In this document: positions 1 to 64,000 of the stretch, piece by piece | Position numbering within the stretch: position 1 is the first letter of the stretch | Layout: each line of letters opens with the position of its first letter | Source: Isoetes taiwanensis | Lineage: Eukaryota; Streptophyta; Lycopodiopsida; Isoetales; Isoetaceae | DNA: 64,000 nucleotides | Assembly (NCBI GenBank): GCA_021234155.1 | Contig: JAJEKV010000020.1 | Coordinates: forward strand, 2,157,275 to 2,221,274 | Direction of reading: 5' to 3' | Notes under the pieces: model-generated | Told to the model about the DNA's origin: nothing | The model's input: only the letters and a program-made list of their open reading frames with translations | Databases searched by the model: none | Made by a program: the position numbers and the translations under genes

Positions 1-78
1 ATAAAGATTTATTGTCGTTTGCAACTGCTTAGATATTTAGTGACAGCTTTGACAATCCCACAAAAGCACATCTGGCAA

Positions 79-3000
79 TCATCTAGACTTCTTATTCTGT
101 CGTTTCCGCTTCTTTATATCTCCGTTTTCCAGCTTATTTGTGTTATTGTCCATGACCTTATTTCTGCTGTTGTTCTTGCCTTTAGTCCCCGTGTTGAAAA
201 GAACAGTATCATTTCTCAAAGGAATAAATAAGTCACTCTCCGCTGGACATGGTTTTGCACCTGCAATGTTATCTGCATCAGAGGCTGGTGGGGTGAGAAG
301 GCGACCTGCTGTAGCCTGTTGTTTCTTAGAGTCTTCTGATGTGATAGGAAGAAAACAATCAGCAGCACCAGTTGAAAGTGGATCCCAACCCTCTGGGACA
401 TCAAAGAGTGACTTTTCATTTGTTGAATCCTTATCTGGTTGTAGCTTCTCAATAAGAATAGCTGCTTTGAAAGTTTTCTTGCGAGCAATGCCATGGAGTA
501 ATGCTGACCTGCAATTACCAGAATAAGTATACATGATTCAGACAGTACAAAATAAATGCAAGGGCATTAAAACAAGTACTTGCAACTTTGCGATAGTGCC
601 ACCCTTGCTTGCTCAATGGAGAGCCCAAACAGTGTGCTCATATTAGCAACATCATTTGGACCTCGAAGCTCCATCGCCGCCCTAGCACCACTGCTTACAA
701 TGATGTTCTTTCCACGAGTAATGCCTATCAACATCTGGCAATTGTTCAGAAATATATGAAAAAGGAAAAGCATTGTCAAAGGCCAAATACCTCAGATATC
801 TTAAAAGTTGACCATACAATATGCTAAAGGAGAAGGGAAGATCGGACAAAGAAAGATCTCCAAAAATGTGTTACCGATGAGTCAATTGTTTCTACCTAGT
901 GTTAAAGCCTTTATGCACAGACACTTACTATGTTGCATTTAGGACACAGTACTCACTACTGTATTCAGACTGATTTAAGCTTTGAAATGCGTGCTTTCAA
1001 ATCCTAGATAATCTAATTTTTTTTACTGTGCTTCACAACCCTTTTCTGTAATAAAAGAGGCTCGATTCCATGCATCAGTTATGACAACTACATTCCCTGG
1101 TCCAAAATGATTATGCAACCTTTGTGACTCTTCTACAATAACAGTGATCACCCAACTGCATATTTGCAGTTAAATCAGCTGGCTGCTGCATGTTTATCAG
1201 TTCCTCCAAATCCCCATTGAGAAAAGCTGATATGCAATCAAGCTGATACAAATGCCAGCGTTTGTGTGCTTCCTAGCTTTCAGCTTAAGAAACTCAGCAA
1301 ATATTTGTTGGAACTTCCTGAGATCCTTCTTGAAGTGTCCTTTCTTACCACAATGCCAGCACGTATGTGAAGTTCTGGAATCTATATCACTTTAAAAACC
1401 AGGGGAAATAGAATCAGAAGGAGAAGATTCAACCTTGGGATAATTGGCTGTTTCAACATTAAGATGCTTCTTTTTATCTCTCTCACCATCCAGCAATTGT
1501 TTCTGTAACTGATGAAAAGTAACCTTGATAGTTTTCTTCAGCTTATAGTGATCAGATATTCCTTGTATAAACCTTGCAGCGCATACATATATATTGATAT
1601 CTGCCATAGTACCTCATGCAATAATACCCTCCAAAATATTTATGATGTTGCAAATAATCTTGCATATTGACACAATCATCTAACTTGAGATTATTTATCT
1701 TTCCTTCTACGCATTCCTCTGAATTGGACCTTTTCTAACACAAGTAGCCTGGAAGAATTTTATTGCTTGTGTAAAAGATTTAAACTCTTGAATATTCCTG
1801 ACAGAATCAGTGGAAACACAGGTCCTCATATGATTCAGAGCCAGAAAATTTTCATGAACTCATCTTTGGTTTTAGGATCCCAATCTTCAGCCAAAACTTA
1901 TCCCAAATTTCGAAAATTGAGATTGGTTTCAAAGGCATCTCACCATGTAAAGTGAGTTTATCCAATACTGAATGGGTGAAATACATTAATGAACTGCTAT
2001 TATATACAGGATAAGGACTTGAAGAACTTGCAAGAACAGAATATCAGGGACAATTTCAGCTTCCGCGATCAAAGATAAATGCTGAATTATGAGATTAAGA
2101 CCAAGATCGAGTGGCCAGCCAGTCAAGTGAAGAATGAATTAGACGAATCTTGACCAATACTGGAAAGTATACAGCTGCATTAAACAGCCAATAACCTTGC
2201 AATAACTCCAAGATCTCAGCACAGAGACCTCTGATAGAAACAGATATAGGCCGAGATCCAAGACGTTTCAATCTGATCCAACCTGTTAGGACTAATCATT
2301 TACCTTTGTACTTGGACGTGAAATTTCTGTGAGGCAAAAAAGGACCATAAGCTGCTCTGATACCGTGATAGTCTAGGATAAACCCAAGCTAATGGAGATA
2401 GAATGAAAGATGTAAACAAGTCTTACGAGCCCGAGATATTGAAAAATATCCTAATGGAGCGCGACTATGGTGGCATCATATAGTTGTGCCATATCAGCAG
2501 CATAGCGAGTCAGCATAGGCATGCATACAGTCATCAGAATAGTGGGAATATAGAATATTCCTAACACTTTTAAGGCCTATCAGTCAAGGCTCTAAAAGCA
2601 GAAGACAAACAGTATTAGTACCACTGAGGCTGAACTCATAGTTACACAGTTCAAGAGATGAGGTGGTTGGCGCATTTATATAAAGATGGTGGCTTTCTGC
2701 TCAAAACTGCAGCTATCTACTGTGATAACAGTGGAGCAATAGCTCATGCAAAAGGCTACAAGATGTACTGTGTATAAAACATATGGATGTTAAGCTGTGG
2801 TTTGTCAAAGAGCAGCTCGAAAATGGCTATCTCTCTCTATCTTACTGCTCTACCAAACATCAAATTGCTGATGGTTTCATGAAACCTTTTGAATTTTAAA
2901 AATATCATACTAATAGAAAATGGGGAGATACAGAAAACGTTTGACATCTGAAAGTAGAAATGAGTGAGATACATACTTGAGCATTAGAAAATAAATCCTT

Positions 3001-3785
3001 CCGTGCTCTGGTATCAAAGACAGCAGCTGCGTAGTTAATCTCAAAGAAGATTCCACGCTGCAAAACTCAAATACTTTGGGTGAAATATTAAACAATGAAA
3101 TCCACAACTTTGTGCTATTATGTACCTCCATTGCAGTCTTCACCATTGAAGACTTTATCCGGAAAGGTAGTTTCTGACTGAAGTCAAATGAAACAATATC
3201 CACCTATATAATCAAGTACAGCAGGATGAGAAATCGACCATTTATCCGTGAAGTAACAATGCCAAGTTTAAGGCTAAGACATGATGTAAAATTTTCAGAT
3301 CAAACGCAATAGCCAATATGGGGAGCTCAAAGAAAGTAATTTGAATAAGACTCTAGATCAAATTTCCCTACCTCCATGTCATTGCATGCCTGAATGAACA
3401 ATTTTTGGTTTGTGGGCTGTACAGCGATGAGATCGTAAGTCTGAAGCACAGGATTTGCAGAATTCAATGCGCTTGCCTGCACAGCATCTTCTACCACAAC
3501 TGTCATCCTACTATATTGCCTAAATGGCACGCCTATGGGCACTCCTAAGACCTCCCTATGAAACCTTGCAGAATCAGCCATTGCAGGAGTTGCTGCTAGC
3601 AGGTCCTTCAAAGCTAGAGGTTGTATCCTGCATCTATCGGAGTCTGCCATTATTCTCGTAACCATGTGACTTACTGCAATGCTCACATAGCCTAATTCCA
3701 TGGCCCCAGACACAATTTCTCTCTTGCACTGCTCCTGCAAACCTTCTAAGTTGAGATTTAAATCGTAAAACATGGCGCCCGGCAT
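79..3785 (-). CDS. RPP30: Ribonuclease P/MRP protein subunit RPP30, 5 exons
   Basis: Protein subunit of RNase P and RNase MRP, nuclear enzymes for tRNA 5' processing and pre-rRNA processing. Exons on the minus strand: 3785-3372, 3203-3126, 3057-2977, 734-580, 508-79. All introns are GT-AG and phases match, giving about 385 codons. Family signatures are clear: FYDLNL near the N-terminus, GVPFRQYSRMTVVV, NPVLQTYDLIAVQP, DFSQKLPFR, a TRGKNIIVSSGA stretch and ELRGPNDVANMSTLFGLS. These follow the order of the known PHP-like fold of RPP30. The C-terminal exon adds a long acidic/polar tail ending in a basic KKRKR cluster that looks like a nuclear localisation signal. The first ATG at 3785 gives MPGAMFYDL; the ATG four codons later (3773) is the alternative, since relatives begin close to the FxDLN motif. 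Intron 3 (735-2976) is swollen by Copia sequence. No frame defects were seen, so the gene looks functional. Confidence 0.93.
1240..2365 (-). mobile_element. Copia retrotransposon 5' part: PBS and gag remnant
   Basis: Inside RPP30 intron 3, in the same orientation as the gene. Reading the minus strand, positions 2365-2354 give a GGTATCAGAGC primer-binding site, the sequence complementary to initiator tRNA-Met used by plant Copia elements. Further down, 1607-1392 encodes a gag-like segment, and near 1370-1330 there is a CCHC zinc knuckle (CWHCGKKGHFKKD) in a shifted frame. Stops and frameshifts show that it is dead. Integrase and RT are absent on this strand. Confidence 0.75.
2366..2566 (-). 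repeat. Copia LTR, about 201 bp
   Basis: On the minus strand this block begins TGTTAGGAATATTC and ends ACTATCA directly before the primer-binding site at 2365-2354. That is the expected TG...CA ends plus PBS layout of a Copia 5' LTR. A partner LTR was not found in the window, so the element is truncated. Confidence 0.65.
2570..2900 (+). mobile_element. Copia RNase H fragment, opposite strand
   Basis: The plus strand encodes the Copia RNase H tail in pieces: a TTEAE-like stretch near 2625, then AIYCDNSGAIAHAKG near 2710-2755, and FVKEQLENGYLSLSYCST plus HQIADGFMKPF towards 2890, with one frameshift around 2775. It lies head to head with the gag/PBS fragment on the other strand, so either two insertions or an inversion occurred in this intron. 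Confidence 0.8.
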
Positions 3786-3791
3786 CGCTAT

Positions 3792-3819
3792 AAACCCTAG
3801 AAATTCTTCTTAAACCCTA
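3792..3819 (+). promoter_or_regulatory. Two telo-box motifs upstream of RPP30
   Basis: AAACCCTA occurs at 3792-3799 and 3812-3819, 7 and 27 bp upstream of the RPP30 start. Telo-boxes of this sequence are known in promoters and 5' leaders of plant ribosome-biogenesis and translation genes, which fits an RNase P/MRP subunit. A TATTATATA element on the minus strand (about 3844-3836) is a candidate TATA box. Confidence 0.6.
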
Positions 3820-3895
3820 CAACCGGATACATGCGTATATAATAGAACATGTCTTTGACATCACTTTAAAAAGTGTGTAATGTCGTGTACGTGTG

Positions 3896-4040
3896 AATAA
3901 CGTACAAGGAAAATCTCCCCCGAGGTTTTTCAGGAAAATAATCTGCGAGGCAGCGCCACCAGCGCTCGTGCGCCGGCGGCACCGCCTCGCAGATTAGTAT
4001 TTGGAAAACCCGAGGGGGAGATTTTTCCGTGCGTAATATC
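3896..4040. repeat. Imperfect inverted repeat (hairpin element)
   Basis: The left arm, about 3909-3951, and right arm, about 3984-4027, are complementary through the cores AAATCTCCCCC / GGGGGAGATTT and AATCTGCGAGGC / GCCTCGCAGATT, with a GC-rich loop. Weaker pairing extends outwards (AACGTACAAGG with CCGTGCGTAAT). It may be a small foldback MITE. It lies about 110 bp upstream of the RPP30 start codon. Confidence 0.7.
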
Positions 4041-5250
4041 ACACCAACTGGGATTACGTACAATACGTGGCCTCTATGTCATAGCCACGTCATCAATGTT
4101 TATAATGTTCTAGGGGGCAATCCTCTTGTTGGAGGGTGGAGTGACATATAGAAGGCCTTGATTTAATTTGAATATAATATCCCATAAAATATTCTAAATA
4201 TGCGGTTGCGATTGTCTGGGATTAGTTAGAGTTTTTGGACTACGTAATTAATGGCAGGGGAGGCATTCCGCCCCATAGGGGCTCGAGGCACGGGACGTAA
4301 TAAATAGGGAGGTCAAAATTACGAAAATGAAGACTAGTTCTTGAAATCATCTGTTCCAGCGACCTCTGTTCTGAAGCAAATTCGAATCAAGGTCTCGAAA
4401 TCAAGGTCTCAGAATCCTCTTCCAGCCGGAATAAGGCAAAATCTTGTGCATTTTTGAAAGACGTATCACCAAAGGCTACACTAAGGAAACTCTGGAAGCC
4501 CCTTTCCCGACTTTCTGACACCATAGCCATGCTCCAAGTTCTTTAACCAAGCCAGGTACCTATTGCTGGCTCTCCGCTTTGAGTCCTTCAACCAAGCCGA
4601 GTACAGTGCTGCCAAAACAGAGCTCCTTTGTTCCGACAGTCTCCTTGAAGGTCGTTTTGAAGAGCGGCTTGAAACAGAGCAAAAGTGGTGCCGCTCTGCA
4701 AGTGGCGAAGAAGATTACACGAAAATTGAAGGGACGGAATTTGACAGTAATTTAGACCTCCCGTTTTTTGCGAACACTTTGTAATAATTAGACGGCAGAT
4801 ATTGTTTAGGATTTCTTAGATGATAGAGATTGTTTGGGATTTCTTTGGCAAATAAGTGGAAGGTGGATAGCTATACAATGCCCTTCGGTTATGGCAGTGG
4901 GATGGGCAGCGGCAGGGGCATCTGTAATCGGTGGAGGATCACAAGTTGTAGTTGCTACAGGCCCATCTTTTCCGTGGCTCCTCAACCTCCAGTCTTGCAC
5001 TGCATGCTATGAATCCAATCCATAGATCTACTGGTTGATCCAACTCGAATGTGAGATGCTTCCCGACGATAAAGATTTAGGGGATTTCAACCATGGAAGC
5101 AATCTATCTCCATGAAGACCAAATCAACTGGATGACGCATCTACCCAATTCTGTGAATTAGTATGCAATATACTCCTTGCTAAAAACACTGTAACATAAT
5201 TAGATTGCTACATTTTCCCAGTCACTTTCATATGCTTCTCACAGATTGTT
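4041..5250. other. Intergenic, no supported gene
   Basis: Only short ORFs without recognisable family motifs were seen. A GAAATCAAGGTCTC-like unit is repeated side by side near 4383-4410. The composition shifts to higher GC near 4880-5000. Nothing here can be assigned. Confidence 0.4.
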
Positions 5251-5272
5251 TAGACATTTTGAAAATTAAAAT

Positions 5273-5477
5273 TACCTGATTTGTGTGTTGAAGCAGCAGC
5301 GCTAGGATGTGCCAATGTACTGATGGAAGGACTTTGAGTCCTACGGGCTCGTTCAACAGCTTCTTTCTTTACATGTTCACGAATGCGGTTCCTTTCTTTC
5401 CTTGAGGACCTCAGACTTTTTGGGCTTTTGATAAGCGGCAGTGGTTTGGACGAAATATATGCAATTTTCTGAGCCTG
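5273..5477 (-). CDS. Possible orphan exon, basic helical peptide
   Basis: An open minus-strand block lies between an acceptor-like TTTCAG (just above 5477) and a donor-like GTAATT (just below 5273). It encodes about 68 residues rich in Arg, Lys and Ser with a predicted helix (SLRSSRKERNRIREHVKKEA). No family was recognised and no partner exon was found in the flanks. It could be chance or a relic. Confidence 0.2.
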
Positions 5478-5519
5478 AAATTGCTGTCTAGCATTATCTA
5501 CTAATGGCAACAGTCATGG

Positions 5520-6490
5520 AGAAGGAATTATGCTTGAATGGAGTTGAGTTATTGCACCAGGGCTTTGAGAATCCTTTACCATTCATGGAGAGCCTTATTG
5601 TAGCTTCTCTCCTTATACAAAAAAAAAAATCCTATGCCCCAGTTTAGTTGGAGTTGTTTTTGATGAGGCCAACCGCCTAGAAAATTTAGGAATACCATCC
5701 CAGAGATTTTGAACCAACTGTTTCCTTTACTATATTAAGATGAACCTCCAGAACAACTTTTAACTGATAGTGGCTGCAGTGTACCTAGTGTTTGTGACTT
5801 TATACCTACCTTTGGGGACTTGAAGCTATTTCCCTCTCTAATTTTTGTAGTGCTAGTACAACTAATCCCCACTAACCCTTGCTAATCCAGAAGTCACACC
5901 TGCTGTTTTTCATGCGCTAACCCATTTAACCAATTTGGGATGTCCCAAAAAATATGGAATAAATCAGTTGGCTCCTCAAATGGTTTGTGTGCTGACAACT
6001 TGCATTTCGACCCTGGAAAGTTACCAAGATAAAGCTGTGCATTCATAGAAGACCTTTCTTGGGGCTTTATATCCTTTGTTTGAACTACTGAAGACGCTCT
6101 TCCAACCATAAATCCATCGAGTCCGATGACATGCATGACACCCACCATGCATGCCATAATGATGCATATATGTTAAAAGTGAAAAGAAGCAAAAACGTTT
6201 AAGGAGAACGTGGACATTATTATATGTGGTTTCACAAGTAGACCTCTCGGAGGCACTTGTGGCTTAAATCTTAAGAAGCTTGCATATTCTCTCAATAGAT
6301 GAAACATATAGACATATATATTTTCAAAGCTAAGCTTTAGTCCATGTTCAAGTATAGTCTCCACCTTCATAAAGTAGGCTTAAAAAATGTCACTAAATTG
6401 ATCCTCCTCAAGTTCCATCAATAAGTTGTGTGAAATGACGTTTTTGTCAAAAACCAGACTTATATGCTTAAAACAATGAGCACTCACTTA
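5520..6490. other. Intergenic, nothing recognised
   Basis: Short ORFs only, for example 87 codons on the minus strand at 5894-6157, with no family motif. The sequence grows more AT-rich towards 6490. Confidence 0.35.
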
Positions 6491-6983
6491 TGGTATATTT
6501 AACAAAATTTAGACTTATTCAAATCTAATAGATATATACTTCAAGGATGTCATAATAAGATCAACAGTATTTTTAACTCTTATTGATTTTAATCATTTGT
6601 TTTGTTTATCTCTAGATTAAAAGTATGAAGGTTACCAAAATATAAAATTGCTTTCTAAATTAATTTTCACTTTGATTTATTTAGAATTATCTAAAATAAA
6701 TGCTATATAATTGAAATGTTATTTTTTCAGAATAGGTAAAGAAAGTTTTAGATTTGGAATTAATTAAATGATTATGTTTATCTGTAAATACATTGAATAA
6801 TTTATTATTGATTAAGTTTCAATATATTTTGTTTCATTAATAATAAATTATTCAATAGTTATTACTAAAATATTAACTTTATAATTTAATTGATTTCGAT
6901 CTAAAAACTTTCTTAAACGTGTTTTTAAAAGTATAAAAGTTTATAAATTGAGAAATTTTTCATAATAGTTTTAAGTCAATCGC
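6491..6983 (+). repeat. AT-rich direct repeat, copy 1
   Basis: Nearly the same sequence recurs at 7784-8157. Matching parts are 6491-6575 with 7784-7865, and about 6693-6983 with 7869-8157. Copy 1 holds roughly 117 bp (6576-6692) missing from copy 2. No coding content. Confidence 0.85.
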
Positions 6984-7783
6984 TTAGAGGAAAATAAACC
7001 TGTAAATGCAACTGACCATGTGCAGTATGGCTATGAGTCAAGCAGTGTTCAAACACGTGTTTGCAACGTAAGAAAATTATTGATATAAACCTTAATTTAT
7101 AGCAGCCATGGACTTAATAAGGGTTCTCCTTTCTAGACACAGAAAGAGACATGAGATCTTAATACAACAAGTGGTTAGAATTCGAAATTGAAGCTTTTGA
7201 GCTTTGGCTAAGATTCAAAATTGAAAGAAAAGAGTCTAAGAAACGAAATTAGGAATACCTTATTTCTCCCCTGTCCTAACTTCTGCCTTGCCACACACAC
7301 AATGGTCGTTGCTGCTCTATTATTCTGTTGCTCTGTTGCTCATTTCTCGGGCCACCCCTCGCCGGCCCCCCCCTGCTTTGCCCCTTCTGGGATGTGATCC
7401 AATAAGGTTTGCAATCACTGTATTTATTGTCAAATCTGAGAAAATATGTTTGAAAGGTGTTTTTAGGGCAGACAGTCCATTACGATATACATTACTAACT
7501 CTATAGGTTATGGTATTTTAGATTTGAAATTGATATGTAATAAAGGAAGTACAAGTTAGGCAAGAAATTTGAAGGAGGTTTAAGAAAAAAAGCGGATACA
7601 AATCACATGTTATTATGACATGTCATACCATTTGATGCGTGGCATTTAAGACAAACCATACAAAAATGGAAAAGATTAATTGAAGGCATCTAAGTACTCC
7701 TAATATATACTCCCTAAAGAAAATACAATTACTTGATCATTCTTTCAAAAAAGACACAAACAAATGACACAACTTCGAAAGTA

Positions 7784-8157
7784 TGGCATATTTAACAAAA
7801 TTTAGACTTATTCAAATCTAATAGATATATACTTCAAGGATATCATAATAAGATCAACAATATTATTTAAAATAAATGCTATATAATTGAAATGTTATTT
7901 TTTCAGAATAGGTAAAGAAAGTTTTAGATTTGGAATTAATTAAATGAATATGTTTATCTATAAATACATTGAATAATTTATTATTGATTAAGTTTCAATA
8001 TATTTTGTTTCATTAATAATAAATTATTCAATAGTCATTACTAAAATATTAACTTTATAATTTAATTGATTTCGACCTAAAAACTTTCTTACGTGTTTTT
8101 AAAAGTATAAAAGTTTGTAAATTGAGAAATTTTTCATAATAGTTTTAAGTCAATCGT
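7784..8157 (+). repeat. AT-rich direct repeat, copy 2
   Basis: Second copy of the 6491-6983 repeat, differing by few substitutions and lacking an internal block of about 117 bp. A diverged inverted copy of its first 60 bp sits at about 8416-8475, so 7784-8475 may be a non-autonomous element with inverted ends. Confidence 0.85.
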
Positions 8158-8415
8158 TTATCGAACCATCGGATTTCATTTGCAAATTATCAGGATTGCC
8201 GAATTTTAAATTTGTGAAATCACTAAAAATTAAAATTTTATATTCTAGAAATGTCGAATTCTAAATAAGTTCAAGTGATAATTAGTCTGAAAAGTAATTT
8301 TGAATTTTTATAATCATTAAGGCCTTAACTTAAAGATAAACTTATATAATTAAAACTCATAAAAATTATAACAATTAAGAAAAATTAAATAATATATATA
8401 GATTCTTATAATGGA

Positions 8416-8475
8416 GTCCTTGAAGTGCTATCTATTAAATCTGAATAAGTTTAAGTTTTGTTGAATATGTCATAC
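8416..8475 (-). repeat. Inverted partial copy of the AT-rich repeat
   Basis: The reverse complement resembles 7784-7845 (for example CATATTCAACAAAACTTAAAC against CATATTTAACAAAATTTAGAC, then ACTTCAAGGA). It is compatible with a terminal inverted repeat. Confidence 0.6.
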
Positions 8476-8782
8476 TTCCATGTTGATCATTATGCATGGA
8501 CCTATAAGGTACACTGATAAACTCTTCCCAATCACTATATGGTGGGTGAAAATATATTCTAGGTAATTGTATAGAAATTCTAAGTGGCATGAATGCCTCT
8601 CTAAAAGAATAAAGTGCTAGACAAAAGAAATTTAGTGTAAATATCTAACAAAATATAAGATTACTAGAAAAAAAAATTGGAATTATCTATGGTTTTCAGG
8701 TTGCTTTTCCGGGGATGTTTTCTGGCGATGCGTCGAGCTTAGGAACGGAGCGGTGGGCTTGGGGAAGGGGGGTTTGAAGTGG

Positions 8783-11189
8783 ATGGAATCAGCGGGAGAC
8801 GGAGCGGCAGGTAGGACGGGGGCCTGAAGAAAGGGCGCTCTTGTGGTCAGTTGTGGTTTTTTTCCGCCGTTTAACTAAAGTCGGAGTAAATTAGGTGTGA
8901 GCAAGCAGGAGAGTGGAGAGTTAGAGGTGAAGAGAGAACAGAAGAATTTCGAATTGAAAAGATGTGTGGCAGAGAAAGGGGGAAAGCAAGGTTTAGAATT
9001 CGAGCTGTATCGATGTGAAAGTAAGAGTCATGTTGATTGGATATCTTTTGTTTGAATTAAGTTGTAGGCAGAAGAGAACGGGCTGGACATGCAAAGGGAA
9101 GACCTGAAGCTTTGATCAGTGGACGAATTTTACCTATAGCAAATCTGGGTTGGACAATCAAAGGGCATGTAACAAGAAAGGGGGTGCTAAGATCGTATAC
9201 AAATGCTCGTGGTCCAGGGCATGTTTTCCATATTGAGCTGATTGATGATGCTGTATGTTGTTGGTATTAGTGTTTGGAAGCTATGTGTGTGAGGGTTTAG
9301 GAATTATGAACAAGTCTTCACTTTATTGCAGAATACAGAAATTCAGGCTTGTATGTTTGACGATGCAGCAACTATGTTTTTTGATGCATTTGAAGTCGGC
9401 CGGGTAAGAGAGAGTGTCGTATATTATTTTAAATTGCATTTGTAATTGGTTCTTAGTATTGTTGAATGGATGTACAGACTTATTACATTTCAAGAGGGAA
9501 GATGAATCCTGCCAACAAGAAATACTCGAGATTGAAGAATGACTATGAAGTGATCCTCAATAGTGGTTCGTTTGTAAAGGAAACTAAAGATGAGGATGCT
9601 GCAGTTTGTGGAAGTACTGAAGCAGGCTACAATTTTTTTTTTTTTTTTTTTTTTTTTGAAGGCAAGAATGATCTGTATTGTATTCAAAAGATAAGAGTGT
9701 TTACACATACAGTGAGTCCAGAGCTGCTATCACTTCTCCAATCCATGATAAGCAGTCCAGACTCTAGCCCAGTACCATTTTGTTCCAATAGTTAGCAGGA
9801 TATATAGGCAGACGGACACTGATTGGTATGGATTCACATTGTGTGAATGTGACAATAGATATATAATATACGTGTAGACAATTAGAAAATAATCTACTTT
9901 GCATATGCAGATGTTGTGGGAATTGTGCGTAGTGTATCCAATGGAGTAAGCATCCGGAAAAAGTCAGATAATGAAGAGGTTGCTAAAGGTGAGATCACTA
10001 TTGAAGATGAAAGGTATATGTAGGTTCATTGTATTTTGTGTATCTTAAATGACATGGAATTGAAAGATATGATTCTATATTCAGTAATAGAAGTGTGAGA
10101 GCTAGTTTGTGGAAGAATCTTGCATTAAGTGAAGGCGAATCATTATTACGGCTACTTGATGAGGCTCCTGTAATTTCACTGACAGCGGTTCGAGTAACTG
10201 AAATTTTAGGTTTGTATTTAATCTATAATTATCTATGTTATGACAAAAAGAGATTTATAATGCAACTGTAATTAACAGGTCTATCATTGTCTACTACGAA
10301 TGATACGACAATGGAAATAAACCCAGACAATTCAATGGCTGAACGTTTACAATTGTGGTAAGGGATTTTCTATAGTCACAGAGGTGACCTCATAATGTGA
10401 TTATTGATGTTACCTGCAGGTATAATAATCATGGGAAAAATGCAATATGTACACCTGTTGGTGTTGGATTGCCTCGTCATCACGTCACATTGGATCCTAG
10501 AACAGTGAAAAGGTACAAAGGTCATTGATTTTAGTTGTTTGATGCAATAGTAGATGCTGTTTGCTGAGTTAAAATTGGTTGCTTTGTATAAAGCCCACAT
10601 ACTTCAATGTGAATGCATCGATCAGTTATATTGATCCGGATCAATCCCTATGGTATGAAGCTTGTGAAATGTGTGCAAAGAAGGTGATTAAACAAAGTGA
10701 AGCCCATTGGTATCAGACTTGCCAGCGAATTGTTTCGGCCTATAAAAGGTAAATTGAAGCTTCTGAAATGATTATGATTTGTTAAACATAACATTTTGCT
10801 GTATTATAGATATGCGTTATTTGCGAAGTTAGCAGATTGGACTGCAGAAATATCAGTGACTGCATTCAATGAAGAAGCCGAAGAGATCTTGGGCCATACC
10901 GCAGATGATCTATATGAAGTTAGATCTCAGGTATGCAATCTTGGCAATTCTACTTTCGTTCAAACTAATCTCATAAATTCGTGGTACTTTTTTGCAGGAT
11001 GTCGATGACAAAATGTACCGGGCTGAATTAAGGAAGGCAACCTGGATACCGAAGCTATTTCAATTGAGTGTAGTCGAGACACTATACATGGATCAGAAAA
11101 GACGTAGGACAACAATTCGAGAAGTGCTTCCAGTAAATTGGAGTGCAGAATGTAAAATCTTGCTAGAGCAAATACGAAATCTTGAATAG
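8783..11189 (+). CDS. RPA1-like single-stranded-DNA-binding protein (RPA70), interrupted
   Basis: Relative of replication protein A large subunit, which coats single-stranded DNA in replication and repair. Exons: 8783-8810 (tentative), 9068-9252, 9332-9403, 9478-about 9632, 9911-10013, 10085-10209, 10279-10357, 10420-10504, 10594-10748, 10810-10930, 10998-11189. The order of RPA70 domains is visible: DBD-A (GWTIKGHVTRKGVLRSY, YYISRGKMNPANKKYS), DBD-B (DVVGIVRSVSN, IRKKSDNEEVAKGEIT, ASLWKNLA) and DBD-C (WYEACEMCAKKV, AFNEEAEEILGHTADDLY). The usual N-terminal protein-interaction domain is not found. In DBD-C the first CxxC of the zinc site is present, but the third cysteine position reads Tyr (HWYQTC where relatives have WCxxC). 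Exon 4 runs into 25 T residues and the following roughly 18-residue end of that module is missing. Other junctions are in phase, so it is either a recently damaged or a diverged copy. Confidence 0.8.
9633..9830 (-). mobile_element. Probable antisense retroposon insertion with poly-A tail (poly-T on plus)
   Basis: 25 consecutive T at 9633-9657 break RPA1 exon 4 right after the YN of a conserved YNF motif. On the minus strand the sequence ends GCCTTC followed by the A run, resembling the TTC-poly(A) end of the LINE at 34.3 kb. The other boundary is not visible; 9830 is a guess before the next splice acceptor. Confidence 0.5.
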
Positions 11190-11570
11190 GCAACATAAGA
11201 CATGTAAAAGGTTTGTAACTATTTTGTTAAAAGTAGTTGTATGAGTACTTTGATAGAATGAATAATGTGATTACTCTTAATAGATAATGTTTGTCGATTA
11301 TGATCGTATACGCCTATTTGTCTTGTAAACTGTAGCTGACTCTCTGCATGATTGTTTACATAGAGTCTGTTAGACATTCTAGAATGGGACTCGCAAGAAA
11401 CCAACAAACCGCCCGTAGGCTTCTCATTCATCTCAGCAGATTTTCTACAATGGTGGACAGTGGGTAGCCGCACACATGCGTACTACCCATGAAAAATCAA
11501 GGGAAAATCCAATTATATCATTTCGACCCCAAAACAAGTACAATGCTAATAGATGAGTGGTTGATGTACC

Positions 11571-11649
11571 TGCCGAAAGCTTATCACCGGGATTAAAAAA
11601 CCCTGCCCTTTCGGGTTTTCGAGGAAAAACCCTAGTGATAAGCCTTCGG
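11571..11649. repeat. Short foldback hairpin
   Basis: TGCCGAAAGCTTATCAC at the left pairs with GTGATAAGCCTTCGGCA at the right with one mismatch, and an inner AAAACCCT / AGGGTTTT-like pairing adds to it. About 79 bp, possibly a tiny MITE. Confidence 0.65.
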
Positions 11650-11876
11650 CAAGGGGCTTAGACAAACGTAAGGCATAGAATCGCTCCCAAAAACCCCCGC
11701 ATGGAGAAGTCGAAACAGATGTCGCTCGCCAACATGTACCTACACATCACCAACACAACAAACGAGAAACATACCAGAGAATAGCATCACCCAGCGGGTG
11801 GAAAAAAAGCATCACCCAGCGGGTGGAAAAACATGATAAACAGAACTTGTACAAAATATAATAAACAAAAAAGGGG

Positions 11877-12398
11877 AGGGTGGGTTCAAAGAGAATAAGG
11901 TCTTCTGAGAGAAGAGGAAAGCGCCGATGAGACGTGGATGCGGCTTGGCGCTGAAAATAGCGAACTCCCAATCAAAAAGCGGACATCGCCACCCGCATGC
12001 ATGCATGACATGCATGCTCGTCCCATTCTAGAATGGCGATCGATGTCTCGGGATCGATGCGATTCTAGAATGGGACTCGCAAAAACCAACAAACCCGGAG
12101 ACTACCGAGAACTTCCTTACAAACTAGGATCGAGGGCCGAAGGTCACGGGGCGAAGGCTAAAGGCCGGTAAATGATAGCAAGAAAGATACGCCAAATTGG
12201 CTAAACCAGGCAGGAAGAAGCCCCTCCCCTGCCTGGAAACAATTCAAAGAGAATAAGGTGCTCTTTGAGATAAGAGGAAAGCGCCCGATGAGGCGTGGAT
12301 CTAAAACGCTGAAATAGCGAACTCCCAACCAAAAACGGGCATGACATGCATGCTCGTCCCATTCTAGAATGGCGATCCGATGTCTCGGATCGATGCGA
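11877..12398 (+). repeat. Duplicated block (11877-12084 and 12235-12398)
   Basis: Both halves share TCAAAGAGAATAAGGT, GAGGAAAGCGCC, AGCGAACTCCCAA and CATTCTAGAATGGCGATC in the same order, with small indels. A further partial unit (ATTCTAGAATGGGACTCGCA) appears at about 11376 and 12061. No coding role seen. Confidence 0.8.
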
Positions 12399-12413
12399 TA
12401 GTTGTATGCCACT

Positions 12414-13123
12414 GTTGTTGCCTGCATAGCGTGCTGAATTCTGCCATCATTGTACAATATGATATCTCGTCAGTACAATTGCTTACAAATATGTGATCAA
12501 GAATTGGAAATTCTTTTGTTTAATGCATATGTTTGTTTAGTCAATACAGTACTCAACTTCATCCAGGCATTGGCGGATTGGTAAAAAGCAAGAGCTATAA
12601 TATATGCTGATGACAAAGTGGTTGTGTAAATTGAATCAGGCAAGGTGCTAACCAATACATATTGGGTGAGTAGAATAATATTATGGCTTCAGAGAATAAG
12701 CTCCAAAGAGACGAAATTGAAGGCATCCTTTGATATCTTCCCTGTGTGGAGATGCCTGAGTACATGTTGTTGCCTGCATAGTGTACTGAATTCTGCCATC
12801 ATTGTTTGCTGCATATGATATCTCGTCAGTACAATTGTTTACAAATATGTGATCAAGAATTGGAAGTTCTTCTGTTTAATGCGTATGTTTGTTTAGTCAA
12901 TACAGTACTCAACTTCATCCAGGCATTGGCTGATTGGTAAAAAGCAAGAGCTATAATATATCCTGATAACAAAGTGGTTCTGTAAATCGCATCAGGCAAG
13001 CTGCTAAGCAATATATGTTGGGTGAGTAGAATAATATTATGACTTCAGAGAATAAGCTCCAAAGAGACGAAATTGAAGGCGTCCTTTGATATCTTGCCTG
13101 TATGGAGCCGCCTGAGTACATGT
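12414..13123 (+). repeat. Tandem duplication, unit about 350 bp
   Basis: The unit from about 12414 to 12763 recurs at about 12767-13123 at high identity, sharing GTTGTTGCCTGCATAG, CAGTACTCAACTTCATCC and CCTTTGATATCTT in order. Differences are scattered substitutions and one short insertion (TTTGCTGC). No gene is supported. Confidence 0.88.
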
Positions 13124-13399
13124 CTGTAGCATAATGAAGATGTTGTTTGGACTGTGATATGTGAGAACATGAAAAAGAAATAAAGAAGGTGAGAGATACC
13201 ACATGCAAGTGACGTTGACGACATCAAAACACGAGAATTAATAAAGAATACTTTAAGTGTGTGCAGCTCTCCAAATATAGAATATTGTATTGAAACTAAC
13301 CAAGTTTGTTTTCTTTTTTGCTGACCGTTCTCATAAGAAATGCAACGTTGAGGCAAATTCATTAATCTTTTTACAGTCTACTACTGCAAAAGACTCTTA

Positions 13400-14530
13400 A
13401 CTTTGACGAGCCTGCCGAGTTGACCCTCCTGGCAACTCGGGATCTTGTCAAACTTCTATAATTCTAGGTTGATAATACTGGTGAAGAATTAAATCTTCCT
13501 TTCAATTGAACTTACTTACTCCAAATTCAATGAACAAATGTTTATAAACTCAATATAATCAGGTAAGGTCAACATCCAATAAATCAACATTCTCGATAGA
13601 GATAACATCCAACTCTAGCAATTCAACCCTAGAATCTTCTCGCTCAACCACGAGCCACAACTGCACTGCTACCGTTAGCTTGACCACCGCCTTGCTCATT
13701 CACTGCACATATGCACTCACTGGGGTTAGTCCTCGTGACTAAGTGGGGATCCCTGGCTGCCGCTGCATGCATGGAAATACTCTGCAAATCTTCGGTAAGC
13801 ACAAACACAGACGGAAAATCCTACGTGAGCACAGTGCTAAGACAATGACAACCTAATGCAACATGAGCAACAGAAGCGAAGAACATAGCCAAAATACCAA
13901 ATCATCATAAATATAGCTCCGGGACAATGGGAAGCTCAGCCAGCCTATATACAGGCCCATTAGCAGCACGTTGCCCAGCCAGCTTACATTTCAAGCCCTG
14001 TAGCAGGTGGTGGGGTGAACCTCATATGCGCATACCCTCTCAGCCCACATCTGGCACTGGAGGACCTCTTACCATGGGAGTTCACATAAATTTGTTCTGA
14101 ATATTACGCTTCGTGAGTTTGAGCATGGTAATACAATATGTTGAGTACTACATGCAGCTCTTGCCGAATCAAATGTACAGGAAAACTGTTTATTGTTATT
14201 CAAGTCTTTGTGATTCAATGGCTTTACAGATCTATTGGTCAATATATCGGTGAATGTACTTTGCTATGTTGTAAATTCTAAACATTCGTAGTTAAATATC
14301 CCTTCTTCTTATTTTGGAGAAAAGGAAGTTTTTATATTTTATATAATAAAAAGTACAGAGTACAATGTTTCAAACTTCACATAGGATTACTACAGGAGTA
14401 ACCTCAACCTCTTCATCCTCTATGAACTGAAACTTATTCAAATGAGTAACATCAAAACAAAAGAAGTATAAGATAGCTAACAATGGTTAAGGAAACCTGA
14501 TTCTCAAAATGTTGTGTCTGAGGTGCATAG
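13400..14530. other. Intergenic, nothing recognised
   Basis: One small hairpin (GCCGAGTTG with CAACTCGG, about 13411-13440). No family-level coding match on either strand. Confidence 0.35.
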
Positions 14531-14536
14531 TAGAGT

Positions 14537-15135
14537 GCTGCATTGTCGGGGTCACAGATAGCCTAAAGCTGACTAGGCTTAGTACAAGCCCAGCCGCCAG
14601 ACTCCTCCCCTAAAAGCCTGGTGCAGGATATAGAAGCTCATGTATAGCCCCCTAGCTCGGCAATCTCCACTGAAAGGGTCACCCTGTAAGGGAGTCTTCC
14701 ACTTCCATTGTCCCATCAAGGAGCCCATACATCCTTGATAAATAAGCACATCCCATCTTGTTAATCATGGCAACTACCACCAATCTACCTGTATACTACT
14801 TTTGAAGTAGCATAGAAGACCGGCTATACCACCAGCTGTCACTGCACATTTTACTCTTACCGAGATACAAAGAAGTGAAATAAAGAAACAAATCAGTGTA
14901 AGAAGAGAAGAAGAGCAGCCTGCCACTCTGCTCATAGAAGATGCCACCGCTTCATGGATTCTGGTCTCATCACCTGTGAATTGCATCAAATAAAATGCTG
15001 CATTGTCGGGGTAGGCAATCCAATTGAAGCTGGCTAGACAAAAAATATGCCCAGCCGCCAGACTCCTCCCTCAAAAAGCCCGGTGCAAGATGTGTAATCT
15101 TCCTGCCTACATCACATCCCTAGCTCGGCTATTCT
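14537..15135 (+). repeat. Diverged direct repeat pair (14537-14670 and 14997-15135)
   Basis: Both copies contain GCTGCATTGTCGGGGT, CCCAGCCGCCAGACTCCTCC, AGCC(T/C)GGTGCA and CCCTAGCTCGGC in order. The second is more diverged. They are probably remnants of one interspersed repeat. Confidence 0.75.
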
Positions 15136-16740
15136 ATTCAAATCAAATCTAGCAATTTATTTGCATAAAAACTAGAAAGTCCCAAAAGTGCCTGAGTACC
15201 TGATCTATCTATCTATCTTAATACACCTTTTGTCTTTCCGCCAGCAAGAAAGGGTAAGAGTAAATCCAAGATACTTCACAAAACTGCAAGACTTTACCTC
15301 TTCAGATGAAGCTTACCCCGTACTAAATCGGAACATGAGCCTGCTTCAGTTTGATCCAATTAGCCTGCATAAATCCCATCCATCCCAGGTCGACCCAGCC
15401 TCAAAGGAATCATTCGAGAACTACAAGGAAAGAGTGGGAAATGCAACCAAGACTGAACCAAAATTGAAGATCGCCTACAGACTACATCCCTGGAAAAATC
15501 TATGATAATCAATCTTGCGGTTAGAAAGCATCATGGCCTGGCATCCAACTCCACATCTTTGCTTCATGCCTCGCTGCTAATCCGGAAGCAAGGTGAAGCG
15601 GCGGTAGCCTCACCTCCGCCAACGCCCTAGCCGCTGTCGCTTCCGTTCATCCGACAAACCCGACAAATCCGTTCATCCGTTCATCGTAGTTAAATATCAA
15701 AGATTCATCCATATTAGACAATCTTAGATATGACAGAGATTTCAGTTCGCTCATTTCCCATGCAACACAGAGAAAATGTAGTATGCCAAGGATTAGGAAA
15801 GTCAGGAAGGCTCATATTTGTAAAAATTTCTGTGTTTTTAACATCAACTTGTTGAACTGTTATTTCACAACCGAAATTTTCAGCATTGCATATAACAATT
15901 GCAACATTCAAAACCTCAAACAGAATCTGGAGTAAGTGTGCCTACAAAATACAGACAATGGTTCCCATAGCCACAGGTCTCAACAAATCTTACAGTAATA
16001 TGTTAGAATAGTGATATTGCTACGGTTCATATGATGTCTAACGAAAATAGCCAATTGAGAAGCTATTTCTAAAATGAGCATATAAATATTTGTCGAGCTT
16101 TCTGGGTTCAAAACAATCCAATACCAATTTGCATGGCCAATACAGCGTCAAACTCCCGCCTGCAACCACAGAGGATAGTCCGGATGTGACCATGGCAACT
16201 ACGGCTTCTAATCTCAGAGGTAATATCGAGTGCTTGCAAGCATGCATCTAATTTGTAACGTCTTCTTACACTCAGATACAGGGCATCAAGATGAGCCAGA
16301 AGCGCAACAGAAAAGAGGTGTTTGGCTTCCACAATTTGACGTCCTGCCTTTTGAGTGGGCTTTGATGCCCATAAATCAGAGTAGGACGTGTTTCTAAGTT
16401 TGAGACTTGCTATATATGACTAACTTGGCCAGAAAATACTATGATTGCATCATCCCTGTCGTTTATTACCCAATCGATCTGTTTGCAGTCCATTCAAACT
16501 TCTGTTAGCAAGAAGAATCCGAGCGTATTATGCGAAAAAAAACTCAGGTTAGACATGGATTTCTGGTGTTATTCAACTAGACAGCAAATGATTTAATAAA
16601 TATAATTCGTTACAAATACAGCAAATGCTTTACATAACGCCTAGCTTCGATCTATTCCATCAGGCTACACAATAGATCCTTGAAAGTATATGTTTTAATT
16701 TGCAAATCAACAGTATGTATAAGATAATATGGATTAAAAT
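15136..16740. other. Intergenic, unassigned ORFs
   Basis: An open frame of 105 codons on the plus strand (15188-15505) and minus-strand frames around 15714-16332 show no motif I can name. Splice-like sites occur but no homology supports exons. Confidence 0.3.
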
Positions 16741-16835
16741 GATATCTACCTGCCATGCAGCCAATATAAAAAATCGCACCAGGCATCAAAGAGCAAGCGA
16801 AATCAAACAGAAACGACAAACATCATCCTTTCAAG

Positions 16836-19320
16836 GTTAGTATCCAATTTAATTCAGCATCGTAGAACTATGGTTGTGTTTCATTTCTCATCGAATTTGT
16901 CTTTAAACTCGTCTTCCGATCACGTCATACTTCCTATCAGATGCATTTTTAAAAAAGAAAAAACTTGCTCGAATCTGATCCTATTTTCGTATGCTCACGT
17001 TTTAAAAGTTGAATGGTTATTAGCACCACTGTAGGACAAAAATTTCGTAAGATTTTCACGTAACTACTTATCTATCATTGATTGATATCATTATAGTCCA
17101 TCCAAGCAATCCACCGCTTCTCAAAGGGCAGAATTAGGAAACAACCTAAGGTTAGTATTCTATTTGGTATTCTCCAATTTAAAAAAAAATGACATTGAGA
17201 CTAATCTACAGATAAATTTTGCCCAAGTGAAGTCAACCAAGTTATACAACAAAGACTCTAATCAAGCCTCTGATTCGATTCAAAGCCAAAATAGTTCAAG
17301 GTTCGTATTCAACACTTTAAACTTTAAATGGGTATAAACTAACGACCATGAAAATCATACATAATCTTGGTGCAGTAAATACACGGATATAATACAAATC
17401 GAAAAGATGGATAACAATACAGAATTCTGGGGGCAACCAAGGTAAGTACAAATTGTTTGTCAATTAAGCATTGCTTAACCTACTCCAGTAATTAAATTGT
17501 TTGTTAGTGTACATTAATGTAAATTCCAGTAGAAACGAATGTCATAACAATTATGATTTCGACGATTCAATTTAGATTCTCTTAGACTCCTCTACATCCT
17601 ATAAATATCACCCCGTAAAACACACATAACGTTAGGCGTTCACCTAGATAATCTTGCACACGTCCTAGATCCCCGAGGTTTTTAAAATTGCCTGTGTTCT
17701 TTTTATTTTAGAACCTTATCGTAGAATAGCCCTACTTTCTAAAGTTTTAATTTATTTAATTGTATTTTCTAGATAGTGGTAACATTCACTTAGATTCAAA
17801 CATTCACATGTATCCCCTTCGATGAGAGTCTTATAAATTCCTCACCTGATCTTAAAATATCATCTAAATATTAATTTTTAACTAATCTATATCGTCCAAT
17901 TCTCATGACACTGTTATGTAAATAAATAAAATCCTACATTTAACTTTAATTTCTTTGATTATGGCTTCCATGATCATTCCTCTATAAACGACATGCAATC
18001 TTAATTATCCACCTAGATTCCTCTACATGCATGCTCCTCTGGAATACATATATAAACTAATGATATATCCTATGAATATTACCCTATAGAATACATCTAA
18101 CATTAAATATTGACCTAGATGCCTTTACACCCTTGCTAAACCCTATAACGTTTATATATGTGAGGAAAAATAGGCAAAGAGAATGACTCATTCTTGAATT
18201 TCCAACAAGCTCTATTGTTGCTCATACAGAAAACTTTGTTTGATTGAACACAGATGCAGCGCTGTTCCAAAGTCAGCTATTTTTTCCATTGTTTTGGTCG
18301 TTTTCCATACTATTACAATTTGAATAATATTCTCACAGGCTAAAAACCCTCAAATAAAATATGCGGAGTCGTAAATTAAGCCTCAAACGTCTCAAATTGA
18401 CAGTTTGAGACGTCTTTTGTTTGAAAGATCTCAAAATACCCTTCTAAATACTATTCTTCCTAAAGAGTCTTTGTAGCATTCGCCTACATTCTGCAATATT
18501 ATCACAAGATTCCTTTACACTCTTCAAAATTCCATATAGTCTTCTATATTCTTCCACATCGCATGAAACGTTCCCCATAGAGGACAACTATCGTCAAAGA
18601 CTACCAGAGATCCACTTCAATTGATTTCCGATAGATTCCTTCAAATTTCCTTTGGATTCTTTTACTTCTAAAAGGTTATACTAGGCTTGCTTTAGCCTTT
18701 GACAGTTTGAGTTCTTTAATTATATCTTTTGAATTCCTATAGACTACACAAGTTCCTCAAATATTGCTTTAAGATTCACCTACATTCTAAAACACTATGT
18801 TACCATTCACCTAGCTTCAAACATTCTCATACATCATTCATTCAAATTCCTAAAATTCCTACATGCGCATCATTTGAATAACTACACGACATAGCTTAAA
18901 TTTGTTTAACTATAGCTTCCATGAGCATTCTGCTATAGAGCAAACCCAATCCTAACGATTCACCTACATACCTTTTTGTGCATCCTCCTCTAGAGTTTCT
19001 ACATCCTTCTACATTCCTCTAGATTGCACGAGCTTCTTCAATATTCTTTTAAGATTACCATAGGATCTAAAGCATTATACTAATATTAACCTAGATTCAC
19101 ATGTATATACATTTATTAATTTTTAAGACATTATCCCAACATTTATTTAGATTCTTAAAGTTACTACATAGAGTTATTATCCAACATTAAACAAAGTGAT
19201 ACTTGTGCTTATATGACCTAACTATCTATAAATATTACCAATAGTTGAAGTTACGCATGTTATTTTGCTATAAATGATACAATAGATAATATACTTGAGT
19301 TAAATTTTCAAAAAAATCTC
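16836..19320. repeat. AT-rich field of diverged short repeats
   Basis: From about 17560 the sequence repeats variants of CACCTAGATTC, ATTCCTCTACAT and ACATTCAC with irregular spacing, like an old tandem array. At 16836, 17150, 17300 and 17440 there are recurring AAGGT(T/A)(A/C)GTA words. A clean 10-bp hairpin (ACGTCTCAAA / TTTGAGACGT) sits at 18387-18413. No long ORF is present. It adjoins the Helitron and may be part of it. Confidence 0.5.
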
Positions 19321-19915
19321 TGTTTATTAGGTTGCCGCCACCAAACCCTTAACAGCTTGATGATCCTCAAGTAAAGAGAAATTCTTCAACGTCGTGACTC
19401 ACGCTTGCAGATTCAATAGCAACAGATGAAATCGCAGGCATCATGCATGCAAATAATAGCATCACAATCAAACCAAGGACTGCAGCCATCTGGATGCAAA
19501 CCGACCATAAGCCAGTATTCATAAGTATCATCGATCCCACATACGAAACACTTCAATATCCACTATTCTTTCCACATGGAACTCCAGGCTGGCCCCATAT
19601 AACGAATATCGCATGTCGCAAATAGATTGGTACCGAACAAGATTATTGCACAAACCTCGTTTCTTGCTATTAGGTAGACTTTGCAATGAGTACCTTGTGG
19701 ACATGTACTCAAGAGTCGAGGAAGAACGCTATAATTACATTGCAACAGAAGGATATAGACATAACCTAACACAACAGGAAGAAGATTTCATTGATGATGA
19801 AGACGATGAAACACGCCGTGAAGTACTACCTGCTTCTTTTCTAGGATGTAAATGATGGTGCACCGTACAAATAGCTAATGCCCTCGCACTCGCCAGAGCA
19901 AAAGGAAAACCAACA

Positions 19916-20134
19916 TTGTTCATAACAATGACGACAAATCCAGCATGGCCAGAAATAAAATCAAAACTAGCACCTGGACAAAATGCATCAGATATACCAA
20001 TCATCGTCGTACGCGCATGCCATGAGCGAGTTCAATATACTAAGTCTATCATTCGTAGATTCTTAGGTCCAATATCTTATATGATGCATGTCATCGAGTT
20101 CCAAAAGTGCGGCCTCCCACAGGACATATTGTAG
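19916..20134 (+). pseudogene. Helitron Rep domain fragment
   Basis: Seventy-two codons carrying the HUH-Rep region of Helitrons: TMTTNPAWPEI, APGQNASDIP and a VIEFQKCGLPQ where intact copies continue with the two-histidine motif. The frame breaks exactly there and resumes at 20107 in another frame (PTGHIVVKLEYD), so the catalytic HUH motif is split by an indel. Confidence 0.8.
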
Positions 20135-21377
20135 TCAAGCTTGAATACGACATTCCAGTTAACATGATCGATCAACTTATTTCTGCAGAATTACCAACAG
20201 ATCCAGTGCTTCGAGCAAAGATCGAAAAGTATATGATCCATAGACACACAACACGATGTCTAAAAGATAATAACAAATGTTGTTATCAATATCTGAAACC
20301 AATAAACCCAACAACATACATTGATGAAAAGGGCTACGTTCAATATAGAAGACGAACAGGAGCAGACGTTAACATCGTCCCATACATTCCATTCTTGCTA
20401 CAAGAAATGGATTGCCATGTATACGCAGACGTTGCATCAACAATCCACATATTTGCATATCTCTATGGATATATCTATAAGGGCTTTGATACGACTCGCT
20501 TTCACATTGACAATAATACATCGTCTACTTTAACAACACAACATACATCTACTGACATACCTCAACCCACAGATCAAAATCACAAAAGCCAATCTCATCA
20601 AACAACCGAAATCCAGGATTACATCTCCGCACGCTATTTATCATCCCAGCTGGATGGAGAATTTTGTCGTATCACATGACTGAAAAACATCCATTAGTGA
20701 AATGCCTTCCCCTACATCTCAGAGGGCAAAATATACCACAATTCGAAAAGTTGTCTACAACAAACACTGGAATCTCCACACTGGATAGGTACTTTTTACG
20801 TCCACTTACCTCCGCGTTTGACACCATGACTTATATTGATTACATTCACTGCCTATAAATCAAACACCATATTACAACCATTTGATTACCTTGAGCAAGA
20901 ATTTCCAGGTGCAACACGCAATGGCGTACATAAACGATCAAGGGGCCAATTGATTTGTAGAATTCGGGTACTGCTTCTGAAACTTGGAGAACCATTCTAT
21001 CTACGAACCATTCTATTGCACAAAGAAGCACGATCTTGGGATGATCTAAAAACACATGATGGCCAGCAGTACACAACCTATCAAGAAACTGCTCAAGCTA
21101 TGGGCCTCATTGCACCAGCAACAGAAGCAATTAAGACAATGGAAGAGGCAATATTGTGTCTACAAACTCCATCCCAACTTCGATTCCTCTTTACACTCTT
21201 GATACTCGACGGCGGCCCAGCTTTGGAATTATGGCAAACATTCCAACAACAAATGATAGCTGACTTCCTTGATCAGTACCATGCAGATCAATCCATTGCA
21301 AGCAACGAAGCTCTCCTTGCTATCAACAACTTTCTATTGCAACATGCAACCAACACCGCAACATTCGGCTTGCCCAT

Positions 21378-22039
21378 TTGCAGCATACCATGCAAAGAAG
21401 TCCAAAACGAACACGCAAAGTTCCCACATCATCACGAGTACTCTACCAAAGCCTCATCATGCTACAAAGCATGAAAACAAACCAAACACAAGTCTACAAC
21501 CATATGCAATACCTACTTCATAATAACCATCAACCTAGACCATTATTCATTTATGGTAAGGCAGGCACTGGAAAGACATACGTGCTCGATGCCTTTTCCC
21601 TTCACATACGAGGATTAGGCCAAATAATTCTTCCATGTGCAACAACAGCACTAGCATCATTACTATACACTGGTGGGCGAACTGCACACTCTCTCTTTCA
21701 CTTCTTGACTTACATTCTCCAAGAGCATTGCTAATTAAAGAAGCAACAGCTATTATATGGGACGAATTCCCTATGGCAAATAGAGTTGTCATAGAGGCAG
21801 TAGACATACTTCTTCAAAAAATAATGAACCTATCTTTACCCTTTGGAGGCAAATTATTCATTGCAGCCGGAGACTTTAGACAAATTGCTCCCATCGTTAA
21901 ACAAGCAGGGAAGACCGCAACAATAAATGCATCCATTAGATTTTCTCCTCTATGGAATCATTTTGATGTCTTACATCTTAATGAACCTATAAGAAATGCA
22001 ACTGATAAAGCTCATAGATTTTGTCGACGCTGTTGGTGA
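21378..22039 (+). pseudogene. Helitron PIF1-like helicase fragment
   Basis: Two overlapping frames (21378-21734, 21635-22039) hold the helicase core. Walker A GKAGTGKT is intact; the next motif GGRTAHSLF follows, then a frameshift, then AIIWDEFPMANR and GDFRQIAPIV. It matches the PIF1 helicase half of plant Helitrons. Confidence 0.85.
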
Positions 22040-22589
22040 AGGCGACTTACTTCAAAACATTCCACTAACATTATTCAAAACAACTATTGATATCAACGAT
22101 GCTATCAATTTCCTCTATAACAAATACATACTTAGCAACCCTGACCTTTGTAAAGAAAGAGCTTTTTTATCCCCAAAGAACATCACTGTTGATGCATTCA
22201 ACAACTTGATTCTACAAATATTACCTGGACTTTTAAAAATTTACTTTAGTGTCGACAGACTTACAGAGAATTACCAAACCATAGAAGACCATCCAATGGC
22301 AACAATAGACTTTCTTAACGGCTATAAACACCCGGCGCTCCCCCAACATGAACTTCAACTAAAGCCCAACACAATATGTCATCTAACAAAAACACTAGAC
22401 AGAGAGAGAGGCATAAATTTCTTAGTTTCTTCTTCGTTGATACTTGCATTTCTATGGGACTTGTTTGATAGGACCTTGGCGACCTTTACTGCAAGAATTT
22501 GCCAGCTGATCCTTAGTCTGAGGGTCTGTTGGCTGATTTATTATCATTTGGTGCAGATTTTTACTTATCTTTGGTTTTAAGGGATCTCT

Positions 22590-22720
22590 GGCCGATCTTA
22601 GCGAGTTTTGGGGCAAAGTTTAGATCTTTGACCGATCTTTGGTAATATTTGGGCGAGTTTAGCCAGATCTTTGGTGATCTTTTGGTCGATCTTTGGTGAT
22701 CTTTTGTCTGATTTAGTGAC
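22590..22720 (+). repeat. GATCTTTGG-rich irregular repeat
   Basis: Words such as GATCTTTGG(T/C) and GATCTTTTGG recur about eight times in 130 bp between the Helitron and the recombinase remnant. Confidence 0.6.
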
Positions 22721-22810
22721 TTATCTTTACTGCCCGAATTTCAAATATGAATTTCCTTATACTTTACTTCAAGATGGATCTTTATTTGATGGTGCTTTTG
22801 TTGTTGAGTA

Positions 22811-24108
22811 GAATGGCTCAGAATCCAGGCCCTTCACAACCATCATTTACATTCTGTTCTCTAAAACAAGTGATGATGTTTCTTTTGAAGAAACTGAGCA
22901 GATCTTAGCATAGTTGTCTGATGATAACGAGAGTGATTGTGAAGAGTATGACACAGAGGATGAATGGTTACCTCGTGATGAGGATGTGCTTTCTAAGGCA
23001 TTGAATGGTGGAATAGATCGTTTAAAATCTGTTAATGCATGGGCTAGGCGCATGTTTGATCAGTGGTTGAGAGAGAAATTCTTTCTGACATTGATCATCA
23101 GATATCACATTCTTCAGGTTGTATCAAGTGATGTGTATTACAATCCTACTATCACTAAGTATGATGATGAGCACTTTAGAAAATGAGTCTGGACACATGA
23201 GAAGGATTTTGTGCTTACGTTTAAGCAATAGATAAATCATTTGTCTGCAAAAGAGAGCGTGTCATCTCTTTCTTCAACCGATCTCTAATTTCAGAATTAT
23301 AGTGAGATTATTTATCTATTTATGTATTTTATATTTTGTAGTTAATTTTCTGATATTATATAAGTTTGTATCGCAGACTTGATATGTAGTTATACCAGCT
23401 GATATAAATTCACTTGGCAAGGCTTCGTTTTATGGCTTCGGTTTGAATTTGGAAACAGAGATTTGTAATAAGTCTGGCAGAGTTTCATTGGTTACTCGTA
23501 TTGCTGCTTATCATGCTCTTGTGACTGCCAGAATGCGAATTACAGGACATAAGAATGTAGATGGATTTTTAAAGTAAGTTCGATTCTTTTCTCTTTCCTA
23601 TTTTTTCCATGATGTATCTTTTTCATGATCGAATTGTTAATTTAATATGTTTTAGGTATGATAGAACTAGAGATTCTAAGATCAATGCATGCATGGAAAT
23701 AATCGGACAGCCATGTAATGTAGACAGGTCGCCACGCTCTTACAAGGACGTGCTTGCAGGTAACTTCGGACAATTACCTGTTTATTTGTTTTGTTCCCTT
23801 TTATTTTTCAAATTTTGATTACTGGTTCTTTTTTTACAGATGAAGCCCATAAGCAGACCTCTGCAACAATAGATTCTAATGCAGTTCTTGCCGAGGTTGA
23901 TTGCAATATTGCTTCGGGTGGTCGAAGTTCTTTTCTGCTTCGACCTTTTGAAGATGTAACGGATGTTGGGAAGGAAAATGTTAAGGATTCTCCAGGTTCT
24001 ATTTTGGAATTAAAAGAATCTTCAACATCTATCATGCAATTGATTTTGGAGTTCCCAATATGTACGAAAGGTCTAATGAGATCCTTTCAGTGGTTCAAGT
24101 TATGTTAA
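22811..24108 (+). pseudogene. Crypton-like tyrosine recombinase, intron-bearing, decayed
   Basis: Pieces of a eukaryotic tyrosine recombinase. The N-terminal part (about 22850-23180) has an acidic leader and SVNAWARRMFDQWLREK, like the core-binding start of Crypton-type proteins; an in-frame TAG lies near 22910. The catalytic C-terminal part follows in exons ending 23573, 23656-23759 and 23840-24108, joined by GT-AG introns with matching phase. It reads NKSGRVSLVTR, ITGHKNVDGFLKYDR and a downstream Ser-rich tail. The (H/K)xxR, GH and catalytic Tyr positions can be placed; the upstream first Arg region is not visible. Known Cryptons and their domesticated relatives share this layout. Loss of the middle and the stop make it a pseudogene. 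Confidence 0.6.
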
Positions 24109-24276
24109 TATGAATCTTAACGTTAGTGGAACATCCATTAATTTTAAGCATATAATGGTTCAATAATTATGTGCCGTCCAATGATTACAGGGCAACCAAT
24201 AATTGTAGACCCTTGAATGATTTTGGAGCTCCTAATATGCACAAAGGGTAATGCACATTTCAGGCACTTGGTGCTA

Positions 24277-24375
24277 ACAATTTCAATAACAATGTCAAGT
24301 TCTAGCTATCTGAACCATGGGATGCAATTTCAATAACAATGTCCAAGTTCTATCTACCTGAACCATGGGCATCCC
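24277..24375 (+). repeat. Tandem duplication, unit about 49 bp, two copies
   Basis: AATTTCAATAACAATGTC, AAGTTCTA and CTGAACCATGGG recur in order at about 24278-24322 and 24326-24372. Confidence 0.8.
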
Positions 24376-25077
24376 AATTTCAAGGGGAAAAGACCACCGA
24401 ATGTACACCCCAAAGTTGTTTAACATGTTACAACGGGCGGCCACTTTTCTAGTTATGGTTCTAATCATGTATAATATGTATTCGTGTCACCGGGGCACCA
24501 ATCCCGGCCATCCATTCTGATGTCTACCGTTGGATGGTGCCGATAAGGTTCTTCAAGGACATGGCGTCTCTAATCCGATGAAGTCCTTGAATCTTAAGGA
24601 AGCGATGGCATTCTTTAGCTTCGACGAAGTGCATCAAGGGTTGCATCTTTGTCCCCTTGCTTTGGATCGAATAGGATGCAACTCGATTTGGAGCAACGCA
24701 TACTTTTTTTGGGGGGAGTAATGTGAGCAAGTTTCTGCTGCAGACTCTGTATTTGTGGCAACACTGCTTACCATTCCTCCCGAAGCTCAAGAGCGCCTGT
24801 CGGATCTGGTGCAAGAACCAAGATTTTGAAGTATTTTGCTTTGTAGTATCAGATTTCCTGTCCATAGTCATGATATATCTGTCCATTTCTGTCATAGCTG
24901 GCAGAAAATGTAAAGCAGGGCTTGCCTGCCGCTTCAAGTTCAACTGTTCCGTTTATTTTTTTGCTTTGATCACTTTGATGTTATGATCTCCTCACGGTTC
25001 TAGGTCTGCCAGAACAGAGCAGAGGGTTTCAAGAAACTGAATGCAACTAAAACTGGAATTGCAAGTAACTTCAAAAC
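24376..25077. other. Intergenic, no supported gene
   Basis: The longest frame (minus, 24524-24943) has no recognisable motif. A run of T then G near 24706-24717 resembles a retroelement poly-purine tract but no element could be built. Confidence 0.3.
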
Positions 25078-25080
25078 TTA

Positions 25081-26345
25081 GGTCCTTTTTCCACAGCAGT
25101 CTTATTTTATGGCTGTCTTATTTTTATAAGACACCCTTTTGGGCTCCACATCAGCTCCATGTCATAGATAAGACACGTCCTAAAAATTCGATTTTCCATT
25201 GCTTAAATATAAGACATATCTAATTAGGATGAGACGTGTCTTATAATCTGGGTTTTCCACAGACCAATTTTTCAAACCTTGAGCAAAGATCTGCTGCAGC
25301 AATCTACGAGGAAAAGCTGGAAATCCGACCTGTGCAATTTCTCCGAGCTGCAAAGCGACTTGCAAGAACACAACATAGACTCTGGTAAGGACATGTGGTT
25401 GAATATTTCCAAGACCCATTCGAAGGTGACTCTGCAAAATTCAATATTTCTCCCTTTTAGTTTCTCTGTTGCTGTCCATAATGCATACCTTCTGTTCAGC
25501 GGTTCAAAATAAATTACCTGTGGTGATTGTTGGAGCTGGTCCTGTCGGGTTAACTCTTGCTATCATGCTCAGGAAACTTGGTGAGGACAACTAAATTGGT
25601 AAAATTTTAATTTCTTTCCTCCCGAATTGCTCTGATAGATCACTCGCGCAAGTTTATTTTGCACTTCTCTTTCTGGCCCAATGCTTGGTGCAGTGAATCA
25701 TATCTCAGATGAAGGTTCTGGTCCAACTAGGCAATTTTTTTTCAGGCTACAGAATCTTTCTGCTGCATATCTTAAACCCAGAACCAAAATAGGGTCTTCA
25801 GATGAACCGTGATGAAAACTGTCGGTTCATGCGGTTCTCATTTGGACTCAATGCGACTCAGCCGAATCGTGAAGGCGACTCAGCTCCTCGATGTTCAACC
25901 CAATCGTGAAGGCGACTCAGCTCCTCGATGTTCAACCCATTACCTTCCTGTTTTTGAAAAAGCTCAACAAAAAATGTACTCTGTCACCAAAAAGAATGTA
26001 CTAATAAAGCCCTAAGCAAATTCGAAGCCTGTAAACAAGAATCGAAGCCTGTAAGCAAGAATCGAAGCCTGCATGTGAGCTTTCTATTCCGGCGCTATCG
26101 ATTCCAAGCTTTTTTTTAGGACACCCTAACTTTTAGGTGAAACAACCCTTTGATTGGATAAAATTGCACGTCTTATTTTGTGGCGGGGGAAACCCCCCGG
26201 AAGAAAATGCTCCACTCAACTTGTACGGAACCCATTTAAGACATGTCTTAAATTGTGTAGTGGAAAAACTATGGTGACTTATTATCCTACGTGGCCCAAT
26301 AATATTAAGCTAAATATAAGACAGAGGTGCCATGGAAAAAGGGCC
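25081..26345. mobile_element. Non-autonomous TIR element, PIF/Harbinger-like, carrying a host exon
   Basis: The left end starts GGTCCTTTTTCCA and the right end is TGGAAAAAGGGCC, inverted repeats with one mismatch over 13 bp. TTA flanks both ends (25078-25080 and 26346-26348), the 3-bp target duplication typical of PIF/Harbinger. Subterminal regions on both sides contain many TAAGACA / TGTCTTA words, as expected for transposase binding sites. No transposase is encoded. Inside lies a flavin monooxygenase exon (25500-25580), so this looks like a Pack-TYPE element that captured host DNA. Confidence 0.72.
25500..25580 (+). pseudogene. FAD-binding exon of a plant flavin monooxygenase, orphan
   Basis: An exon between an acceptor (TTCAG at 25495-25499, or an alternative at 25460) and a GTGAGG donor at 25581. 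It encodes KLPVVIVGAGPVGLTLAIML, the GxGxxG Rossmann motif of FAD-dependent aromatic-ring-type monooxygenases. The next expected exon, with the acidic residue that binds the FAD ribose, is not found downstream. It lies inside a TTA-flanked TIR element, so it is probably a captured fragment. Confidence 0.7.
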
Positions 26346-26819
26346 TTAATCACGTTTCTGGAAAAGAAAATCATAGCAGAATGTGGGATAGAAGTAGCAG
26401 AATGAACCTTAGGTGAACTTTACGTATAAATCAGAGTCTTCTGAGGTGGAATAGCTTATCCAAAAGCTGATCCGGCAGGTTATATGGAAACGGGTTCACA
26501 GTGCATCAACATGGTCGAAAATGGTACAATAGGAGGTGCAGCTTCAAAGCTCTGGATTTTTTCCTTAATGCAACTCTTCAAGATCATTTTCTTGCAGTTC
26601 AATAGATATGCTGAAACAGAGCATGAATCGGGTACCACAGAGCATAAACCCTCTGTAGAGACTTCCAAGCTAGATAATTATTTGAATAGTTATTTCTAAT
26701 GCAGACATATATTTATCTACCTCGGTCTCATACTCGCCCTTTCACTAAGATAACCTTTTTATACTCTGAACAAGTTTCATATTTACAAAGGTTCAGAATA
26801 TAAAGTGCGCAGACAATGG

Positions 26820-29800
26820 TCAATGCAGCAATCCACTTAAGCCCATTCTTCTAACCGTACGCTGCAAAAGAGCTGGAGGCCGACTCAAGCAGATGCTCAT
26901 GCTGAACTCTTCTGCAAGCTCAATCACAGACCTCTTGTCTAATCCAAGCCAAGCCATTGAAATATAATATCCCAGCCAAGACTGATATGCTTTCTCAAGT
27001 GTCATGAACTTCATTTCTTTTAAGGCATCCTTCACCTGCACAACCATACCCCATGTTTAAATTTAAGTTTGTTCTAGAGATTTATATGAGCATGAATCTG
27101 CGACCTAACAAGTTTAGGCATTCCAGAAATTATAGGGCAAAAATAGGTCTATATATTACACTACGTATAAATTCCGTAATTGTTTGCCTCTAGTAGATCT
27201 CAAATTGTTTAGGACAGACAAGACGATGTACAAATTCATATGATCTAAGCTGAAATTCAATGCATTAGCCAAGGACCCACTGCAGGCCCACCTAATCTTC
27301 TGGTAGCTCTTTCAGTTCAGTAGGAGGAGCATTGCCACCTCCATTAGATCCAGTAGCAGTAGAAAAAGAAACCCCACACCCAAAACAATGGGATGCCTTT
27401 AAGGGTGCTGGTTTGGAATTGTTAAATACATGGTTAAGTATAACACAGCTACATGCTGAGGGCACCCAATTGGTTGAGCTCTTTTAGTGGAGAAGATATT
27501 TGCAACTAAGTTAGATGCTGGCAAACAGGGTTTTTGCACTAACCAGCAAAAATGCCGCCCTTCATCTATACTAATCGGATTTTTGAGAAAAACACCCCTA
27601 ATTTGCCGGATTTTACACTAATTTTATAAAATTTCGACCGGAAATTTGCCTGCATCTACTTTATCAAATCGGATATTTCTAACTTTAATCGGAAATTCTG
27701 GGGAGGAACCCCCCTAATTTCGACCCTTGCTGGCAAGTCCCAGTCCAATATATGTATATAAAACAACATCCACAAATCAGATTGAGGGACAATACCTGTT
27801 CTTGCGGAGGATAATTTGGAGGAGATATCGTTTTAATAGGCACCCCTATCAGCTTACAAATAAAGGGCTCCTCAAATGGAAGTAACAATAAAATACTATT
27901 TACTCTCTTGCCTATGCTGCTGGTTAAACCCACGCGTTGAATATAGTGTTCTTTGCTAGGTGGCAGGCCAACCTACAAAAGCGGGAACTTTATACAAGTA
28001 AAAATGCACAAATTCCGATAACAGGAGAACAATACCTGCAGAATAAAAGTGGCATTCAAATACACTAATTCCCGTACAGATATGTTGGATACAAACAGAA
28101 CGCATCCAATCTTTGATTTACAGAAGTCATCAAAGATCTCTCTGCGATAGCTGGGCATTCTATGGTAATGAACCTCCATGATAATGAATCCCAAAGATTT
28201 ATATAAAGCTGCCAAGAACTCTGTGATACCAGAGCTTATACAGAATACAATAATCTACATACAGATGAAAAACGAACTTCAATAGTGAGCTTAATTCATG
28301 TTGCAATAGTTAGGCAGATTATCATAGATGATGCCTGATATTTTTATTTGCCATGCTAACTAGTGAACAAGATGAATGTATGTCAGGAAATAGGAGTTAA
28401 AATATTTATACCTTATGGTCGGGTTGATGCTGCCTAAGAATTGAGTAGATAGCTAATAGCTGCTCCTCTTGTGGAACAATAACAACCTGTCCAACACTTT
28501 CCTGCAGACGACAAACGTCTTTTATGTTACACCTAACACACAAAAAAATAGCGGTGTTTTCCTTGCAGTAAGTTGCTATAAAATGACTGCTCAGAATATT
28601 TATACCAGCAGGGATGGTTCATTATATGTGCTCAGAGCATTAAGCACGAAGTGACCGGGTTTCAGCACAGCTCTTGCTATGTTGTTCACCTGCACAAACG
28701 GAAAAGGAAGATGAGCAAAGAGCAATCATCTGATCATGGACGGATGAAAATGTTATATTTGTCGCATCGTTTAGACCTTTGTATTATAAACAGCTCAAAT
28801 ATTATAAGCATAAAGTACAAATGCTGCAGCTACTACAAGGTAAGACCTCACCTCCTCTGATTTCCTCGAGGAAAGTATAATATTCTGCCGTGCACCAGGC
28901 AGCATCTCAAGCATATGAAGAATGTTGTTTTGAGATACTACATCAAGCATTTCGCTTATTTCATCAAGAACTAGAAGCTTCAAGCTTTGAAGCTGACCCA
29001 CGAATCCTGAGGTCGTCTCAATGTGATTCACTAAGCTAGTTGGGGAAGCAATTAGAATCTGTAATCACAACACCAATAAGTTACGAAAAGTAACAAAGAG
29101 CACTGAAGTAGTACATCCATTGTGCGACAAGACTCCTTTTCTGAAATAAAAAATTTCTATTAACATTTGTCCGAGAAGTTTCAGCACATGTTTGTAAAAA
29201 CGCCCAGTATGCCACAGAATATTCATATGCACATTTGCTTCTCTTTACAAAAGAATGGATCCTCTTAAAGTAAGCCTGCATCTCAAGCCAATTAATTTCG
29301 GGTATATAACTTACAATTCCATCATGCCATGCAGCTACCAATCTCCTTCTTCTTAGCTATAAATAAGCACCAAAAGATAAGATGCACTTGATCCTCACAC
29401 TTATCACCAAGTGTCCTTTCACCCTTTTGTGAATGTCTCTCTTATAAGTCTAGGAGAGGGTTTTCCTCGGTCTCACAAGATCCATCAACGATAAAAACAC
29501 AAACCTGCCAGATGTGAGGTGGGCAGACTGTAAGAAATTCACCTGCCACCCTATAAGTTGCATCCTACGGTGTCTATACATAAACTATGGCTTGTGGAGG
29601 TTAATTACAACTGCATTGATTACAGGCTGCTACATAATAGTGGACTAAAATACGTTAGTGCTCTTCTCTTCTTCGTATGCAGATTTTGCCATCAGCAAGA
29701 GTGAATGTTATTACGTTAGAAACAAACAGTAACCAGTCGTAAGATGTGTCATCTCTCACCATCAATCAACTAATCCTTGTGATGTCCCTTACTCTATGCA

Positions 29801-32318
29801 GAGCCCTAACAAAATCTGCAGCCAACGAAGGTTCAATCTGCTTGAATTATCAACTCCATCCCATATTAAAACTGCAGTAAAGGTTCCCAATTCAAGCAAT
29901 AGCAGCAAATGTGGACTTCAGAATATCAATCTCTAACAGATTGAGCACCTGGTGCAACTATTGTTTCTTCACCCTTGGTAGGTTGAAAGCTTTAAAGACA
30001 CAACTACAATAAGCTTGCTGGCCTTCTCAATTAAGACAATTGTGTTAGTGTCCCTTCTACTCCCCAGAAATCATTAGTTTGCTTGCTAGAGTGTACAACT
30101 TATCCTCCGCAAGAGATCATTTACAAAATATGACCAGAATTAGACCACATTATAATATTAAAACAAGAATCAGTTGTTCTTGTACATTTATGACCTTAAT
30201 TACCGCATTGAATAGCTTCTTAGTTTCTTATTGTTTTTTATATGCACAAGCATCCCCTGGTACAATAAACAAAGAATGCTCAATACCTGGCATGGCAGAG
30301 TCTGTATGCGTTTCGCCTCTGCCTGCACATTAATGCCACCCATTAGAATTTGCACTCCGATATCCTTTAGAAACCTGATCAAGCTGATCACACTCTTCTG
30401 AGCTTTCAAAATGTCATGCCGTGTTGGGCATAAAATCAATATAGATATGTTATTGAAGCGCGCCAACTTTTTCTCACATGTAGTCACAGCTAGAGTCTTT
30501 TGTATTGCTGGTACCTGAAAGAATGGACGTGATTGATTACATAAATCTTCCAGCACTAAAGCCTAAGGTTTACCTCCAACACAAGACAAACAGAACATGA
30601 AAAGAAAAATCCATACGAGAATACAGAGTGTCCTATTCAATAACTGGTCCTAGAAACTTTCACACAGGTATAACTAGGATGTCAAAGATGAATTCTTACA
30701 AGTACAGCTATACTTCTTCCAGAACCAGGCCTAGCTACTGCTAACAAATCCCTACCTGCATACAGAAAAATGTTTACAAAATTCTACATCAAATGCCATT
30801 GCAAAAGAATTGCACTAATGCCTTAATAGCCATTTATTCATCATTATACACATCATAATATCAACACCAAGCATGCGTCGTATCCTAAGTTTACACTGGT
30901 TGCACTATGCGCATTACAATATGGACGCCTTAAGCTTAGAAATGATTGTGCAAACCACATATCTATGTATGTACTCACTGCCTTACATCAGTATATTTTG
31001 TTCCCATTCTTCAAAAATTGAGCTTATATGACAAGTTGCATATGGGTTCCTGTTTATATCTTTTATTAGAAAATATGAAGAAAGGTAAATGGAAGCAGGA
31101 CCCGTAGAGAAATATTAGTATTGCATGCTAGTGTGTCTTATAGACTAGTTATGAATAGAGACATAACCCAGAGAACAATGTAGATGCTGTGTGTCCATCT
31201 CAAATACCGTTAAAAATGCTCTCTTTTTCCTTGCATTCCTAACCGCCTGAATTTCCTCCCTGATTAGCACGTGCATTATGTTGGCTTTATCACTCAATCT
31301 CTAAAGGCTATCATAGGGCATTTACAAAATAACACTATTAAAAGCTTAACATGAAGATCCCTTAACTTCTGATTCACACGGTCAAAAACTACCTCCCCAA
31401 CATTGTGATCTACATGGAAAAAGGTAAATCATACTGGACATGCTTGAAAAGCTCTTACCTAAAGATCAAGTGTTGGTCACACCTCCTTAAATCTCATAAA
31501 GGTCCAGGGTAGTGGAGGGTTGACCTTCAAGGATAACAGGCACAATCGCTTCTTGATCTGAGCTCATCAATTTTAAACCTCTTTCCTCACGCACTGCCTG
31601 AACAAGTAATGGACTCAGCTTGAGCGAATTAAATCTGCATCTTCAAGGAGGACATTTAAATTTTACGGGCTGATGAAACATAATCAAAATGTGACACTTT
31701 AACAGAAATCATATCATATCCGCTAATCAATTATCAAATGGATTACCTCATGGGAAAAACGTCGCCAACATTGTCCCCTCTTGTCAGCAAATTGGAATTT
31801 TGTAACCTCGCAGCTTTATCGGGTTCCACAAGAACATCACTGTTGGATTCAGAATTAACCTCGTCCCTATCCGTGTGCAACTCAGCTGTTGGCAAAACCT
31901 GCTTCTCCAGATCAAGAGGCGGGGATCTACCTTTTCGGTGATAAAATCTAGCACTATGAATGCTGTCTTTAGGAAGAAAACGAGCAGAAGGTTGCCCGTC
32001 TTCCTTGTTGAAAAGAAATGGTCCATCCTTCTCACACCACAAATCCTCTGCAGATCTTCTTCGAAACCTATCTGCCATATCTCTGAGCTGAGGATTCAAG
32101 TAATCAAAGGGGTAGAAACCTTGAGAATCTGCCATTCTCCGACGTTCTTCAAAAATTTGACGCTCTCTCAGAATCTTAGCTTTCTGAAATTGTAAGCGTT
32201 TTTCCCGTTGCATTCGACGCCATTCCCATTTATTTACACCACCGGGATAAGTACGAGGGCCGCCTCCCATCATTCTGAGTCTGCTGCTAGGGAAACCATA
32301 GCATGTTGTCAGCCCCAT
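26820..32318 (-). CDS. DEAD-box helicase-family protein, RH33/RH48-like, catalytic motifs altered
   Basis: Ten exons on the minus strand: 32318-31747, 31634-31525, 30755-30700, 30514-30287, 29058-28852, 28689-28606, 28501-28412, 28254-28036, 27972-27796, 27035-26820. All introns are GT-AG, all phases agree, no stop: 652 residues. The N-terminus (GGGPRTYPGG, NKWEWRRMQREKR) and C-terminal extension (KAYQSWLGYY, MGLSGL) are typical of the plant RH25/26/31/33/48 group. The two RecA-like halves align throughout, but motif I reads GSGRS (238-242) instead of GxGKT, Ia PTRHD, Ib SPTS for TPGR, II DEIS (354-357) for DEAD, III SSR for SAT, V SVREL for SARGx, VI QRVGLTSS (534-541) for HRxGRTGR. The Q-motif Gln (218) is kept. 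ATP hydrolysis therefore looks unlikely. It may act as a non-catalytic RNA-binding or partner protein. Confidence 0.9.
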
Positions 32319-32391
32319 TCTGGCTATGGCGAGCCTGTTTGGGTTTTAGTTTTATCGCTCATTGCCTTATCCTTCTCCTCTATCATGGTCT

Positions 32392-32490
32392 CTCTCCGCA
32401 CATCTGAGCCGTCCATGATGCAAAAGATAGTAAAGTGTATAACTCAGGATCGCTCCGCACATCTGAGCCGTCCATGATGCAATAGATACA
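32392..32490 (+). repeat. Short tandem duplication upstream of the helicase-family gene
   Basis: CTCCGCACATCTGAGCCGTC followed by CATGATGCAA occurs at about 32393 and again at about 32452. It lies 75-170 bp upstream of the start codon, so it may be promoter sequence. Confidence 0.75.
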
Positions 32491-32795
32491 ATGTGTAAAT
32501 TGTATAAGATAATTCATGAACAGTAGTAACACAAGACAATGAAACTCGAATAGACACAACTTGGTAACTCCTCGAATAGTAACTTAGTAACTCTATTGAT
32601 AATCTTCACTGCGTAAATACATCACTTCTCCTTATCGGACTGGACTTTAGTGTAAAGTAAGAGTCCTTGTTTTTTTGTTATCACTATTGGGGCAGGCTCA
32701 TAATTAATTATCAGTACTGAAGGAGTACTGATAACTAATTATCAGTACTATTCCACCCATATAAGACCGATAAGGTGGTTATCAGTCTTCCTCTC

Positions 32796-33131
32796 GGCCG
32801 ATAACCAAAAATGTGTGGCCTCGGACGTACAACCTCGGTCATGCATTTTTGGTTATCGGCCTCGGCCAAACGGATAACCTTACCTTAACAGCCTGTTCCA
32901 AAATTTTCATTCTAGGAATGGATTTGAGACGTTGATTCAAGGGGAAGAGGGCATGTATGGGTCGTAACAGACTGGCTGAAAGTGTTATCACCATAACAGT
33001 GTTGTTGCCGGAATAAAAATCTCTGACCAGGTTGTTAAGGGTGGATAACAGCCTCTGCACAGGCCGTTATGGGCCAGGAAACGGCCGAGGCCAAACAGCC
33101 TGGCCCATAATGGCCTGTGCAGAGGCTATTA
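32796..33131. repeat. Nested hairpins, MITE-like
   Basis: One perfect 18-bp pair: GGCCGATAACCAAAAATG (32796-32813) with its complement at 32844-32861. A second pair of 33 bp with two mismatches: 33046-33078 with 33099-33131, core AGCCTCTGCACAGGCC. Further AT-rich palindromic words (TTATCAGTACT) lie at 32705-32750. Likely a composite foldback element. Confidence 0.75.
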
Positions 33132-33259
33132 TTCAGCCCATAAATCAAACTCAAAATGATGGAGCACTTCATGCTATAATTAACTTATAACCGAGAAAAC
33201 AACTTTTCAATTGACATTCATAACTACTAAACACTTAAATATTTTAACACCACTTAAGT

Positions 33260-34260
33260 GTTTAACCAAATGAAGAAACTTTTGGAATTTAACTCCTCCC
33301 AATGCCTTAGTCATTGCATTAGCAGTCATTTCTCCTGTAGGGCAATAGATTTAGCTTCAAATACTTGTCTCTAAAATATCCCTGATATAGTGACACTTAA
33401 TTTTATATGTGCTTCATTCTTTTGTGCCATTCTTTTTCTATGTGCTTCATTTTTTTTGTATTTAATTCTATGTGCTTCATTCTCTTTGGGTCCCATAGGC
33501 CGCCTGGTTCCATGCACTTGTGAAAATTCCTTGGCCACCAACCTTGCTTTGAACCTATCAACGCTCCCATCACTAATGTATTTAATCTTAAGTGCCCATT
33601 TAGATCCAATGATTCCCCTATTGATTGGTTTGTCAACCAAGGTTGAAGTCCCAGCTTCAAGAATAGGGCAACTTCAAGTTGCATGGCTACAATCCAATGA
33701 TCTTTCCCCTTCTATTTATGGACTCAAGGCAAGTTTGAGGTTCAATAGCATGATCTGTTGTCGAGAAGACATAATCCCGCAACCAATTTGGAAGCCTTCT
33801 ATTCCTTGTTGACCTCACTGCATCAAGATGATCTATCTTAGTTCTTGTTATATCATTATTTTCTACAATCTCATTTTTCAATATTAGTATCATCAATGTG
33901 CTCAATATTTTATTTGTACCATTCCCTAAAATGTCAGCACTCTCCTCATGAGGCGCAGAAATAGGGAAAATCCTATTTGAAATGTCTGTGTCTGCAACAA
34001 TCACAAATATAGAAGCTTGTGGCTTGGTCTGATAATAACAGTTCTCATATTCATTGAATTCTGCATGACAACTAATTACTAACTTCCTACTCTCAAGGTG
34101 AATTTGTAGGCCTTCATGTTGCTACAATAACCAATAAACATGTATTCCTTTGCTTGACTGCCTACTTTAGAAGTTGCGGTATTAAGGCATTAAAATAAGA
34201 TTCACCATCATTGTCATACCTTAAGGATAAAATCTGGTCACCTGTTTGCTTCTCAACCAA
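33260..34260 (-). pseudogene. Copia polymerase fragment (RT N-terminal part)
   Basis: On the minus strand 34004-33687 gives RLPNWLRDYV, and after a frameshift 33684-33371 gives INRGIIGSKWALKIKY, DGSVDRFKARLVAKEFSQ, the conserved entry to the Copia reverse transcriptase. The frame then enters a short tandem array of ATGTGCTTCATTCTTTT units (33405-33495) in place of the rest. Decayed. Confidence 0.8.
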
Positions 34261-36124
34261 TTGTTTGAAAATACAAAAATGTTCAAAGCACTGACTTTTC
34301 TTTTTTTTTTTTTGAAGAACTGTGTCAGCAATATATTAAAAGAATGGTAATGTTACAAAGCAAGTGAGGAGGAAGGAGAACTGCCCCAAAGAGACAGTGA
34401 TACCTCGACACTCCACAACAACTGCAACTCTACTGCTGTACAAACTGACCATCACCATCTACCACACCCAAGAAGTCCCGCCAAATGGAAAACTTCCGCT
34501 CTACTAATCCCGGGAACACCAAAAAGCTTTGAAATAGCTTGTACCGAGTCGAGGAATCGAGAGAGGTCAGCAGTCTTGAATCCCCTCGAAGATCCACAAC
34601 CGCCGCCGCTTCCAAATCAACCACACCAACCAAGCCACGCCACGATGCAAGGCTTGCTTTGCCGTCTGGCGGCCAAGCACTAGGATACACATGAAGCGGC
34701 AATTGTTGGCTATTCAATCTCACCAAACAGAGCCCGACCCAATCCCGTGCAACCTCGCAAATGAGGGCATAAAACCGCACAATGCTCCACGGTCTCAACG
34801 ATGAAGGCCACAACAAGCGCAAAGAGGGCTCACACCCGCCTAAACCCGACTCACAAGGACATTCACCCCCGATACAAATGCACCACCGCCACATAAGCAC
34901 CCGAACCTTCTATGGGGAAGTGAGCTCCATGTCCACGTCCAAACCGAAGCCCATCGAAACCCGGAAGCTCCGTGAGACCACTTGCCCGAAGGGGCAGAGT
35001 GTCATGAATAGCCAACACCCGGTAACAAGACCGCACAAAACAAGAAGATACAACATCCGGATGAACCTTCCAAACTGCACCACCACATCACCCCGAGGGA
35101 CTATAGGTATGTGTAGCGGAATACTCCCCGCCACTTGTTCCCGTGATAGCCCTCCACCGCCCTTCAGCGAAAAGCGAGCTCGAAAGAACTCCCACGGCTA
35201 GCCGACCATCCCAATACCAATCCTCCAAGGTGAGCACAAGCAGCTCGCCTCCAACGGGCTTCGTCCCGAGAGCATGCACAAAGTGGCGACCAAGGGCAAG
35301 TAATGCTAGAGGTAGAGGAACCCACAAGAAAGGAGAAGAGTGGTGATAAACCGAGGCATAATCTAGCTGGAAGAGCACACGCCGTGATCCCAAGCCCGCA
35401 ACACCCCCCGTGAGAAAAGGGGATGCATGTGGGAAAGGCCGGAGACCATACAATTATGCCTGGGCAACTCTACATGCAATGCATTTACTTTCCAAATGCC
35501 ACACAATGGCGAAGAGATTGCCACAATAGTGCCGCACTGGAGAAGATGCTCCATCCCGGAATGCTCCAAATAAACTTAGAGACCAACACCTTACTATGCG
35601 GTTGCCAAATCCGAAATGGCCAAGCCCCCATCCTCCGGGCGGAGACACTTCCACCAAGCCACTTTAACAACAACCGCCCCTTCATCATCCCCGCCCCACA
35701 CAAAATTTCGAACAATCTTATCCAAAGCCTGTATCTTACCCTCAGGAGCTAACATCGCAGATGCTGTATACACATGAGTGCTACAAAGTACTGACTTGGC
35801 AATAGTGATCCTACCTGCCATGGACAACTTGCTACCCTTCCACCAATTGAGGTGTTTTACGCAACCCCCCGCAAAATCTCATCCCACACCCTCCCCATGG
35901 AAACATCCCCTCCAAAGGGAATACCCAACAGCTTAGTACACACATTACCTGGAAGCACCTTCCAAGGGAATAGAGCCAAACAAGGGGGAGGTGGAGTCAG
36001 CTGGGCCCATAATGCGGAGCATTTACCCCAATTCAGAAGAATGCCCGAGGCCAAGGAGAAAGTATCCAAAGAAACCCTTCACATTCCGCAAATTCCTCTC
36101 TTCGCCACCAAGAAGAGAAAAGTG

Positions 36125-37093
36125 TCATCGGCGAAACCGGTTAATAATCTGGCGACTACCATCCTGCATCCGAAGCCCATCCACCACCCCCTCCTCCACT
36201 GCAGCCAAAAACAACTGAGACAGTGCCTCCGCCACAATCGTAAACAAAAACGGTGCCAAAGGGCACCCCTGACGCACCCCTCTGCCTAAGGAGAAAAAGG
36301 CGGAGGGTTCACCTTTGGCACACCACCGTAGCGTGTCTTGACCTATGCAAGGCTTCATGATCGTCTCTCAGTAAAGCGTGGACCACAGCCCAACGCTAAC
36401 ATCATGGCGGATAAGAACTCCCAACGGACACTATCATAAGCTTTGGCAAAGTCAAGCTTAAGATAGGCAATGCCTTGACTCGCTCTCTCCGGCCCAATAA
36501 AGGCCCTCATAAGGCTGCGGCAACATTAGTCAAAATGTTCCTCCCGGAACAAACCCGGATCAACCTTACTAATGGAAGAAGTCAACACCGGCTTCAACTT
36601 CGGCCGGGGCTTTTCGCAATAATCTTGTACACAGAGGACAACAAGGATATAGGCCTCCAATCATTAACAATGAGAAGGTCGCTTAACCTTAGGAATCAAG
36701 GAAATGCATGCGGTATTCAAGATCCTCTCCATGTGAGAAGACTGCGAACTCAAGATACACACGGTACCGACTCACCAGCCCACTCCCAATAAGTCCGAAA
36801 GAACTCCACAGGGATGCCATCCAGCCCAGGACATTTATCCTTGGCCATGCACATACATGCCTCCGCTAAATCCTCTCTAGAGAGCTCTGCGCCCAAGCTC
36901 TCACATTGGTGAGGCAAAATAGATGGCTTAACACCCCCAAAACAAGCTCCCCGCATCTCTTGCTCATAGGGAAGAGTGCGCCACAAAAAAAACCCGAGAA
37001 ATGAGCATGCACATACCTCTGCAACTCAGCCGGGATCCTCCAAAGTCCGGCCATCGCAAAGCAAGGGGCGCCATAGATCTTTGATATCGCCAC
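36125..37093 (-). pseudogene. LINE reverse transcriptase domain
   Basis: Broken frames with RT landmarks in order: DKCPGLDGIPVEFFRTYW (about 36850-36790), FAKAYDSVRWEFL (about 36450-36410), GVRQGCPLAPFLFTIV (about 36290-36240) and the FADDTFLF catalytic loop (about 36135-36110). The catalytic Asp pair is retained, yet frameshifts between motifs prevent a full product. Confidence 0.85.
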
Positions 37094-37499
37094 GCCTAGC
37101 CGCTCAAGAACACCGAACGAACTTGTATCCCCTCCTTCAACCGGTAAGGGCTGCCTTCACACGCCTCATGACTTTAACTCGCTCCAAAGCAACAATACTG
37201 TTTGCAACACCGCATTTCTCCCTAATGCCATCGAAGGTCATCCCAATCTTCTCAACTCCCGATAAAGACTATGCAACTCCCGCCTCCTGCCGCACACGCA
37301 CGCCTACCAAAGACCTTAGCAAAACGCTTCACCCTCGACCAACGCAAGTCACCATACCGCATATACCCTTCGAGAGATGAAAAGGTATCAAGCCACAACT
37401 CCTCGCACTGGGCCGAAAATCCGCGATCGGCCCGTAAGCCGGGTGTTCAAACGGAACACCGTCCCGAGAAGGCCGAGAGGCAACCGCACCTGACCGACA

Positions 37500-38213
37500 A
37501 AACCCGAGGGTAATGATCAAAATGGAGGTAGATGTAGAATGTTACTCCGCCAAAGAGGGCACACCATCCAATGCGCATGGGGAAGCATAGCACCGGGTCA
37601 TGCCTAGCATACGCCCGCCCGCACTAATCACCTATTACAATAGGTGAAAGACAAGTCCCCAGGGACCTCAACCAAGGCCAAATCCTGCAACAAACGAGAC
37701 CACTGGTCCCTCTCAAATCCCTGCACAAGCTGGGTGCCAGAACCAGAGCGATCTTCTACTCGCTCTACCATATTGAAATCCCCTAACAACAACCAAGCAA
37801 CCTGCAACCCACCAAGGGCTCGCAACTTATTCCGGACTGTGGCCCACAAAGCACCCCGCTGAGAAGGCTGATTAGGGGCATAAACATTAACAATCCCCCA
37901 CTCTTGCCCGCCCTCCAACCACTTAATTATTGCCCACCGACCAAACCCATGCTGCTGCAGAGTATGTGACCTGCACATCCATCTTCCAAGCAATAAGAGT
38001 ACCCCCACTAGTCCGCCCAGAAGAAGAAGCAATAAAGCCAAACTGCCTACCAACCATATTCATGAGCCTGGACATATCACCCCTGTGACACTTATGCTCC
38101 TGAATGCAAACAATATCAGGACGCAACTGCCGAAGTGCCAAAGAAACACGGGCCCTCTTACTACTAGAGGACCGCACCCCCCGCACATTCCAACTGAGGA
38201 TCGACCTATTCAT
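37500..38213 (-). pseudogene. LINE AP-endonuclease domain, copy A
   Basis: The start ATG at 38213 gives RSILSWNVRGVRSSSSKRAR and DIVCIQEHKCH, the N-terminal Asn and Glu active-site regions of APE-type endonucleases. 38053-37628 continues in another frame with WAIIKWLEGGQEWGIVNVYAPN and LLLGDFNMV. One or more frameshifts. Confidence 0.85.
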
Positions 38214-41150
38214 CCCAGAGGAGAAGTGTCCAGCCCCACATGCCTACCCACCAGGCCATCAGCCCACTCCACAGAGTCAGCATCTAGAGCCAGAGGATTA
38301 ATCACAGCAATGTGACCCACAGCCGCTCGTGATATTCCACTTCCAACACGTGTTGGAAGTCCCCCAGGCACCTCCACAAAGTCATGGGCCACAACTCGTG
38401 ATATTCCACTTCCAACACGTGTTGGAAGTCCCCCAGGCACCTCCATAGAGTCATGGGCCACACTAGTCTCTACCTCCAACCGGGTTGCTCCAGCCACCTC
38501 ATGCTCAGCACATAATTGCTCTTTGGGACATCCTCGCCAGGATCACTAGCCCCTCGCCACAACCCCCGTCCCTCGGATCTAGCCACAACCAAATCATCCG
38601 AGCCCTCCCCGAGCCACCACGTCCCCTAGCCCCGCCATCAAAGGGGCCCGGCCCGGCAAGCACTTTGCCCGGCCTCGTCCCACACCACCTCTCTCAACCA
38701 CACCACCTCGTCCAACTCCACTCCATCGCACCACGGAGTCCTCGCTGTGACCTCGAACCGAGGAATCCCGGGCCCCTGCATCAACACCTGCAACCCCTAC
38801 CACATCACAAGCACCCGGCAGGACTAGCGGGATCATCAACGGGGTCAAATGGTAGCACAATAGATGGAAACATCCGCCCGAATCTCGAGCCATTCAAAAG
38901 CTTCAATCGGAAAAGAAAATGCCGGGGACCACTACGCCTTTGGAAGAGAAGTGGGCACAGTCGCAGCAAAAGCGAGAGCAACCACGGATCTTGGGGACTG
39001 CACAATAGAATGAGCCAAATATACACCCGGCCATTGGCCATAGAAACCAAGAAATCGGGCACCATCGGTCGAGGAAGATCCTGAATCTGAACCAACACGG
39101 GATTTTAACCATTTGTCAAAAGAACCGGTGGACATTCTTTGGAATATAATACTGATACAACACATATGAATCACCTAACGTATCCACCCCCCGACTAACC
39201 AATTGCCGCACAGAAGACTCAGCCTCAAACATGATTAGGAAGAAATTATTTGGTAAGAATTTCAGGGACTGATACCTGGGCAAACCAATCCGCCTCAGAT
39301 GTCCAGCAAGCCAAGAGCGATCAGAAATGAGGGTAATGATCAGAAATGGAGGTAGACAGAATGTTACTCCGGCGCAAAGAGGGCACACCATCCAATGCGC
39401 ATGGGGAAGCATAGCACCGGTCATGCCTAGCATACGCCCGGCCCGCACCAATCTGCCTATTACAATAGGTGAAAGACAAGTCCCCAGGGACCTCAACCAA
39501 GGCCAAATCCTGCAACAAACGAGACCACTGGTCCCTCTCAAATCCCTGCACAAGCTGGGTGCCAGAACCAGAGCGATCTTCTACTCGCTCTACCATATTG
39601 AAATCCCCTAACAACAACCAAGCAACCCGCAACCCACCAAGGGCTGCAGAACTTATTCCTGGATCAGGCCCACAAAGCACCCCTTGACCGAGAAGGCTGA
39701 TTAGGGGCATAAACATTAACAATCCCCCACTCTTGCCCGCCCTCCAACCACTTAATTATTGCCCACCGACCAAACCTCATCACTTCAGCAGAGTATGTGA
39801 CCGCACATCCATCTTCCAAGCAATAAGAGTACCCCCCACTAGTCCGCCCGGAAGAAGAAGCAATAAAGCCAAACCGCCTACCAACCATATTCATGAGCCT
39901 GACATATCACCCCTCAGTGACACTTATGCTCCCCGAATGCAAACAATATCGACGAATCTGCCGGTGCCAAAAGAAACACGGGCCCTCTTACTACTAGAGG
40001 ACCGCACCCCGCACATTCCAACCGAGGATCGACCTATTCATCCCGGAGGAGAAGTGTCCAGCCCCACATGCCTACCCACCGTGCCATCAGCCCACTCCAA
40101 TCGAAGTCGAAGATCTAGAGCCGGAGGATTAATCACGCGGCAATGTGACCCACGGCCGCTCTCGTGATATTCCACTTCCAACACGTGTTGGAAGTCCCCT
40201 GTGCACCTCCACAAAGTCATGGGCCACAACTTCGTGATATTCCACTTCCAACACGTGTTGGAAGTCCCCTGTGCACCTCCATAGAGTCATGGGCCACACT
40301 AGTCTCTACCTCCAACCGGGTTGCTCCAGCCACCTCATGCTCAAGACATACCGCTCTTCGGGACATCCTCGGCCAGGGATCACCAGCCCCTCGCCACAAC
40401 CCCGTCCCCTCGATCTAGCCACAACCAAATCATCCGAGCCCTCCCCGAGCCACCACGCCCCTAGCCCCGCCATCAAAGGGCGGCCAGCGAGAAGCTTCGC
40501 CCCGCCTCGTCCCCACACCACCTCTCCCAACCACACCACCTCGCCCAACTCCACTCCACCGCACCACGGAGTCCTTCACCTGGACCTCCTCGAACCGAGG
40601 AATCCCGGGCCTCGCATCAACACCTCGCAACCCCTACCACATCACAAGCACCAGCCAGGACTAGCGGGATCATCACCGGGTCAAATGGTAGCACAATAGA
40701 TGGAAACATCCGCCGAATCTCAGAGCCATTCAAAAGCTTCAATCGGAAAAGAAAATGCCAGGGACCACTACGCACTGGAAGAGAAGTGGGCACAGGCTGC
40801 AAAGCAGGCAGAGCAACACAGATCTTGGGGACCTGCACAATAGAATGAGCCAAATATACACCCAGGCCATTGGCCATAGAAACCAAGAAATCGAGGGCAC
40901 CATCGGTCGAGGAAGATCCGAATCTGGAACCAACACGGATTTTAACCATTTGTCAAAGAACCGGTGGACATTGCTGGAATATAATACTGATACAACACAT
41001 ATGAATCACCTAACGTATCCACCCCCCGACTAACCAATTGCCGCACAGAAGACTCAGCCTCAAACATGATTAGGAAGAAATTATTTGGTAAGAATTTCGA
41101 GGATCTGACACTGGCAAACCAATCCGCCTCGGATGTCCAAAGAAGCCAAG
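37517..41150 (-). repeat. 1.8-kb tandem duplication within the LINE
   Basis: 37517-39300 and 39347-41150 are the same segment (endonuclease plus ORF1) in the same orientation, offset about 1.83 kb. Example landmarks: GAGGGCACACCATCCAATGC at about 37556 and 39381; AAGAAATTATTTGGTAAGAA at about 39240 and 41075. Differences are mostly 1-4-base indels or swaps, many at CAG/CTG or CCGG sites. Confidence 0.9.
38329..38466. repeat. Two-unit minisatellite with a CACGTG palindrome (repeated at 40163-40300)
   Basis: A 68-70-bp unit occurs twice here and twice in the second LINE copy. Each holds the perfect palindrome CTTCCAACACGTGTTGGAAG: 38340-38359, 38409-38428, 40175-40194, 40245-40264. Confidence 0.88.
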
Positions 41151-41934
41151 AGCTAAACCTCCTCGTGTCCAATATGTAACCCGTGAAATAGCCCAACACC
41201 GCAAATGAAACTAGATTCTCAATGGTCCGAACATGCCCGGTATGATCAATATCTATCCATGGAGTCTCCGGAAGAGTCACGCAAGTCAACAGAGTGATGA
41301 TCCTCCACAAACTTCGAGCTTCTTGAACACGGGCGGTTCTACACTCCCGAGCCTTGCGCTTAATCCAATCTGAAAACCCCTACCGAAAGTGATGCGAAAG
41401 CAACAAGTGTCATTGCTCCGCCAAAGTAGGCGCCGACAGATTTGGGGCTGCCACCGCACCCCGAGAGGTATCCGAGAGGCACCCCAGGAGACACATCAGC
41501 TACATGCACCCTAGAAGAGGGCATCACCAGCAAGTGATTCCTTCCCAAGCACAGGCGAGGGGCATCACAGATGCAGCCTTTCCAAGGGGCATGCTTGATG
41601 GAATCAAGACCGGAGTCTCCAAAACACAATCTACTTGGGTCTCAGAATTATATTGAGAGGAAGAGCAATCCACATACCTCTCAACCGAAGGGGATTCCAA
41701 GAGCTCCCTCATCTCTGCCACCAATTGCATGCCACTTCCTACAGCCCGCGCCTCTTCATGCATGCTGAGACCCACGCCCTTCCCCTTTACTGGAGGATTC
41801 TTTCTCCTCGCCATCTCCCTTGGCTTCAGCCCCAAGCCATGAGGCTCAATCGAGCCCCCATCAGCCTGTCTGGCAGGAGCCATGTCATCCGGACCAGTCC
41901 GCAAATCAGCTGTTTGCAGCAACCAGCATTGAGA

Positions 41935-44105
41935 TGGATTCTTGGGGTGAGCAAGTCTTCATTTTACAGATACTGGGAGCAGGTTAGAAAAGGGCACAGT
42001 TTGTTCCAACATGGTAATGCACTCACTTTGAAACCTAGAGCAAATACTCTCAAGGCCATTGCAGTCTTCGAGAGCTTTGTGAGATACATGTCTCAATCTA
42101 TGCCCCACAAGTCGAAGGTGAACGAGCACGGTGTGCGAGTGGTGCAAAGAGTGTTGCCACAACACTATATCCAAAAGGAGTGCCTTAAGGAGGTCAACTC
42201 CATCCTAGAAACTATTGGAGGTAGGCCTCTTTCTCAATCACATTTCAGCAAGTTATGGAGCACTCACTTCTCAGACGTGAGTGTCCTACAACACATGCCA
42301 TTCTCAAAGTGCAACACTTGCATTCAACTCAAGGATACACTTGCATCAACTGCAATAGAGAAAGAAAGAATGGCAATTAGGGAGCAATTTGCAGATCACC
42401 AAAGGGACCAAATATCATGTAGACAGTTGTATTGCAGTGGAGAACATTTTCTGAGATGCAACCGGACAAATTTTTGTGTATAATTCATGATAAGATGGAC
42501 CAACACAAGACTTTCTTGCCAAAGCTAGATCCTTTACCCAAGCGTTGTCAAAATGCTTTTCAGATGAAAGTAAGTCCGGTGTATTAACACATGGTCATGG
42601 AACCGGAACATATGGTCATTTTGTGCTTGATCTATGGAGAGATGATCCAAACTTCCATGTGAGCTCTATTTTCAAGTGCCCGAGAACACTAGAGAAAGGA
42701 TCGATAGAAGGGAGGAGGTATTCCCCTTCAAAGACCCATTTTTGAGGCTTTGATGGATGATCAACCGCTTTGTTACCAAAGGCGAGATAAAAAGCTCACA
42801 TCCAAGGTGTCTAGTGAATCAAGGAGGACTTGGGATGATTTCCCCTTACTTGAGAAATCAACTTGCGAGGAGCTATGTGTTCAGTTGGACAACCTGTTGG
42901 AAAGAAAACAAGAATAGATGGATGTTTGGGGCAATGTCATACTTGGACAAAGGCGGGGGAGTATTCAAAGTTGTGAAAGTGGGATTCATGATGGTTGGGC
43001 ATACACATGATGATATAGATGGATTCTTTGGAACTTTCTCCACCAAGCTCAAGAGAGAAAAACGTGACCACTCTCCACGAACTAATGGATGTGTTTGAGA
43101 GCTGCATTGACCCCAACCCAATGGCTTTCTTGATGGATGAGGTTGCAGATTGGAAATCATTTGTAGAAGGATACTTGCTAGATGGTAAGGACCAGGTTAT
43201 TGGGACACACAAAGCCACTTCAGTTCAAGTTTTGGGTTAGGGATGGAATACCAATCATGCAATATAAGTGGAGACCAGTGACAAGTTGTGGATGCCCAGT
43301 ACAAGGTATCGAGTTGTGGCAAAGGGTGTTCTGGCGGTGAAGTTCTCATTCCTAAAGGGCAGCCAAAACCACTACCTCCCTTCAAGACAGTCAAAGACTC
43401 TAGCCACCGGGTGAAGGGCATCAAGGATTACATAACACACCGGGATGATGTTCAAAATGGAAAGCACATCTCCACTCTTAAGAAAAATCAAATGGACTCC
43501 CTAATCAAGCAATCTTGGGAGAAAGTTGTGACATGCTTGGAAACCCGAACAGCCCATGTGGGAGGGAGCTAAGAGACGGGTTCTTGCCGTCAAAGATGGG
43601 AGGGTTCTCAAGGTGCAAGCACGTCTAAGAATGCTCACTTGGGTCCCAACAAGGGTTCCAAGTGGTTTGTGGGAAGTAAGGCCTCAAAGCCAAGTGGTTT
43701 GATCTTCCCGAGTGGGATCCCTTTGAGGACATCAAGGAAGGATACTTTGTGCTAGTAAGGCCTGATGATGAGGACTGTCCAATATGGTTAGGGGTGGCAC
43801 TCTCCTCGATGTAACCACCACTATGCCCGAAGGAGAGGAGTTGCGCCCGGATTCCAAATTCAATATTGGGAGCCTATTGGGAGACACAAGAAGGGCAACT
43901 TGAAGGAGCAATACACCGACTCTTGGGAGAAGAAGTGGAGGGCAAATCATGCTGACCATAAAGGAGGGGAATTGGTGGAGTGTGTGGTATGGTCATATCC
44001 AAGTTCTCACATTGCAAAGGACAACACACACAAGATCCCAAGAAGGGAGATGGACAAGGCCATGAGCAACCTCCATGCTATATCCCTGTATGAGGGTACA
44101 TAATA
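41935..44105 (+). pseudogene. Transposon-like gene (DUF7869-type), frameshifted
   Basis: A series of plus-strand frames forms one decayed protein. The first (41935-42483) has GVSKSSFYRYWEQV, a conserved GGRPLSQSHFSKLWSTHF and FSKCNTCIQLKD. Later pieces give LTHGHGTGTYGHFVLDLW (42600), QLDNCWKENKNRWMFG-like sequence (42885), VVKVGFMMVGHTHDDIDGFF (42970-43030) and LHELMDVFESCIDPNP. This layout resembles proteins with a DUF7869 domain, found in multicopy in bryophytes, algae and invertebrates and suspected to be transposases; I recall this rather than having searched it. At least four frameshifts. The 5' end is cut where the LINE abuts. Confidence 0.55.
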
Positions 44106-44429
44106 TTGAGAAGTTTGAAAACTTTCTCAACTAGTGGTTTGTAAAATTTATGAGGAAAACAAGTAACCCAATTCTATGTGTGTCATGTGTAATTCTATTC
44201 AAGCAATCAATTCAGAAATTTCTTTTATGGTGTGTGAGTCCCATTTTCAGTCCGAGTCCCAAAATTCAAGATTTGTCCCACTTTAATTAAATACGACTTT
44301 TATGCCTGATATGATCAAGGCTATTATAATGGTATAGTTGCTAATTTTCTTCAATTGCGGAGAACTAATTTGTTGGATAGTGCAGTATCAGACCATATCC
44401 ACAATGGTTCTCTACTGCACAACCTTCCT

Positions 44430-47120
44430 GTCGAAGAGCTACAACAACTTACTGCAAACTCAATACTAAGCACCGAAGGATAGTGAATTCCTTGCAGGTT
44501 GTAGGAATGTCTGGTCTCAAAAATTCTCTCGTATTGGTGGTATGGCTGGTGTTGTCGCTGCTCTTAGGGATGTCAAATCCTTTGCAAAGCAAAGGGGTCA
44601 TGCGCATGTGGTCCAGGCTAGAGACCAATTAACCGAGTTGTATCAGAAATCTCTTGCCTCTTCTTCTAGTATTAAGAAGAAAGCAATCTTAATGGAGATT
44701 GAAACCATTGAGCAGCTCATATGAACCAAACTAGGATAAAGGCTGGACTGGAATGGTTTAGGTCTGATGATAGATGCTCTCACTTCTTTTTTGCGGGCTG
44801 CTAAGAGAAGGCGTATGATGGCCTCTATTAACTTCCTTATTTTGCATGATGGTTCGGAGATTTTTGAGCTAGTCCTTCTTTGCCAAACATCAGCTACCCT
44901 TTCATGAGCATACACAATCTGCAGTCTTGTCGAAGGTATACCCCATAATGTCCGCAGAGCAACGTGCACACCTAGAATAAGATGTCACCATCAATGACTT
45001 ACATTCAACTGCGTATCTTTTAAAGAAAGACAAATGCCCTAGTTTAGATGGTCTTTCAGTGGGATTTTCTCAGAAATATTAGGATTAGTTGGGTTGCAAT
45101 CTCTACAATACTTTTTGTGAGTTTTATAGGTTCAAAAGTTTGGATAAAATTCTAAATGCTGACTGCATTTCTCTTATTCCTAACTGTAAGGAGCCGAAAA
45201 CAATATACGACTGACATCCTATTACATTACTGTATTCTCTATTATAAAATATTTGCTAAGGCCCTTGCAGATAAAGTATGTGATGTCTTGGTTGATTCAT
45301 TAGCTCCGCTTTTATTTACAATAGTAGCTGATGTCCTTTCACATTTACTTGCTAAGATAGTCCAAGATGGGATCGTGCAGGGTCTTACTATAGAGGGATG
45401 GTTCACTGGAAATTTGTAACCAGTATGTCGATGATATATTCCTCTTTCTTGTTGCTGATTTGGACAATCTTCAGAATGCAAAGCTTCTTCTTGATACTTT
45501 TTCCTTAGCATCTGGAGTTCTTGTTGGTTGGCTGAAGTGTTTTACCTCATGGACGCTTCATGATGTAGTGCCTCCTTGTGTTGTTGATTTCCCATGGACG
45601 GTGCTGCCTCATGTGAAGGCTACTAAACTTCTCGGTATTCCTGTGGGAATTACTGCTAAGCTTTCTATGTCAGCGCGGATAACTGTTGCTAAGAATGTAT
45701 TAAGTACTCTTATGTTTATATGGCTTCTGCTCTTCTGGCTTCTTGGGCAAAATTTCAGGTAATAGTTACCATTGTCTGTAACTTTATCTGGGGTGGGAAA
45801 GCATGTTGCAATGAAGATTGCATGGTCCAAATGCACTAGGACAAAATGGCTTGGGTATGATAGACTTCCATTTACAAAGTAAGATTATGATTTCTAAGTT
45901 CATCCGGAGGATTCTTAAGGATATGTTTGATTCACCTGGATCGCAGTTGGTGAAACAGTCGCTTGCATATTATGTTCCTTTTGGAAAAGCTTCATTAAAA
46001 TCTCTTCTTTCTTGGAGTCTCTTTTATCAGATACCCCCCTTTTCTTAATGCCTCCCTTTTTCTAAAAGGCTTGTTGGAGCCTTGGAAGACGGTACAAACT
46101 TTATTTCGTCTATTGCCTGTCATCAGCTATGTGCTCCTTGTTGCTAGGTACCTGTGGAAAATAATCTCCCGCTTTGTGCCTCAGTTCATCCATTGACTTA
46201 GCGATGTTGGAGGTCAGCAGGAATCTTAACTGTTGCGGCATGGTATGATTCTGGTCAGTTAGTGATCTAGGAGGGCTTTCAAACAAATTCTTGTTGTCTC
46301 GATGGGGCAGACCTATTTGGCAAAAGGTCGTTGTTACTCTGCCACTTATTGCTCCAGAGCCTATTGAAGAGTGCACGTGGATCTCCCACCAAAGTTTTCA
46401 CAAGCACGTGCTCTGAACTCTATGTATAAGCTACTTATTAATGGCGATATCCTTTCACCATCCACTAAGTGGTCCCTTCAGCTCCTGCCTCATAGTTGAA
46501 GATGTGTGCGGACTTGGGCTTGGGATAAACTACTTCATCATAAGATGGTTGTGATGTGGTGGCAGATTCTCCATATGTCAATGTGCTTGTCCACAGATTT
46601 GATCCTCGAGTGTCAGCATTCTGCCCACTGTACAAGCAAAGGGACAAGATTATTGAGTACTGTTTCTTTTTGTGTGACCACCTTTAGCCAGTTTGATCTT
46701 GGCTGCTTTGTCTTTTTCATGTGATATTGGCAAGTTAGAAGTCTCTTGGCTATTTATCTGAATACTTGGAATAAGTTGCGAAGTCAGGCCTTTCACTTGG
46801 CATCAGGATGATGGTTGTGGTCTATCTGGACGCGCAGAAGATTGTGTATTTTTAAGGGCTTGGATACTCCTCCTGTCGTTGTCCTCCAGGACGCTCAAGA
46901 TAGAATTGCTAAGGCCTACCATTGCTCTTTGCTTGCTCCTATCAAGCATCAATTGATCTTTGAGACTTATTTGAGTGTATTGTCTTTATGCATAGGTTCG
47001 TGATCCTACTCAGTAGATCATGATTGTCCTCTGAGATTTTAATCCGGCCTATGCAGTTGGATCTATCTTTTGGCTTAAACTTTCAATATAGTACATCCTT
47101 CAAAATAAATAAAAAATATT
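44430..47120 (+). pseudogene. Second LINE, plus strand, deleted and decayed
   Basis: Fragments of L1-type ORF2: a pre-RT linker (KAGLEWFRSDDRCSHFFFAG-like, 44730), KDKCPSLDGLSVGF (45030), KIFAKALADK (45250), then a jump to APLLFTIVADVLSHLL (45305), meaning the RT palm between them is deleted. Then DLDNLQNAKLLLDTFSLASG (45460) and TKLLGIPVGI (45625), which parallel the minus-strand LINE (LDTFSLASGILLNWGKC). An A-rich TTCAAAATAAATAAAAAA stretch near 47097-47115 is a likely 3' end. Confidence 0.8.
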
Positions 47121-49110
47121 TGTACCGTGCTTCCTTAGATGTGGATTCATATTTTCGAAGGATGGTTCATTCACTAGAGACCCATCTCTTTCCAGTTCTT
47201 AAAGCTCAAAAATATTGGAGGATACTAAAAAGCCAAAGTTCTCTTCATGACATGGGCAATGTCACTGGCATTTTCAAGATTAATTATCTAGGTGACTAAC
47301 TGTGGTACAATGCTGACTATTTATATTGTAATTTTATAGTCGTTTCGAAATTTAAATTGCTATGAAAAACTTGAATTCAAATAGTCTTTTAGTTTATTAG
47401 ACAATATATAGATAGACTAGTAACGGGTGCCCGACGTTGCCGAGCATAAATATGGTTTTATTTTTGAAATTGAACTTAAGTCCTTGCTTTCGCAAATGTG
47501 TTGCCTTTTGTAGCATTCGAATAATTAGTTGTTTCTTCTATATGTTCTACAAACCTTCACTTTTTGGACTTGATACTAAATAGGGGCATTAATGTATGTT
47601 GTGTGTTGGACAATGGACTTGCACTAAAAGATGGGCATTAATATATGTTGTATAACCGAAATCAGAATTCTGAGTAATTGCGAAGGAAAGTAGAGCTATA
47701 GGTTTATCTCTCTTAGTTATTGGATGAATGTATTGAGTCGATATATATGATTATTAAGTTTTGTAAATTTTTCTGATCATTGTCAGGCTTTGGCAATGAA
47801 AGCGTTACATTGGAGTTGGTATAGCGCGTTGGGAAGGGGATGGAGAGATATCAATTTAATTTTGTATTTTTAGTAGTATAGAGAATTTTGTAAATTTAAA
47901 ATTGATCTTAGATTTTGGAGAGAGAAAGGGAGGGGTTGATTAAAAAGCATGAAGGTTTCATTTGGCGAGAAGGCTTGGAACGGTCATAGGGTAGGGGATA
48001 GGATCTAAGAGTAAAGAAAATCCATGGGAGAGGTCATAGAAAAGGAGATGTGGATTGGACCCGGAATTTAAGCTTTCTAAAATAATAATTATAAATACAT
48101 TTCTTCAAGAATGTTGCACATATGCACTGCATGTTACAAAATAAGGTTGATCTATGATGATGCAAAAAAACTTGATGGGATATAAGTTCTTTTGCACGCA
48201 CTATATTCTATAGAGATGCTCCATCTTTGCAATTTCGAGTGGACATAAAGAACTTGTTAATGTTACCTGCTATCGATCAATGCTAATGGGGCCAGTCCGT
48301 TTTTCATTGTGGTTCATTTTTATATTCTTTGCGGTTCACATCATGGGAGTTAGCAATGGCGCCTCTAAACTATGTCATAGTCGGCACTGAATTTCATAAG
48401 CTCTTTGAATCTTATAGTTGCAACACTGATATTAATGATGCATGATAAGTTTGTACATACCAATAAGGTACACTTTCGTTAGTAACACAAAAATGGCACA
48501 CCTTTGTTATTAAAGCCAAAATACCATGAAACAAATAGCAACATATTATTGAGATAGATGATGTTGCTTTTCCATTGGCATAAACAATATCGTGTGAGCA
48601 TGTGCCTAATGCAAATGAACTTCAAAATTTCGATTTTCCAGATTGGCAAATACATGGTAGAGAGGAACCTATGGTTTATGTTTTGCATAGATAAGTAAAA
48701 GTATTAGTGTGAAAGATAGATGTTTGGGCATCTCTTAATTATTTGGTATGCCATTGACTTGTCAGCACAAATAACATGTGGAGACATTCTCGGAAAGCAT
48801 AGACTCAAACAATGAAAGATCTATCCCAAAAAAATTGAATCAAGGGGAACAATATGTGTCATAGCGACAGGATGATATAGTTCTCATGTGTATTTTCATT
48901 TCATCTTGCATCTAAGCTATCCACCACAATCGTGGTCCTCACCCTTTTAAACCAATATTTTGCAACATAATAGGCATTTGTTGTTCCGCACACATTTTTT
49001 GTTTTCTCGGGCAAAAATCTACTTTCTAGATCGAATCCTCAATTCCAACATCTTAAGCAGGCTCCTACGTAATGGCTTTGATACAGACCCTAAATGACAT
49101 ATGGAATGAA
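47121..49110. other. Intergenic, nothing recognised
   Basis: Short frames only. GGGCATTAAT(G/A)TATGTTGT recurs at about 47584 and 47633. No other structure was identified. Confidence 0.35.
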
Positions 49111-49234
49111 ATAATATTTGTCCAAAGAAACCATGGCTGATAATGGGGGTCAAGCTCACAACCAAGAATCGACGCTCAGGTCTTCCGGAATTGATCCAGA
49201 ATTGCAAGGAATACCCCGAATCTCACAAAAAGGC

Positions 49235-49372
49235 TTTTTAGTTATTCATTTCCGATCCATATCTTTCCGAATTACCTTGTTTTTTATTAGCCAGCTATTT
49301 CCATTTTTAGTTATTCATTTCCGATCCCTATCTTCCCAAGTTACCTTGTTTTTTATTAGCCAGCTATTTCCA
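49235..49372 (+). repeat. Tandem duplication, unit about 68 bp
   Basis: Two adjacent copies (about 49235-49302 and 49303-49371) share TTAGTTATTCATTTCCGATC and TTGTTTTTTATTAGCCAGCT. They lie inside an open 97-codon frame of unknown meaning. Confidence 0.85.
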
Positions 49373-50138
49373 GAAGAAAAAAGGGGTCTTTCCATCTATA
49401 TAAATATTTGAAGAAATTTGAACATTGGAGCCAACCTTGCTAAAGCCGTTGTTTCTGTCTATAGCATTCGACCCAGCTCTGTTCAGAGTCTTTATCCATG
49501 TCTAAGCTTTCAGAAACACTTGCCATAGCCGCTGAAACCCTTGCCATCAGCCATAGCCGCTGTTCTTTGATGATTTTGAAGTATGATCCTTTGTACATGA
49601 ACTGCTATTTGGAACCACAACATCAACGATAATGTTATTTCTTCTCGGCATCAAAGATAATGTTATTTCTGCAGAAAAGAAGGCAGACAAAATGTTTCTA
49701 ATTGCACGGTCATTTTATGGTGTATCAAACCAATCATTGCCTCTAGATGCGTTTGTTGAATGCTTACATTCCAACCATGCATATATAGAAAAGTTAAACA
49801 TTATCCAAAGATACAAAGTTACAGAGTAGCACATACCACATGAACTTCACCGTTCCGGAAGAGAAGCAAACTGCAAATTTGTTTAAAATACTTAATGTGA
49901 TGCATAATAGCAAGCCATTTCTGCCCCAAGCAAGAAGAAAGCTTCTTGCAAAATCTTGTACGACCAATTCTTTCGTCGACCCGCAATATAAAATAGAATA
50001 TAAGATTCCACCTTGCAAACAACAGAAAGAATGATATTCAAGCTGAAAAGGAACACGTTGATATCCCTCAAAGAGCAAAATATTAGTGACCTCCTTAAAT
50101 TCAAGATGTTAAAAGAAATATGCTAGGTAACAGTAAAC

Positions 50139-50322
50139 CAACACAAAATTGTTGCAAGTCCAATCCAATTATATTTTCCCACAACTCAAAGAGCATATTT
50201 TCTCAAGGTCCAAAGGAGAAACGTATTTGTCAACACAAAATTGTTGCAGGTCCAATCCAATTATATTTTCCCACAACTCAAAGAGCATATTTTCTCAAGG
50301 TGCAAAGGAGAAACGTATTTGT
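50139..50322 (+). repeat. 92-bp tandem duplication
   Basis: Copies 50139-50230 and 50231-50322 differ at about two positions (AAGTCC/AGGTCC, GGTCC/GGTGC). Near identity implies a recent event. Confidence 0.92.
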
Positions 50323-51121
50323 TAAAGGTAGAGGTCTCAAGCAAATGGTAAATGGGCTTTCAATGATTAAAGAATTGTGTATTTCCATTGATACGTACCA
50401 TTGGCTACCTTAAGTTGGCCAATGATGAGTAGATATGTAGCATCCTCAAAATCTCCTACCAAACAATATATTCTCCCAATGGGCATTGCCCTTCCAGATT
50501 TCAAATTTCAAAAATCATCTCTGTAGATCAAAGTAGATGCAACATTCATGGATTTAAGTGCACTAAGCATCCAGATTACACCTCAATAATAATAAGTGAA
50601 GTTAGATTGGAGGAGAATCCTGGATCAATAACCTCATAAGCTAGCATCATAATAACTTCTATAATACACAAAAGTATGCATATAGTCCATATATAGTCTA
50701 GATACAGTCTTAAAAAGCATTCTACAGCAGAAAACATGATCAATTTGGAAAAAATGTGGAAAAACCTGATAGATTAGGCATTAGAAACATGGCTTGTCCA
50801 TTTTGCAACACAATAAAATCTAAATTTCACAGAAAAAAGTTCCTACTCTTCACCTCATGTCGCACCATCTGAGACCCTTGCATGTGGAAGGCTGAGAACA
50901 CCAGCACGATCCATGACCGAACCATGATTAGGAGATTGTGAAATGTACTAATGCTAATTCTCTATGCTTGCTGTTAGCATGAGGCATGGACCAGCACCAC
51001 GGAGGCAGTTGAATTTACAGAAAAGTTCGTGATTGCATATTCTAATTTGATAAAACCTACAATCAACAAAAGAATCGTTTAGATGGATGGTTTTGGAAAG
51101 AATCCAGAATGAATATGGATC

Positions 51122-51529
51122 TTACCATGTCTTATTGGTAGACTTTGAGCCAACAATATAACTTGCCACTTCATTCTTTAAATGACCAGATTCCTTAACC
51201 CTGGATAAATTTACAATTGCTAAAACTTTGGATGCCTGTCTGCAATTAGATGAGAAAGAAAACTGACCAGCAGGAGAGACCACCATATCCAGAGTAGAAG
51301 TTCCAGGAGAGTTTAAGATAGTATTTAAACTTGTTTCCATCAGATTCTTCCACTTCTCTAAACACAAAATGAAAACGAAGCCTGATTTACTGCTTGAAGA
51401 TGACTTGAACAGAAGAAACATCGGAAGCAAAATAAAAGGATTCATTACTGTAGAATTTGTAGATTCTGGCCCAAAGAGAGATTCAAAAATGGTTCTTCCA
51501 ATTTTCTTTTTCATATCTATGCACAACAA
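51122..51529 (-). CDS. Unrecognised open frame, possible exon
   Basis: A long minus-strand frame (up to 135 codons) ends at a good donor (ACATG then GTAAGA, about 51128). Upstream candidates on the same strand include 52423-52270 (MHVRQLDWHALF..., donor GTGCGT), 52226-52165 (KYGGAYMFIRPAANKDRC, donor GTACAT) and about 52010-51960 (donor GTAAGG). These could be exons of one gene, but no family is recognised and phases were not all reconciled. Confidence 0.3.
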   Translation of the reverse strand: MLCIDMKKKIGRTIFESLFGPESTNSTVMNPFILLPMFLLFKSSSSSKSGFVFILCLEKWKNLMETSLNTILNSPGTSTLDMVVSPAGQFSFSSNCRQASKVLAIVNLSRVKESGHLKNEVASYIVGSKSTNKTW

Positions 51530-52646
51530 CAGATGATCTGCATATCAATTGCCCACACTATAACAAAGACGACATAAAACAGGGTTTAGGAACTCTAAAG
51601 TAAAAAAAGTTGCTGGATGTCTGCATTAGCTGCATTAGGAACTTGCACGATGCCCATTAAGAGAAGTCTTAAAACAAATTGGCTAGCAGAAAGAGTAGTT
51701 AATGTAAACTTACCAGAGATGTATTCACAAATCAGAACCAAAGAAGCAAACGCTAAATTAAAAGGCATATTTTTTTATCTAGTGCCCCCTTGAAATAAAT
51801 GACTGTTTTTGAACAAAGAATATAAGACCTTGTATAGTTATAGTAAAGTTCCTTCTAGGCAAATCATCATTCACATAATCAAATGCTATACGGAAAACAT
51901 TTCGGCTGCTTAAACCAAATCTAAAAGATGTCCAGAATAAATAGAATATAAAGCCTTACCAGAACTACTGAGCAGGTTACAGATGTAGAAGTCAAGGCTC
52001 CAAGGTTATTTTCTTGAGCAAGATAAGGAAAACCTGAGGCCATGCGGCTATACTACAGCAACAATGACAGATTTGGTAAGTGCGTGAATTCAATGTACCC
52101 ATGCAAAAAGAGCATAATCTGATAAGGGAAAAAGAAAAGGAGTTGCCAAGCAACGAAAACGATGTACCTGCATCTGTCCTTGTTGGCAGCAGGCCTGATA
52201 AACATGTAAGCTCCACCATACTTCTATGCTGTCAAGACCGCCCATCTGCCGTTAAAGGTTCAAACGCACCTTCAGAAACCCCGGAGCTAAGCCAAGGTAG
52301 TGGCCGAAATTGCAACCTAAACGCAGATTCGTCCACTCCAAATTGCAAAATGCCATCTATTGCACATAAATTGACAAAGCACCTTATGAATAAAGCATGC
52401 CAATCCAATTGGCGAACATGCATGGGGCGACAACTGCAAGAAGGGATATGGGCATCTGCTAAAGGCTTTGGATCGATAAGGCAACCCCAAAACCTAGAAT
52501 TTGATAATCAAAGGCAAAGCCACAGACTCGATTTTTGGATTACTTGGAAAGTTTTCCGGCAGCTAAAAGCCTCTAGACCTTAGAAAACTAACCTGAAAAA
52601 AAAATCTAAAAAGTTTTCGGCATGTCGGAAAAACCAAATTTAAACA

Positions 52647-52730
<84 letters not shown>
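52647..52730. repeat. (GATA)n microsatellite
   Basis: About 21 uninterrupted GATA units. The frames across it (IYLS repeats) are not genes. Confidence 0.97.
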
Positions 52731-53177
52731 TATATTCAATGTTCCATATCAAAGGCACCACAATTGATATTCTCTTTACATGCACAATTGCCAATTTACA
52801 TTAATACTGCAAAAAATGTTAGTTATCCTTAATATATGTTGTAAAAAGGTGATGGCATGCTGTATAGGCCATATGTTTTACTAGTGGCAATTTATTTGTC
52901 TATACGATATCAAACAAACATGAAGTTAGTCCACATGCCATTAATGAATATGGGCCACATTTTTTGGGGTGTATTATCGTTTGGGGTGTCTATAAAATTT
53001 TTTTGGCCATCGGATCCTGGCATATCTCACAGCATATGCCATGGGGCGGAATTCTAGCCCTCAATGCAAGTCAAGATGGGGTCAAAACACCCATATTTGA
53101 CTTACCCCTAACATTCCACTAAACCATTGAATAAATACAATATCTGAAAATTGGCAGCTTGATCAAATAAAAAATTA

Positions 53178-53222
53178 TGAGCCTGGGGAGTCGAACCCCA
53201 GTAGAAGTTCCGACGCTCATCC
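53178..53222 (-). other. tRNA-like fragment: acceptor and T-arm only
   Basis: The minus strand reads ATGAGCG, 13 bases, then TGGGG-TTCGACT-CCCCA (a perfect T-arm) and GGCTCAT. The outer heptamers pair except one position. The D and anticodon arms are missing, so it is not a working tRNA. Confidence 0.45.
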
Positions 53223-53259
53223 AGGCATACTCGGAATCCCAGAAGAGGGATGCCTAATA

Positions 53260-54640
53260 TGCCTAGGGACCGAAGCCCACTAACTAATCAAACAAGTCAT
53301 ACCAACATATTGTCTCAAAAAACAGCATTGGAAATTTCGGCCACATTATACAGCAGCAGGCTGCTCAAACAGATTGAAGAGTTGATGAAAATAACATTCC
53401 ACACAAATGTGCTGCAAACACGTGTCAAATTCACAGGCAGCAAAGCAATCATACCTGTCAAGCATCTCCATACTGCTGAAACACATTCAACACGACATTT
53501 AGAACAGAAACAAACCTATAATCTTGCCGAAATCAGAAACCGTTGTTTTATATTATTTCCACAATATAAAACCAGAATGAGTTCTCTCAAGCCCATACAC
53601 AAAAACAGAAACAACAACATGTAAACACATCAGTTCATAGTGGAGCCACATCCCCTGTTTCTAATGGCAAATTTTCTAGTCTAATCCTTCTCCATTTGTG
53701 ACAACTTCTCGGCAACAAACATGCATCTGATTCTCTGAAACGTGCAAAACAAAAATTTAGTTGCAATCATCTTAGATCTTTTCTGGAGGGAAAAAAAAAG
53801 CATTCAACAGTTCGGTTATTTTGTCAGTTTCGAATTGCTCCTGTAATAGGATAAAGAAGATTACAAACAGAAAATTATAATTTAGCTTATGGTAACTTCG
53901 ACACAAAGGATCGTTGCTGAAAAAGGTTAGTAATCTGTCAAATCACGCATCCTAATTTGTAAAAGGAAGCTCATTATACAACAAAACACATAAGTCGATC
54001 AAACGCAAAGAACTAAAAGAAACGTTTCATGATGCCTGATTGATATGCTTGCATGGATCATCGTCTGGAAGAGCCCGCAGTAATTCGTTATACGAAGCAT
54101 GGAATTCAAAGGCAAATAGAATAGATCAAGTTAGAAAAGCCTGTTGAAGAGCTTGTTGCCAGCCCGTTGAAAAGAGTGGTCGGAACCGCTGCCTGCCTCT
54201 TGCATAGAACCAACGAAGATGAAAGAAGCAAATCGACACTTATCTAGCCAGGAATAGCAGCATGCGCCATCTGTGGCCCGCCCATCTGAAGCGCAGCCCT
54301 CCCGACCACACAAATGCAGGAATCTAAACTCTAGATTCCCCTGTTTGGAATCTTGAGTGCCAGCATCAGCTTATACTGTATTTACATACGGATACAACAC
54401 CAAACCATGCAAAATCTTATGTTACAAAACTACGGTTTCTGATTTCGGCAAGATTATAGGCAGATATATGTAGCATTATAACAGGGGGTTTTTTTTGTGT
54501 TTTTATACTGTTTTCTCTAAGGTTTTCATATGATTTGGTGGCCATATTCATCCAGGTGTACTAAATAGTATTTCTAGAGTGCACCCTTTTGTAAGCCGTT
54601 GATTTTAGAAAAGGGGCCAAATCTGTGGTGAATATCCTCC
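53260..54640. other. Intergenic, nothing recognised
   Basis: Open frames at 53250-53624 (plus) and 54313-54131 (minus) lack motifs or support. Confidence 0.3.
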
Positions 54641-54643
54641 CAT

Positions 54644-54706
54644 TAGTTTTAGGGTTTTTTTTAGGGTTGTGTTTTAGGGTTTTTTTTTTAGGGTTGTGTT
54701 TTAGGT
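54644..54706. repeat. Telomere-like TTTAGGG cluster, degenerate
   Basis: Four TTTAGGG words lie in a T-rich stretch organised as two copies of a TTTTAGGG-T(n)-AGGGTTGTG unit. It is plant telomere sequence in interstitial, diverged form, or a simple T-rich repeat. Confidence 0.6.
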
Positions 54707-54959
54707 AATCTTCATCCACTAAGCGGCATCGTGCGAGTCTATTAGCACCTCTGTTGATGTTCAAGTGCAACGATTTTAGGTATCTCTACCATTCCCAAGA
54801 TCGGCAACATTTTTGATCGCCATAGCATTTGCATTTGGGTGGATTCAAGCCACGCAGCAAAAGCTTTGTGTATAGATTTCGGGCTTGAATCTTGAGCTTT
54901 GCAAAACCGAACTTGGCTACATACAAACGCAGTTTGTTTGCAAGCAGGGAGCATTAGTC

Positions 54960-55660
54960 GGGTTTAAGTACTCTTCAAGAGGACGTAAGGTTTCTTGCCC
55001 CGCTTCGAGAATTGACTTCTTTGTGAGTTTAGTATTTTTTCTACATGACTCCCTAGCCAAGGTTTATCTAGCAGCTAGCTTGGTATTGAGACTGTTCCTG
55101 TTATTGTTGGCCCATTCACGTATCTGTTATTTGCAAACCCAGCAAAGGGTGTGGCTAAAGGATTTGATCTTCTTTCTCCGCTTGACTCCTTCTTTGCCAG
55201 CCTATGGGTAATCTTAAAGTCGTTATCCTAGATAGTAGTTCTTATTGGTTCAAAGTTATTTAAGCCGGCCTTATATGTGCGTGAAAGTCATAGGTGAGCT
55301 GAAAGCACCGGTGCAAAATGGATTCAATTTGATGAACCTGCACTTGTGCTTCACCTTCAAGCGTCTAAATTGCAAGCCTTTGAGAAGGCTTATGGTTATC
55401 TTGCCACCGAACCGAGTGGTGTGAAGCTTTTGGTTGAGACATACTTTGTTTACATTCCTGGCCAAAACATACAAGTGAGTGATTATCTCGTGTAATTTGC
55501 AAATGCGTCTTTAAGCTTTCCAAATAATTTACCTCAACTCGTGCAATTCGGACGTTGGACCGGCTTGCAAAGTGTGGCTGCTATTGGAGTTGATTTGGTT
55601 AAATGGAACAAAGACATCCTTAATTCTTCTTTGGCCGCATCCGATGCTCAAATTCATTGA
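54960..55660 (+). pseudogene. Cobalamin-independent methionine synthase (MetE-type) fragment
   Basis: Pieces of plant methionine synthase, which methylates homocysteine with methyl-tetrahydrofolate. In order, in shifting frames: [18 protein letters not shown] and [14 protein letters not shown] (55079-55190), GELKAP (about 55292), WIQFDEPALVLHLQASKLQA and AYGYLATEPSGVKLLVETYF (55319-55450), and TGLQSVAAIGVDLVKWNKDI (about 55560-55620). This corresponds to the N-terminal half around the conserved QxDEP motif. Frameshifts, an early end and the absent zinc-binding C-terminal half mark a pseudogene. No introns are seen between segments, so a processed copy is possible but unproven. Confidence 0.78.
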
Positions 55661-56589
55661 ATTCACTTCCTTTTGCTTTTCCTCTCGCCTTTTTAATCGC
55701 TTTCTGCCTATTTTTCAACAGATGAAAAGGAGAAGAGAATGGGCACCTTGAGCAGAGGATTAATCTCTTGTTGCTTTGAACCCTTAGGTCATACTTGAGC
55801 GAGTACACATTTACGGCTCAGCTACACAAAAGGTTCAGCATGTCCGCCCTAATTTGATGCAAAAGTTCTGATATGACTGTGATATCAACCATTCGGGGCA
55901 TAAAGCCGGGTTCGCTGTTCTTTAGGATGAAAAGTTGCTTTGCAAAATGCATCCAGCATTGACCGAGATATAAAGTTTGAGCTTTACTTTGTAGAGTACC
56001 CAGCTATCTAATACCATGCAATTAACCATTATTAAGTAAATCATTAAAATTGTCAAACAGACAGGACTCTTAGGGGTTTAATAGTAAATGCGGTCCTCTT
56101 TGGTAAGCTTGATTTATATCTAAGAGATATCCACTTGGTCTATAAACTGAGATAACCTAATAAGATAATCTATGACGCTATTACCTCTAGATAGGACATT
56201 CATTTTGTTTCTTCTATTTTCATTGCCCTAATAATTGTGTCTCGTGGGTAGTTGCTTGCTATGTTCATCGATCTCTTACATTCCCGAATCCCTTGTAAAT
56301 CATTCATTGAAAGACGTAACGTGCACTGCCGCCAGAAAACTCTTCATCGTCCATAACCTGTAGCAAATGTGCACATGCAGCACAAAGAGTAGAAAGAGTA
56401 GAATCATTGACACTGTTTCATTCTCAAGTCCATCAGGACCCTTTACCATTGATTCAATGGTCCATATTGAATACTTATCTTGCAGAGACCTAGAACCATG
56501 AGTACAATTTGCAATATTTAGGCCCATAAAGTTTATTTATGTTTGCTTTAGTTAGGGCCCGAAGGGCCCAAATTTTTTTTAATATAACA
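55661..56589. other. Intergenic, nothing recognised
   Basis: No supported coding or repeat feature other than short frames. Confidence 0.35.
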
Positions 56590-57036
56590 GTCAACACACA
56601 ACTACCATTAACATTATTGACACAAACCATTGCATTTAACACATTTAAATTAAAATCCCCCTTAAACCCCCTTTGGTTTGGGTGCATATTCACACGGGGG
56701 TTACGTGAGGGCAAATGAGCCCCAAAAATATATTTACAATACATGTATAAAATTAACACCACTAAGTACATTGTCTCAAACCTTATAGTATTTTGCAAAC
56801 CCTAATATATAGTATACAAAAACTTGTACATGCATACCCCACAAATGAGGATTGCTATGTACGGTCCAGATCTTGGAATAAAGGGCAAATATGCCCATCC
56901 GACAGCTCTCGTTGCCCGGAGTAACCCCCCGTGTGAATATGCACCCAAACCAAAGGGGGTTTAAGGGGGATTTTAATTTAAATGTGTTAAATGCAATGGT
57001 TTGTGTCAATAATGTTAATGGTAGTTGTGTGTTGAC
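56590..57036. repeat. Near-perfect 115-bp inverted repeat (foldback element)
   Basis: The left arm 56590-56704 and right arm 56921-57036 are reverse complements along their whole length except one extra C/G in a homopolymer. They begin GTCAACACACAACTACC. A 216-bp unique spacer separates them. No flanking target duplication is obvious. It could be a long-TIR MITE or a source of hairpin RNA. It ends about 350 bp upstream of the reverse transcriptase ORF. Confidence 0.95.
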
Positions 57037-57386
57037 TCAAATGTATTTCATTATTTGTACTTATTGAATACAGTTTAAATCTGCAGTTTTTCTGTTCATT
57101 TTTTACTTGCATACTCAGTCTAATTATCTCTTCTAGATTATACTCAACTCAATGGTCTCTAAGGCTTCCCTTTATAGGGTCAGATAAGTCCAGTAGTTTT
57201 TGGCTACTTGGATCCTTTGTCAAATTTTAGGATTTGTCTTAGGCTAGTCTATATTTAACCCGATTTCTGATCATTGGTCTTACCAATGTAAGCCTTAGAG
57301 ACCTTCCTGTTCCTGTGACTGTTTAATAATTTCTACATAGAATATTAAAAATTCTATTCCTTTATTCTAACTTTCTGATATTTTAG

Positions 57387-60300
57387 GAAGGAGCTGAGGT
57401 TAATATTGATCCTATTACTCTGAAAGTATGCAACCAGCACACAAATTATCAGCAGCAACCGCTCACTAACAGGCCAGGTTGGTATAATGAGCTTGGTAAC
57501 TTTGGATATGCAGCAGCTGGTATTACTGCTCCTAACAAGGCAGTACAAACTATGCTTGGATGCATTATGATTAAGGAATTGCACAAGATTTTCATCAGTA
57601 AAGAATGTGGCCTTGCTGAAGGAGATATTTCTGCCATACTTTTTCTTGGGTTTGATAGGATACTGAATCTAGTATGCAGCTTTAAATCCAAAGACTATGA
57701 GCAGTGCAAAGCCCTTATTGAGCAAGCCTATCTTAGCCTTCCTGCTGCTCATATCCTTGCTGATACAAATGATGTATTTGATCTTATGGCATTTATCAAA
57801 GGCCTTACTGTGTTGGAAGCCACAAATTCTCTGAAAATATCATATCCACCTAATGACTCTGAAGTTGTTACAGCTGACAAACCTGATAGTCCACCTCAGT
57901 TATTGGACAATTGTCTTTTTGACATAAACATGATTGCTGATCTAGAACAGGTCCAGGCAGCAGTAGCAGTGGATAATCAGCAGCCACAAACTGAAGAGGA
58001 CAAAATCAAGACTGCATTGCTCAGGTATAATATCAAGGAATTAAACCTTTTCAATTGTGGCCCTTTCCCTATCATGTCTAACAGAAATGTTGAGATACAT
58101 GGAGAGCAGTTCCAGCACACACTCTGGAACAGCAGAAACCTTGGTGTGATTGCTCCCATTGGTAAGGAATCTCTTATTATGCTGGCTAGATTACAGAAAG
58201 ATGAAGTGCAAAAGGCAGAAAGCAATGCATTGGCCTTCAACAAATCCTTCAAGAGAATTGAATGTAAGTTCCCTTTTAAGTTGGATTTCCTGGGTAGAAC
58301 TTGTGAACTGGGCAATGGACTCTTTGTTGGACAAAAGGGACACATGGCAAAAATTGAAGAAAAAAGAATTGACTTTTACTTGAAAAAGATTTGGCGAACA
58401 TATTGTCCGTTTGTGAAGTGCAACTGTGATAAAATGTCTGACAAAAAATGCCCTGATAATATCACATGGATAGATCATCTGTTGTGGCATATGCTCAACA
58501 ACCTAGAGAAGATTTGGCCTAATGATAATATATGCATGAGGTTTGCAAGATTCTCCTCTTTTTTGGCATCTGACCCTATGAAGACTGTTATTCTGGCCTA
58601 TATTGGATATTTATCCATTAGGGAGATTATGATTGCCATGACACACAGGTTTGCTGCTGACAAGAATTGTGACTTCAAGAGTGAATTTGGAAACTACAAG
58701 GTTGTCGACATCATTGAGAAAACAATCAAGCCAATCTCTTTTCTTTATACGCATCAGTTTGACAATGCTAGTTTCGGTTATCAGAGCAGCAAGAAAAGAT
58801 CCCAGTCCAGTAACACCATGGCCAGTGGAATACTTAGGCCACCCAAACTGAATAGGAATTCTGCTACTTCAGCCAGATCTGAAAGTTCCTCGGTTACTAA
58901 GATCACTGATTATACTAGGACTCGTTCTAATCAGACCTCAGGTTCTGGGGTATGATACAACAGTGCATAAAAGAAGGTAAATTATTTAAAATATATATGT
59001 TTAAACTTTAGTTCTTTGGGCCACAGTGCCCTTACTCTCTGAAAACTTGAAAGGGTTTATCCCAACTAGTATTTCACTCTAACTGAAATTTCTTTCTGCT
59101 ATGTGCAGAGTAGGAGGGAACTTACCATCAGAGCAGATGGTAGGTGGAGACTGCATACCAAAAAAGTCAAGCAAAAAAATAAATATGTCCACTTTACATA
59201 TTTCTCCAAAGTTATAGATAGAATCAAGTTCAGCAGTATTTTCAAGACTGTCTTATGTAGCCATTTTGGTAATATTGGCTATGATATTTGGGACTCCACC
59301 ATCTTTGGATGGAGATACTCAGACAACCTTAAAGACATGTTTTACAAGCCAAAAATGATATTTGCTGAGGATAATTTGTATACGTGCCCATGTTGCATCC
59401 CTGGGCTTAAGAAATATATTGATCCTTCCATTGGTCATATTAGGACTACTGATTTAAGTATTGTTGTGCATAATAAAACTTTGAAGCACTGGTTTACACT
59501 TGGGTTGAATCACATACCTGACCTACCCTTTACCCTGGAAAGATTCAAAACAGAAATGGAGGATACCATAGAACAATTCTTTCTGATACACAAGTCTGCC
59601 TTGGAAGAAATGGATAGTAAAGCTATTGAGGATTGTAAAGCTATGCTTAAAAAAGAGACTAAGTGGCAAGCTAAGGCTTTTATCAAGGATAACTCGAGAA
59701 TCATGAAGAAATTTCTTATCCATGATGAAAAAGTTGTTAAAAATATTGAGTGGATTGTCAATAATCTTTATACTGCGGGCATATGCATGCTACACCCTGC
59801 CATTTTTGGAACCTGCCAAAGTACCTGCACTAGGTACTTTTGGATTGGGTACTATTTTCTTGTTCTTTTGGTCAAAACTAATTCAAAAGTTGAATATAAA
59901 ATGTCAAACGCATATCAATGTTCAAGGTTAAGATAGAGACAATACTATTGGAGGTCAAAATGAATGCATTCAATTTAACATTTGTAGTTATTAAGATATT
60001 ATAAAAGTACCCAGTACCCAGTGTTGGGTACTTTTTTAGGTAGTTTTATGGTTCCTAAATGGTACTTTTTTTGATAGGGTGTAGCATGCTTATGCCCCTG
60101 CAGCAGTTGACAAAGCTGCAAATAACCCTGCTTTCATTTGCCCTGTTCACATTAGGGAGGCTGCTACTAAAAGACTTGAGAGTAATGACTTTGCTAAAAT
60201 GGACATGATACAGGAAAACCTTGTCAACAATATTCTGGCTGACTTACAAGGGATACTTGGTGATGGACACTACTCCAGCATTAACATGCCATATCTGTTG

Positions 60301-61500
60301 GGGATTTTTAAAGCACATAAGTTGGAATACAGATGGATTACAAATGCACATGATACGATTTTCTCCACAGCAGCCTCCATACTTGCATCAGGATTGAATC
60401 TCATCATTGATCTATGGCCTGATATATGTTGGGAGAAATGCAAAGCAGCAAACTTGTTCATGTCTAATAAGATTAGGGCGTCATGGATAGTCAACTCCAT
60501 ATATGATGTTGTTTGCAATTTACCTTCTAAGATTTCTGATGTGTTTACAGCGGATATCACAAAGTGCTATGAAAATATCCCATTGGATGGCGAGGATGGT
60601 ATATGCAATGTGTTGCAACAGATTATCAATATGGCATGGAAATTTAAGAAAAAAGAACATGCTGGTTTTGACATGTGGTACCATGTCAATAATAATGGGA
60701 CTGCGGCAGTAACATGGAAATGCAAGGTCCCTGATGGGAACTATTGGACTAGGCTTGACAAAGACACGTTTACAAGATTGAACATTTGGCTCTTGAATAA
60801 TTGTTATCTTGTTATGTATAATGGTATCTGGAAACAAATCAAGGGGATTCCAATGGGTTTCGCTGCAAGCCCTGGATGGTGCAATATATACTTAGCCTGG
60901 TTTGAGCTTAAGTTTATAATGAAACTAATTGCACAAGGCAGATTACAGGAAGCTTCCATGTTTAGTAACACTTTCAGATATATGGATGACATTTTGGGAA
61001 TTAATAACCCATACATCAGGAAATACCTCGGCATTGAAAAAGATATGGAAGAATTAAAGATATACAATCTGGAACATCTTGGCATTAAAGATGAAACAAT
61101 CTATGATGCTAGTGACAATACCATGGGAAGAAAAATTGATTTCCTAAATATTAGTATTGAAGTGTTTGCACCCCATTCAGGCATTTATGCGCTGTACAGA
61201 TTTGACAAGAGATGCAAATTACCTTTTAAGGTATCAAAGTACATCCATGCAAGCAGTTGCAGACCATATTTGATGGCATGTAATGTCATCATTTCTCAAT
61301 TACAGCCATTTCTGTATGCACACAATAATCCCATTCGGGCAGCTAATGACATACTGGACCTTATGAACACATTCATAGGCAAAGGGTTCAGAAAGAAAGA
61401 CATCTGGCACAAAGTTACTAAAGTTTTGCATGAGCAAACGTTTCCAGGGTTGAGATATGATATGGGCATCCTTGTCTTTGAACTTAACAAATACAAATAA
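57387..61500 (+). CDS. Large reverse-transcriptase protein, intron-containing, split by a MITE
   Basis: Segment 1 (57387-58949, 521 codons) starts after an acceptor-like TTTTAG and ends at a GTATGA donor; the intron 58950-59108 has a GCAG acceptor. Segment 2 (59109-59790) joins in phase, then a 293-bp MITE interrupts; segment 3 is 60085-61500, about 1,220 codons in all. Landmarks: CPFVKCNCDKM (Cys-rich), TCPCC, GHIRTTDLSIVVHN, AVDKAANNPAFIC, catalytic block A FTADITKCYENIP, block B GIPMGFAASPGWCNIYLAWFE, block C FRYMDDIL, then LYRFDKRCKLPF. All three catalytic Asp are present. This pattern matches an RT family I remember from invertebrate, algal and protist genomes; I cannot name its clade. 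No endonuclease domain was seen. Without the MITE the flanking frames differ by one base. The true 5' end is unknown; the first ATG in the frame is 57552. Confidence 0.8.
58950..59108 (+). other. Intron in the reverse transcriptase gene
   Basis: GTATGA donor at 58950 and TATGTGCAG acceptor ending 59108; 159 bp, phase 0 on both sides. The upstream frame would stop at TGA just past the donor, while splicing restores the frame into SRRELTIRADG. A pyrimidine-rich stretch precedes the acceptor. Confidence 0.7.
59791..60083. mobile_element. 293-bp MITE inside the reverse transcriptase frame
   Basis: Ends TACACCCT...AGGGTGTA are inverted; GCATGC flanks both sides (59785-59790, 60084-60089), a probable 6-bp target duplication whose palindromic form leaves the exact border uncertain. 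Internal GGTACTTTT / AAAGTACC words recur near both ends. No coding capacity. Confidence 0.8.
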
Positions 61501-61838
61501 GTCTACATGCATATTTTGGTTTCATTGAAAGAAGTTTTTTAAGGTCATGGTTATAAACCTGATCTATTGTCATATTGATACCACATCTGTTATATCCTTT
61601 GAGACTTATGATTTCAGAATCAATTTCTTAAGGAAAATACAAGTTAAAGTTTCTCAAAGATCAGATTATGAAAAATACAGCTGATAAGCATTATATATTC
61701 ATATTATGAAAACAGTATAAGATAAAGCCGATAGGTACATGATATTGTCATAAAGACAAATTTACATTACATAACTTTAACTCATACTAAAAAGGTGAGG
61801 ATCCATTTTTCCAAAACTAGCAGTAGTAGAACCCTGTT
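61501..61838. other. Convergent intergenic spacer
   Basis: Lies between the 3' ends of the RT gene (plus) and the B3 gene (minus); AT-rich, holding both presumed 3' UTRs. No clear poly-A signal pattern was assigned. Confidence 0.4.
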
Positions 61839-62689
61839 TCACCTAAGCTTGTGCAGCGCAGCACCTTTCAGTATCTTCATATCCCATTCAAGTTTATTCC
61901 CATTATAAGTAAACTCAAGAACATCTCCAAGGCTTAATCCAAACAGCTTCTTAAAACCATTCCAGCCATCTCCTAGGCAGTTTCTGCTCCTCTTTGCTGC
62001 CAACGAGCATTTTTTATTTTCAGGTCCAGTGATTACCACGGTGTATCCCCTAGGAGGACTGCGCCATTTGTTCTCATTCTCCAGTACCTAGACAAACGGA
62101 CAACAGAATAGTTAACAAATCTTGTATTAATTTAATTCTGAAAGATAAAATTATATGTATACCAGGCCTCTATTAATGTTCGCTCTGAGTAGAGTGACAC
62201 GAAATGGTTTACTTGATGGGGGATCATCCTCGCCAGAGGAATCCTCATCTGATGAATCAAGCTCGTTGTATACTGGAGGATCACGGGTATTATGCCGTTT
62301 TTTATGTGGCGGATTGTTGCTTGAATTTCCAAGCTGCCAGTTGCCAATAGGCTTTACACGATAATTACCATCACATATATTAGCTGTTAGGCGAGTTCCA
62401 TGGTCCGATATACTGCATAAGAGTGCAGTTCCTTCCACCATATTATTTCCTTGCAAAAAGGATTCCCAGCCCTCTGTGAAAAAAGTTCGCCCACCCACGG
62501 ATGCTATAAAAATCGAGTACTCCTTTCGGTTAGGACCAATGCCAACAATATACTGATCTTTGGCGAGCATGACTCCATCAGCTTCCTGTAAAATCCAGAT
62601 CATGTTAGTAACATCTAAAATACAGCAAATCAACAATGGCTTACCAGTAGCTGACCGAACTTCACGTCTACTAAAAATACTGTCGCCAT
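61839..62689 (-). CDS. B3-domain protein, REM-like, 3 exons
   Basis: Plant-specific DNA-binding family. Exons on the minus strand: 62689-62645, 62585-62163, 62087-61839; GT-AG introns, all phase 0, 238 residues. The first B3-like unit (about residues 5-80) has GGRTFFTEGWESFLQGNNMV and a GTALLCSI strand where GDxLxF is usual. A linker with an acidic run (SSDEDSSGEDD) and basic KKRHN follows. The second unit (about 150-238) has PFRVTLLRANI, GWNGFKKLFGLSLGDVLEF, the standard B3 core. Two B3 units with an acidic linker fit REM-type factors. The protein is shorter than most, and the first unit lacks the usual first strand, so an upstream exon may exist. Nuclear location and DNA binding are inferred from the family. 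Confidence 0.8.
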
Positions 62690-64000
62690 TGATAAGGATT
62701 GGAAGCTAATGCGGATTCAAAGTATAGAAGAATGGCTCCGACCGGGAAACTTCATGGACAAGTAATGCATATACAATAAGATATCATCTATTTATGATAC
62801 GACTACCTTAATTATAACATACGTATGGCCTATGGAATAGGACTACAGGATATCATGTCAAATCTATGGTAGGTCGGAATATACCTTTAGTATATTCCCT
62901 AGTCATTTCATATTGTTCTTCCAATACAATTGATAATTGGCACCATGATCACAACCAATTCCTCATGTCCATTCTTTAAGATAAGGTTTTCTTTATAAAT
63001 ACTCTCAGTTGGCAGGAGGGTCCCTTTGCTAGCAAAGGGATCCTCCAATCCTTTTTGCTAGAATATGGGACCTTATCTGCCTTCCGGTAGGAGGCAGGGA
63101 TATATATATAAAATCTTACTACTCTACTCTACTCACTAGCCTTAGATCCCTTTTGCTCTTAATTCTTAGTCTGGAATCTAAGTGTTCTTATTACAACCCA
63201 AGTTTTAATATTTGTCTATTGACATGTTGCATAAACCTTTAAGGGCAATAACCTCAAGGGTTGATGGTACCTAATTTAATAATAAGTTGATCCATATATA
63301 TGTGCTCATATAACTATCCAAATGTTAATAGTGGTCTATGGACATGTTACATAAATTTTTGAAAGCAATAACCTTAGGTATTGGTGGCACATAAACTATG
63401 AATAAATGGTTTTTATTTACTCAAGGAGATCAAAACAATGACTTACTCTATGGATTATATTTAACATTTTCTAAGGTTTAATAAACATGAAAAATATCTA
63501 CATTAAAGGATGAATGCACCAGAAGCATCATTGACTAAACCAAATTCAAGTCTTTCTTTTCTTAATCCTAGTATGGGAAGATAGGACCACAATACACTTG
63601 ATGGGAACCCATACAAAAAAAACCATTGGGCTTATAATTCATAAAATTGATACATGGAATATTCATGTATCCACGTTATAAGCTCGAACTCTATGGTATG
63701 AACCCTAATCCGACGGAGTGGCTTAACCCTAAAGATATGGCGTATGAACCGATTACATGGCATTTTTCGATCTATTTACAAATGGTTATATGTGTAATGT
63801 AATCATTTCGTTATAAAGGATGAGCTATCTTTGGCCGGATCATCACCACAAACGATATTGTACTAATCAAGGCCTAGATTTGATCGTAGCATCTTGTAAG
63901 ATGAAAATTAAGGCCTAATACATCGACTAATGGGCTGATTAAGGCATCTAACGGTTATACCAGCTATATAAGGATCTAATGCTTATCTACCGCTTGGAGT
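62690..64000. other. Upstream region of the B3 gene; repeats only
   Basis: A 32-bp palindrome-like hairpin (GGTCCCTTTGCTAGCAAAGGG core) lies at 63017-63048, a TATATATATA stretch at 63102-63111 followed by CTACT repeats, and a diverged tandem pair at about 63201-63294 and 63318-63408 (shared GACATGTT(G/A)CATAAA and GCAATAACCT). It could include an LTR-like relic. No gene seen. Confidence 0.45.

Follow-up and report, generated by a model that had tools for sequence, protein, structure and literature searches.

An intact RH33/RH48-family gene with a degenerate DEAD-box core and a canonical paralogue in Isoetes taiwanensis

The window analysed here is a stretch of 64,000 nucleotides from Isoetes taiwanensis. 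It contains a candidate pseudo-helicase gene (PH) on the minus strand, from 32318 to 26820, with ten exons and 652 codons plus a stop (Table 1). All nine introns are GT-AG with matching phases, and there are no internal stops; the intact ten-exon frame of the initial annotation is confirmed. AF2, run on exon 1 alone, predicts a helix at residues 30-65, with a mean pLDDT of 93-97 at residues 31-60 and lower values elsewhere. The 16 residues ahead of the N-module may be a short targeting signal.

Table 1. Exons of the PH gene and segments of it that recur in repeats
Feature	Position	Strand	Content
Exon 1	31747..32318	-	Short N-terminus, N-module (aa 15-123, bases 32276-31950), linker
Exon 2	31525..31634	-	RecA1 start, Q motif region; Q218 kept (31555-31553)
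Exon 3	30700..30755	-	Motif I PGSGRS (30729-30712), canonical TGTGKT
Exon 4	30287..30514	-	Motif Ia PTRHDI (30427-30410), canonical PTRELA
Exon 5	28852..29058	-	Motifs Ib SPTS (29046-29035), II DEIS (28965-28954), III SSR (28872-28864)
Exon 6	28606..28689	-	Core
Exon 7	28412..28501	-	Core
Exon 8	28036..28254	-	Motif IV region (VFC kept), motif V SNISVRELV (28089-28063)
Exon 9	27796..27972	-	Motif VI QRVGLTSS (27939-27916), canonical HRLGRTGR; C-terminal domain from 27840
Exon 10	26820..27035	-	C-terminal domain (WLGYY..PPALLQRT..MGL), stop
Repeat-borne segment, exons 1-2	31047..32361	-	Part of a ~4.2 kb repeat element found on contigs C963, C996, C1030 and C1057
Repeat-borne segment, the greater part of exon 5 with the intron next to it	28862..29349	-	Also on contigs C996, C1033, C1019 (18.9 Mb) and C1089

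Homologue searches and alignment place PH in the plant RH33/RH48 DEAD-box family. RH33 and ZmRH48 act in the splicing of mitochondrial group II introns, according to two reports (PMC11122041, PMC10887915). The N-module (MGGGPRT.PGG and the basic helix that follows) keeps 32 of the 39 residues that are invariant in proteins P0002-P0007. The C-terminal domain (WLGYY..PPAL..T..MGL) keeps 20 of 29 such residues and all 18 of its hydrophobic sites; both terminal hallmarks of the family are thus present, as first annotated. The Pfam PF00270 profile matches PH at 3.4e-22. The hydrophobic pattern and the Pfam profile matches would fit a helicase-like fold; a structure was predicted for the canonical relative P0002 alone, and its best fold match is Mss116. 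By sequence, the best solved relative of PH is Has1 (E ~1e-45). Mss116 and Has1/DDX18 are canonical helicases. A homologue search with the N-module alone gave two proteins out of 14 candidates. Homologue searches, which are limited by word sharing, gave no orthologous pseudo-helicase in any other species.

The motifs were scored against 160 of 167 fetched homologues; six lacked a core and were excluded, as was a fusion of 1393 aa. Consensus patterns were written by the authors for motifs I, Ia, Ib, II, III and VI, and none for V. Nearly all homologues match them (I 159, Ia 159, Ib 154, II 159, III 160, VI 159). PH fails all six; no homologue among the 160 fails more than one. The consensus GxGK[TS] of motif I has become PGSGRS, DEAD of motif II has become DEIS with the DE kept, SAT of motif III has become SSR, and HRxGRxGR of motif VI has become QRVGLTSS. 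There are 76 columns that are at least 90% conserved among the homologues; PH keeps 38 of these, seven RH33/RH48 members keep 64-67, and the lowest count among the 160 is 57. The alignment confirms both the family placement and the loss of the listed motifs claimed in the initial annotation, though not at every residue. Catalytic loss is well supported at the level of sequence. PH should no longer run an ATPase cycle, judging from the change of the Walker A lysine to arginine, the loss of the later two arginines of motif VI, the change of SAT to SSR and the broken motifs Ia, Ib and V. Weak nucleotide or RNA binding may still be possible.

The initial annotation suggested a search for a canonical paralogue in the same genome, and there is one on contig C908. 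It has canonical motifs and ten exons at places matching those of PH. The N-module is absent from its exon 1 and from 3.3 kb upstream; its start is longer than that of PH and is presequence-like. In the core tree (15 chosen rows), PH groups with C908 and Diphasiastrum P0001 with support of 98/98, and the PH branch is long (1.69, versus 0.30 for C908). An AU test of PH with C908 gives p-AU 0.301; before C908 was included, three tests had yielded p 0.071, 0.124 and 0.117. None of these tests fixes the branching order of PH, C908 and P0001, so the duplication may have come before or after the split of Isoetes and Diphasiastrum.

Long past constraint on the core pattern and on both ends of PH is well supported. 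The core keeps 105 of 112 hydrophobic sites, versus 80.7 +/- 4.4 under neutrality (500 simulations, none of which reaches 105). Changes are concentrated in the helicase core and not in the C-terminal domain. Counted against agreeing outgroups, the core has 117 changes in PH versus 7 in P0001, and the N-module has 7 versus 17 (Fisher p ~1e-11). Between PH and C908, changed sites number 115 versus 8 in the core and 2 versus 2 in the C-terminal domain. The ends are not unusually guarded, because the N-module branch of PH (0.53) is longer than those of both bryophyte-type rows (0.18 and 0.31). For the core of PH and C908, dN is 0.55 and dS 2.57 (NG86; saturated and averaged over both branches); dN/dS is far from 1 in the long term. 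The probability that a neutral frame stays intact is already 0.05 at K ~0.009-0.016, with an assumed indel ratio. The initial annotation had named a young pseudogene as the alternative. Over the long term, this is not what the core pattern, the core-biased change and a frame intact despite a dS of 2.57 indicate; the same observations contradict a pseudogene simply decaying after catalytic loss.

A copy that is 98% identical to PH, C89, is decayed. It carries the dead motifs of PH, and its Ia and II have changed further; the core was therefore dead before the two copies split. For the time since that split, the sequences appear to fit constraint and neutrality alike and cannot tell them apart. 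In exons 1, 2 and 5, the coding changes that can be polarised comprise 3 replacement versus 2 silent on PH and 11 versus 4 on C89 (Fisher p 0.61); non-coding changes are also more numerous on C89. The three PH replacements, out of five polarised PH-specific changes, lie beside motif II. In exons 1-2, the PH-specific changes that can be polarised come to a single silent one and no replacement. Codon 80 has a different state in each of the three lineages and could not be polarised; codon 105, one of two replacements first given to PH, is a C89 change according to the repeat-borne copies. Depending on method, dN/dS between PH and C89 is 0.5-1.1. Of the 12 replacements that are informative by family residues, ten fall on C89. 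This skew was set aside as support for present selection on PH: silent and non-coding changes are also skewed to C89, codon 105 moves to C89, and a neutral PH copy would often stay open (P 0.23-0.43 since the split). The intact frame, first read as a sign of selection, holds as one for the long past; since the C89 split, a neutral copy would keep it by luck with that same probability.

The four repeat-borne fragments of exon 5 have DEIN as motif II. Their aligned stretch is foreign past base 28862, and the edge differences at 28868 and 28864 were not used. The N-module is also present elsewhere in the genome, at C1038 (an N-module-only open stretch) and at C916/C1045.

PH can be compared with known systems. 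It shares with RH33/RH48 the N-module (MGGGPRTYPGG..), RecA1-RecA2 and the C-terminal domain, and its exon plan matches that of the canonical C908; it differs in its six broken catalytic patterns. Utp25/DEF of the SSU processome is a kept protein with a helicase-like core and vestigial motifs; it is reported to be essential, and the authors of PMC9539457 propose it as the first fully validated DEAD-box pseudohelicase. On sequence alone, PH resembles Utp25 and appears to have the vestigial motifs by which a pseudohelicase of this kind is recognised. However, it is of a different lineage, with the Pfam UTP25 profile below cut-off (E 0.4), and a catalytic twin from the clade of PH is present in the same genome. 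Validated DEAD-box pseudohelicases seem few; the term pseudohelicase, searched in the full texts of one open library, gave three papers, none of them on plants to judge by title.

On balance, it is somewhat probable that PH is an old pseudo-helicase that has been retained for a non-catalytic adaptor function, probably one in organellar RNA processing. It would be an ancient lycophyte paralogue of the RH33/RH48 helicases which retained the N-module, the two-RecA hydrophobic pattern and the C-terminal domain. PH would dock via the N-module and the C-terminal domain and, as an adaptor or scaffold, form part of a complex that processes organellar RNA; C908 would be the catalytic paralogue supplying ATP-driven remodelling. 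The expression, localisation and adaptor role of PH are presumed, as are its current use and the structural or regulatory role first proposed. It is rather unlikely, though worth considering, that PH was long a functional pseudo-helicase, has recently become dispensable and is open by luck alone. The decay of its sister C89, the replacements beside motif II, the chance that a neutral copy survives and the scattering of PH fragments among repeats all fit such early decay; however, there are no frame or splice defects over the 652 codons, and exons 1-2 carry no polarisable replacement of their own. The reading in which the N-module alone is of use, with the core carried along as a passenger, is improbable. 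The N-module is the best-kept part of PH, and N-module-only proteins exist in angiosperms, as does the open stretch at C1038 in the same genome, but the core hydrophobic pattern and the C-terminal domain are also kept and the core exons are stop-free. It is highly improbable that PH is a divergent helicase or ATPase that remains active despite its non-standard motifs. The survival of Q218, the DE of motif II, the PTR of Ia, the first arginine of VI and the two P-loop glycines speaks for such an enzyme, but the Walker A lysine, the later two arginines of VI, SAT and TPGR are jointly lost, a pattern of multiple failure seen in none of the 160 homologues.

The data suggest the division of a single old enzyme into two proteins, a non-catalytic one with the N-module (PH) and a catalytic one (C908). 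The idea that reciprocal loss took apart the organellar splicing helicase of an ancestor, and that PH (N-module, C-terminal domain and dead core) and C908 (motor, without N-module) now act in trans as a split helicase, is doubtful. The reciprocal pattern would be an unusually clear division of a multidomain enzyme after duplication; clean subfunctionalisation is weakened by the further N-module genes at C1038 and C916/C1045. With a canonical twin of matching exon plan in the same genome, the purpose of the dead core is directly testable by domain swaps between PH and C908.

Six angiosperm proteins (P0039, P0073, P0081, P0082, P0091 and P0167) consist of the N-module without a helicase core. 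The N-module is 50-53% identical to that of PH in the five compared, and all six fall below the HMM inclusion threshold for a helicase core. The N-module tree does not reject PH as an orthologue of such a protein (p-AU 0.296). The idea that PH is the lycophyte orthologue before core loss was set aside: the core tree places PH with lycophytes (98/98), and the separate N-module-only stretch at C1038 weakens it further. Some of the six proteins are labelled as helicases by their sources.

The PH gene (the candidate pseudo-helicase gene of the RH33/RH48 DEAD-box family) has the structure proposed in the initial annotation: ten exons with in-phase joins encode 652 codons plus a stop, and all nine introns start with GT and end with AG. 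Seven exons (1, 2, 4, 5, 8, 9 and 10) are matched by tblastn with four canonical relatives taken together; these queries give no other match in the window at E 0.01. The protein matches the Pfam families DEAD (3.4e-22) and Helicase_C (4.4e-08). Its PDB relatives are headed by Has1/DDX18, followed by vasa, Mss116 and others. Among the matches listed, the top one is P0001 from Diphasiastrum complanatum (41%), followed by P0002 (an unnamed JGI protein), P0003 (Marchantia) and P0004-P0007 (four legume proteins); all seven have canonical motifs. Plant members are under-sampled because scoring was limited to the 7998 candidates with the most words in common and to the best 120 of 630.

The DEAD-box motifs are changed, as had been claimed. 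The alignment contains 160 homologues, i.e. the 167 fetched minus one 1393-aa fusion and six proteins consisting only of the N-module (the N-terminal part of the family). Six motif patterns (I, Ia, Ib, II, III and VI) are broken in the PH protein; each of the 160 breaks one at most. It keeps 38 of 76 near-invariant columns, versus 64-67 in seven RH33/RH48 members and a minimum of 57 among the 160. Q218, the DE of motif II, the PTR of motif Ia and the first arginine of motif VI are retained. Combined loss of the Walker A lysine and the later motif VI arginines should abolish hydrolysis.

Loss of constraint in the PH protein is mostly local. Residues invariant in P0002-P0007 are kept at 32 of 39 positions in the N-module, 49 of 94 in RecA1, 34 of 74 in RecA2, 20 of 29 in the C-terminal domain and neither of two in the linker; P0001 keeps 25, 85, 69 and 21 in the four domains. 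When P0002 and P0003 serve as outgroups, the relative-rate counts for the core (RecA1 plus RecA2) are 117 on the PH protein and 7 on P0001; the N-module gives 7 v 17 and the C-terminal domain 5 v 2. Maximum likelihood branch lengths agree: 1.52 v 0.15 for the core (18 rows chosen out of 161) and 0.53 v 1.69 for the N-module (13 rows), where both bryophyte-type rows are shorter than the PH protein (0.18 and 0.31). At 112 sites which are hydrophobic in all seven members, the PH protein remains hydrophobic at 105; 500 stop-purged neutral simulations run to equal identity keep 80.7 +/- 4.4. Under neutrality, a frame this long would have a 95% chance of being broken once K reached ~0.009-0.016 (assuming kappa 2, indel/substitution ratios of 0.05-0.15 and three quarters of indels frame-shifting). 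The PH gene thus appears not to be simply a pseudogene.

This constraint is evident for the long history of the gene, not for the period after its split from C89, a decayed full copy (exons 1.8% different, introns 2.4%) in which exon 1 has lost two bases, exon 4 has lost one and codon 391 is a stop. C89 carries the same broken motifs, plus additional changes in Ia and II; the dead core is therefore older than the split. Judged by family residues, 22 replacement differences are assigned ten to C89 and two to the window copy, with ten uninformative. Polarising the changes in exons 1, 2 and 5 with the repeat-borne fragments gives three replacement and two silent changes for the window copy, against 11 and four for C89; the replacement-to-silent ratio is no different between them (Fisher p 0.61). 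Since C89 exceeds the window copy in every class, and neutrality would have left the window copy open with P 0.23-0.43, the evidence for constraint is confined to the long history. Of all the results, this one speaks most against the gene being strongly guarded today. All three of the window copy's replacements (N357S, I362V, G363V) sit next to motif II together with one silent change, in a stretch of 19 bases.

A search of the same genome for a canonical paralogue, as the initial annotation had proposed, succeeds. With P0001 as query, an open gene was found on contig C908, with ten exons at matching places (exon 9 end approximate) and the motifs TGTGKT, PARELA, TPGRLLDH, DEAD, SAT, SDVSARGID and HRVGRTGR. 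The PH gene, C908 and P0001 form one clade (support 98/98; core tree, 15 rows) with branches of 1.69, 0.30 and 0.19; in the relative-rate comparison, 115 core sites are counted for PH and 8 for C908, and each has two in the C-terminal domain. The selection first read from the intact frame is supported over the long term by the core comparison with C908, where NG86 gives dN 0.55 and dS 2.57 (dN/dS ~0.2, a rough value which averages both branches, since dS is saturated), but recent constraint is not borne out against C89.

Exon 1 of C908 encodes a presequence-like start and a linker; the N-module is absent from it and from 3.3 kb upstream, and a genome search with PH exon 1 finds none on C908. 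Further N-module genes lie on C1038 and C916/C1045, with no core match in the ~20 kb taken at each. The C1038 stretch (251 open codons, full N-module) is a candidate lycophyte N-module-only protein, like the angiosperm ones. The other gene exists as two 97%-identical copies, open on C916 (235 codons) and frame-broken on C1045. These genes suggest that the N-module also functions elsewhere with no motor.

AlphaFold predicts three parts of P0002 with confidence: the core, the C-terminal domain and, within the first part of the N-module, a long helix (95-132); the best solved match is Mss116. PH exon 1 alone is predicted to form a similar helix (30-65; mean pLDDT 93-97 over residues 31-60), with lower confidence for the remainder (overall pTM 0.28).

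PMC11122041 and PMC10887915 place ZmRH48, which binds PPR-SMR1, SPR2 and Zm-mCSF1, and, on preliminary data, RH33 in mitochondrial group II intron splicing. The PH protein would retain the binding surfaces (N-module, C-terminal domain and core fold) and act as an adaptor or competitor, while the C908 protein would do the ATP-driven work; this is the simplest reading. One open literature library yielded no paper on a plant DEAD-box pseudohelicase, but it already contains a DEAD-box pseudoenzyme, Utp25. The PH gene probably encodes another, and what seems new is the reciprocal split of N-module and motor between paralogues.

Coordinates of the PH gene, related loci and other features
Feature	Sequence	Position	Strand	Remark
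PH gene	window	32318 to 26820	-	
Exons 1-2, recurring part	window	31047-32361		
~4.2 kb repeat	L022 (C963)	5036-9249		99% identical to window, exon 1 open
~4.2 kb repeat	L023 (C996)	5105-9284		99% identical to window, exon 1 open
~4.2 kb repeat	L025 (C1030)	5007-9031		92%, broken
~4.2 kb repeat	L026 (C1057)	4911-9130		91%, broken
Canonical paralogue	C908	21710617-21714037		
Decayed copy of C908-type gene	L044 (C1055)	2221733-2222200		stops and frame breaks
N-module stretch	L027 (C1038)	6124332-6124637	-	
N-module gene	L031 (C916)			
N-module gene	L029 (C1045)			
RNase P p30 subunit gene exon	window	3327-3809	-	PF01876, E 5.9e-13
Frames resembling Helitron-type helicase remains	window	19511-22580	+	
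Three long frames	window	57387-61500	+	522, 288 and 471 codons

Exons 1-2 recur inside a ~4.2 kb repeat on four contigs; the 190-aa exon-1 frame is open in the C963 and C996 copies. Divergence within this repeat family is strikingly uneven. Most of exon 5 recurs at four loci, L061-L064 (C996, C1033, C1019 at 18.9 Mb, and C1089). These and C89 indicate that motif II of the PH lineage was xEIN before the window copy turned DEIS. The scattered pieces look like gene fragments borne by mobile elements; no terminal inverted repeats were found. Frame 20830-21474, the sole one tested of the Helitron-like frames, has no Pfam match. Two of the three long frames near the window end match no Pfam family; the third has a YMDD motif and a weak RVT_1 match below the cut-off (E 9.7e-05), and the whole is probably an unusual reverse-transcriptase element.

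Follow-up and report, generated by a model that had tools for sequence, protein, structure and literature searches.

The window, that is, the whole stretch of 64,000 nucleotides analysed from the 1.66-Gb genome assembly of Isoetes taiwanensis, contained a 5'-truncated, dead copy of a large, common and still conserved quillwort retroelement family. The left edge of what survives of the element was a MITE-like inverted repeat (56589-57037, strand unassigned) with arms at 56589-56714 and 56912-57037 that were 97% complementary. Exon 1 and the rest of the 5' region were absent, and the window sequence left of 57035 was matched by none of the other copies read. The 3' part of intron 1 (57035-57386, forward strand, as are the features below unless stated) contained the internal site TAGTCTATA at 57245-57253 and ended in an acceptor that reads AG/GAAGG or a near variant in other copies; over its first 223 bp (57035-57257) it shared 99.6% identity with the end of the downstream partial unit. 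Exon 2 (57387-58955) encoded a Gag-like protein (522 aa) in which a cluster of Cys residues is conserved, and closed with a TGA stop at 58953-58955. A probable intron 2 (58977-59108) had a donor-like AAG/GTAA past the exon-2 stop and a phase-0 acceptor CAG/.

Exon 3 was found in two parts. The first (59109-59776) coded for the N-terminal part of the reverse transcriptase (RT) protein with the FYKPK, CPCxIP and GHIRTTDL blocks, and the second (60098-61500) for the RT core with KAHK, ADITKCYENIP, GIPMGFAASP and YMDD, followed by the C-terminal part. A MITE of 321 bp (59777-60097, strand unassigned), flanked by the target duplication CTGC (59773-59776 and 60098-60101), lay between them and destroyed the RT reading frame of this copy; L007 and L009 were without it. 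On the reverse strand, 61839-62705 held an antisense gene that encodes two DNA-binding domains of B3 type, one part being 61842-62087 with the stop and the other an exon inside 62151-62705. The conserved structured 3' tail (GGCAGGAGGGTCCC..CTAG..GGGATCCTCC .. CTGCCTTCCGG..GGAGGCAGGG) occupied 63007-63099 and was joined to the next unit by (AT)5 at 63100-63109, a possible TATA box of that unit. The downstream partial unit, or pseudo-LTR, started at 63100, continued to the window end at 64000 and ran on outside it to 65465, where it ended with TAGTC(TA)n; within the 64-kb window itself, (TA) runs all stayed below 12 bp. The sequence-only reading, which had set the limits at 57387-61500, correctly recognised blocks A (ADITKCYENIP), B (GIPMGFAASP) and C (YMDD), all present within 60085-61500, and the Cys-rich part, which is the Cys cluster of the exon upstream of the RT exon. 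The element was larger than those limits, taking in the tail, the (AT)5 and the second partial unit to 65465. In place of the terminal repeats suggested near 56.6-61.6 kb, a (TA)n-bounded direct repeat of about 2.4-3.0 kb was present, with its 3' copy starting at 63100.

The genome search gave at least 90 scored RT copies out of a rough 4,078 candidates, and the matched part was stop-free in 81 of the 90. Both family proteins, RT and Gag-like alike, showed low dN/dS. For the RT exon, the two pairs whose dS was below 1 gave 0.12 and 0.13, and the next ten gave 0.06-0.09, dS being saturated in most pairs. For the Gag-like exon, with zero pairs under a dS of 1, the three closest pairs (dS above 1 in each) gave 0.05-0.07. 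A host-like single-copy gene, one of two options offered earlier, was ruled out by the at least 90 scored copies and by the presence of the tail at 183 genome places. The other option, that of an intron-retaining element class comparable to Penelope-like elements, was supported by these copies and by the acceptor kept in most of them.

The family coding layout consisted of a short leader exon with an AT-hook-like beginning, a Gag-like exon of about 500 aa, and an RT exon of 690 aa with no usable start Met. Genomic copies retained introns, as the exon-3 acceptor (CAG/, phase 0) was kept in 27 of the 29 copies looked at (26/26 aligned copies plus L008) and lost in L013 and L016. A donor-like AGGTAA followed the exon-2 stop in 7/11 rows (the window at 58977, and L007-L012), with AGGTA in 2 more, and the leader donor AATCAG/GT, also phase 0, was found in 7/11 instances from 5 elements. 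The T fraction was 0.40-0.46 in introns against 0.21-0.32 in exons of two copies, and 0.46 in intron 2 of L012. These phase-0 splice sites suggest that the leader may be alternatively spliced to the Gag-like or to the RT exon, giving two proteins. The sequence-only reading had proposed one continuous protein of about 1,200 residues split by a phase-0 intron. In the window the RT exon of that protein is broken by the MITE at 59777-60097, and in 13/13 rows the Gag-like exon ends at its own stop, 20-55 codons past RPPK; the intron proved T-rich with a widely kept acceptor at 59108, but its donor at 58950 was not conserved. That splicing fuses the upstream and RT exons to encode a single protein of about 1,200 aa, at least in the lineage of the window, is unlikely. 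A phase-0 GT did lie between RPPK and the stop in 11/13 rows, GTTACT or GTCACT occurred at a similar place in the window, L009, L012, L015 and L049, and L047 had a perfect GTAAGT; however, the position of the GT was not common to all, and L050 and L051 were without any.

Of the Pfam families, RVT_1 alone was credible for the RT exon; its match in the window was weak (22.6 bits against a cut-off of 29.6), and 26/26 related copies matched it with E values of 1 or less. In its modelled fold (mean pLDDT 63) the RT is nearest to telomerase, by structure alone, as sequence profiles do not show it. The best seven Foldseek matches were all telomerase (top E 2.1e-3, none below 0.001). The VIA Z was 10.5 for telomerase (rmsd 4.4, 234 aligned), 8.0 for LINE-1, 7.7 for R2 and 7.2 for group II, so that telomerase was ahead of LINE-1 by 2.5 at best, with individual telomerase rows as low as 7.9, the unrelated enzyme 1t6p matching the helices of the model at 8.2, and Z values of 7-8 being common for models without a match. 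PDB sequence searches with the RT found neither telomerase nor any other RT, and hhalign against the quillwort's own TERT produced only a motif-B' match that was weak (5.7% probability), the remaining part yielding nothing usable. That TERT is encoded separately (L054), and the RT was rejected as a host TERT gene: the telomerase domain model matched two genome places only, neither among the RT copies listed, and neither a telomerase RNA-binding domain nor a single-copy state was found for the RT. The IMG/VR viral and the prokaryote genome collections contained no relatives of the RT, and a search with a Naiad-type motif gave 0 matches.

In the exon proteins scanned, Pfam reported only RVT_1 and chance matches, with no integrase, RNase H or protease, no caulimovirus protease, RNase H, movement or coat domain, and no endonuclease, GIY-YIG included, in agreement with the earlier statement that none was visible. 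No GIY-YIG place was seen within 15 kb of RT copies when 121 listed places (150 of 263 candidates scored) were compared by eye with 90 RT places. A GIY-YIG supplied by a neighbouring gene was rejected at the two places inspected, where the ORF had 118 or 156 aa and was accompanied by no listed RT-like ORF and no tail core. The Gag-like exon had no PDB match, and its structural model was poor (pLDDT 51.5).

Units were mostly 6.7-9.4 kb and arranged head to tail. The conserved, structured tail that closes each of them measured about 95 nt, and (TA)n came next in nearly all cases, L060 being a copy where it did not. The 183 genome places of the tail, at 2 mismatches or fewer, compared with 0 in a backward control. 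Among 100 listed places there were 21 neighbouring same-strand tail pairs, 20 of them spaced 6.7-9.4 kb and one 12.1 kb, and a listed tail lay 0.5-6 kb downstream of the RT in only 29/90 scored RT copies. Direct repeats with (TA)n at both start and end and 97.5-99.2% identity were found in L010, L012 and L015, and likewise in the window copy. Downstream ends were sought in 12 elements, and in 7 of them (L010, L015, the window, L058, L059, L061 and L062) a (TA)n end was found at or near one homologous place in intron 1, corresponding to TAGTCTATA in the window. The L012 end was (TA)n elsewhere, L014 continued into further full units with its end beyond the sequence read, L063 and L064 had no recognised repeat downstream, and L060, the twelfth, gave no clear end. 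Genome-wide, TTAGGCTAGTCTATA plus five A/T ran on as TATATATAT at 8/17 places. The ends read sat in (TA)n, with no attachment to telomeric repeats seen there, and the pseudo-LTRs and partial-tandem copies typical of Penelope-like elements were present. The 5' flank of L015 occurred twice in the genome at 100%, with 6 further partial matches, and its 3' flank was a high-copy repeat that also began after TATATA in four other copies read; no clean empty site was found among these flank matches.

RNA folding of the tail gave z = -3.3 to -4.1 (nine folds from seven sources), with two alternative folds, a hairpin and a long-range one. In an alignment whose rows L058-L060 were, as judged by eye, slightly misregistered, the hairpin fold had 2 double-change cells against 1.1 when shuffled (152/500 shuffles reaching 2), and the long-range fold had 8 against 3.3 (2/500), with slid versions reaching up to 9. 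No hammerhead ribozyme was found in 10 loci at the Rfam gathering threshold, which a divergent one could escape, or in window positions 54000-64000 up to E 5. The spliced B3 protein of L009 matched Pfam B3 at 1.8e-8, above the cut-off, and for 45 of the 53 best genome B3 places a listed tail of opposite orientation lay 0.3-1.5 kb away; as predicted from these gene structures, an intron-bearing B3-type gene is carried antisense by the retroelement.

Taken together, the window copy is probably (about 0.62) a defective, endonuclease-less, intron-keeping retroelement of the Penelope/telomerase type living in (TA)n microsatellites, the likeness to Penelope being judged from published descriptions and the modelled RT fold rather than from Penelope sequences. 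The best reading of the family is an endonuclease-less Penelope-type element, the interstitial (TA)n counterpart of rotifer Terminons. In the mechanism proposed, for which splicing, transcript ends and template were deduced from the DNA, transcription would begin in the 5' part of the unit, with (TA)n perhaps as the TATA box, and the AT-hook-like leader would be joined by alternative splicing to the Gag-like or the RT exon. The template would be unspliced RNA longer than one unit. A free (TA)n 3' end would arise where a fragile TA microsatellite breaks, not from a nuclease encoded by the element; it would base-pair either to UAUA of the intron-1 site or to the (UA)n next to the tail and be extended by the telomerase-like RT. 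Sealing of the other end would come from annealing between a (TA)n stretch in the newly made DNA and what is left of the target's (TA)n, and the outcome would be a unit plus a partial unit, or longer tandems, with (TA)n on both flanks. A tentative extension is that broken (TA)n serves as the "telomeres" of this endonuclease-free, telomerase-like element: the new copy would take this (TA)n as its TATA box, its landing site thereby doubling as promoter, and the leader, spliced to either exon, would steer both proteins to AT-rich DNA.

The family may be an ordinary member of a named Penelope clade without endonuclease (Coprina/Athena type) that is special in its host alone, although this is rather unlikely. 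Two-ORF endonuclease-less Penelope-like elements in head-to-tail arrays are described in the available text on Terminons (PMC6431247), and a review, in the part available, names telomere-associated ones in Selaginella (PMC12477314). The described elements are, however, telomeric, and Terminons carry a 3'-end hammerhead motif (PMC6431247, available text), whereas in the quillwort the ends read were (TA)n and the hammerhead search was negative; the available accounts of the described elements do not mention alternative splicing of a leader or an end site within an intron.

Passive capture at (TA)n breaks of a circular, more-than-unit-length form of a pararetrovirus-like element is improbable. 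Pararetroviruses are similar to the quillwort element in unit size, tandem order and terminal redundancy. Endogenous florendoviruses also lie in (TA)n, explained by break repair with viral filler DNA (PMC4241990, available text). The capture reading is opposed by the lack of protease, RNase H, movement and coat domains in the Pfam scan of exon proteins, by an RT model nearest to telomerase, and by a 3' end recurring at one place in intron 1, which random capture would not lead one to expect. Least credible is an LTR retrotransposon with long TATA-ended LTRs, an unusual RT and the purine-rich end of the tail as polypurine tract. It would account for direct repeats of about 2.4-3.0 kb, those of L010 and L015 being 98.9-99.2% alike, and for GGAGGCAGGGA immediately preceding the downstream repeat. 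The exon proteins scanned nevertheless yielded no integrase, RNase H or protease, the ends differ from TG..CA, the repeat holds a coding exon and stops within an intron, full units stand in tandem arrays, and the L012 repeat is 6.9 kb and ends elsewhere.

The quillwort element is thus best read as related, in an unusual form, to the Penelope elements, which have been little studied; among the papers listed in a literature search, no title or abstract start described the family. It bears on two open questions, the priming of endonuclease-less Penelope elements off telomeres and their intron retention. With dozens of open-RT copies, a sharp target, a tail that is structured and an internal end site that recurs, the family makes priming by base pairing to a microsatellite directly testable. 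If the reading is true, telomerase-type priming would be linked to interstitial repeats, and introns would have a reason to stay since the end site lies in one. A B3-type gene with introns as antisense cargo of a retroelement is also illustrated.

Among known systems, Naiad/Chlamys Penelope clades have motif wording similar to the quillwort RT around DK..NN, HK, YxDD and an FLD-like block, and bear an N-terminal GIY-YIG, which the quillwort exons did not yield. Telomerase reverse transcriptase is the best structural match of the RT core, but the quillwort family differs from it in its multi-copy, mobile architecture. Endogenous florendoviruses likewise insert into (TA)n microsatellites (PMC4241990, available text), whereas the exon proteins scanned here had no caulimovirus domain besides RT, and DNA transposons targeting TA microsatellites exist (PMC4486113, available text). 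Penelope/Poseidon elements, as described for anole Poseidon PAc in the available text (PMC11167929), share tandem or partial-tandem copies with pseudo-LTRs, an AT-rich target and reverse transcription that begins inside the RNA, and rotifer Penelope also keeps introns (PMC3846280, available text). They differ in the GIY-YIG endonuclease and hammerhead, not found in the quillwort, in a pseudo-LTR of about 0.2 kb in rotifer Penelope against 2.4-3.0 kb, and in starts that in PAc are without homology, compared with an intronic end site with TATA homology to the target (PMC11167929). Terminons/Athena of bdelloid rotifers, according to the available text (PMC6431247), share a telomerase-related RT, head-to-tail arrays, two-ORF forms without Penelope-type endonuclease, captured host genes, and a 3'-terminal RNA fold directly followed by repeats complementary to the target. 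Compared with that account, the quillwort family has a tail fold that is not a hammerhead by Rfam, an extra partial unit ending in intron 1, an antisense B3 gene and an AT-hook-like leader exon, and its target is interstitial (TA)n where that of Terminons/Athena is telomeric repeats (PMC6431247).

Searching 1,658,258,908 bases of the quillwort genome (1,110 contigs) with the RT query gave at least 90 scored places among 4,078 rough candidates, with identities of 59-100%, and the matched part was stop-free in 81 of the 90. The sequence-only reading had allowed for a host-like single-copy gene or for an element able to keep introns; the copy count ruled out the single-copy gene and revealed a family. 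We take this family, with a probability of about 0.6, to be an endonuclease-less, intron-keeping retroelement of the Penelope/telomerase type living in (TA)n microsatellites.

Thirty copies (10 long loci and 20 short) were cut out, and 26 entered the RT alignment; L008, L013, L016 and L024 were omitted because their open frame falls short of the N-terminal block. Both exons showed low dN/dS. Among the 12 lowest-dS pairs listed for the RT exon (120 pairs from 16 copies), the two with dS below 1 gave 0.12 and 0.13, and the other ten gave 0.06-0.09. The Gag-like exon (66 pairs from 12 copies) gave 0.05-0.07 for its three closest pairs and 0.14-0.17 for the three after them; dS exceeds 1 in all six, which are therefore saturated.

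The window copy is defective. Its Gag-like exon (57387-58955, + strand, 522 aa) is closed by TGA, and the open stretches at 59070-59936 (+) and 60085-61500 (+, 471 aa) form a single RT exon divided by a 321-bp MITE (59777-60097; ends GGGCATA..GCATGCTACACCCT) that is absent from the other copies read. The blocks ADITKCYENIP, GIPMGFAASP and YMDD read from the sequence were found in 60085-61500, while the protein of about 1,200 residues proposed with them is not continuous in the window. Letters similar to this MITE are also present in L073, a locus of a second tandem family. The copy is 5'-truncated, with nothing left of 57035 matched by other copies read, and a MITE-like inverted repeat (56589-57037; 126-bp arms, 97% complementary) adjoins the cut. 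Elsewhere in the window, 37506-41153 holds a nearly adjacent pair of direct repeats, each about 1.8 kb long (91.7% identity), and 41599-42483 (+) a 294-aa open frame with a Cys-containing C-terminal part.

The unit consists of a leader exon, intron 1, the Gag-like exon, a probable intron 2, the RT exon, a tail and, nearly always, (TA)n. The leader encodes 105-113 aa (MAGRPEGSQNKGQTR..PLNQ); its start resembles the AT-hook wording GRPxGSxNK, and its Pfam matches (HeH and SAP) were weak and under the cut-off. Of 11 leader instances, 7 end in a phase-0 donor, AATCAG/GT; these come from 5 elements, L018 and L020 being the second units of L012 and L010. The other four were frame-shifted or cut; this count is a description and not a test, because the script sought a donor of that kind. 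The Gag-like exon starts in phase 0 after AG/GAAGG or a close variant and has its own stop in 13/13 rows, 20-55 codons past the start of RPPK. A phase-0 CAG/ precedes the RT exon in 26/26 aligned copies, with a varying number of first codons; among three copies looked at outside the alignment, the acceptor is kept in L008 and lost in L013 and L016. The 26-copy alignment has no conserved Met before column 150, which lies beyond strongly conserved blocks. Introns were T-rich: in the two copies measured, T made up 0.40-0.46 of intron letters and 0.21-0.32 of exon letters.

Judged from these DNA signals, the acceptor conserved in the 26 copies and in L008 favours the intron-keeping alternative. 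Since the leader donor has the same phase (0) as both acceptors, and since the RT exon has no start of its own, we infer that the element transcript is alternatively spliced, one leader joining either the Gag-like or the RT exon. Less probably, the Gag-like exon is fused to the RT exon in some lineages, as in the proposed intron with a donor at 58950 and an acceptor ending at 59108; the acceptor of that proposal held in most copies looked at, but the donor is not conserved.

Between RT and tail, many copies carry, in antisense, a gene that has introns and encodes two DNA-binding domains of the B3 type (61839-62705, - strand, in the window copy); the spliced protein from copy L009 matched Pfam B3 at 1.8e-8. 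Among the 53 best-scoring B3 places (of 157 matches), 45 were oriented opposite to a listed tail at a distance of 0.3-1.5 kb, and none had a listed tail nearby on its own strand. This region gave no match in L013-L015. Other parts of the genome hold repeated B3 relatives that are more distant, with identities of about 34-57%.

The tail, about 95 nt, is common to 15 aligned unit ends (mean column identity 80%). Its sense-strand RNA folds gave z of -3.3 to -4.1, with two competing folds of which covariation favours neither decisively, and no Rfam family matched at cut-off in the 10 loci and window 54000-64000. At least TATATA follows directly in 14/15 unit ends; the exception, element end L060, continues with TTTTATATCTG. 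A 32-mer of the tail core occurred at 183 genome places with at most 2 mismatches (backward control, 0). Among 100 listed tail places, 21 neighbouring pairs on the same strand had head-to-tail spacing (20 at 6.7-9.4 kb, one at 12.1 kb). Of the 90 scored RT copies, 29 had a listed tail 0.5-6 kb downstream; tails of the others may be diverged, different or outside the places listed.

Four copies were extended to 17.9 kb. Direct repeats in L015 (2,615 bp, 99.2% identical), L012 (6,886 bp, 97.5%) and L010 (2,542 bp, 98.9%) begin in (TA)n, and their second copies end in a longer (TA)n microsatellite; L014 continues as further units throughout. In the window copy, the partial second unit extends from 63100 to 65465, where it terminates in TAGTC(TA)7; in the first unit, this spot reads TAGTCTATA and intron 1 continues. 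Downstream sides of 12 elements were extended, and 7 ended in (TA)n at, or very close to, the homologous place; among these are lineages whose RT identity is about 62% (L058 and L059, adjoining RT copies L033 and L026). L060 and L014 were outside the 7, L012 ended in (TA)n at a different place, and L063 and L064 showed no recognised repeat on the extended side. A genome pattern for the internal end site found 17 places, 8 continuing as (TA)n. Within the 64-kb window, every (TA) run is shorter than 12 bp.

Other repeats were noted. The second tandem family (L074, G000:C834:344440-348240; L069, L070, L073) has units about 3.4-4 kb apart and no ORF above 107 aa in the stretch read. Its units begin after TATATATA and lie behind a hairpin-like end (TTATCCGTCCTAGAACGGATAA), and one unit start is abutted by element copy L064. 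The family is possibly a non-autonomous partner. A high-copy repeat at L017 268-600, starting CAAGTGAGTGTACTATAAG, directly follows TATATA in all four other copies read and is perhaps another element using TA-rich sites.

RVT_1 was the only credible Pfam match of the RT protein (26/26 members at E <=1, best 1.4e-6). With the AlphaFold model (pLDDT 63), the seven best Foldseek rows were all telomerase (best E 2.1e-3, none below 0.001). VIA-align gave Z of 10.5 for telomerase, 8.0 for LINE-1, 7.7 for R2 and 7.2 for group II, with individual telomerase rows as low as 7.9 and the unrelated enzyme 1t6p at 8.2 through helices outside the RT core. The hhalign match to the quillwort's own TERT was weak; that canonical gene is L054 (Telomerase_RBD 1.1e-31). 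The predicted telomerase-like fold and the element architecture together suggest Penelope-type membership. GIY-YIG nucleases occupy at least 121 genome places, and the ORFs listed for two of them, L056 (4337-4807, 156 aa) and L057 (4117-4473, 118 aa), include no RT-like ORF beside the nuclease.

For propagation, a bolder and still doubtful model is that broken (TA)n 3' ends prime on element RNA without an endonuclease. They would pair with UAUA or (UA)n, the template would be unspliced RNA exceeding one unit, the other end would be sealed through (TA)n annealing, and (TA)n might act as a TATA box. Passive capture at (TA)n breaks was proposed for florendoviruses (PMC4241990), so (TA)n targeting alone is no proof of priming.

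Related features appear in papers on Penelope elements. The anole Penelope PAc is arranged in tandem with pseudo-LTRs, has a preference for AT-rich DNA and begins reverse transcription within its RNA (PMC11167929). In rotifers, Penelope elements can retain their introns and carry host genes that contain introns (PMC3846280). Terminons form tandem arrays with telomere-complementary repeats directly 3' of a terminal hammerhead fold, and two-ORF endonuclease-less PLEs are also mentioned (PMC6431247). Terminons share the plan of the quillwort family, in which (TA)n replaces the telomeric repeats.
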